Shown: in pieces, positions 1 to 37,502 of the stretch
How the letters are laid out: each line of letters starts with the position of its first letter
Numbering within the stretch: the stretch's first letter is position 1
Source of the DNA: Trichodesmium sp. MAG_R03
Lineage (GTDB): Bacteria > Cyanobacteriota > Cyanobacteriia > Cyanobacteriales > Microcoleaceae
NCBI GenBank assembly: GCA_023356535.1
Contig: JAKQYF010000021.1
Coordinates: 1-37,502, forward strand
Direction: 5' to 3'
DNA: 37,502 nt
The notes under the pieces: model-generated
Database searches by the model: none
Seen by the model: only the letters and a program-made list of their open reading frames with translations
Told to the model about the DNA's origin: nothing
Made by a program: the position numbers and the translations under genes

Positions 1-118
1 ATGAACGGCGAAACCTGAAAAATTTATCTAGTATCAGGAGCCGTATGAGTTGGAAACTCTCATGTACGGTTCTGAAGGAGAGGTGAGGAGGCGAAATCCT
101 CCCATCGACTCTATCAAA
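1..118 (+). mobile_element. Group II intron, 3' end (domains V and VI)
   Basis: Positions 38-73 form the conserved domain V hairpin: GAGCCGTAT on one side, GTACGGTTCT on the other, with a GGAA-type loop between. Domain V is the catalytic core of group II introns. It is followed at about 74-116 by a second stem (GAGGAGG pairing with CCTCCC) that fits domain VI. The intron would end near 116-118 (CGACTCTAT). Only the tail lies in the window, so I cannot say whether the upstream part carries a reverse transcriptase. The sequence right after it belongs to a dispersed repeat, so the intron seems to sit in non-coding repeat DNA. The exact 3' splice site is inferred. Confidence 0.85.
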
Positions 119-120
119 AG

Positions 121-478
121 TATTTTCAGGAGCACGGGAATAGGTATGGACGTAAAGCTTAGGGACATGAACGCATTTTTGTTATGCAACGTCCCTACAG
201 AGGAACAGGGAAGGTATAGATGAGGTAGTCAGATATACTTGTCCCTTGATTTTTATGCCATGGGAGTGCCCGAAATCCTAACTTTTTCAGCCTTTTACCA
301 GAGAACTTCTGGTGCTTTTTGCTGACTAAATAAGACTACAGCCTTTATATGTCAATGCTTTTAAATTAATCAGCAAGCCAGAGTTAGGGACGTTCCATGC
401 AACGTTCCCTACTTCTCATCCTAGGAGATGTTAGAGGTGGGTTTCCTAATCCTGAAAAAGACTTTTTTAGCAAGTCCT
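121..478. repeat. Dispersed repeat family A, copy 1
   Basis: This copy shares long segments with the copy at 34238-34544, but the inner segment (about 196-395) is inverted relative to it. Shared blocks include a palindromic piece at about 158-197 (GGGACATGAACGCATTTTTG with a partner ending GTCCCT) and the end block CTGAAAAAGACTTTTTTAGC at 451-470. Diverged or partial copies occur at 4848-5022, 12482-12602, 13104-13195 and 19975-20223. No coding capacity is visible. It is probably an old non-autonomous transposon. Confidence 0.7.
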
Positions 479-479
479 A

Positions 480-605
480 AATATGTTGTAAGAATTCAAA
501 AAATAGAAATAAACTCTGAAACTTTTACCCATTGCCTATTGCCTTGAAATTTATTCCCAAAACGCAGTTTAGATTGTTGACACAAATAAAATAGGATTGC
601 TATAA
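480..605 (-). repeat. MITE family B, copy 1 (left end lost)
   Basis: The right end carries the family terminus ATAGGATTGCTATA at about 591-604. The body (AGAAATAAACTCTGAAAC and AAATAAAATAGGATTGC) matches the copies at 27683 and 28261. The opposite terminus is missing because this copy abuts repeat A directly at about 479. Confidence 0.7.
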
Positions 606-634
606 ATTATGGACAATCAAAAAGAAATCCTAAA

Positions 635-889
635 TTGACATCCTCCCCGGCCTAAAGGCACTGGGTAACAACCGAGCCCTAGCCCCTCGGCGGGTTGACA
701 TTTAACAAGCTGCTGCTACTTTGGCAGTAGTCTAGCTGCTGGCCTCAATGTCCGTTTTTTGTCTCGGTATGCCCACCCGCGACTAATATATTTCTTGTGA
801 ACTAAAAAGCAAGAAGGACTAAGCCTGTGAAAAAAAATCAACTAAAAAGTCCCCCGCTTATGGGCGAGGCTTTAAACCCAATTTTTCGG
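635..889 (-). mobile_element. IS200/IS605-like non-autonomous element, copy 1
   Basis: This 255-bp unit is present in opposite orientation at 34668-34923, and its right end also occurs at 13522-13627. Its GC-rich end (TCCTCCCCGGCCTAAAGG, AGCCCCTCGGCGGG) can fold into imperfect hairpins of the kind found at the right end of IS605/TnpB elements. The other end (AAAGTCCCCCGCTTATGGGC) is also hairpin-forming. It has no ORF and no terminal inverted repeats, as expected for IS200/IS605 derivatives. It lies just downstream of the murA stop codon. The family assignment is inference from end structure. Confidence 0.6.
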
Positions 890-902
890 TAAAATTGTTT
901 TT

Positions 903-2294
903 TTAGATAGAATCTTGGGAAATGTCATTTTCTTCAACTAAGTCCACTCTCTGCAATTTTGCTCCTAACTTTTGCAATTTAACTTCTAGTTGTTCGTAGC
1001 CTCGATTAAGGTGTTGTAGACCCTGAAATATTGTTTCCCCTTCTGCTGCTAGGGCTGCTAATATCAGGGCAGCAGAAGCTCTAAGGTCACTACCAATGAC
1101 TGGAGCAGCGGATAACTTAGGTACACCTTGGACAATAGCATTATTTCCTTTTACCCTAATATTAGCACCCATTCTATTTAGTTCTGAAACATGACGCATA
1201 CGATTTTCAAATACTGTTTCTGTAATATAACTGCTGCCAGAGCAGATGCTTAACAAAGCCATAAATGGAGCCTGCATATCTGTAGGAAAACCAGGGTATG
1301 GTTGAGTTTCAATATCAGTAGATTTCAGGATTTTACTAGGTAAAATGTGTAAGCTATCAGATGTTTCCTGTATGATTTTTACTCCTACTGACTGAAGTTT
1401 AGAAATAACCGCACTCAAATGTTTAGGCACTACTGGCGAAATACTTATGTCTGAATTAGTAATCGCGCCAGCTATTAAAAATGTACCAGCTTCTATTCTA
1501 TCAGGAATAATAGTATAATCTACTGAGTGTAGTTTCGGTACACCAGATATTACTATAGTTTTTGTACCTGCACCAAAAATATTAGCCCCCATAGCTATAC
1601 ATAGATTAGCCAAGTCTTCTACTTCTGGTTCTTGAGCAGCATTTTCAATGATTGTTTCTCCTTCAGCTAAGGTAGCTGCCATCATTAAAGTTTCAGTGGC
1701 TCCTACACTAGGATAGTCAAGATAAATTTTTGCCCCTCGTAACTTTTTTTTACTGCTACTGATATAAGCATTAACCATACCATGTTCAATATGAACTTCT
1801 GCTCCTAGAGCTTGCAAACCTTTAACATGAAGGTCAACAGGTCTAGCACCAATAGCACATCCACCAGGTAGTGGTATCCGAGCCACTCCTAGTCTGGCCA
1901 AAATAGGACCTATAGCAAAAAAGCTAGCACGCAATTGTCTAACTAATTCATAAGGAGCTTCAGAGTTATTAATAATACTTGCATCTATATCTAAAGTAAA
2001 AGTATTGGTATTATGTTTGATTTTTGCTCCCAATGCAGATAAAACTTGCCCCATTATGTTAATATCTGCTAGACATGGGACTTGACGCAAACGACACACA
2101 CCTGAAGAAAGTAGTGTTGCTGCCATTGCAGGGAGTGCTGAATTTTTAGCACCACCAATATTAATGTTTCCTTGTAAACAAGAAGGGCCCAAAATTTTCA
2201 GTGTTGACTGATTGACAGGGGATGATTCGGGATTATCGCTTTCCACTATTGAATGTAATTGTTGATTGATGGTTCTATCCTTCCTCAATGGCAT
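903..2294 (-). CDS. murA: UDP-N-acetylglucosamine 1-carboxyvinyltransferase (MurA)
   Basis: MurA transfers enolpyruvate from PEP to UDP-GlcNAc, the first committed step of peptidoglycan synthesis, in the cytoplasm. The 463-aa product shows the substrate-binding lysine in GGAKNSALP (K50) and the catalytic cysteine loop [10 protein letters not shown] (C146). These correspond to K22 and C115 of the E. coli enzyme. The two-lobed EPSP-synthase fold is covered to the end. It is about 40 residues longer than E. coli MurA, because a polar N-terminal extension of about 30 residues precedes LKILGPSCL. The true start could therefore be later, for example a GTG at codon 17, but the ATG at 2294 is the only in-frame ATG before the conserved part. 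It is transcribed alone, divergent from ald, with a plausible promoter at 2323-2350. Confidence 0.95.
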
Positions 2295-2322
2295 AAGTTA
2301 TTGATTTTAATTTTTGCTATTG

Positions 2323-2350
2323 ATTGTACTGGAAAGTCAGCAAATGTCTA
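2323..2350 (-). promoter_or_regulatory. Putative murA promoter
   Basis: On the minus strand, TAGACA and TACAAT are separated by 16 bp and lie 29-56 bp upstream of the murA ATG. This is a good match to the housekeeping sigma-70 consensus. It is a prediction from sequence alone. Confidence 0.45.
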
Positions 2351-2399
2351 GGGGTTGACAAATTCTTTTTCTTAATCTACATTCCTATGAAAATTTAGA

Positions 2400-2520
2400 T
2401 ATAGCAATCCTAGATTTATTTGTGTTAAACATATTGCTGCTTTTTGGGAATAGGTTTGGAAGCAATAGACAATGGGCAAAAGTTTCATAGTTGATTTCTA
2501 CTTTTTGATTAGGATTGCTA
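2400..2520 (+). repeat. MITE family B, copy 2
   Basis: A 121-bp element bounded by TATAGCAATCCTA and TAGGATTGCTA, in the intergenic region between murA and ald. It has no coding potential. The termini are inverted repeats shared with six other copies in this window. Confidence 0.75.
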
Positions 2521-2612
2521 AAATTGTAAGGATTGAATATTCTAGACCACTACCTATCTATTTGCTCGATCGTTTAATTGATTTTGAGTTAGATTAAATT
2601 CAGAGTTATTTG

Positions 2613-2774
2613 ATGCTTGGGATTAAATTAGGATTAAGTATAGATTTGGAGGACTTGGAAGACAGGAGCAATTACCATGTTTCAAGGTTATGGAAAAAGC
2701 AAAGAGCTAAAATTAGCAAAGTTCAAAGAAAAGTAGCTAATCAAATCAAAGACAAGATTGGACAAATAAAGTAG
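2613..2774 (+). pseudogene. Short ORF, possible TnpB-like transposase remnant
   Basis: An open frame of 53 codons begins MLGIKLGLSIDLEDLED and continues with the basic stretch KKQRAKISKVQRKVANQI. The order of a GIxLGLS-like strand followed by a K/R/Q-rich helix recalls the RuvC-I region of IS605-family TnpB. There is no room for the rest of the protein before the ald start. It could equally be chance coding in spacer DNA. I see no good ribosome binding site. Confidence 0.25.
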
Positions 2775-2838
2775 CAGCACAAATAAGTAGCGCAGGGTAG
2801 TTCATAATAATTTTTTCGCACACAAGTGGAGATCGTCA

Positions 2839-3939
2839 ATGAAAATAGGTATTCCAAAAGAAATTAAGGATCAGGAGTTTCGTGTTGGATTAACTCCTGC
2901 AAGTGTTAGGGTCTGTACTGAAGCAGATAACCAGGTTTTTATAGAGACAGAAGCTGGTTTGGGTGCAGGTTTTAGTGATCATGATTATCTTCAAGCCGGC
3001 GGGCATATCTTATCAGATACTAGAGAGGTTTGGAATTGTGAAATGATAGTTAAGGTTAAGGAACCTTTACCATCAGAATATCAGTTTCTCAAATCAGGAA
3101 AAATACTATTTACTTATTTACATTTGGCTGCGGATCAGAAGTTAACTGAAAGGTTAATTGAAAGTGGTGTGATGGCGATCGCCTATGAAACGGTAGAGCT
3201 ATCTCACCACAGGCTACCTTTGTTAACTCCTATGAGTATAATAGCTGGACGTTTATCTGTGCAATTTGGGGCCAGATTTTTAGAAAGGCAACAAGGTGGT
3301 AGAGGTGTTCTATTGGGTGGAGTTCCTGGTGTTACCCCTGGTAAGGTTGTAATTCTGGGAGGAGGAATAGTTGGTACAGAGGCAGCTAAAATTGCTGTGG
3401 GCTTGGGTGCAAGAGTCCAAATTTTGGATATTAATTTGGAAAGGTTGGCTTATTTAGAGACTCTATTTGGCTCAAGGGTAGAGTTACTATATAGTAGTTC
3501 TTCTGCTATAGAAGCAGTAGTAGCAGATTGTGATTTACTTGTAGGGGCAGTTTTAGTTCCTGGTCGTCGTTCTCCAGTGTTAGTTCCTAAACATTTGGTG
3601 GAGCAGATGCGTTCTGGATCTGTAATTATTGATGTGGCTGTGGATCAAGGTGGTTGTGTGGAAACTCTATGTCCTACTTCTCATACAAGTCCTACCTATG
3701 TCGAATTAGGTGTCCTACATTATGGAGTACCTAATATGCCAGGAGCAGTTCCCTGGACAGCTACTCAAGCTTTGAATAATAGCACTTTGCCTTATGTATT
3801 ACAGTTAGCTAACTATGGTAGTAAAGCTTTAGAAATGAATCCGGCTTTAGCTAAGGGATTGAATGTTAAAGACCATGTTTTGGTTCATCCTGCTGTCCGA
3901 GAAGTATTTCCTGATTTAAGTAATAAAAACTCACTCTGA
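2839..3939 (+). CDS. ald: Alanine dehydrogenase
   Basis: The enzyme catalyses reversible NAD-dependent oxidative deamination of L-alanine to pyruvate and ammonia, linking nitrogen and carbon metabolism. The 366-aa product matches the family length. The N-terminal motif IPKEIKDQEFRVGLTP contains R15. K74 (KVKEPLP) and H95 (TYLHLA) fit the pyruvate-binding lysine and catalytic histidine of known alanine dehydrogenases. The Rossmann glycine motif VVILGGGIVGTEAA lies near residue 170, followed by DVAVDQGGCVET and the C-terminal signature NMPGAVPWTAT. The ATG at 2839 follows GGAG with about 8 nt spacing, so this start is well supported. It stands alone, divergent from murA. In diazotrophic cyanobacteria this enzyme has been tied to use of alanine after nitrogen fixation. 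That role is inference here. Confidence 0.94.
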   Translation: MKIGIPKEIKDQEFRVGLTPASVRVCTEADNQVFIETEAGLGAGFSDHDYLQAGGHILSDTREVWNCEMIVKVKEPLPSEYQFLKSGKILFTYLHLAADQKLTERLIESGVMAIAYETVELSHHRLPLLTPMSIIAGRLSVQFGARFLERQQGGRGVLLGGVPGVTPGKVVILGGGIVGTEAAKIAVGLGARVQILDINLERLAYLETLFGSRVELLYSSSSAIEAVVADCDLLVGAVLVPGRRSPVLVPKHLVEQMRSGSVIIDVAVDQGGCVETLCPTSHTSPTYVELGVLHYGVPNMPGAVPWTATQALNNSTLPYVLQLANYGSKALEMNPALAKGLNVKDHVLVHPAVREVFPDLSNKNSL

Positions 3940-4041
3940 AGAGGAGTAATAGTTTACCAAAAACCTTAATAAACCTTTTCAAAGCTCCTAATATGTCATT
4001 ATGTAACTTTAAAAAAGTTTGTCGAAAGATCCATCAATTCT

Positions 4042-4070
4042 TTGACAAAAAATATTAAGTCAAGTATAAT
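4042..4070 (+). promoter_or_regulatory. Perfect consensus sigma-70 promoter
   Basis: TTGACA at 4042-4047 and TATAAT at 4065-4070 are separated by exactly 17 bp, an ideal housekeeping promoter in both boxes and spacing. No ORF with a ribosome binding site follows, so it most likely drives a non-coding transcript that starts near 4077. Confidence 0.75.
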
Positions 4071-4076
4071 AACATG

Positions 4077-4370
4077 TGGCTAGTAACTTGTTTAACAAGG
4101 GAACACTCTCGCCTGGCCAAAAACTAAAATTTATCTTTGGATAAATGGTTGTAAGTTAAGGGACGTTAAATAATGGACAGTGAGACGCCACAGCGCAGAT
4201 TAGAGTAAGCTTATAGCTTCCAAGCTTTTAAAACTATGGGTCCTGTTGTTTGACAACCAGACAATGTCGGCAACAGCCATTGCTTTAACTGGCAATGCTA
4301 TACAGCACTCAAGGTGCATAGCTTTGAAGAGGTTAAATGTTACACTAAGTGTGGCTATTTAAGTTTTTTT
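4077..4370 (+). ncRNA. Candidate structured non-coding RNA of about 290 nt
   Basis: The transcript is bounded by the perfect promoter at 4042-4070 and the terminator at 4333-4370. Between them are several self-complementary stems: AAGCTT repeated at about 4207 and 4223, GTTGT-TTG-ACAAC at about 4248-4258, and CATTGC/GCAATG at about 4278-4298. There is no convincing ORF and no protein-like reading frame. I do not recognise tmRNA, RNase P RNA, SRP RNA or 6S RNA signatures. The ends are inferred from promoter and terminator positions. Confidence 0.5.
4333..4370 (+). terminator. Rho-independent terminator
   Basis: TTAAATGTTACAC pairs with GTGTGGCTATTTAA around a TAA loop (G-U pairs and one bulge). 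It is followed by GTTTTTTT at 4363-4370. It closes the transcript predicted from the promoter at 4042. Confidence 0.6.
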
Positions 4371-4580
4371 ATGGATGGTCAAATCTTCGATTTCCCAAAA
4401 CTTTTTCAGTACGAAATTTTACTACAACTTTCTGATTGATTCAGCAAACCCTAATTTAGGTAAAGTTGAAAGAATGGGAAATTACAAAGACAATATAGAA
4501 CAATCTTAGTTTTACTTATAAAAAAAACATTGTAATTGAGAAATTTGAATGGATAAGCAAAAATAAAAAGCTGTCACTTA

Positions 4581-4664
4581 GCGGAACTGGCGGAATTGGT
4601 AGACGCGCTAGATTCAGGTTCTAGTGTTCGCAAGGACTTCCGGGTTCAAGTCCCGGGTTCCGCA
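4581..4664 (+). tRNA. tRNA-Leu(CAG)
   Basis: The acceptor stem GCGGAAC pairs with GTTCCGC, with A as discriminator base. The anticodon stem CTAGA/TCTAG holds the loop TTCAGGT, giving anticodon CAG. A long variable arm (about 4625-4639) marks it as a class II tRNA, and the T arm CCGGG-TTCAAGT-CCCGG is perfect. CCA is not encoded. Confidence 0.95.
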
Positions 4665-4847
4665 TTATCTTTAAATCTTTGACTATAATATTTGGAAAAC
4701 TATAGACCTAAAAAACAAACATAAATACCTAAATAAAGTTTAGTTCAGATAATAATTATGGTTTACTAAAAAAAGTCTTTTGTTTGGTAAAGGTAGAAGT
4801 CAGGAGTTAGATAGGGTATCCGTTGGATTGGCAACATACAGAAAAAA

Positions 4848-5060
4848 TGGGAATTATAAAGAAGGTAGTCGGATATATTTGTCCCTTGATTGTTTTGTCA
4901 TTTGATGTCCAAAAGATTCACTTGTATGAGCTTTTTGGATATCAAAGCAGATACTTTTTTCGTTCTAAAAAGGCACTTGCCTTTATATATCGATGGTTTG
5001 AGAGTTAATCACCAAGTCCTGGGCAAACGTATCTAATTTGCTGATTACTATATATAAGGA
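4848..5060. repeat. Diverged repeat A copy with half of a family E element
   Basis: Positions 4848-5022 align with the inner part of repeat A (GAAGGTAGTCGGATATATTT and TTGTCCCTTGATT blocks, and the TTAATCACCAAGTC end). The adjoining segment GGGCAAACGTATCTAATTTG at 5022-5041 matches the left end of the family E element at 20014. The short reading frame across this stretch (about 4823-5008) is repeat DNA and I do not regard it as a gene. Confidence 0.55.
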
Positions 5061-5074
5061 ATAAAAGATCAATA

Positions 5075-5851
5075 GTGCTGACCAGTTTACAAAATCCTTT
5101 GGTAAAGCAAATACGCCAAATTCACCAATCAAAAGGGAGGCGGGAACAGCAATTATTTCTAGTTGAAGGAACTCATCTTCTGGAAGAAGCTTGCAAGAGA
5201 AATTATCCTCTTATCACTGTCTGCTGTACACCTGAATGGCAAGAAAAACATAAATTTTTGTGTGAATTGATATCCCAAAAAGCTCAAAGGATAGAATTGG
5301 TAAGTGCTAGGATTATTCAATCTCTTGCTACTACAGTTAATCCTGATGGAATAGTGGCTATAGCACCACAGCAACAGACAAATTTTATGAAGATTACGAC
5401 CTTGGGAGTTGCTTTAGATAAAATACAAGACCCTGGTAATTTGGGAACTATAATTAGGACAGCTGTAGCAACAAATATAGATGGTTTATTTGTGAGTAGA
5501 GATAGTGTAGACTTATATCATCCTAAAGTAGTTCGGGCGTCAGCCGGGGAATGGTTTAATTTACAGAAGGCAATATCTGAAGACTTAAAGGATAAGGTAT
5601 TACAATTACAAAGTAAAGGTCTACAAGTTTTAGCGACAGTTCCAAGTTCAACTATCAACTACTGGGAAATAGATTTACGAAAACCTACATTAATAGTTGT
5701 AGGAAATGAAGGTTCTGGTGTTTCAACAGATTTAATTAATTTGGCTGATTATTCTGTCAAAATTCCTTTGAGCAATGGAGTAGAATCTTTAAATGTTGCT
5801 ATAAGTACAGCTATAATTTTGTATGAGGTTCAACGTCAACGTCAAAATTAA
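5075..5851 (+). CDS. SpoU/TrmH-family RNA 2'-O-methyltransferase
   Basis: A 258-aa SPOUT-class methyltransferase. Members use S-adenosylmethionine to 2'-O-methylate a ribose in 23S rRNA or tRNA. The N-terminal substrate-binding domain (SLQNPLVKQIRQIHQSKG, with FLVEGTHLLEEA) is of the L30e-like type. The three C-terminal SPOUT motifs are present: LDKIQDPGNLGTIIRTA near residue 115, LIVVGNEGSGVS near 208, and IPLSNGVESLNVAISTAII near 229. The conserved N, E and S/N residues of the knotted cofactor site are therefore in place. The start is GTG at 5075, with AAGGA about 14 nt upstream, which is long; no better start is visible. The exact RNA target cannot be read from sequence. Neighbouring murA, lpdA and trpC are, as I recall, conserved neighbours in other cyanobacteria. 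Confidence 0.9.
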   Translation: MLTSLQNPLVKQIRQIHQSKGRREQQLFLVEGTHLLEEACKRNYPLITVCCTPEWQEKHKFLCELISQKAQRIELVSARIIQSLATTVNPDGIVAIAPQQQTNFMKITTLGVALDKIQDPGNLGTIIRTAVATNIDGLFVSRDSVDLYHPKVVRASAGEWFNLQKAISEDLKDKVLQLQSKGLQVLATVPSSTINYWEIDLRKPTLIVVGNEGSGVSTDLINLADYSVKIPLSNGVESLNVAISTAIILYEVQRQRQN

Positions 5852-5875
5852 TTAAAGTAGTTTCTATTTATTTTT

Positions 5876-6133
5876 TTATTCAGAGCTAGATAATGGTGGG
5901 TATTTTTTATTTGTCTCAATATATTCATCTATGTCAGCGATCGCTTCTTCTAAATCTGATAAATTAAATTCTTCATCAGACTCATTTTCTTTTAATTTTT
6001 TCTGGGTATTTGCAAGTTCTGAATTATCCTCTTCAGTTGGAGTTTCTTGGAGAGCAGTATCAAGTTGTTTCTCAAAGTTGTTCATAAATATTTTTGCTCT
6101 TCTATTGCGAATATATATTTCTTTTTTATCCAT
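5876..6133 (-). CDS. Small acidic hypothetical protein
   Basis: An 85-aa protein with a basic N-terminus (MDKKEIYIRNRRAKIF) and a highly acidic middle and C-terminus (EEFNLSDLEEAIADIDEYIE). It has no membrane segment and no cysteine. The ATG at 6133 is preceded by GAGGGG at about 9 nt, a strong ribosome binding site that argues for a real gene. It converges with the methyltransferase gene, the two stop codons being about 25 bp apart. I do not recognise the family. A length below 100 aa, acidic composition and predicted helix are all that can be said. Confidence 0.65.
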   Translation of the reverse strand: MDKKEIYIRNRRAKIFMNNFEKQLDTALQETPTEEDNSELANTQKKLKENESDEEFNLSDLEEAIADIDEYIETNKKYPPLSSSE

Positions 6134-6300
6134 ACTAATTATCCCCTCAATATATTTAAGTTAAAAGTTAAACTGACAACCAATCAGTTGACTTGGATAA
6201 AGACAGTAAAAGTAAAATATACTTTGTTTATTACTCTGATTATTGTTTTTTAAGGCACGAAGTTTTCTATTCTCAACTGGTTTATGCTTGAAAAGACTTT

Positions 6301-6355
6301 CCCACTTTTTGGAGAGGTCTATTGTATTATAAAGTAAAGGAGTTTTAAAAGTGGG
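6301..6355. repeat. Inverted repeat
   Basis: CCCACTTTT at 6301 and AAAAGTGGG at 6347-6355 are inverted repeats 37 bp apart, upstream of the MITE at 6504 and of lpdA. It could be a hairpin or the ends of a very short element. No run of T follows on either strand, so it is not an obvious terminator. Confidence 0.35.
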
Positions 6356-6503
6356 TTATATAGTAGATTGTATAGTTAATCACGACTAAAAAAATGACTA
6401 TACCCTTCCTTACAAGTTAATCTCTAGGGAGATAGGCTAAAGAAGTCAAAAAAAATCCTAAGAATCATGTTTAGCTACATCTGGAAAAACTCCCTACTCT
6501 ATA

Positions 6504-6641
6504 TATAGCAGTCCTATTTTATTTGTGTCCAAAATCTTACCACTTTTTGGTATGGGGGTTTGGTGAGAGTGTTCAATGGGTAAGAGTTTCAAAGTTTATT
6601 TCTAATTTTTGAATTATCAGAACCGATTTAGGATTGCTATA
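6504..6641 (+). repeat. MITE family B, copy 3
   Basis: A 138-bp element with termini TATAGCAGTCCTA and TAGGATTGCTATA. The body (CAAAATCTTACCACTTTTTG) is the inverse of the copy at 27683. It ends about 38 bp upstream of the lpdA start and so may contribute to or separate that gene's promoter. Confidence 0.8.
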
Positions 6642-6679
6642 GTTTTTGCAAACACACCGAGAACTTTTAGAAAACAGAG

Positions 6680-8110
6680 ATGACTCAAGAATTTGATTAC
6701 GACTTAATAATTATCGGCGCTGGTGTCGGTGGACATGGTGCAGCATTACACGCTATCACTTGTGGCCTAAAAACGGCTATTGTAGAAGTAGCAGAAATGG
6801 GTGGGACTTGTATTAATCGAGGTTGTATACCATCTAAGGCTCTTCTGGCAGCATCTGGTAAAGTTAGAGAGTTACGAAATACTCACCACTTAAAAACTCT
6901 GGGAATTCAATTAGATAATGTTTCTTATGACAGAGAGGTAATTGCTTCTCATGCTAGTAACATTGTTAGTAAGATAAGAGGTGACATGACCAAAAGCCTT
7001 AAACGTTTAGGTATAGATACGATTATAGGTTGGGGTCAGGTAGCAGGAAAGCAAAAGGTTACGGTTAAGACCGAAAAGGGAGAAGAAAATTTTACTGCCA
7101 AAGATATTATTCTGGCTCCTGGGTCAGTACCTTTTGTTCCTCCTGGAATAGAATTGGATGGTAAGACGGTTTTTACCAGCGATGATGCTCTTAAACTAGA
7201 TTGGTTACCACCTTGGGTTGCAATTGTTGGTAGTGGTTATATCGGACTAGAATTTTCTGATATTTACACTGCCCTTGGTTCTGAAATTACAATGATTGAG
7301 GCATTAGAGCGATTAATGCCTACTTTTGATCCAGATATAGCTAAGATTGCACAAAGAGTTCTAATTCACTCAAGAGATATTGAGACGAAAGTTGGAAAGT
7401 TGGCTATGAAGGTAGTTCCTGGCTCTCCAGTAATTATTGAACTGGCTGATGCTAAGACTAAAGAAGTAGAAGAAGTTCTAGAAGTTGATGCTTGTCTAGT
7501 TGCCACAGGTCGTATTCCCTATACAAAAGACTTGGGACTGGATTCTGTAGCAGTAGAAACTGGTAGCAAAGGCTTTATACCAGTAAATAGTAAAATGGCA
7601 GTTTTGTCAAGTGGTGAACCAGTTGCTAATTTATGGGCCATTGGTGATGCGACAGGAAAAATGATGTTGGCTCATGCAGCATCTGCCCAAGGAATAACGG
7701 TGGTGGAAAATATCTGTGGTCGTTATCGGGAACCAGATTATCTTAGTATTCCGGCGGCAGCTTTTACTCATCCAGAAATTAGCTATGTTGGTATGACAGA
7801 ACCAGCTGCGAAAGATTTAGGCCAAGAACAAGATTTTGAAGTTGCAAGTGTCAGAACTTATTTTAAGGGTAATTCCAAGGCGATCGCTGAAGATGAAACA
7901 GATGGTATTGCTAAAATAATTTATCGTCAAGATACAGGAGAATTACTAGGGGTACATATTATTGGTCTTCATGCCTCTGACTTAATTCAAGAGGCAGCCA
8001 ATGCTATAGCTAAAAAGCAATCTGTTAATGAGTTATCTTTTAATGTGCATACTCATCCTACTTTATCAGAAGTTTTGGATGAAGCATTTAAACGAGCTAC
8101 TGTTCACTAG
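6680..8110 (+). CDS. lpdA: Dihydrolipoyl dehydrogenase (E3)
   Basis: This flavoenzyme reoxidises dihydrolipoyl groups of the pyruvate dehydrogenase and glycine decarboxylase complexes, passing electrons to NAD+. The 476-aa product has the FAD-binding motif [12 protein letters not shown] near residue 11 and the redox disulfide GGTCINRGC (C44/C49). The NAD-binding motif [15 protein letters not shown] lies near 178, and the second FAD motif [17 protein letters not shown] near 318. The C-terminal active-site dyad appears as HTHPTLSE. All key residues are present and the length is normal. The ATG at 6680 directly precedes the conserved start. trpC follows 418 bp downstream on the same strand, beyond a stretch of repeats and a decayed trpC fragment, so the two are probably not one simple operon. 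Confidence 0.96.
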
Positions 8111-8240
8111 TTATTCACCTTAAGGAAATTAGTATAATGGTAGATTGAATAAAATTCAATCCTATTTTATCCCCAAAAATATGAGGCTAAAATAAAATCA
8201 AAAATTACACAGAATAAATTTTCAGCTTGTTTCATATTAG

Positions 8241-8290
8241 TGATGTACACCCGTTGCGGGCAAGATGCCCGCACTACGAAATTCAATTGT
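8241..8290. repeat. GC-rich palindromic repeat (family F)
   Basis: GCGGGCA-AGA-TGCCCGC at 8256-8272 is a perfect 7-bp hairpin inside GATGTACACCC...ACTACGAAATTC. A related, weaker copy lies at 11580-11625 (ATGAGGTACACCC, AGATACCCGCGCTAC). Hairpins of this form are common dispersed repeats in cyanobacterial spacers. Confidence 0.5.
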
Positions 8291-8309
8291 ATAAATGGGT
8301 GAATAACGG

Positions 8310-8377
8310 TATGAAGTTTCAAATACTCAAAATATTTTAGAAGAGATTGTTATCAAGAAAAAGAGGTAGATTATCTC
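8310..8377 (+). pseudogene. Decayed partial duplicate of the trpC 5' region
   Basis: TATGAAGTTTC, CTCAAAATATTTTAGAAGAG and AAAGAGGTAGATTAT recur in the same order as in the start of trpC at 8583-8667. Read in frame, the fragment gives [14 protein letters not shown] beside the trpC sequence YEVS...AQNILEEIV. It then shifts frame through small deletions and reaches a stop. It lies in direct orientation about 200 bp upstream of the intact gene. Confidence 0.75.
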
Positions 8378-8528
8378 AGTGAATAATAACCTTATAATAC
8401 AGCTAAACTATATATTAATTTTGAGAAAATTGGTAGGTTGAATAATCTCAAGATTACCAAATATTGAAAAAGCTGAGAGTTGTTAAGTAAATCTCATTAA
8501 AACGTAGTAATTAATTTATCTAAAATAA

Positions 8529-9422
8529 ATGCAAATTCGTCGCCGTCCACCAAACCCAGCCGTAGAAATGGGTAATTTACGCTATGAAGTTTCTGTACCA
8601 GATTCAAAGGCTCAAAATATTCTAGAGGAAATAGTTTGGCATAAAGAGAAAGAGGTAGATTATTTCCGTTACAAAGAACCTTTAATTGAGCTAAGAAAAA
8701 AGATTAATTCAATGCCTCCTCCTCTAGATTTTTTGACTACATTGTCAGGGGGAAAAACTCAGCCTGCTATAATAGCTGAAGTTAAAAAAGCTTCTCCTAG
8801 TAAAGGAATAATCAGACAAAATTTTGAACCAGTTGCTATTGCTAAGTTATATCAGGAAAATGGTGCAACTTGTATCTCAGTTTTAACAGATAAAAAGTTC
8901 TTTCAAGGTAGTTTTGAAAATTTGGCAAATATTAGGGCAAATGTTGATTTGCCATTACTTTGCAAAGACTTCTTAATTTATCCATATCAAATCTACTTTG
9001 CTCGTTTATATGGAGCTGATGCTGTACTACTAATAGCAGCAATTTTATCAGACCAAGACTTAAAGTATTTTATAAAAATAGTTAATTATTTAGGGATGAC
9101 AGCTTTAGTTGAAGTTCATACTCTGAAAGAATTAGATCGGGTATTAGCAATAGAAGGGGTTAAGTTAATTGGTATAAATAATCGCAACCTAGGAGATTTT
9201 TCAGTAGATTTACAAACAACTTTTCAACTGATGGAAGCTAGGAATAAAGAATTACAAAAACTCGGTATCTTAGTGGTAAGTGAATCTGGAATACATACTT
9301 CTGAAGATATTAATTTTGTTAGAAATGCTGGTATTAATGCTGTTTTAATAGGTGAATCTCTAATCAAAAAACCAAATCCAGGCAAAGCATTACTGCAGCT
9401 ATTTACTGAGAAGGAAAGTTGA
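8529..9422 (+). CDS. trpC: Indole-3-glycerol phosphate synthase
   Basis: TrpC closes the indole ring of indole-3-glycerol phosphate in tryptophan synthesis. The 297-aa (beta/alpha)8 barrel carries the phosphate- and substrate-binding motifs [11 protein letters not shown] near residue 81, [11 protein letters not shown] near 144, [10 protein letters not shown] near 192, [10 protein letters not shown] near 213, [11 protein letters not shown] near 251 and [11 protein letters not shown] near 271. The catalytic lysines and glutamates of the family are all present. The N-terminus [18 protein letters not shown] is the cyanobacterial form, longer than the E. coli domain and not fused to TrpF. The ATG at 8529 starts this conserved block, although no clear Shine-Dalgarno sequence is visible. 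A broken copy of its 5' end lies just upstream. Confidence 0.96.
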
Positions 9423-9616
9423 GAGCAATGTCTCTTTTGATATCTAGAATATGTTGTAAAAGTATTTTTACTTGCTTCTCCCCAAAGAAGATTTTTGTGA
9501 CTAGCTAGGAAAAATTGAGGTAAAATATATTTATGCTGTTGTCCAAAATTAATCCCAGTCTCTGTGACTTTAACTTGGGGAGCTGTAAATTACTAAGCAC
9601 AATGAGAGATAAAACT

Positions 9617-9850
9617 ATGGAGAAAATACCAATCCCCTCTCGTATTCATTATGAACTACTACTTCAATTATTAGAAAAAAAGACAATTATGGCAGTAGAT
9701 TATAATACAAAGGAGTCCCAAAAAGTTCAAGAAATTATTGTGACTGTGAGGAAAGCTTTAGCACTACAAAAACAGTTAGAAGAATGCTGCAAACAAGCAA
9801 ACTTACCAATAGAATATTACTGGTCTCTCAATGAAAATCAAAAATATTAA
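9617..9850 (+). CDS. DUF5340-like cyanobacterial small protein
   Basis: A 77-aa soluble protein that begins MEKIPIPSRIHYELLLQLLE and ends EYYWSLNE. From memory this is the pattern of the cyanobacteria-specific family DUF5340, whose function is unknown. It is mostly helical, with a charged middle (KALALQKQLEECCKQ). I choose the ATG at 9617 because GAGAG lies about 10 nt upstream and family members start at this MExIPIPS motif. Earlier in-frame starts at 9602 and 9533 would add residues without family similarity. It follows trpC by about 195 bp on the same strand. Confidence 0.75.
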   Translation: MEKIPIPSRIHYELLLQLLEKKTIMAVDYNTKESQKVQEIIVTVRKALALQKQLEECCKQANLPIEYYWSLNENQKY

Positions 9851-10091
9851 GGAAAGATAAAATACTAAAATTTCAAACTTCACTAATCAACTTCACTAAT
9901 ATTAGGAATGAGGATTTTATTATCTAAACAAGTAAAATTGACTAAACTCCATATCATTTGAGTTATTTCAAAAAAAATTTGGACTTTATTTAATTCTTAT
10001 TCCTTAAAGAAAAAGTAAGCTTTTTCTGTGACACGCTTCTGTATAAATAAACATAGATACCCATTAACTTAAACATAACGAAGGAAAAAAA

Positions 10092-11249
10092 ATGGATGAT
10101 AAATTGATGTTAATGATTCCTGGGCCAACTCTAGTACCAGAAACAGCATTGCTAGCGATGGCTCAACATCCAATAGGCCATAGAAGTGGTGACTTTTCCA
10201 AGATTATGGCAGAGGTGATAGAAAACCTTAAATGGTTACATCAAACCAAAAATGATGTACTAATTTTAGCATCTAGTGGGACTGGAGCTATGGAAGCAGG
10301 TATCATTAATTTCCTTAGCCCTGGCGATCGTATACTATGTGGATGTAATGGTAAATTTGGTGATCGCTGGGCAGAAGTTGCGACAGCTTATGGTCTCCAA
10401 GTTGAGAAAATTACAGCAGAGTGGGGCCAAGCTCTAGACACAGAAAAATTTCGTCAGCACTTAGAAGCAGATCAAGACAAGCAAATTAAAGCAGTCATTT
10501 TTACCCATAGCGAAACTTCTACAGGTGTTTTGAATGATTTAGAAACTATTAATGGTTATGTTAAAGCTCATGGTCAAGCTTTGATTATTGTAGATGCTGT
10601 CACTAGTCTTGGCGCAGTTAGTATTCCAGTGGATGAGTTAGGCCTGGATATTGTTGCTTCTGGTTCTCAAAAAGGTTACATGATACCTCCGGGTTTAGCT
10701 TTTGTGGCAGTGGGAGCTAAAGCTTGGAGTGCTTATGAAATTGCTAAGTTACCACGTTACTATCTGGACTTAGGTAAGTATCGTAAAGATGCAGCTAAAA
10801 ACACTACACCCTTTACCCCTCCAGTTAATCTATTCTTTGCTTTGCAAGCTACACTTAGAATAATGCAAGGCGAAGGATTAGAAAATATTTTTGCTCGACA
10901 TGATCGTTTAAAGACTGCAACTCGTACAGCAATTAAGGCTTTAGGGTTGCCGTTGCTGGGTCCAGATACAGTAGCTAGTCCTGCTGTTACAGCAGTTGCT
11001 CCACCACCGGAAGTAGAGGCAGAAAAATTGCGGGCTATTATGAAAAAACGTTTTGATATTGCTTTAGCTGGTGGACAAGACCACTTGAAAGGGAAAATTT
11101 TCCGCATTGGACATTTGGGTTTTGTATGCGAAAGAGACATTCTGAGCACGATCGCTGCCTTAGAAGTTGCTTTGATAGATTTGGGATATGAATCTTTTAC
11201 TCCAGGAGCAGGTTTAGCTGCTGCTTCTAGAGTTTTAGTTAAATCATAA
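10092..11249 (+). CDS. Class-V aminotransferase (serine/alanine-glyoxylate type)
   Basis: A 385-aa PLP enzyme of the alanine-glyoxylate/serine-glyoxylate aminotransferase group. Cyanobacterial members are often named 'soluble hydrogenase 42 kDa subunit', a historical misnomer. It begins with the family signature MIPGPTLVPE and has SSGTGAMEAGI near residue 60 for cofactor phosphate. IIVDAVTSLGAV near 165 holds the aspartate that binds the pyridine nitrogen, and ASGSQKGYMIPPG near 190 holds the PLP-binding lysine. The C-terminal KGKIFRIGHLG contains the substrate-carboxylate arginine. The likely role is glyoxylate-to-glycine conversion in photorespiration. The ATG at 10092 follows GAAGGA at 8-9 nt. 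Exact amino-donor specificity cannot be read here. Confidence 0.9.
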   Translation: MDDKLMLMIPGPTLVPETALLAMAQHPIGHRSGDFSKIMAEVIENLKWLHQTKNDVLILASSGTGAMEAGIINFLSPGDRILCGCNGKFGDRWAEVATAYGLQVEKITAEWGQALDTEKFRQHLEADQDKQIKAVIFTHSETSTGVLNDLETINGYVKAHGQALIIVDAVTSLGAVSIPVDELGLDIVASGSQKGYMIPPGLAFVAVGAKAWSAYEIAKLPRYYLDLGKYRKDAAKNTTPFTPPVNLFFALQATLRIMQGEGLENIFARHDRLKTATRTAIKALGLPLLGPDTVASPAVTAVAPPPEVEAEKLRAIMKKRFDIALAGGQDHLKGKIFRIGHLGFVCERDILSTIAALEVALIDLGYESFTPGAGLAAASRVLVKS

Positions 11250-11412
11250 TTAAATTGGTAGTTTAGTAGAATTGTTGGAAATTAAGCAAAAAAAAATGGC
11301 TAAAACTCTTATCAATTTAGGTTTATAGTGTCTTTGGGCCCAAAAAACTGAAAACATTATAGAGTAAGCTTTTGAGCATTTTAAATTTTGATTTCCAAAC
11401 AACTTAAGTAGT

Positions 11413-11543
11413 TATAGCAATCCTAAATTTCTTGTGATAATGTTTATAACAGTTAATCTTAACTGAAACCTTCGAAATTCTGACTCCTGACTCCTGAGTC
11501 CTCACTAGGATCAAAATATTACAACTTAAATAGGATTGCTATA
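11413..11543. repeat. MITE family B, copy 4
   Basis: A 131-bp element with termini TATAGCAATCCTA and TAGGATTGCTATA. Its interior differs from the other copies and contains CTGACTCCTGACTCCTGAG, so the termini are conserved while the core is not. Confidence 0.75.
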
Positions 11544-11808
11544 GTGGTAAATTGTGAAGATATAGTGCTTTCCGTTGTTATGAGGTACACCCACCGAGGT
11601 AAGATACCCGCGCTACATAATTTTCGCCATTTACACTGTACATCATTTGCCCGAAATCTGCTGTATCAGAGAAATGTGGGTTTAAATTAATACTTCTCAC
11701 CACTAAGGGAACATAATCTGCTGGTAAATGGTTGATTCTATCTCAATCTTAATTTCTTAATGACTATTCTTTAATCCATTCAACAATAGCTGATGGTTAA
11801 TATCTGAT

Positions 11809-11927
11809 GTAGCAATCTTAAATTATTATGTAAAATTACATGCTTTCTTAAACAATAGAACTCTAGCTCCTATTGATTATGCCTTAAAACATTCCATTTC
11901 TCTGAGAAATCAGATAGGATTGCTATA
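11809..11927. repeat. MITE family B, copy 5
   Basis: A 119-bp element with termini TGTAGCAATCTTA and TAGGATTGCTATA. It lies immediately downstream of the DUF2949 gene's stop codon (14 bp), so it may overlap that gene's 3' untranslated region. Confidence 0.65.
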
Positions 11928-11940
11928 GCTGAAACTTGCT

Positions 11941-12168
11941 TTAGTTAAATTCATAAGTGTTTTGTAGCCAATCAAATATTTTGTCTAACTGTTCTAAAGT
12001 AACTAAACCGTATTGCCATAAAATCATCAATAAAGCATTAGAGTCTGGTTGAGCACATGGTAATTCTGAAGTAATACTAGATCGTTCAGCAATTGCTATA
12101 TAAGCTGAAGAAATCGATAATTCATTTTGCATAAAATTGATAAAGCGAGTATAGTTTGTTGATGTCAT
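11941..12168 (-). CDS. DUF2949 family protein
   Basis: A 75-aa protein ending in LWQYGLVTLEQLDKIFDWLQ, the hallmark of the cyanobacterial DUF2949 family as I recall it (function unknown). The N-terminal half (TRFINFMQNELSISSAYIAIAERS) is a helical segment typical of the same family. The ATG at 12168 is preceded by a near-perfect ribosome binding site, AAGGAGGTGA, about 11 nt upstream, so the start is firm. The gene is monocistronic and flanked by MITEs on its 3' side and repeat DNA on its 5' side. No catalytic motif, metal ligand or membrane segment is visible. Confidence 0.85.
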   Translation of the reverse strand: MTSTNYTRFINFMQNELSISSAYIAIAERSSITSELPCAQPDSNALLMILWQYGLVTLEQLDKIFDWLQNTYEFN

Positions 12169-12481
12169 AATTTATATTCACCTCCTTTTTTTTCATAAAA
12201 CATTTTTTGTATAACTTTTATTCTTGATTAAGATATATATGTTATAGCAATTCCTCAAAATAATGCTATACTTTCGAAATAATTATTTTATTAAGTAATA
12301 ATAAAGTAACTTTTTCAAATTCTCCTCTAACACTTCTGGCCTCAGCAGAAGTACCTGGCCTTCACAATAAAGCTTATGTCTAAACCGGATTTAGTATTAC
12401 CTATCAAAATAAAAAGATAGCTGTAGCTTCCTTGGGTTTTGATCTACATAAGTCACCTTTGCTATTCCGCAAAATTAGGCA

Positions 12482-12602
12482 GAGTTTGCTGAAAAAGTCT
12501 TTTTCAGGTAGTAGGGGACCCACCCCTGACCTCTCCCAGGAGGAAAAGTAGGGAGGTTGCATAACAAAAATGCGTTCATATCGCGTAGCTAAACATCCCT
12601 AC
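12482..12602 (+). repeat. Repeat family A, partial copy 3
   Basis: This stretch contains TTTGCTGAAAAAGTCTTTTT, GTAGGGGACCCACCCCTGAC and GGTTGCATAACAAAAATGCG, all matching in inverted orientation the right part of the copy at 34430-34544. Confidence 0.65.
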
Positions 12603-12640
12603 ATTCAACAAAAAGCTAGGGGGATGACAAGCTGACTGTA

Positions 12641-12802
12641 ATACCAATTACCACCAATTACCATAAACTTTGCTATACTTGGATTTTATATTTCTAATAT
12701 TATTTGTTCGAGCAAATGCTCGATATCATGGTAACTTCGGTCATGAAAGAAAGTTATTTTTGCAACCTTGCAAGTATAGCAGGACTTTTGAGAATTAGCA
12801 TA
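12641..12802. repeat. Inverted-repeat element, family G copy 1
   Basis: TGCTATACTTG at 12671-12681 and CAAGTATAGCA near 12771-12781 are perfect inverted repeats inside longer imperfect ends. A second copy lies at 14781-14914 and a fragment at about 12240-12280. A small internal palindrome, CGAGCA-AA-TGCTCG, lies near 12709-12722. Confidence 0.6.
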
Positions 12803-12919
12803 AATCCTACTTAAATAATGGTTTAAGGCAATTGTTATAATGTTAAATAATATTTAATTATTGACATATACCCTCTTAACATTTATCTAATTATTAAATA
12901 ATTTTTAATTTACTTACAG

Positions 12920-13102
12920 TTGAAAGAACCTGGTCGAGAAGATAGAAGACATAGCAATTTTTGGGGAGGTATTTAAGGTGAATTGTGGGTCATAGCTTGG
13001 GAATATTTAGTCGATATTGTCCAAGGTATGATGAATCTCTCATCAGAGGAAAAACTCTATTATCAAAGGGGATTAAAAGTTATGTCTACGTTATTAGATT
13101 AA
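12920..13102 (+). pseudogene. 3' remnant of an unrecognised gene
   Basis: Two adjoining frames read as protein. The first gives KEPGREDRRHSNFWGG. After a short frame-shifting insertion at about 12966-12978 the second gives ELWVIAWEYLVDIVQGMMNL and ends KVMSTLLD-stop. The composition is clearly coding-like and continuous apart from the shift. No start region is visible upstream. I do not recognise the family. Repeat A copy 4 begins directly after the stop codon. Confidence 0.45.
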
Positions 13103-13103
13103 G

Positions 13104-13195
13104 TAGGGCTTGCTGAAAAAGTCTTTTTCAGGAGTAGGAAACCCACCCTTAACATCTCCCAGGACGATAAGTAGGGACGTTGCATAACAAAAATG
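13104..13195 (+). repeat. Repeat family A, partial copy 4
   Basis: The block TAGGGCTTGCTGAAAAAGTC through GACGTTGCATAACAAAAATG repeats the sequence at 12482-12575 with few changes. It abuts the stop codon of the gene remnant at 13102. Confidence 0.65.
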
Positions 13196-13240
13196 TGAAT
13201 TGGTTTTAAGTTGAACACTAAATCAACTTTATGTATGACT

Positions 13241-13290
13241 GTAGTAACCGCGATCACGTCAGGGGAAGGTCCTTCTATCGCGGTTACTAC
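13241..13290. repeat. Long hairpin with perfect 14-bp stem
   Basis: GTAGTAACCGCGAT at 13241-13254 is exactly inverted as ATCGCGGTTACTAC at 13277-13290. The 22-nt loop itself contains AAGG/CCTT. There is no T tract on either side. This is GC-rich for the region and is unlikely to occur by chance. Confidence 0.7.
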
Positions 13291-13347
13291 ACCCTCACTA
13301 ATAATGATTATTATTTTGACTATTGAGGGCAATTTTCAATAGTTACT

Positions 13348-13502
13348 TTAATCGTTTAAACCATTGTTAGTAAGGTTTTTGAGGCGCTTGTCACCCTGTG
13401 AGGACTGAGCCACAAATTCTTGCTCAATTTCTTCTAAAGCTTTAAGTTCTCTAAGATGATAGGCATTACACAAAGCGTGATTAACATCTTGAAGTTGATA
13501 AT
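13348..13502 (-). pseudogene. IS66-type transposase remnant
   Basis: The minus strand reads DVNHALCNAYHLRELKALEE and continues EQEFVAQSSQGDKRLKN to a stop codon. The motif HALCNAHHLREL is characteristic of the catalytic region of IS66 transposases. Only about 50 residues remain and the similarity fades after the first 25. The IS605-like right end at 13522 lies directly on its 5' side. Confidence 0.5.
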
Positions 13503-13521
13503 AGGGCTTCGGAGTGATAAT

Positions 13522-13627
13522 GGACTACAAACCCCTGCCAAATTAGCAGAAGCCTGTGAGATGTCAACCCGCCGAGGGGCTAAGGCTTGGTATAAAACCC
13601 AGTGCCTTTAGGCCGGGGAGGAAGTCA
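13522..13627 (+). mobile_element. IS200/IS605-like element, right-end fragment (copy 3)
   Basis: GATGTCAACCCGCCGAGGGG at 13560-13579 and GTGCCTTTAGGCCGGGGAGG at about 13602-13621 match the right ends of the elements at 635-889 and 34668-34923. The left part of the element is absent. Confidence 0.6.
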
Positions 13628-13676
13628 ATGATACACTAACCCCTATTCCCTATTTAATATCAATTGCTAAAATTAT

Positions 13677-14204
13677 CTAATTTTTAGTAACTATTATCTG
13701 ATCTCCTACCTTCAAATCTAATTCCATGATACGTCCTCCGCGCAGTTCAATAACTTGATCGACTTGCACACCAGATCGATATACAGAGCAAGGATCGGCT
13801 AAACAAGGAGGAACATCAAGAGCGATCGCCTTAACTATACCAAGTCGAATGAATATCATATCAAGAGATATTTTGCAATTTTTCATCCAGAAGTTAACCT
13901 TCCGAGGTGGGTCAAAAGAGAATAGCATTCCCTGATCGTCAGGTAATTCTGTTCTGTACATCAAGCCCATTGCTTGCTCTTTGGGAGTTTTCGCCACCTC
14001 CAAATGAATGACTTGACCAGATATTTGAGCTTGAGCTGTAATTGGCAATACTTGGCCTTTCTGAGATACCTGATAAGTTGATAAGTGTTGAGCTTGTGCT
14101 TGAATACTAATAGCGTCTGAAATTTTAACAAAAGTTATTTGTAGGGAACAGCCAATCAAAAACAGAATTATTCCAGACTTAAATAGACGCAATTTACTAC
14201 TCAT
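13677..14204 (-). CDS. DUF192 family exported protein
   Basis: A 175-aa protein of the DUF192 (COG1430) family. An N-terminal hydrophobic stretch (SGIILFLIGCSLQITFV, about residues 10-26) looks like a signal peptide or lipoprotein-like leader with a cysteine near residue 19. The family core follows from about residue 60: VEVAKTP-like VIHLEVAKTPKEQAMGLMYR, then GMLFSFDPPRKVNFWMKNC, SLDMIFI and VIELRGG. The molecular function of DUF192 is not established. It is probably periplasmic or membrane-anchored. It is transcribed on the minus strand, about 790 bp downstream of the response regulator gene and separated from it by MITEs, so probably independent. Confidence 0.88.
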   Translation of the reverse strand: MSSKLRLFKSGIILFLIGCSLQITFVKISDAISIQAQAQHLSTYQVSQKGQVLPITAQAQISGQVIHLEVAKTPKEQAMGLMYRTELPDDQGMLFSFDPPRKVNFWMKNCKISLDMIFIRLGIVKAIALDVPPCLADPCSVYRSGVQVDQVIELRGGRIMELDLKVGDQIIVTKN

Positions 14205-14258
14205 AACAATATCTCACATTTTAGGACAGCAGGGCTTAAGTATTACCGTTTTGTATAT

Positions 14259-14388
14259 AGTAAGTTGGCGTTAAATTTTGTCGTTATGTAACAAAATACA
14301 AAGACGCTTCAAATCAAAGGTTTGCGAGAGCTTGGATTTAGTATACAAACCTTCATATAGCCAAGCATGTTCATGCCTACCTACTTAG
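14259..14388 (+). repeat. Element family H, copy 1
   Basis: About 130 bp from TAAGTTGGCGTTAAATTTTG to GTTCATGCCTACCTACTTAG. It is followed 50 bp later by a direct copy at 14438-14564. The ends are imperfect inverted repeats (TAAGTtGGC / GCCTACCTACTTA). Confidence 0.65.
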
Positions 14389-14437
14389 TGTATTCTTGGT
14401 AATTATTTTAGAGATTAGATTGACATGACAATTAAGT

Positions 14438-14564
14438 TAAGTTGGCACTAGAATATTTCACTATGTAACAAAATGTAAAGAGTCATCAAATCAACGGTTT
14501 GAGCTAGCTTGGAGTTAGTATATAGACCATTATGTAGCCAAACTTTTTGATGCCTACCTACTTA
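14438..14564 (+). repeat. Element family H, copy 2
   Basis: This direct repeat of 14259-14388 shares TATGTAACAAAAT, AAATCAA-GGTTTG, AGCTTGGA and the end TGATGCCTACCTACTTA. A third, partial and inverted piece occurs at 19602-19642 (CATTTTGTTACATAACGC, TTTAACGCCTACTTACTG). Confidence 0.65.
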
Positions 14565-14780
14565 TTACCTTTGTGTAAGTCCTGAACAACTTATAGCAAT
14601 ATCATTAACTTAAACAACATTTGTAAAAGTAATCTATCAAGCTTGAAAACCAAGATTTTAAGGTATGTGTAGTCTGAATTTAGGGAATTGGCATTGCTGA
14701 TAGTTATACTTATAGTTATATATATTTTATGCCTGCTAGTGTAATTGTACACGGGGATGAACAATGCTTAGCAAAATAGT

Positions 14781-14914
14781 AATACCGTTTCTCGAAATTA
14801 ATGCTACCCTTGGAAATTAGTAAAAATCACATTAGTTAATAATAAAATTGCGTCAATAAATAGTATCTAGAAATAGAAAATCGAAGTATAGCAAAGTTTT
14901 TGAGAATTGGCATA
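14781..14914. repeat. Inverted-repeat element, family G copy 2
   Basis: The left end ACCGTTTCTCGAAATTAATG and the right end GCAAAGTTTTTGAGAATTGG are imperfect inverted repeats. The right end also matches the termini of the element at 12641-12802. Confidence 0.5.
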
Positions 14915-14993
14915 AGATATTGCCACTAATGTTTCCCTTGACAAAATCATTGTAATTGAAAGCTATTACAATGCACCACAGGCATATATAGCT

Positions 14994-15689
14994 CTAAGTT
15001 TCTCTCAAAACATAGCCAATACCACGGACAGTCTGAATTAATCTCTTCTCACCTTCTTTCTCAATTTTCAGGCGTAAGTATCTAATATAAACCTCAATCA
15101 CATTAGACTCACCTAAAAAATTATAACCCCAAACATTTTCCAAAATCTGTTCACGACTCAATACTTCACGAGGATGCTCCATTAGAAACTTTAACAGTTC
15201 AAATTCTTTCATCGTTAACTCAATAATACGACCATGACAAAAGACCCGCCGACTGGCAAAGTCCAAAATCAAATTTCCAAATATCATCTGGTTTTTGTCT
15301 GATATATTAGGTTGCAAATAAAATCTGATTAATTCTAAAAAGTTATCACTTCGATAAGGCTTAAGAAAATAATCATCAGCTCCAGACTCTAGACAAGCAA
15401 CTCGATCTTCTACCTGAGCACGAGCCATCAAAAGTAACAGGGGCTTATTGTTGCCCATTTCCCTCAGATTCCTGCATAATGACAGTCCAGATTCACCAGC
15501 TAACACTCGGTCAATCACAATTAAAGCAGGTTGAAGATCCATAGCTCTATGAAAACCTACACTAGAGTTATGAGCAACAATTGGATTATAGCCTGACTCT
15601 TTTAAGTCTAGACTCACATATTCGGCTAGAATTTCATCAGTCTCTATTATTAAGATAGAAAGATTTTGGTAAACAGTTAGGGTACTCAT
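14994..15689 (-). CDS. nblR: OmpR-family response regulator, probable NblR
   Basis: A 231-aa DNA-binding response regulator with an N-terminal receiver domain (about 1-115) and a C-terminal winged-helix output domain (about 135-230). The receiver has acidic residues IIETDE, a phospho-accepting aspartate in LIVIDRVLAGESG, and the switch lysine in ADDYFLKPYR. The output domain reads ELTMKEFELLKFLMEHPREV, GESNVIEVYIRYLR and IQTVRGIGYVL. The pattern RVACLESGADDYFLKPYR agrees with proteins annotated as NblR, the regulator of phycobilisome degradation under nutrient and light stress. Residue-level proof is not possible here. I prefer the ATG at 15689, which has GTGAG 7 nt upstream, over the GTG at 15701. 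Its position downstream of ycf39-nadK on the same strand fits photosynthesis control. Confidence 0.75.
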   Translation of the reverse strand: MSTLTVYQNLSILIIETDEILAEYVSLDLKESGYNPIVAHNSSVGFHRAMDLQPALIVIDRVLAGESGLSLCRNLREMGNNKPLLLLMARAQVEDRVACLESGADDYFLKPYRSDNFLELIRFYLQPNISDKNQMIFGNLILDFASRRVFCHGRIIELTMKEFELLKFLMEHPREVLSREQILENVWGYNFLGESNVIEVYIRYLRLKIEKEGEKRLIQTVRGIGYVLRET

Positions 15690-15825
15690 ACTAAGACTCA
15701 CTTAACATTAGATTTATATGACTTAATATAATCCTAATTTTTCTAATAAATCGGAGTTGGAGTTAGTCTAGTATTGAGAATTATTACAAAAAATCAGAAC
15801 AAGGTGTTGTTAGACCAATAATAAA

Positions 15826-15862
15826 AACTAGCAAACAGCCTAAAAACCAGCAAACAGCCTAT
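15826..15862 (+). repeat. Short tandem repeat between nadK and nblR
   Basis: AACTAGCAAACAGCCTA is followed directly by AACCAGCAAACAGCCTA, two 17-19 bp direct copies. The remaining 330-bp spacer between nadK and nblR shows nothing else I can name, apart from a possible -10 box (TATATT) upstream of nblR. Confidence 0.5.
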
Positions 15863-16035
15863 TAAGATACTATCTTGACACAAAAAAATCAGGTTAAATA
15901 GTAATTGTAGGGCATGGCATAACTCCGCAGTCCACAAGTTCCACTTAGCATTTCACTATCCTAACAGAATAGCTACCTCTTGATTTTAGAAGTCTCCCCT
16001 ATAATACCTCAAAGAGTTACAGCGTCAGGAAAATG

Positions 16036-16953
16036 TTATGGCAGTTCCACAGAAGTGGGCTTGGCAATATGTGGTAGTCCCCATCCTAATTTCTCTCGGA
16101 GAATATGAAAAAACTCCGGTGGTTTAAGTCGAATAAAACGTGCTTTATACTTTGATTGTTTGACTCGTACCCTATCTTCTGGCAGAACATAAAATCCTCC
16201 ATTACCATCTACAACCATCATTAGACGATTTGGACTTGCTGGAAAAACAGTTATAGGTTCAGTATCAGCAAAAACCAGAGCGCGGGATGCAAGAGAATGT
16301 GGACAAATAGGAGATAGCTCTAAAACTGGAATTCCTGGAGTAATAACAGGACCACCTGCGGATAAAGAATAAGCAGTAGAACCAGTGGGAGTAGATATAA
16401 TAATACCGTCAGCAGCAATATCTATAGGAGCATGCCTACCAATTTTAATTTCAAAATGGCACATACAAGTCATCGGTTCCCGATGCAAAACCATTTCGTT
16501 TAAACATAGAGCTTCCCAAGATAACTCATCATTTCGGAAAAGGTGTACTTCTAGCATAGTTCGTTCCTCTATTTCATAGTTTCCTGCTAGAATCTGTTTA
16601 AGAGCTGGGTATAAATGATTGACAAAAGTTTCAGTCAAGAAACCCATGTGACCTGTATTGACAGTTAATAATGGAATATGTGAGGGTGCAACTTGACGAA
16701 ATGCGGCCAGAACAGTACCATCTCCTCCTAAGACGATGGCAAATTTCATATCCTTTGTAAAACCAGAGGGAACTAGCTGGTCTATAGGAGTATAGCAGAC
16801 AGGACGTTCTAGACTAGGAGAACCTAAAATTCCCTCTGCCCCAATAGCGATATGAACATCATAGCCACAAGCTTTGAGCTTGTCTTTTAATTCATTAGTT
16901 ATGCGACAAGCTATGGGTTTAGAATCGTTATAAATAATTCCTATTTTTGACAC
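16036..16953 (-). CDS. nadK: NAD kinase
   Basis: NadK phosphorylates NAD+ to NADP+, the pool that photosynthetic electron flow reduces. The 305-aa product has the diagnostic GGDGT motif ([12 protein letters not shown], near residue 76) and [10 protein letters not shown]. It also has LNEMVLHRE, and the NAD-binding motif [15 protein letters not shown] near 188. The C-terminal beta-sandwich segment continues to [11 protein letters not shown]. All catalytic motifs are intact. The start is GTG at 16953. It lies 33 bp downstream of ycf39 on the same strand and is probably co-transcribed with it. I recall the same adjacent pair in Synechocystis (slr0399-slr0400). Cyanobacteria usually carry two NAD kinases, so this is probably one of two paralogues. 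Confidence 0.95.
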
Positions 16954-16986
16954 TCGAAAAAATCTAGTTCAGAATAGTTGGAAACT

Positions 16987-17964
16987 TTAGAAGAAGAAAG
17001 GTTTATTTTTAGCAGTTGTTTTTCCTAATTTGGCTTGCTCGTATTCTATTTCCTTCAATTTTTTTATAATCCGACTATAGTATTCTTGTAGATAAGATTC
17101 TAGGGTAGTTATTTTTTCAGGATTAATACCAAATACAGGATAGATATTATCCATAGAAGCTGTTAGAGGTTGATCGCTGGCTAATACTTCTGCAAAAGCT
17201 AGCCTATCTGCCACATTCCAACCCCATTGAAAAGACCTGGTAAACTGACGAAATATACGCAATAAGTTAATATTAGTACGAGTTATTTTGGCCTTTTCTC
17301 CGGAAAGTCTTTCACACATCCGAATAATTTCATTGGCATCCCAAGCACGAGGACCTACTACTGGAAAGCTCTTATTTTCTGTTTCCGGAACTGAAAGAGC
17401 ACGGACAGCAAATTTTGCAATATCTTGAGTATCCATGTATGCAATAGCTGTCCCTTGGCCAGGCACCCAGACTGTTTGCTTATCTAAAATCGGTACTGCA
17501 TATTGACCTATTAGTCCTTGTAAAAAGCCACAGGGTTTCAATATTGTGTATTTTAAACCAGATTTAGCAATAAAAAGTTCTGTACATCGTTTAATTTCGA
17601 GAAGAGGAACTTGGGGATATTTTTCTGCATTTAAAAAGGAGAAAAATATGAAACGTTCTACACCTTGAGCTACTAGAGCTTGAATTAGTGAGACTTTTCC
17701 TTCCCAGTCTACCTGTTTAATACTTAGAGAGTCTGCTGGTCTTGAAGTTGCAGCATCTATAACTGCATCAATTCCTTCTAAAGCTGGTATTAGAGTTTTA
17801 GGTTTACAGAGATTTCCTCCTATGAGTTCGGCTCCCCATTCTTTCAAGAAGGATGCTCTACTATAGCTTCTGATCAAACAGCGCACTTCATTCCCTTCAT
17901 CTATGGCATGACGTACTATTTGTCTACCAAGTGTACCAGTAGCCCCTAAAATTAATAGTTTCAT
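16987..17964 (-). CDS. ycf39: Ycf39 family NmrA-like protein
   Basis: Ycf39 is an atypical short-chain dehydrogenase that works with high-light-inducible proteins in early assembly of the photosystem II reaction centre and delivery of chlorophyll to D1. The 325-aa product has the N-terminal NAD(P)-binding motif LILGATGTLGRQIV. It continues RCLIRSYSRASFLKEWGAEL and IDAVIDAATSRP, then the YTILKPCGFLQGLIGQYAVP region conserved in Ycf39. The usual SDR catalytic YxxxK is not evident, as is normal for the family. The C-terminus has the conserved DNIYPVFGINPEKITTLE. It is first in a tight pair with nadK, with petM upstream on the same strand. Confidence 0.93.
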   Translation of the reverse strand: MKLLILGATGTLGRQIVRHAIDEGNEVRCLIRSYSRASFLKEWGAELIGGNLCKPKTLIPALEGIDAVIDAATSRPADSLSIKQVDWEGKVSLIQALVAQGVERFIFFSFLNAEKYPQVPLLEIKRCTELFIAKSGLKYTILKPCGFLQGLIGQYAVPILDKQTVWVPGQGTAIAYMDTQDIAKFAVRALSVPETENKSFPVVGPRAWDANEIIRMCERLSGEKAKITRTNINLLRIFRQFTRSFQWGWNVADRLAFAEVLASDQPLTASMDNIYPVFGINPEKITTLESYLQEYYSRIIKKLKEIEYEQAKLGKTTAKNKPFFF

Positions 17965-18134
17965 AAAATGTTGTGTTACTTAATGTTAAAGAGTCATTTA
18001 TCACTTTAGCAAGTCTATCTCATTTTTTTACAAAACTTAACATTTTGAGTGATATTTATATTTAGTGATATTTATATTTTTCACCTTATTTATTCTTAAA
18101 AGATACTATAGTAGTAAGATTAGCATTTTCCAAT

Positions 18135-18300
18135 TATAGCGCTACGCGCAAGTCAGAAGTTATTTATGACTAAATTTTTTCTACGGAATGCTGTGCAAAT
18201 ATATTGTGTAGCAAAACAGCATTGAGCAATGTCCACTAACTACATGGGTAGTGCTATACCTTAAACCTAGAAGTTATAGCGCTACGGGCAAGCCATAAGT
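18135..18300. repeat. Repeated TATAGCGCTACG motif pair
   Basis: TATAGCGCTACGCGCAAGTC at 18136 and TATAGCGCTACGGGCAAGCC at 18276 are direct repeats 140 bp apart in the spacer between ycf39 and petM. Just before them, GTGATATTTATATTTA is duplicated in tandem near 18050-18080. No gene is visible in 17965-18380. Confidence 0.45.
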
Positions 18301-18380
18301 GATAATTTATAAGCCAGAGGTCATCTCTGACTTGGTTTGATCATTTAGTGAAGTCCGAACTTTTGCTTCGGCTATTATAG

Positions 18381-18482
18381 TTATTCGCCTCCTTGTAATT
18401 TAAGTAAAAGAAAACCTCCTGCTAAACCAATCAAAATTACAGAAAAAGACAAAATTGCTGCATTGAAAATCTCACTACTCAT
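18381..18482 (-). CDS. petM: Cytochrome b6f complex subunit PetM
   Basis: A 33-residue protein with a single membrane helix, starting MSSEIFNAAILSF and ending FLLLKLQGGE. Length, the SEIFN start and the LLLKxQGGE end fit PetM (subunit VII), which packs at the periphery of the cytochrome b6f complex in the thylakoid membrane. Hydrophobic residues 8-27 form the transmembrane segment. It is easy to miss by length-filtered gene calling. It is divergent from pdxA by 47 bp and upstream of ycf39 on the same strand, about 417 bp away. There is no strong Shine-Dalgarno sequence. Confidence 0.93.
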   Translation of the reverse strand: MSSEIFNAAILSFSVILIGLAGGFLLLKLQGGE

Positions 18483-18529
18483 GTTTTTAAAATAATCCTA
18501 TATAAAGTGTATCTATATTTTAAGCCTAG

Positions 18530-19579
18530 ATGAAGCTACCCGTCAGTGAAATGAAAAAGACAATTCCTCGTTTAGCAATAACTATTGGAGACCCTGGAGG
18601 TATAGGGCCCGAAATAGTTCTGAATGCTTTAGCAGATCCAAGGGTTAGAGAAAATTGTGATTTGACAATAGTTGGCAGTCGTCAAATTTTGAAAGAAACT
18701 TATCAACAACTATCTCTGGAAAAATTTGTCTATTGGGAAAATTTGAAAATTTTAGATGTAGAGTTTGATGGAAAATTAGAAGATATTTGCCTGGGGAAAG
18801 GTAATGCTGTGAGTGGGGAAGCTAGTTTTTGTTACATAGAAACCGCGATCGCCCAAACTTTAGCTGGAGAGTTTCAAGGTATTGTCACTGCTCCTATTTC
18901 CAAGACTTGCTGGCATATGGCTGGTCATAAATATCTTGGTCAAAGCGAACTTTTAGCAGAAAAGGCAAGAGTAAAAAAGTTTGGAATGTTATTTGTGGCC
19001 CATTCGCCCCACAGTAAATTTGTACTTCGTTCCCTTTTGGCTACTACACATATACCATTAAGTCAAGTACCAGTAGTTCTAACACCAGAGTTGATGAGTT
19101 GGAAACTAGAATTACTGGTGGAAAGCTTGCAACAGGATTTTGGAATTTCTAGACCTAAAATTGCTGTTGCCGGTTTAAATCCTCACAGTGGAGAAAATGG
19201 GAATTTAGGAACAGAAGAAGAGGATTGGTTAATTCCTTGGTTAAAGAAAGAAAGGGATAACCGACCGAATATAAAACTTTATGGGCCAGTACCACCAGAT
19301 ACAATGTGGGTTCAACCTGGTCAAGCTTGGTTAGGTTTATCAACAAAGACTTACGATGGTTATTTGGCACTGTACCATGACCAAGGTTTAATTCCGGTTA
19401 AACTAATGGCTTTTGATTTAGCAGTTAATACTACCATTGGTTTACCATTTGTTAGGACTTCTCCAGATCATGGCACAGCATTTGATATAGCAGGTCAAGG
19501 TATTGCTAATGCTACAAGTATGAAAGCAGCAATACATTTAGGAAAAGAGTTAATCTTACAGAGAATTTTACTTACTTAG
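18530..19579 (+). CDS. pdxA: 4-hydroxythreonine-4-phosphate dehydrogenase
   Basis: PdxA oxidises 4-phospho-hydroxy-L-threonine in the pyridoxal 5'-phosphate pathway that uses deoxyxylulose phosphate. The 349-aa product has the family motifs in order: [74 protein letters not shown] and [16 protein letters not shown]. The three metal-binding histidines (in [14 protein letters not shown] and SPDHGTA) are present. Two starts are possible: the ATG at 18530 used here, and an ATG at 18554 ([11 protein letters not shown]) that lies closer to the conserved start. The gene is divergent from petM. Its product supplies the cofactor needed by aminotransferases such as the one at 10092. Confidence 0.95.
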
Positions 19580-19601
19580 ATAGTTGATTTGAAAAGAAAT
19601 T

Positions 19602-19642
19602 TACATTTTGTTACATAACGCAAACTTTAACGCCTACTTACT
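19602..19642 (-). repeat. Fragment of element family H
   Basis: CATTTTGTTACATAACGC followed by TTTAACGCCTACTTACTG is the inverse of the left end of the elements at 14259 and 14438. It starts about 20 bp past the pdxA stop. Confidence 0.5.
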
Positions 19643-19974
19643 GAGGTCTAAATCAAATATTGAAGGGGTGGGTTTAATAGGAAGGGTTGACATAAGTGCA
19701 ATGCAATGCAGCTAAAGCAGCTTTTTTTTTGATTGCTGGAATAGGGCTTTAATGACTATTTTATTGAATTCCTACTCTAATAGGCATTATAGTTTTTCAT
19801 TCTTGGGTAGGGCTCTTGACTTATGAACTCTAACTTCTGACTTCTGCTATATTTTTCCCCAGAGTAGTTGACTTAATGAATCTACAATCTAAAATAGAAA
19901 AGATATAAATTAAAAAATATATAAATAGCTTAGTATAAAAAAGCCGACAAATTTGATTCTTAAGTAAAAACACT

Positions 19975-20223
19975 TAGGATTTGCTGGAAAAGTCTTTTTA
20001 AAGAGTAGGGGACCAGGACAAACACATCTAATGCGCTGATTACTATATTATAGTTTTTTTAAAATTAAATAAGTACTATATATGGAAAGTCTATTTTCAA
20101 TAAGTGCAATAAACCCTAGTTTATTGATAATTACCTTAGTTTATTGACAAGATGCGTTTGCCCTGAGTAAAAGTCTAAACCCTTTATGTGTCAATGCTTT
20201 GATCTTTAATCAGTAAGCCCTAC
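19975..20223. repeat. Repeat family A copy 5, split by element E1
   Basis: The left piece (GGATTTGCTGGAAAAGTCTT, GAGTAGGGGACC) and the right piece (AAAGTCTAAACCCTTTATGT, TTTAATCAGTAAGCCCTAC) both match repeat A. The element at 20014-20165 sits between them. The rest of the spacer 19580-20376 holds only the family H fragment. Confidence 0.5.
20014..20165. repeat. Inverted-repeat element, family E copy 1
   Basis: A 152-bp element bounded by CAGGACAAACACATCT and AGATGCGTTTGCCCTG (imperfect inverted repeats), inserted into repeat A. The second copy is at 33234-33360 and a half copy at about 5022-5060. Confidence 0.6.
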
Positions 20224-20376
20224 TTACTAGTAAAATTTGGTTTCAGCTCATCTTCTAAGAAAAACTTAGGAAATATAGAAAAAATCAATAACTAAAAATA
20301 TACTTATGAAAGTATGAGCCAGCAAAAAATAAAATGCTTAGAAACTAAAAAATTATCTTAGATAACCTAGAAGAAA

Positions 20377-21129
20377 ATGTCCTTTGCTATGCAGGGAAAA
20401 ATGGATTATGAAACTTTAGGTAAAACAGGAGGAATTAGCACAACTCCTGGAACACCACAATGGGCACTTGCGATTAAATTAAAACTACAATCTGTTCTGA
20501 AAAAAAGTATAGTTGCTAATGCAGAACAATTAAAAGCATGGCGTGAATTAATAAAACAACCAGCAGCTTATCAGCAATTACTTGATGAGCAAGGCAAACC
20601 ATTTAATAAATATGAAGAATTATGTCGTGCTCAACCACCTTATGGATTAGGTTGTGAACCCAAAGAAATTGAAGAATTAATTAGCAAACTAGAATCAACT
20701 GAAACAAAAAAAGTTGATATCCCAGAAGATCCACTGAAAGATTTAGGAAATCCATCAAATTATTTTCATAAATTCTCTAAACTTGTGGAAGCTTGCCCAG
20801 AAAATCAAATTTTAAACGCATCTAAAATAGGAGAAATATTAGATTATGCTCATAGCACTGCTCAACTATGGAGAAAACGATGGGAACATTTGGGATGGTT
20901 GGAACAATCACAAAGTGGTGGAAGAGGTTTCTATCAAATTACTAAATCAGGAAAAACTGCGGTTAAAAATTGGTTGGAACAACAACCAGAAGGTAAATTA
21001 AATAAAGAATTATGGGTAGTAGTTGCTAAGAATCCTAAAAAGGCAGCAGAAAAGTTAATTAAATCATTCAAAACTGAAGATTTAAGAGAAATTTACAAAC
21101 TAATTGGAGAATATTTTCGTCAAAAATAA
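20377..21129 (+). CDS. Hypothetical protein with C-terminal winged-helix-like segment
   Basis: A 250-aa soluble protein of no family I can name. The N-terminal part (about 1-110) is polar, with KAWRELIKQPAAYQQLLDEQ and CRAQPPYGLGCEPKEIEEL. The middle (about 140-210) looks like a winged helix: helices around ASKIGEILDYAHSTAQLWRK, a WEHLGWLEQ helix end, a basic wing SGGRGFYQITKSGK, and a closing helix. The last 45 residues are lysine-rich. It has no transmembrane segment. It lies 158 bp upstream of the winged-helix/prolyl-oligopeptidase fusion on the same strand, so the two may be co-transcribed. Other in-frame ATGs at 20389 and 20401 are possible starts. A DNA-binding or regulatory role is inference. 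Confidence 0.7.
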   Translation: MSFAMQGKMDYETLGKTGGISTTPGTPQWALAIKLKLQSVLKKSIVANAEQLKAWRELIKQPAAYQQLLDEQGKPFNKYEELCRAQPPYGLGCEPKEIEELISKLESTETKKVDIPEDPLKDLGNPSNYFHKFSKLVEACPENQILNASKIGEILDYAHSTAQLWRKRWEHLGWLEQSQSGGRGFYQITKSGKTAVKNWLEQQPEGKLNKELWVVVAKNPKKAAEKLIKSFKTEDLREIYKLIGEYFRQK

Positions 21130-21287
21130 ACTGTATTTTCTGGAGATATGGAATGAAGATTAGTTTGTAGCTATAATTAGTTTTATCTATTTCTTGCAGT
21201 TATCAACTGAGTATTTTATGACTTTTTAGCTACAGGATTTTTGTAATTGTTAAATATATTGATGAGTAAAATTAATAAGAGGGACTA

Positions 21288-23771
21288 ATGACAGAAATTT
21301 TGACTGAACAAATGCTTTATTTGCTTTATACGTTTGCCTACTCAACAGAGGGAACAGTAACTAGAAGTACAGTCAGGAATAATTTATCGAAAAAATACTG
21401 CCTTAATGCAAAACAAGTTTGTGAGACTTTATGTGGTTTGAAGTTATTGGAATCTCCTAAACGAGGCAGAATTAAAGTTACTGAGATGGGAATAAAAACT
21501 CTAGTTATTAATCTACAAATAACAGAATTTGAGTTTACTTCTGTTAAGGGAGCAAAAATTTTAAATGCTCTGATGTCTTGTTTAAAATTAGCACCAAAAT
21601 ATAATCAGATAAATGATCAAAAGCTTTACCTTGAAGAAATAAAGGGTCAAGAATTAGAAGGTGCTGTGGTTATTCCCAGTCTAACATATCCCATTACTCA
21701 CAAAACAGATACAGTAGAAAATTATCACGGTATTCAAGTTCCCGATCCTTATCGATGGTTAGAAGACTCTGATTCAGAAAAAACTCAAGAGTGGGTAAAA
21801 TCTCAAAATAAAATTACCTTTAATTATCTGGCAAAAATTTCCGAAGGAGAAACTATCAAAAAACGACTAACTCAAATCTGGGATTATGAAAAATATAGTG
21901 TTCCTTTCAAAGAAGGCGATCGCTACTTCTATTACAAAAATGATGGTTTACAAAATCAAAGTATTTTATATACTTTGCCTACTCTAGATGCAGAACCAGA
22001 AGTTTTGATAGACCCTAACAAATTATCAGAAGATGGAACAGTTGCTCTTTCAGGAATTGCTATTAGTAAAGATGGCAAATATATCGCCTATAGTATTTCT
22101 AAAGCTGGTTCAGACTGGCAAGAATGGCGCATCAAAAATATTGAGACTGGAGAAGATTTGCCGGATGTTTTGCAATGGATTAAATTCTATCAACCAACTT
22201 GGAAAAAAGATAATAATGGTCTATTTTATAGTCGTTATGAACAACCAAAAGAAGGGAATTTAAAAGATAATAACTATTTACATAAAGTTTACTATCATAG
22301 TTTAAGAACTTCTCAAAATAATGATGTACTAATTTATGAAAAGCCTGATCAAAAAGAATGGAGTTTTAATTGTTATGTTACAGAAGATGACAGGTATTTA
22401 ATACTTACAATTTGGCAAAGCACGGACCGCAAAAATTTAGTTTTTTATCAAGATTTAACTATACCAGATGCGCCAATAGTAGAACTTATTAGTGAGTTTG
22501 AAGCTGAATATCGTCTAATAGATAATGATAATAATATTTTTTGGTTTGTTACAGATTTTGATGCTCCGAAAAGACGAGTTATTGCCATTGATATTAATAA
22601 CCCACCGTCTCCTTCTTTAGTCACAGAAGGGAATAAAGATAAATGGCAAGAAATTATTCCTGAGGCTACAGATGCATTGCAAGGAGTAAGCACACTTAAT
22701 AATCAGTTTGTTGCTTTTTATTTAAAAGATGCTTATACTCAGGTAAAAATATTTAATCTTGATGGTTCTCCAGTCAAAAATGTAGAATTACCTGGCATTG
22801 GTTCCGTAGGTGGTTTTTATGGTAAACGTAACGACACAACCACATTTTATAGTTATGTTAGTTTCACAACTCCGTCAACCATTTATCAGTACGATATGGT
22901 GAGTGGTGAAAGTAAAATTTATCGTCAACCAAATGTGGATTTCAATCCCGATAAATTTGAAACAACGCAAGTTTTTTATAGTAGTAAGGATGGTACAAGT
23001 ATCCCCATGTTTATTACTCACAAAAAAGGCGTCAAACTAGATGGCAATAATCCAACTATTCTTTATGGATATGGAGGATTTAATATTTCTCTGACTCCCA
23101 ACTTTTCTATTAGCAGATTAATCTGGTTAGAAATGGGAGGAGTCTACGCAGTTCCCAATATTCGTGGAGGTGGAGAATATGGTGAAGAGTGGCATAAAGC
23201 AGGAATAAAACAACAGAAACAAAATGTATTTGATGACTTTATTAGTGCTGCTGAATGGTTAATAGAAAATAACTGGACTTTTTCTCCAAAATTAGCTATT
23301 ACTGGGGCAAGTAATGGTGGTTTATTAGTAGGTGCTTGTATAACTCAAAGACCAGAATTATTTGGTGCTGCTTTACCCGCAGTTGGAGTAATGGATATGT
23401 TACGTTTCCATAAATTTACTATTGGTTGGGCGTGGATTGCTGAGTATGGTTCCCCAGATGATCCCGAAGAATTTCAAGCTTTACATGCTTATTCTCCTCT
23501 GCATAATTTAAAGCCAGAAATATCTTATCCTGCAACTTTAGTTACTACTGCTGATCATGATGATCGGGTTGTTCCAGCTCATAGTTTTAAGTTTATTTCT
23601 GCTTTACAAGAAGTTCATATAGGAGATAATCCAGTATTAATTAGAATTGAAAGTAAGGCAGGCCATGGAGCCGGAAAACCTACTACGAAAATAATTGAAC
23701 AAATTACAGATGAATTTGCTTTTTTGCTGAGAAACTTTGAGATAGAATTACCTGAAAATTTTGGTAATTAA
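21288..23771 (+). CDS. Prolyl oligopeptidase (S9A) fused to an N-terminal winged-helix-like domain
   Basis: An 827-aa protein of two parts. Residues 1 to about 115 resemble a winged helix (TRSTVRNNLSKKYCLNAKQV, then LLESPKRGRIKVTEMG), continuing FTSVKGAKILNAL. From about 135 it is a full-length prolyl oligopeptidase: propeller start YHGIQVPDPYRWLED, WDYEKYSVPF, and DGTVALSGIAISKDG. In the hydrolase domain the catalytic serine lies in TGASNGGLLVG (about 675), the aspartate in TADHDDRVVPAHS (about 757) and the histidine in KAGHGAGKP (about 792). Such enzymes cleave short peptides after proline. Typical members are about 680-700 aa and lack the N-terminal part. There is no stop codon, frameshift or well-placed internal start between the parts. 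A GTG near 21666 (VVIPSLTYP) is a possible internal start but lacks a good ribosome site. No signal peptide is present. Confidence 0.9.
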   Translation: MTEILTEQMLYLLYTFAYSTEGTVTRSTVRNNLSKKYCLNAKQVCETLCGLKLLESPKRGRIKVTEMGIKTLVINLQITEFEFTSVKGAKILNALMSCLKLAPKYNQINDQKLYLEEIKGQELEGAVVIPSLTYPITHKTDTVENYHGIQVPDPYRWLEDSDSEKTQEWVKSQNKITFNYLAKISEGETIKKRLTQIWDYEKYSVPFKEGDRYFYYKNDGLQNQSILYTLPTLDAEPEVLIDPNKLSEDGTVALSGIAISKDGKYIAYSISKAGSDWQEWRIKNIETGEDLPDVLQWIKFYQPTWKKDNNGLFYSRYEQPKEGNLKDNNYLHKVYYHSLRTSQNNDVLIYEKPDQKEWSFNCYVTEDDRYLILTIWQSTDRKNLVFYQDLTIPDAPIVELISEFEAEYRLIDNDNNIFWFVTDFDAPKRRVIAIDINNPPSPSLVTEGNKDKWQEIIPEATDALQGVSTLNNQFVAFYLKDAYTQVKIFNLDGSPVKNVELPGIGSVGGFYGKRNDTTTFYSYVSFTTPSTIYQYDMVSGESKIYRQPNVDFNPDKFETTQVFYSSKDGTSIPMFITHKKGVKLDGNNPTILYGYGGFNISLTPNFSISRLIWLEMGGVYAVPNIRGGGEYGEEWHKAGIKQQKQNVFDDFISAAEWLIENNWTFSPKLAITGASNGGLLVGACITQRPELFGAALPAVGVMDMLRFHKFTIGWAWIAEYGSPDDPEEFQALHAYSPLHNLKPEISYPATLVTTADHDDRVVPAHSFKFISALQEVHIGDNPVLIRIESKAGHGAGKPTTKIIEQITDEFAFLLRNFEIELPENFGN

Positions 23772-23785
23772 TTTAAGTAAAATCC

Positions 23786-23825
23786 AGTCTAAGTAGGACT
23801 GTTTTATTTAATCTTACTTGGACTA
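23786..23825 (+). terminator. Possible terminator hairpin after the peptidase gene
   Basis: AGTCTAAGTAGGA pairs with TCTTACTTGGACT through two G-U pairs, around a T-rich loop. It lies 15 bp after the stop codon. No T run follows the stem, so the terminator function is uncertain. A second inverted repeat, GAGCTG/CAGCTC, lies at about 23841-23876. Confidence 0.35.
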
Positions 23826-24151
23826 TTACTGCTAAAAATAAAGAGCTGATTCATAAACAAAATATTAAACCAGCTCTCATTATGGCTCATCAACATCTAT
23901 ATCAACAAGGAGCTTAGTAGATGTGAATTCTTCTAGTAATTCATTTTGCTGGATTTTGAAATATAGGCAGCTCTACTACTTTCCTTAATCATGTGCTACC
24001 TTGCTACGCCTAAATTTTTTATTTTGATGTTCTAACGCACCAAAATGCATAAAATTTAGGATTAATTTTCGTCTTGGTTAAATATAATTGCTACTATAAA
24101 TGTGATTACACCGCCGACAGTACCAATAATAGTTTTCAAGGCATTATTATT

Positions 24152-25400
24152 AACCCACATTCTGCACTTCATTATGTAGCACAAAAAGATACATGAATGA
24201 TCATCAGAATTTGAACCAACAAATTAAATAAATTAATTCTATAGAACACAAAAAATCAGTGGCATGAGTATTGTTGGCAAACCAGGGAAGTCTTTTGGCA
24301 GCAGAAAATAATTGAGCAACTACACTCCTGTTGATAGCATCAATTAATTTTCTTAAGAATTCAAGTGGTGCGAACATATGGGTTGGCATCGGATCGCTTA
24401 TTATTAAAATTACAGATAATATTTTTGACAACAAGAGAGTAAAAACTCTAAAATCAAGCTCCTTTCTTCTGTGAGATTAACCACTTTTGGCGATTGATAA
24501 ATTATTAACACATGTACTCCTTGAAAGCATTGAAAGATCCATCTTAGTGTCGGAGTATTTGTCAGCTTTCCTAACTGGTTTTTCACTTTACTATTGGTTC
24601 TTTTTAAAGTCTTTCTCAGCTCTCTTTGGCCAATATTATACACTAATAAACACAGTGACATAATAAACAGTATTGTTTCTACTCTTTCTGGTTTTTTGAC
24701 AAAAAAACTATCGGCAAAGAATTGTGGCTCTTAAATCTAATACACATTGTTTTAAATCTGGCCGATGGTCGCGAGAATATCCCCTTGTAATTAATATTGT
24801 TATTTTTTGATAGTTTTCAGCAGTTTCAATATTATTATATTCCCCATGTAGATGAAATAATGTTGAATCTAAGTGAGCAAATAAGGTCTCTATTTTAAAC
24901 TTTTTAATAACTAATAATCCTATCTCTATAAATAAATTTGTTAGTCCTAATTGATAGACATCATCCATGACTCTACCTATTTTATCATCGTTTAAGTATT
25001 CACTATTTATACCTGTTCCTAATAATTTTTCTATAGCTTTGTCTTCAAAAAATTGACTAGATAAATATAATGGACGTGATACCATCCCTAATCCATTTAA
25101 AATTAAAGCCTTTATTACTTGTCCAGTAGTAATTTTTTCTCGATTATCTACTCCTAATTTTTGGTTAATTACTTCCACTATTCTTATCTCATTAATTAAT
25201 CCTGCAACTATTACTAAATGGTCAAGATTTTCACATGTTATTTCTTCTATTAAAGACATTTTTTGATACTCAATAATAATGCACTCATCAGCTTTATGAT
25301 CTCACTTCAAGTGACTAAAGACCATAAATAATTCTACTTAATTAGATAGATATTTTTTGGTAATTTTTTATAATACAATATGAAGTGCGAAAGGTGGGTT
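24152..25400 (-). mobile_element. Internally deleted IS1634-like insertion sequence
   Basis: The left end AACCCACATTCTGCACTTCA and the right end TGAAGTGCGAAAGGTGGGTT are imperfect terminal inverted repeats. ATTATT flanks both sides as a direct duplication. The 1249-bp element is shorter than a full IS of this family because the middle of its transposase is missing. About 260 bp between the transposase end and the left terminus hold no gene I can support. Confidence 0.75.
24410..25259 (-). pseudogene. IS1634-family transposase with central deletion
   Basis: The N-terminal part (25259 to about 24720) has the DUF4277-like opening NLDHLVIVAGLINEIRIVEV, GQVIKALILNGLGMVSRPLY, the catalytic-region motif AHLDSTLFHLHGEY and DHRPDLKQCVLDLRA. 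It then jumps, in another frame, to the C-terminal part: FADSFFVKKPERVETILF, SLCLLVYNIGQRELRKTLKR, TPTLRWIFQCFQGVHVLI and LLSCCQKYYL. From memory of full-length relatives, about 200-250 residues with part of the DDE active site are absent. The element therefore cannot move itself. Confidence 0.85.
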
Positions 25401-26069
25401 ATTATTAGTATTAATCGCTTTTATAGTTTCGTTATATTCTTTTGCAACTTGAAAGATTAATTCTGCTATTATTTTTACCTTAGCTTTATAAGATTTTACA
25501 TTACTTGCCAAAATACTTAATGTGTTAGTTGTCTGATTAATATGATTTATTTGATCAAAGGCTTGTTTGTTTATATCACCTGCTTTTTACTAACCTCGGT
25601 AACGTAGCCACTAGATCGACTATTGAGTTAATAAAATTAGGAGATAAAGTTGTCGGGACTTCAATATATTTTTGTTCAAGCTTGCCTTAGTCCAGAAGTT
25701 ATATTACTTTTTCAGTTTTTTTTGGTGACAAGTTTTTAACGTCTTTAATTTGAGATTTTTGCTCAATTTCTTCTACAGGAATTTTGTAGTTTTCTATTTC
25801 TTTAAAATCTCCTGATTAAATATTAAATACTTGTCACAGACAAAAAGGAACATTAAAAATATTCAAGGTTAATACCAAGTCAGTTAAATAGAAAAAACAA
25901 TATATGCCAAGGCGCATTTAAAATCTTCAAAGGGAAGGTTATTATTTCTATTGCTTGATCTGCTCTTAACCAAAACTTGTGATGCTGCTCTCAACTATTA
26001 TGGACAACTAATGTGCGGTTGAATTGCCATAATAATATCTCCTAACATCAGCTTCGTTAATATCTTTTG

Positions 26070-26290
26070 GTGACAAAATTCCCATTCTAATACCCTATGC
26101 TTACAAAAAATTAACAACTCTCGAGCAATTGCTAGTGGTCGTAGATCAGTATCAACAGCCAAATAGCATACTCAAAATTATATAACTACTAAGGATTGAG
26201 CGACAAAAGTCTATTTGAGAGAAACGATCGTCAACTAATTTACATAGTTCCCACCAAATCATGGCCTCCCTATTATTGGAGGTACTAATA
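26070..26290 (-). pseudogene. Decayed duplicate of the GNAT gene
   Basis: The plus strand here (CCCATTCTAATACCCTATGC, AGTATCAACAGCCAAATAGC, AAGGATTGAGCGACAAAAGT, GTTCCCACCAAATCATGGCC) follows the same order and spacing as the intact GNAT gene at 26940-27155. The copy has indels and stop codons and covers only the middle of the gene. Both copies point the same way, about 860 bp apart. Nothing else I can name is visible in 26300-26775 apart from degenerate repeat-like DNA. Confidence 0.8.
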
Positions 26291-26775
26291 ACTAAAAACT
26301 TAAATGATATAATTTCCCCTTGAATACCATTACTTTACTGGAATGAAGGTAAAGTATAAAATGTAAGAAGCAGAAAGTTTTCTTCAATTTGTCAATTGAT
26401 TTTATACAATAGACCTCTCCCAGAATACCGATCTTGGAACGGTGGGGTAAGGATTTGAGAATCTTGTCTGGAGATGTCTAATAAACAAAAGATGTTGCCG
26501 GAATATGATATGACCTTTCTCATTCGTCAAATATATAGACAATACTAAGCATAAGTACTCATCGCAAATTTTATTTCAGTTAGGTAAACTATTGGCGCTT
26601 AAGATACTAGCGAGTTAAGATTCCCGCGGTGGGGACAATAGGAAGTTTAGTATTTTAACCTCATACACTTGGAATCTGCTATAGTTATAGGCTAATATTA
26701 AGCATTATTATTTTCTCCTGACTCCTGACTCCTTATTTTTTATCTACACTAAGTTTTGAAGTACAGAATTTAGAT

Positions 26776-27432
26776 TCAATCTTGAGCTGAAAAAGATTTA
26801 TGCAAAAGTAATCTTTGGGGTTGCCCAAAGAGTATAGAGCCAAAAGTCCACTCAACTTTTTCTAATCTGTAACCAGCTTTATAATAAAGTCTCCGAGCAC
26901 TATGATTATTTTCTAATACATGAAGGTATAGGTCACATAACCCCCATTCTAATACTCTATGTTCACAAAAATTTAACAACTGTTGAGCAATTCCTAGTTG
27001 TCGATAATCAATATCAACAGCCAAGTTTGACAAGTAAGCATACTTAAAATTATCTAACTGCCAAGGATTGAGCGAAAAAAGTTCATTCTCCCGAAGCGAC
27101 CTTACACTAATTTCTACAGTTCCCACCAAATCCTGCCCTCCAATAGTAGATAAATTCTCAGTAGATTTAGTATCTTTAATAACCATAGCAACAATACAAA
27201 AATAATGCTTACTTTTAGAACGGATACGATTTCGTAAATTTTTGTAAATATTTGCTTGCAAAAAAGGATAAACATAACTCATAATTCCTTCACGTGAATG
27301 AAAACAATTAGTTAATATTTCGGAAATACTCTTTAGTTCCTGTGGTTGAGCAATGCGGATTGAAAAGTCAAATTGATGCTCTTTTCCGACTTGAGGTTTA
27401 ACAGACTTTGAGAAAAAAAATAAAGGACTCAC
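26776..27432 (-). CDS. GNAT family N-acetyltransferase
   Basis: A 218-aa acetyl-CoA-dependent acetyltransferase. The GNAT core begins at about residue 25 (IRIAQPQELKSISEIL). Motif A, which binds the pyrophosphate of acetyl-CoA, is seen as AYLSNLAVDIDYRQLGIAQQ. Motif B follows as LYLHVLENNHSARRLYYKAGY. This arrangement is like cyanobacterial and plastid GNATs (the NSI/SNAT-like group), but the substrate cannot be read from sequence. The start is GTG at 27432 with no clear ribosome site. Residues 1-22 are poorly conserved-looking, so a later start is possible. A dead copy of its middle part lies downstream at 26070. Confidence 0.85.
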   Translation of the reverse strand: MSPLFFFSKSVKPQVGKEHQFDFSIRIAQPQELKSISEILTNCFHSREGIMSYVYPFLQANIYKNLRNRIRSKSKHYFCIVAMVIKDTKSTENLSTIGGQDLVGTVEISVRSLRENELFSLNPWQLDNFKYAYLSNLAVDIDYRQLGIAQQLLNFCEHRVLEWGLCDLYLHVLENNHSARRLYYKAGYRLEKVEWTFGSILFGQPQRLLLHKSFSAQD

Positions 27433-27682
27433 AATAAACTTACAAGCTATATCTATATAGATTTTAAATTTTTAAATATTTATAAAAAACTACCTAATGC
27501 CATTTATTTTGAGAGATATAGATTTAAAAAATTCTTATGTACAAATCTTGAATAGCCAAACTCTTTTGATAGCTGGATGTGCTCTTCTGTATTGTGGTAT
27601 AATATCATTTTTCAAAATATGAATATTTCTCTTAATCTGATAGGTAGGATATAAGTATACATCGTAATGTATTTTGGATCAA

Positions 27683-27821
27683 TATAGCAATTTGCCCATA
27701 GGTTATGATAATTCAAAAATTAGAAATAAACTCCGAAACTCTTACCCCTTGGAGATTATACCAAAAACCCCGTACCAAAAAGTGGTAAGATTTTGGACAC
27801 GAATAAAATAGGATTGCTATA
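27683..27821 (-). repeat. MITE family B, copy 6
   Basis: A 139-bp element bounded by TATAGCAATTTGC and TAGGATTGCTATA. The core AAAAAGTGGTAAGATTTTGG is the inverse of copy 3 at 6504. Confidence 0.8.
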
Positions 27822-27952
27822 GTCGGTCTCAGATCTATTGCTATAATTATTTTAGATATCAATGTAACTATTGACAAATGAAATGTTAACTGTTATTGAA
27901 GAAAGAATTTTTAAGACTCTATAAAAGAACAATTTTGAATTGATATACTTTA

Positions 27953-28123
27953 ATGGTTAAGCTGACTAAAAGTCTATTGAACAAGAAAAGAGTTTTTGGT
28001 AGACCTAAAAAAATATCACCCATGCTAGAAAATAAACTTAGAGCTGAACTTGAAGTTGTAGAAGGTTTTAGTAGTTATAATGAAGTACAAACATGGTTAA
28101 AATTAGTGTGTGATAAAGCTTAA
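27953..28123 (+). pseudogene. IS630-type transposase N-terminal fragment
   Basis: A 56-codon frame ends FGRPKKISPMLENKLRAELE then VEGFSSYNEVQTWLKLV. This is the helix-turn-helix linker region typical of the IS630/Tc1-mariner transposases of cyanobacteria. It stops after CDKA, with no DDE domain downstream, so it is a stub rather than a working gene. It lies between two MITE B copies. Confidence 0.6.
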
Positions 28124-28260
28124 AATAGATTGAAAAATAAATCATAATTTTTGTACTGAAACTATTTCAAATTAACAGATAATTATCATAAATTCTCTGA
28201 TAGGTTTGAGTATACTAAATTAAGGAGGTAGTTGATAAAAAAAGGCCATTTCTAATGTAC

Positions 28261-28399
28261 TATAGCAATCCGTCCATAGGTTGTAACAATTCAAAAAGTA
28301 GAAATAAACTCTGAAAGTCTTACCCATTAACCATTACCTCCTAAACATCTTCTCAAAAAGTGGCAAGATTTTTGACATGAATAAAATAGGATTGCTATA
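28261..28399 (-). repeat. MITE family B, copy 7
   Basis: A 139-bp element bounded by TATAGCAATCCGT and TAGGATTGCTATA, close in sequence to copy 6. The remaining spacer to the cyaC start (28400-28764) shows no gene. Confidence 0.8.
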
Positions 28400-28764
28400 T
28401 ATGCGAGAAGAGTAATCTGTTGATTAAAGATTAAAAATTGATCAAGTATATAAATTTGGGTTAATTTTGTTTTGAATCAAAAAAACTATCAGAAAATCTT
28501 CAAGAATCGAATTTTGCAAACAAACATTCATTCATTTATAAAAATTATGAACTTAATAAAGTGAAGTTTTAATAACAACTATTATCATTGAAGTAGCTTT
28601 TTTCACTGAACCAAATACCAAAGTGAGGAAATAACTTCTTGATTGATTAAACAGGTGTAAATGGCCATCAAGTAATCACTTGTGAAGTGGAATAGAGTTA
28701 TATCCATCTGTACCTGATCAACAATAATTCATCATAACTGACCTGAAAGCACGGAGAGCGGTGC

Positions 28765-31700
28765 ATGAATTTCAGACAAAGAAAACCTAAACAACAAATT
28801 TTGGTTGTCGATGACGAGCCATACAATTTAGACCTTCTGTATCGCACCTTTTTCCAACATTACAAGGTGCTGCGAGCCAAAAGTGGGCCAGAAGCGCTAG
28901 AAATTCTGGAAAAATCTGGGGAAGTAGCTGTAATTATTTCAGACCAGCGAATGCCTAAAATGAGTGGTACAGAATTTCTAAGTCTTACTGCTGAGAAATA
29001 TCCTAATAGTATTAGGATTATTTTGACTGGGTACACAGACGTAGAAGACTTAGTAGAAGCCATCAACTCTGGTAAAGTCTTTAAATATGTGACTAAACCT
29101 TGGGATGATGATGAATTAAAAGCATTAGTCAAACAGGGGGTTGACACTCACAATGTCCTCAAATCTCATACTGAGGAACTACGTCGTGCCCTTCAGCAAG
29201 AATCTCTCCTATACGCAGTTACTAATACTATTCGCTCTGCCCCCAATTATCAGGAGATGCTCCAGAGGATAGTAGAAAGTATTGGTCAAATGTTTGAAGT
29301 GAGTTTGGCAATTTGTTGTCCTTTCCAAGATAGCCATGGAGAAGACGAATGGTTTGTTGTTTATGAGAATCAAGAGCATAACTCTGAAGAATCAGCCAAC
29401 AATTATTCCCCTAAAATACCACAAGAAATTTTGGCTCATATTATCTGGGAAACAAAGACTGTAGAAATCATTTCAGATAGTCAAAATCACGAAAGGCTAA
29501 AGGGAGAAACTGTAGAACTTCAACAGCGCCGACAAGCTTACATAGCAACGAATATCTATTCTAGTCTAATTGTGCCTCTATTTTCCCGCTCGGAATTAAT
29601 TGCAGTTTTAGCACTGCACCAGTGTGGAGAATATCGCAATTGGTTAGACCATGAAGTTCAACTCTTAATAACAGTGACCGATCAAGCTGCTCTGGCTCTA
29701 TCTCAAGCTCGTGCTTATGAACAACTGAGAAGTCTTGCCCAACGGGAAACTCTGGTAAATACAATCACAACTGCTATTCGCTCTAGTCTTAACCCTCAAC
29801 ATATTTTTGCTGCTATCACTCAAGAGTTAGGGAAAGCTTTAAAAGTAGATGCTTGCGTTCTCTCATTGTGGACGGACACTGATGAATATGTTCATTGTGT
29901 GGGGTTATATGATACTCAAGCTCAATCCTCTGTCAGTAACACTGAAGCTGAAACTCTTTCAGATGCATCTGTGATTGCAGCACAAATTTCTAATTATGAC
30001 AACTTATTTACTTCAATGAACTTACCTCAGTCAATTGTTCCTATTAGTAGCAATCCTGTTTTAGTAGAATTGCTAAAAACTAAAAAAACCGTAGCAATTA
30101 GCGATCTGAATCAACATAGAGAATTTAATAAATCTGAACTCCCGTTACGCTTTAATGCTCGTGCTTTGATGTTAGTACCTCTCACAGTTGATGGCCAAAT
30201 TATTGGCAGTATTTCTCTACGGAACAATTATGATGAGCGGCAATGGCAAGCCTCAGAAATTGAACTAGCTGAAGCAGTAGCTTCCCATGCGGCGATCGCT
30301 GTTCAACAATCCCGTCTTTATCAAACCACTAGACAACAAGCAGAAAGACTAATTGAAGCAGACCACTTGAAAACAGAGTTTTTCCAGAATATCTCCCATG
30401 AGTTTCGTACTCCTCTGACTCTGATGATTGGATTATTAGAGGAAGCAGTGAACTCTAAACAAGATTTACCTCTAGAACCAGCTGCGATCGCTCTACGTAA
30501 TTCCCGTCGTCTCTTGAGATTAGTGAATCAATTACTAGACTTACAAAGACTTGATGCTGGACGAATGCAGCCTTGTTTTCGCCCCTGTAGTCTTGTTGAT
30601 CTGTGTCGTAATATTGTTGAATCATTTACCCCCTACTGCCAGAACAAAGAACTAAATTTAGTTACATACTTTAGTAATAATTGCCCACCAGTTTATTTAG
30701 ATGTAGAAAAATTTGATAAAGTTATCTACAATTTGCTATCAAATGCGATGAAATTTACTCCTGCTGGAGGAAGTATTACGATTTCAATTCAATCTAGTCA
30801 GGAATATTGTCTGTTGAAAGTACAAGACACTGGTATTGGAATTCGTCAAGAACAAATTCCCTTTTTGTTTGAAAGATTTCGGCAAGCAGAAGGTTCAGCA
30901 AATCGTTCTTATGAAGGAAGTGGTTTAGGTTTAGCTTTAGTCAAAGAATTAGTAGAACTTCATGGTGCTCAAATAAGTGTGGAATCAGTTTATGGTCAAG
31001 GTACTACTTTTCAAGTTTGGATGCGAACAGGTAAGAGCCATTTACCTGTAGCCGAAGTATCAGAAATATCAGCCGAATTTGATGCTACTAAGTTAGCTGT
31101 TGAGTTGGCGGATGTAGAAGCAGAGTTAAAAGAAGTAGAGGAATTACAAGCTGTAGACCAACAAGAAAATATTGCCACAGTTAATGATGATGATATGGCA
31201 GTAGCTACTATTTTGGTAGTAGATGATAATCCAGATTTGAGAAATTATGTATCAAGAATTATGCGAAAGTCTAACTTTAATGTGGTGTTAGCTAGAAATG
31301 GACATGAGGGATTTGAAGTTGCACGAATTCATCATCCTCATGTAATCATAACTGATTTGATGATGCCAGTTGTGTCTGGTTTGGATTTAATTAAAATGAT
31401 TAGAGAAGAACAACAATTGCGAGGTACGCCGGTTATTTTGTTAACTGCTAAAACAGATGAATATACTAGAATTGAAGGAGTAGAAAGAGGGGCAGATGCT
31501 TATTTGGCAAAACCATTTAATGATAGAGAATTGTTAGCAGAAGTCAGAAATTTATTGGTTTTGAAAGAGAATGAGCGACAGGTGCAAAAGTTGAATTATT
31601 ACTTAACGGAATCAGTATTACGGCGGTTTTTACCACCGGAAATGGTGCAACGAGCAGCAAAAGGAGAATTATCTTTGGATTTGACACCAGAGCCAAGGTT

Positions 31701-32277
31701 GGTAACAGTTTTATTTAGTGATATTGTGGGTTTTACTCGGATGTCGAATGTTTTGCAGTCGTCTCGTATGGCAGGATTATTGAATGAATATTTGGCAGAA
31801 ATGACAAGAGCTATTTTTGCTAATGGTGGTACTGTAGATAAGTTTGTGGGGGACGCTGTGATGGCAATTTATGGTTCACCTGAAGATCTGACTCCACAGG
31901 AGCAAGCGCGACGTGCAGTAGCTTCAGCTCAGGCAATGTTGAAAGCTTTAGATAAGTTGAATGAGCGCTGGCAAAATCTGAAGTTGATTAGCGAAAATGA
32001 GATATCTCCTATGAGGTTTCGTTGTGGAATTCATCAGGGGAATGCTGTAGTAGGGATGTTTGGTGGCCCAGAGCGCTCTGACTATACAGCTATTGGCCCA
32101 TCAGTAAATATTGCAGCCCGTTTGGAAGAGGCAGCAGAGCCAAATACAATTTTGGTATCAGCAACAGTTGCCCAGTATCTGGATAGTCGGATGGTGAAGA
32201 AGCAGGGATATTTAAAACTAAAAGGTATAGATGAAGATATTTTGGGCTTTGTGGTGAGTCGAAGTCCCATAAAGTGA
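28765..32277 (+). CDS. cyaC: Hybrid two-component adenylate cyclase (CyaC type)
   Basis: A 1170-aa cytoplasmic signalling protein that should make cAMP under phosphorelay control. The domains in order are: a receiver (about 8-125, aspartate in VIISDQRMPKMSG); two GAF domains (about 160-315 and 335-520); a histidine-kinase dimerisation domain with His near 545 (NISHEFRTPLTLMIG); and an HATPase domain (NLLSNAMKFTPAGG, DTGIGIR, GSGLGLALV). A second receiver follows (about 813-930, aspartate in VIITDLMMPVVSG), then a class III cyclase domain (about 975-1160). The cyclase has both metal aspartates (FSDIVGF and VGDAVM), a lysine in DKFVGD and a threonine in SDYTAIGPSVN at the base-selecting sites. 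That fits ATP use in the cyanobacterial CyaC group. GGAG lies 8 nt before the ATG. Anabaena and Arthrospira CyaC have this general layout. Confidence 0.95.
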   Translation: MNFRQRKPKQQILVVDDEPYNLDLLYRTFFQHYKVLRAKSGPEALEILEKSGEVAVIISDQRMPKMSGTEFLSLTAEKYPNSIRIILTGYTDVEDLVEAINSGKVFKYVTKPWDDDELKALVKQGVDTHNVLKSHTEELRRALQQESLLYAVTNTIRSAPNYQEMLQRIVESIGQMFEVSLAICCPFQDSHGEDEWFVVYENQEHNSEESANNYSPKIPQEILAHIIWETKTVEIISDSQNHERLKGETVELQQRRQAYIATNIYSSLIVPLFSRSELIAVLALHQCGEYRNWLDHEVQLLITVTDQAALALSQARAYEQLRSLAQRETLVNTITTAIRSSLNPQHIFAAITQELGKALKVDACVLSLWTDTDEYVHCVGLYDTQAQSSVSNTEAETLSDASVIAAQISNYDNLFTSMNLPQSIVPISSNPVLVELLKTKKTVAISDLNQHREFNKSELPLRFNARALMLVPLTVDGQIIGSISLRNNYDERQWQASEIELAEAVASHAAIAVQQSRLYQTTRQQAERLIEADHLKTEFFQNISHEFRTPLTLMIGLLEEAVNSKQDLPLEPAAIALRNSRRLLRLVNQLLDLQRLDAGRMQPCFRPCSLVDLCRNIVESFTPYCQNKELNLVTYFSNNCPPVYLDVEKFDKVIYNLLSNAMKFTPAGGSITISIQSSQEYCLLKVQDTGIGIRQEQIPFLFERFRQAEGSANRSYEGSGLGLALVKELVELHGAQISVESVYGQGTTFQVWMRTGKSHLPVAEVSEISAEFDATKLAVELADVEAELKEVEELQAVDQQENIATVNDDDMAVATILVVDDNPDLRNYVSRIMRKSNFNVVLARNGHEGFEVARIHHPHVIITDLMMPVVSGLDLIKMIREEQQLRGTPVILLTAKTDEYTRIEGVERGADAYLAKPFNDRELLAEVRNLLVLKENERQVQKLNYYLTESVLRRFLPPEMVQRAAKGELSLDLTPEPRLVTVLFSDIVGFTRMSNVLQSSRMAGLLNEYLAEMTRAIFANGGTVDKFVGDAVMAIYGSPEDLTPQEQARRAVASAQAMLKALDKLNERWQNLKLISENEISPMRFRCGIHQGNAVVGMFGGPERSDYTAIGPSVNIAARLEEAAEPNTILVSATVAQYLDSRMVKKQGYLKLKGIDEDILGFVVSRSPIK

Positions 32278-32633
32278 ACTACCTGCCCCCAACCTGATCA
32301 GGTATAGCGCGGGCTTCTGACTTCATCGGGGAATACCACAACTTAGATTTGCACCCAAGTTTTGGACTTATATTATGTCCGGATAATTAGTGATCAAAAA
32401 ACTTCCTCGCACATTTTATTCAAATTTTATTCTTAGTTGACTGTTTTCAATATAAAATTAACAATTTCTTACAAGTCTATGTATCTCGGCGCTCATCGTA
32501 CCGATAGAGCGCGGGACTTATTACCTCCCCGAAACCCCCACCATTAGTTAAATTTGATGAAGTCGAAATATTTTTTTTCTGATTTACTTGCAATTTTGAG
32601 AAACTATGCTATTATAAAAGAATAAATGTGGGT

Positions 32634-32704
32634 GCGGGTGTAGTTTAGTGGTAAAACCTTAGCCTTCCAAGCTAATGATGGGGGTTCGATTCCCCCTACC
32701 CGCT
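32634..32704 (+). tRNA. tRNA-Gly(UCC)
   Basis: The acceptor stem GCGGGTG pairs with TACCCGC. The anticodon stem TTAGC/GCTAA holds the loop CTTCCAA, giving anticodon TCC. The T arm GGGGG-TTCGATT-CCCCC is perfect. CCA is not encoded. The upstream spacer 32278-32633 has two short GC-rich islands (near 32305-32330 and 32490-32545) in otherwise AT-rich DNA. Confidence 0.95.
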
Positions 32705-32789
32705 TTTATCTGATAATTAATGACTTTCTTACATTTGAGCCTAGGAAAAAATTACTATATCTTTGGTTTGTTCTTTTTTTTCATTGGTT

Positions 32790-33132
32790 CTTGATATATA
32801 TTCTTGAAGACCCTTCTTCTTAATTTTTTGTCCTTTGAGTCCTGTCTAAAATTAATACTAATTCAGAGGTGATACTGAATAAATTTTCTACCATGATTTT
32901 GACCCTTAGGAAACCAGAATATAGGTAAACTTAATGCCTTAATAGTTAAAAATCTTTGTATATGTCTTCCCTTACTTTCAGATTTTATTGGTAGCTGAAA
33001 GTAATTGGCTAATTTTGATATTTGTACAGTTTTATATACTGATATTAAATATAATAATATTTGTAATGTTACTACTTGAGATGGACTCAATTTTTGTTCA
33101 ATTTGTTCTTGATAAAAGCCTAATATATTCAC
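32790..33132 (-). pseudogene. IS4-like transposase N-terminal remnant
   Basis: The minus strand reads EQIEQKLSPSQVVTLQILLY, SKLANYFQLPIKSESKGRHI and FLTIKALSLPIFWFP, an arrangement typical of the N-terminus of cyanobacterial IS4-family transposases. After KFIQYHL a stop appears. The next frame gives ELVLILDRTQ, matching the first catalytic-aspartate motif (LxLDRTxW) expected there. The gene is frameshifted and then lost. Confidence 0.65.
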
Positions 33133-33233
33133 TTTTATTTGTTTTTACTTCTCATAACCAACCCTTTTTTATCATCTTTTTATTTCCACATTTGCTCTAA
33201 TGAATAAATAATTAACTTAGGTGGGGGATGGGA

Positions 33234-33360
33234 CAGGGCAAACGCATCTTATTTTTAAAGTTTTGACAGGGTAAGGATGTCAGGTTTCTGAATATTTATG
33301 CTCATTCCTCCTATAAACCTGAACGGCAGAAGCTTCCATAATTTAGATGCGTTTTCCCTG
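33234..33360. repeat. Inverted-repeat element, family E copy 2
   Basis: A 127-bp element bounded by CAGGGCAAACGCATCT and AGATGCGTTTTCCCTG. It is flanked on both sides by the identical 11-mer GGGGGATGGGA (33223-33233 and 33361-33371), a target-site duplication. Confidence 0.75.
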
Positions 33361-33540
33361 GGGGGATGGGATTGAATTTGCGATCGCCAGCTCATTCTCA
33401 ATAAGCTTGCTTTTTTATTGAATTATTATTCAAGTTATTGTCTCAAACTCTTATTAAATCTACCTTATAGCTTGCTTGTCACCCCGTGAGGACAAATATA
33501 ATGGAGAAACATTTGGGTTACTAGATGATTTTTTCGATAA

Positions 33541-34173
33541 CTATTTACTTGTTTCTGGTTGCTCTTTTTTGTCAGTAGACTCTTCTGTTGTATCCAATAA
33601 TTCATCGGATGTGTCTTGTTTTTCCCATTCGGCAACTGGTTTAGTTAAGACATTTTTGAAGTTGACAGATAACAACAAAACAAATATCTCTTCTGAGGGT
33701 TCTCCTTTTGGTTCTAATTGAGAATATATAAAATTACCATTAAAGTCTGGTTGACCTAAAAATAGACGACTGGTTTTACCATCTTTGAGTTGAATTTCTA
33801 AAGTTATTTCTGGTTTTTCTAAACCATATTCTGATAACTGAGAGACTGAAGTAGTGATGGAACGATTGCTTTTTAAGTTTGTTAGTTCATATAACAAAAA
33901 TTCTACTGTTTGTAAATCAGCTTTTGTTTCTAAAGGTCCAATTATATTCCAGGTTTTTTCTTCTGCTTCTTCATCTCTTTTTAAGGTTAATGTTTCTGAG
34001 TCTTGTTTAATGGTAATAGTCTGAATTTGTTCTGACTCAAAATCAAACACTTGTTTTTGTTTTTCTTGGATTTCTGTCTGTTGTTGTGTACCTCGAATTT
34101 CATATAAGTAAACAAATCCTATCAAAGCAAGTGCTGTTAACATTAATATTAAAGTTGTTCTTTTGATTTTCAT
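33541..34173 (-). CDS. DUF4340 domain-containing protein
   Basis: A 210-aa protein with an N-terminal membrane anchor (residues about 7-25, LILMLTALALIGFVYLYEI) and a long hydrophilic domain facing outward or into the periplasm. Segments such as IQTITIKQDSETLTLKRD, WNIIGPLETKADLQTVEFLL, YGLEKPEITLEIQLKDGKTS and RLFLGQPDFNGNFIYSQL fit DUF4340. This family usually sits beside GldG-type ABC transport genes, and its function is not defined. No such partner is present here because the upstream side is occupied by transposon relics starting at 34216. The C-terminus is acidic and serine/threonine-rich. The start at 34173 is followed at once by a positively charged KIKR, as expected before a membrane anchor. 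Confidence 0.85.
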   Translation of the reverse strand: MKIKRTTLILMLTALALIGFVYLYEIRGTQQQTEIQEKQKQVFDFESEQIQTITIKQDSETLTLKRDEEAEEKTWNIIGPLETKADLQTVEFLLYELTNLKSNRSITTSVSQLSEYGLEKPEITLEIQLKDGKTSRLFLGQPDFNGNFIYSQLEPKGEPSEEIFVLLLSVNFKNVLTKPVAEWEKQDTSDELLDTTEESTDKKEQPETSK

Positions 34174-34237
34174 ATTATTTATGGTTTTAGGAGGTATATA
34201 GGGACATTAAAGGAATTATATAGAATCCGGTTAATTA

Positions 34238-34544
34238 GGGTTTGCTGATTAATCATAAAAGCATTGACATATAAAAGCTTTAGCCTGATTTGGGGGGGCA
34301 AAAAGTACTAGCTTTTTGCTGGTTTAAGCTGAAAAAGTTAGGATTTCGGGCACTCTCATGGCAGAAAAATGAAGGGACAAATATATCCAACTACCTCTTC
34401 TAGCAATTCCCCGTTCCTCTGTAGGGACGTAACGCTTAGGGACATGAAACGCATTTTTGCTATGCAACGTCCCTATTTCTCCTCCTGGGAGATGTTAGGG
34501 GTAGGTCCCCTATTCCTGAAAAAGACTTTTTCAGCAAGCCCTAA
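34238..34544. repeat. Repeat family A copy 6
   Basis: The most complete copy, from TTTGCTGATTAATC to TTTTTCAGCAAGCCCTAA. Its left two-thirds are the inverse of 199-395, and its right third aligns directly with 149-197 and with 410-478. Confidence 0.7.
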
Positions 34545-35474
34545 TTAGACATTGCAAATAAAAGTTGACGGCCACCAGTGGCATTGAGTGACTGCCCGTA
34601 AGATTTCTGGTTGTTTGATTAGCTGACAACAGCGATAGAATTCCATTCCACTGCACGATTGCAGATTACCGAAAAATTGGGTTTAAAGCCTTGCCCATAA
34701 GCGGGCGACTTTTTAGTTAATTTTTTTTCACTGGCTTAGTCCTTCTTGCTTTTTAGTGCACAAGAAATATATTAGTCGCGGGTGGGTATACCGAGACAAA
34801 AAACGGATATTGAGGCCAGCAGCCAGACTACTACCAAAGTAGCAGCAGTCTGTGAAATGTCAACCCGCCGAGGGGCTAAGGCTCGGTTGTTACCCAGTTC
34901 CTTTAGGCCAGGGAGGATGTTAACTAGTTTGATTTCTCAAACTAGAAGTCGCTGTTGGAGTTTTTTTCCATTCTTCCTGTTCCAACTCGGAAGCTAAAGC
35001 ATGAGCATAACAAGGCACTTTGATCTTATATTCTAGCCTCCGTAGTTACTCCTATCACCCCTAGGGAGACACTGGACATCCCAGCACCTCACTCATTCAG
35101 AGCGCTACTTTTGGGCCACTCCATCTGCTTCCACCAGGAGGTTCTCCTTCTAAAACTTGTACCAGTAGAGCTTGCTGCAGGTCATCTAGCAAGGGCTTGG
35201 CTCCCTAGTTCTGGTGACGACCATCTCCCATAGCTGTTGATCCTCCTTTGTTGAACCGTTGAGCGTTGGCGGAGGATGGTGGCGGTAGCTATATCGCTTC
35301 TTATCATTGCCAGCCTAACCCATTCACTGTAGCTACTTCTTCACTCTTTGAGCCTTTGGCCAACAGCCAGATAATCTACCACTGAGACCATTCTACCACA
35401 TCTCTAGCGCCTCGATAAAGCTTTTCTATTTCTGGTACAGAAATATGCTCTTTGATGCTCAAACCCTTTCCCAT
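34545..35474 (-). pseudogene. IS630-family transposase, broken
   Basis: Minus-strand fragments in several frames read MGKGLSIKEHISVPEIEKLY, RGARDVVEWSQW, then AKPLLDDLQQALLVQVLEGE, PPGGSRWSGPKV and EVLGCPVSP, then ASELEQEEWKK at about 34960. After the IS605-like insert the frame CCQLIKQPEILRAV-QCHWWP ends at 34545. The first parts match the helix-turn-helix and linker of cyanobacterial IS630 transposases, and the last part their C-terminal HWWP region. The catalytic middle is missing and several stops interrupt it. Confidence 0.7.
34668..34923 (+). mobile_element. IS200/IS605-like non-autonomous element, copy 2
   Basis: A 256-bp inverted copy of 635-889, from ACCGAAAAATTGGGTTTAAA to CCAGGGAGGATGTTAA. 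It carries both hairpin ends and no ORF. It splits the IS630 transposase relic. Confidence 0.65.
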
Positions 35475-35628
35475 TGCTTTGATACCTACCCATTTCTAGC
35501 CACATACATATACATATACTATATAACCGGATTCTATATAACCCTTCAGTATAAGTTCCTCTAGCTTCGGTTTGGGCAGATATTTGAGCATCATTATCAA
35601 CCCTCAGAGAACCTGTTTTAATATCTAT

Positions 35629-35760
35629 TAGGACTTACCCATGAATGCTATTGGTAGGGTGTGTTTTGCTGACGCAAAGCTGGGCTAACGCTTCGCGACT
35701 TGAATTGCGCACTTCGTAACGCACCAAGGCTCTATATATAGTGCCCTTGCGTAAGTCCTG
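35629..35760. repeat. MITE family D, copy 1
   Basis: A 132-bp element bounded by TAGGACTTACC and GCGTAAGTCCTG, flanked by ATCTAT on both sides (35623-35628 and 35761-35766). It interrupts the haemagglutinin-like pseudogene. Confidence 0.85.
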
Positions 35761-35931
35761 ATCTATATCTCCTACTGCTCCAGAACTATTGGTTTTTACT
35801 GTCAGTTGACTGTTATTGTCTCGGTTCAGTGTTTCAGTTTGGGCTTTTATACTACCTCCTTTTCCTTCTGCTTCTATGGAGGCAGTTATTTTTATTTGGT
35901 CTGTTGTGAGGTTTTGGGTTTGAATTTTAAT

Positions 35932-36021
35932 CCGGAGTTACGCAACTACACTACCTATAGTGGCAATATCTTAAAGATTACCAATTTATGCACTATATAT
36001 ATAGTTAATACGTAAGTCCTG
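35932..36021. repeat. MITE family D, diverged short copy 2
   Basis: A 90-bp element bounded by CCGGAGTTACGC and ACGTAAGTCCTG, flanked by TTAAT on both sides (35927-35931 and 36022-36026). Its core differs from the other copies. It is inserted into the same pseudogene. Confidence 0.7.
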
Positions 36022-36166
36022 TTAATATTTCCAGCGTTGCCTGCTCCTGTGGTTTTGCTAGGTATGTCACCATCTCCTGTTATATCTATAGGGCAAGCTC
36101 ATCCAAAATTTTATTGACAAATCAAGATTTTTATGATCTGATTGCAATACAAGCTTTTAAAGGAAT

Positions 36167-36297
36167 AGGACTTACCCATGAACGCTATTGGTAGGGTGTA
36201 TTTTGCTGACGCCAAGCTACGCTAACGCTTCGCGACTTGAATTGCGCGCTTCGTAACGAACCAAGGCTCTATATATAGAGCCTTTGCGTAAGTCCTG
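36167..36297. repeat. MITE family D, copy 3
   Basis: A 131-bp element bounded by TAGGACTTACC and GCGTAAGTCCTG, flanked by AGGAA on both sides. It is about 85% identical by eye to copy 1. Confidence 0.85.
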
Positions 36298-36323
36298 AGG
36301 AATTAGAAACATCACAGAATTTT

Positions 36324-36348
36324 GGTAGTGCATCCTTGATGCACTACC
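36324..36348. repeat. Perfect palindrome upstream of the CHAT gene
   Basis: GGTAGTGCATC and GATGCACTACC form a perfect 11-bp stem with a CTT loop. No T run follows. It lies between two MITE D copies. Confidence 0.7.
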
Positions 36349-36475
36349 GGAATATTTATACCCTAGAGGATTAAATATAAAGAATTTTATTTCAACGTTG
36401 GTTAAAAAACTGCGCTCTCCTACAGAGAAGTGTCGGGATGAAAACCCCATATGTTAAGGTTTGACACTATAGTAT

Positions 36476-36607
36476 CAGGACTTACGTATGAACAGCATTG
36501 GTAGGGTGTGTTTTGCTGAGGCAAAGCTGCACTAACGCTTCGCGACATAAAAAGCGCGCTTCGTAACGCACCAGGACTCTATATATAGTACCTTTGCGTA
36601 AGTCCTG
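36476..36607. repeat. MITE family D, copy 4
   Basis: A 132-bp element bounded by CAGGACTTACG and GCGTAAGTCCTG. The flanks AGTAT and ATTAT differ by one base. It ends about 56 bp upstream of the CHAT gene start at 36664, or 17 bp upstream of the alternative start at 36625. Confidence 0.85.
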
Positions 36608-36663
36608 ATTATGTTAGAGTGTAAATGTTGCCAACTTCCCTCTTTTCTAGAGATATCTATTTT

Positions 36664-37502
36664 ATGAGTTCGTCGGTTTTTATAATTCGGATACAAGATA
36701 AACAGAGTGAAACAGCTTGGAAAGTTCATGCAGAGTACAGAGGTGACTCTACAGGGGAGAAAAATGACATTTTTGAGTTCTCACGAGAGGATTTTAGACA
36801 TTTAAACACTTTGTCTACCAAAGACTACGGAATTTATTTGGGCAAAGCTCTGTTTCAAAATGACTTGCGTGAGTTTTTTAAAAGTGCTTTTCACAGCAGT
36901 CAAAAATTGATGAAAGTTACTCTTTCAATAGATGTCGAACATTCCCCTAATTCAGATGACTTGAGAGCATTGCACTGGGAACGACTCTGTGTTCCTATGG
37001 ATCGCTCCTGGCAATATTTACCCCTCGATCAACGTTTACCTTTTTCTCACCACGTTTCTACAGCGAACTTAGATCGAAAATATTCTCCAATTCAAAAAGA
37101 TAACTTGAAGGCTTTAGTCTTGGTTGCGAGTCCAGAAAATTTAGAAACAGAATATAATCTAGCTTCCTTTGATATTGAAGTAACAGTTGCCGGAATTCGT
37201 AGTGCTTTTGGAGACATTCCTTGTGATATTCTTGCCAACCACATTGAGGATGCAATTGGTTTACCCACACTCAAGAAACTTATTGAATGCCTAACAAATA
37301 CTAATCCTCCCTACACTATTTTACATATCGTTTCTCATGGTAGTATTGATCAAAGAGGAAACACATGGCTTTATTGGAGTAACGAAGCAAATCAAGTTGA
37401 ACCTATTTTGGGAGGAGATTTAATTGAGAAGTTGTGTATTGTTCAGAATTTACCTCATTTAATTTTTCTTTGTTCTTGCTCTAGTGCTAACTATTGTGGG
37501 GG
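36664..37502 (+). CDS. CHAT domain (caspase-like) protein, 5' part
   Basis: An open frame of 279 codons that runs off the window. The first 110 residues are a polar N-terminal region (SSSVFIIRIQDKQSETAWKV) ending in a segment common before CHAT domains (LRALHWERLCVP). The CHAT core then shows KALVLVASPENL near 142, the catalytic histidine in ILHIVSHGS (about 225) and the catalytic cysteine in LIFLCSCSSANYCGG (C270 or C272). CHAT proteins are clan CD cysteine peptidases related to caspases. In cyanobacteria they are often joined to TPR, WD40 or NTPase modules, which would lie past the window end. An alternative in-frame ATG at 36625 adds 13 residues, and neither start has a strong ribosome site. 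A MITE lies directly upstream. Confidence 0.85.
   Translation, partial: MSSSVFIIRIQDKQSETAWKVHAEYRGDSTGEKNDIFEFSREDFRHLNTLSTKDYGIYLGKALFQNDLREFFKSAFHSSQKLMKVTLSIDVEHSPNSDDLRALHWERLCVPMDRSWQYLPLDQRLPFSHHVSTANLDRKYSPIQKDNLKALVLVASPENLETEYNLASFDIEVTVAGIRSAFGDIPCDILANHIEDAIGLPTLKKLIECLTNTNPPYTILHIVSHGSIDQRGNTWLYWSNEANQVEPILGGDLIEKLCIVQNLPHLIFLCSCSSANYCG

Follow-up and report, generated by a model that had tools for sequence, protein, structure and literature searches.

A probable stand-alone TnpB guide RNA carried by a non-autonomous IS607-family mini-transposon in Trichodesmium

TnpB guide RNAs are normally made from the tail end of the tnpB transcript. Mobile loci that carry only a guide RNA are dispersed in bacterial genomes in the form of HEARO or stand-alone IscB omegaRNAs; these differ from the locus described here in belonging to an IscB (HNH) system, and our Rfam scan of the locus matched no family. 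In IS607 elements, the reRNA scaffold includes the fixed base of the right flank, and ISXfa1 requires a pseudoknot (PMC10711439). Our locus resembles the reRNAs of IS607 TnpBs (ISXfa1 and the 'pro-Fanzor' IS607 elements; PMC10711439) in the succession of right end, fixed base and a variable flank as guide, and in the pairing of the tail with the 5' part of the scaffold. Additionally, the TnpBs of its autonomous relatives carry the DPG motif, a feature of the cyanobacterial IS607 'pro-Fanzor' clade (PMC10711439); their likeness to this clade is based on that motif, one of its two signatures. However, the mini-element lacks tnpB, has its own sigma-70 promoter and carries a new 5' domain in place of the tnpB-coding sequence, and its predicted scaffold is ~269 nt long, compared with ~150 nt for the ISXfa1 reRNA (PMC10711439).

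In the omegaRNA of ISDra2 TnpB, bases −5 to −3 pair with −105 to −103 in a pseudoknot (PMC10097598). Pairing between guide-adjacent bases and the 5' part of the scaffold, and several stems ahead of the right end, are common to both systems, whereas ISDra2 is a tyrosine-transposase (IS200/IS605) element whose omegaRNA overlaps tnpB, has a 116-nt scaffold and shows no sequence similarity to ours (PMC10097598). The RAGATH-18-derived reRNA is likewise a conserved structured RNA linked to IS607 TnpB, but it adjoins tnpB (PMC11061315), and the Rfam scan linked our locus to no family. Cyanobacterial MITEs, for example, those of Anabaena sp. 90 (PMC3542288), are also short multicopy elements without protein genes; they differ in being defined by terminal inverted repeats, with no guide RNA or conserved promoter reported. 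A literature search that covered few subscription papers returned no description of guide-RNA-only IS607 mini-transposons.

The window, that is, the whole 37,502-nt stretch of Trichodesmium DNA that was analysed, carries between ald and a tRNA-Leu gene what we consider likely to be such an element: a non-autonomous IS607-family transposon at 3943-4344 whose sole gene is a stand-alone, trans-acting TnpB guide RNA (omegaRNA/reRNA). This reading is drawn from sequence comparison. The features are as follows.

3943-4344, plus strand: non-autonomous IS607-family mini-transposon, ~402 bp (homology limits; empty site of the G187 copy in genome G075; absence from the ald-trnL spacer of five relatives)
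3943-4030, plus strand: left end common to autonomous tnpA+tnpB IS607 elements (69-77% identity to L036 1548-1637 and to L045)
4042-4070, plus strand: predicted sigma-70 promoter, TTGACA-17-TATAAT (12/12 match; conserved in three lineages)
4077-4345, plus strand: 269-nt RNA scaffold, a predicted omegaRNA/reRNA that includes C4345, the fixed base following the right end (291 bits with covariance model R1; covariation)
4083-4096, plus strand: 5' strand of closing helix P1 (GUAAC 4083-4087, UUUAAC 4091-4096), pairing with 4332-4337 and 4339-4343
4129-4146, plus strand: hairpin H2 (AUUUAUC/GAUAAAU), with compensatory changes in other lineages
4147-4178, plus strand: near-invariant core (consensus GGUCGUAAGUUAAGCGACGUUAAAUAAUGGAC) with hairpin H3
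4207-4219, plus strand: hairpin H4 (AAGCU/AGCUU), with a two-sided change in the window copy
4240-4262, plus strand: hairpin H5, where autonomous elements have a tnpB-coding hairpin; 2 of 9 pairs broken in the window copy
4265-4345, plus strand: right end, with former tnpB C-terminal codons, H6, H7 and, at 4330-4345, the guide-proximal tail (75-87% identical to right ends that overlap tnpB or lie downstream of it)
4279-4296, plus strand: hairpin H6, within the right end
4308-4328, plus strand: hairpin H7, within the right end
4339-4370, plus strand: 'terminator' of an earlier note on this DNA, straddling the right end of the element and a neighbouring dispersed repeat; absent from the family
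4346-4365, plus strand: would-be guide, ~16-20 nt, presumably copied from flanking DNA (variable sequence 3' of GTTGCAC; guide position in TnpB systems)

A search of the own genome with 4040-4375 yielded 16 matches, comprising the window copy, seven others near full length, and truncated or diverged forms; the eight near-complete copies, including window 3943-4344, share 80-89% identity. Matches were found in 15 of 59 related genomes and, in an order-wide DNA search, in 33 of 293 genomes, many of the latter being right-end matches only; plasmid and phage collections gave no match to the element. The earlier note, which described an unannotated RNA gene, missed this mobile-repeat nature: homology begins near 3943, only a few bases past the ald stop codon (3937-3939) and ~100 bp ahead of the promoter. 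At the other end, the copies diverge after GTTGCAC (GTTACAC in the window, ending at 4345).

The orthologous ald-tRNA-Leu spacer of five relatives lacks the element. This spacer is too diverged to show the exact joint of the window copy, and the evidence for precise insertion comes from a homologous copy elsewhere. Specifically, a ~330-bp form of this element occurs in family f14, in the genomes G115, G187, G210, G075 and G258. In G187, the filled site reads ...ACTTAGA, then the element GGTGCAACTATTAGCC...GTTAAATGGTGCA, then the flank CTGCAAATC..., and the empty site in G075 reads ...ACTTAGACTGCAAATC...; match coordinates place an empty site in G258 as well. The insertion was thus precise and without target-site duplication, as in the IS607 family, with one target base (C) following the right end, and the boundaries 3943 and 4344 were set by analogy with this site (target ...GA / element / C...).

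Over its first ~90 bp, the mini-element matches the left end of elements encoding a serine recombinase and TnpB, and the last ~80 bp match the DNA directly downstream of tnpB, or overlapping its end, in the same elements. The right end is partly still readable as the last tnpB codons (L026: LPATAITLTGDAIQIQG). Pfam assigned Resolvase/MerR and Cas12f1-like TNB domains to the proteins of the autonomous elements. Three intact elements of 1.83-1.85 kb with the same ends occur in G115 (tnpA and tnpB were read from two), and Candidatus Paraprochloron terpiosi (G050) holds both an autonomous element and a mini-element. Judged from these shared ends and the empty sites, the mobility and IS607 descent of the element are nearly certain.

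The own genome contains 71 TnpB-domain matches, of which the ones listed occupy short open frames; for tnpB of the same subfamily, only decayed or partial matches turned up there, and the TnpA relatives are mostly broken. With 486 contigs and 93% completeness, the assembly may lack an intact partner that the genome possesses; alternatively, the copies are perhaps orphans whose partner has already been lost from this genome.

Two further arrangements were observed among the copies. In contig C201 of G000 (L046:2143-3783), two copies stand in opposite orientation within ~1.6 kb, one of them just 71% identical. In G005 (L054:1787-2626), a copy and the tmRNA gene share a strand at a distance of ~50 bp, and two NsiR1 repeats are close by.

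The mini-elements have a promoter and a structured RNA where tnpA and tnpB would stand. The earlier note had called the promoter perfect and rare. Indeed, TTGACA-17-TATAAT at 4042-4070 matches the consensus at 12 of 12 positions and is the sole such site on both strands of the window, with 0.05 expected per window from dinucleotide shuffles. In Trichodesmium, Paraprochloron and f14, the spacer is 17 nt, the distance from the promoter to the first conserved RNA base is mostly 5-6 nt, and scores are mostly 10-12 of 12 (the best shuffled sites averaged 7.7 and reached at most 10). The sites of several Okeania-type copies are weaker, and the promoter geometry is preserved among full-length homologues from several cyanobacterial families. 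On this sequence evidence, the predicted promoter is real.

The internal stems that the note had pointed out are real as well and covary across homologues. A hand structure of nine helices was derived from consensus folding and checked on sequences outside its building set. On 24 sequences, 85% of its cells were paired, compared with 34-46% when the structure was slid along the alignment, and 21 pairs showed double changes, a count reached in at most 1 of 500 shuffles. A covariance model built from these 24 sequences found the unseen f14 RNAs at 159-181 bits, matching over the whole length of the model. With f14 added (alignment A3), 24 of 51 pairs were changed on both sides, in 92 cells against 30.5 (sd 4.0) after shuffling; A3 had been fitted to this structure and includes many closely related f14 rows, and the shuffle figures ignore the relatedness of copies and are not probabilities. 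H5 stands out in A3, with 8 of its 9 pairs changing on both sides, and P1 was paired in 89-93% of cells in alignment A1 and 94-96% in A3, with few double changes.

In the window copy itself, 46 of the 51 pairs are kept and five are broken, and two-sided compensation is seen three times; random changes simulated in its stems gave P 0.10 for the number of pairs kept, and its single-sequence fold is ordinary (z = -1.0). RNAalifold recovered only 12 pairs from the raw MAFFT alignment because hairpin lengths differ and decayed copies were included. Taken across the family, the promoter geometry and covariation make it very likely that the element holds a selected, structured RNA gene with its own promoter. 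The note's proposal of an unannotated RNA with its own promoter therefore stands in part, promoter and structure being kept across several cyanobacterial families, but the RNA travels as cargo within a mobile IS607-derived element and is no unique host gene.

The RNA extends to the transposon right end plus one fixed C, and the DNA that follows differs at every insertion. Its guide-proximal tail (GUUAAA.GUUGC) pairs with its 5' start (GUAAC..UUUAAC). Both traits are those of a TnpB omegaRNA/reRNA. The encoding of such RNAs by the 3' part of tnpB and the right end was not found, the element having no tnpB; only the last ~80 nt of the RNA derive from the tnpB end and right end. For this reason, we describe the RNA as a stand-alone variant that would work like a TnpB omegaRNA/reRNA and do not count it among the ordinary members. 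Immediately ahead of the right end of autonomous elements, a hairpin is formed by the tnpB codons for ARNIM(L/I)RAL, and changes between elements keep its pairing; the H5 hairpins of the mini-elements occupy the same place with unrelated sequence. The 5' ~160 nt, including the core 4147-4178, have no clear tnpB counterpart, and the model aligns loosely there, so this part might serve another purpose. Nearly every genuine copy has GA ahead of its left end, which could reflect a target-adjacent motif or the site choice of TnpA. Within the core, CGACGUUAAAUAAUGGAC (4161-4178) resembles the guide-proximal tail AGGUUAAAUGUUGCAC (4330-4345), an internal mimic of the right end.

In the model that we propose, transcription would begin near 4077 and continue past the right end into the flanking DNA, and the transcript would be trimmed to a ~269-nt scaffold and a ~16-20 nt guide taken from that flank. 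A TnpB from an autonomous relative would bind the scaffold in trans, and TnpA, also supplied in trans, would excise the element. After excision, the RNA-TnpB complex would cut the empty site (GA motif plus guide match), and repair from a sister copy would restore the element. By cutting and repair of this kind, the mini-element would exploit both IS607 proteins and ensure that it is retained. Counting against a guide function are the five broken pairs of the window copy and its lack of significant folding energy, and the decayed state of the only same-subfamily tnpB found in its genome.

The alternatives differ in what they let the RNA do. The earlier note had read the locus as a unique RNA gene with an intrinsic terminator at ~4370, and a hairpin and a T-run are indeed present by pattern. 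However, family homology ends at ~4345-4347, within the claimed terminator stem; the hairpin lies across the boundary of the element and does not occur in other copies, and the T-run belongs to a different dispersed repeat that starts near 4351. A 3' end near 4370 would thus be a chance junction of the right end and the neighbouring repeat, and we give this reading practically no credence. The note was right that a tRNA-Leu gene lies downstream (tRNA-Leu(CAG), 4581-4664). It had also held that a match to a decayed mobile element would speak against an RNA gene; the feature is indeed mobile, but its RNA appears to be kept by selection in the family. Derivation from IS607 ends, the many decayed or truncated copies and the absence of an intact partner tnpB in the own genome would all suit an ordinary MITE-like mini-transposon that is moved in trans by IS607 TnpA, its transcript being a functionless by-product or remnant. 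Transposition needs the ends only, yet the interior keeps its promoter spacing and compensatory changes across several families, which makes this unlikely.

A role as decoy or regulator, in which the RNA binds TnpB or TnpA (e.g., damping the autonomous elements) and is not a cutting guide, would fit a multicopy, well-promoted RNA with an extra 5' domain whose near-invariant core is absent from autonomous elements. We regard it as improbable, since conservation of the tail beside the guide, and of the fixed base that follows the right end, resembles that in guide RNAs. Less probable still is the capture of a host regulatory small RNA by an IS607 mini-element: the closing helix of the RNA uses the transposon right end itself, and transposon ends flank almost all copies. 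Two loci might be cited in its favour. In L037, a copy sits between glnA and an apcF-like gene and looked at first like the ancestral, host-gene origin of the internal cassette, but remnants of the left end show a decayed copy. In G244 and G158, of one genus, the RNA lies at the same place between accA and folE and could be a domesticated copy; there (L177:3440-3875 and L179:3314-3749, minus strand), it is ~170 nt longer with the same right flank, and perhaps represents a fixed or domesticated copy.

Known RNA classes did not account for the element. The earlier note had recognised no standard RNA family, and a scan against 4227 Rfam models agreed, with no match at the gathering score and weak matches at E<=10 that are due to chance. 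No group I intron/IStron or group II intron matched over the element. At the Paraprochloron locus L019, a group II intron ORF lies ~1.2 kb away on the other strand and was taken as unrelated.

Returning to the guide-RNA reading, we lean, with somewhat less assurance than for the window element, towards a dispersed class of guide-RNA-only cyanobacterial transposons that have their own sigma-70 promoter and a long omegaRNA, take their guide from the landing site, and borrow the TnpB (and TnpA) of Fanzor-like IS607 elements in trans. If true, such an element would be a parasite of an RNA-guided nuclease and would offer a route for guide-RNA and nuclease genes to part, as in CRISPR-Cas12. Were a guide RNA conserved, promoted separately and mobile by itself, it would show that this separation can precede CRISPR arrays. 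Moreover, guide-RNA mini-elements would explain some of the non-coding DNA of Trichodesmium, and their RNA would be a ready scaffold for TnpBs of the group held closest to eukaryotic Fanzors (PMC10711439).

Several minor observations concern neighbouring repeats and related elements. A mini-element in G013 (L022:1110-1531, plus strand) combines an IS607-like left end and the same right end with a different interior, and several kinds of guide-RNA-like mini-elements may exist. The repeat that abuts the window copy and supplies the T-run of the supposed terminator covers 4351-4428 and has dozens of copies at 75-90% identity in Trichodesmium/Okeania genomes. At the very start of the window, positions 36-114 match a group II intron domain (Rfam RF00029, 53.9 bits).
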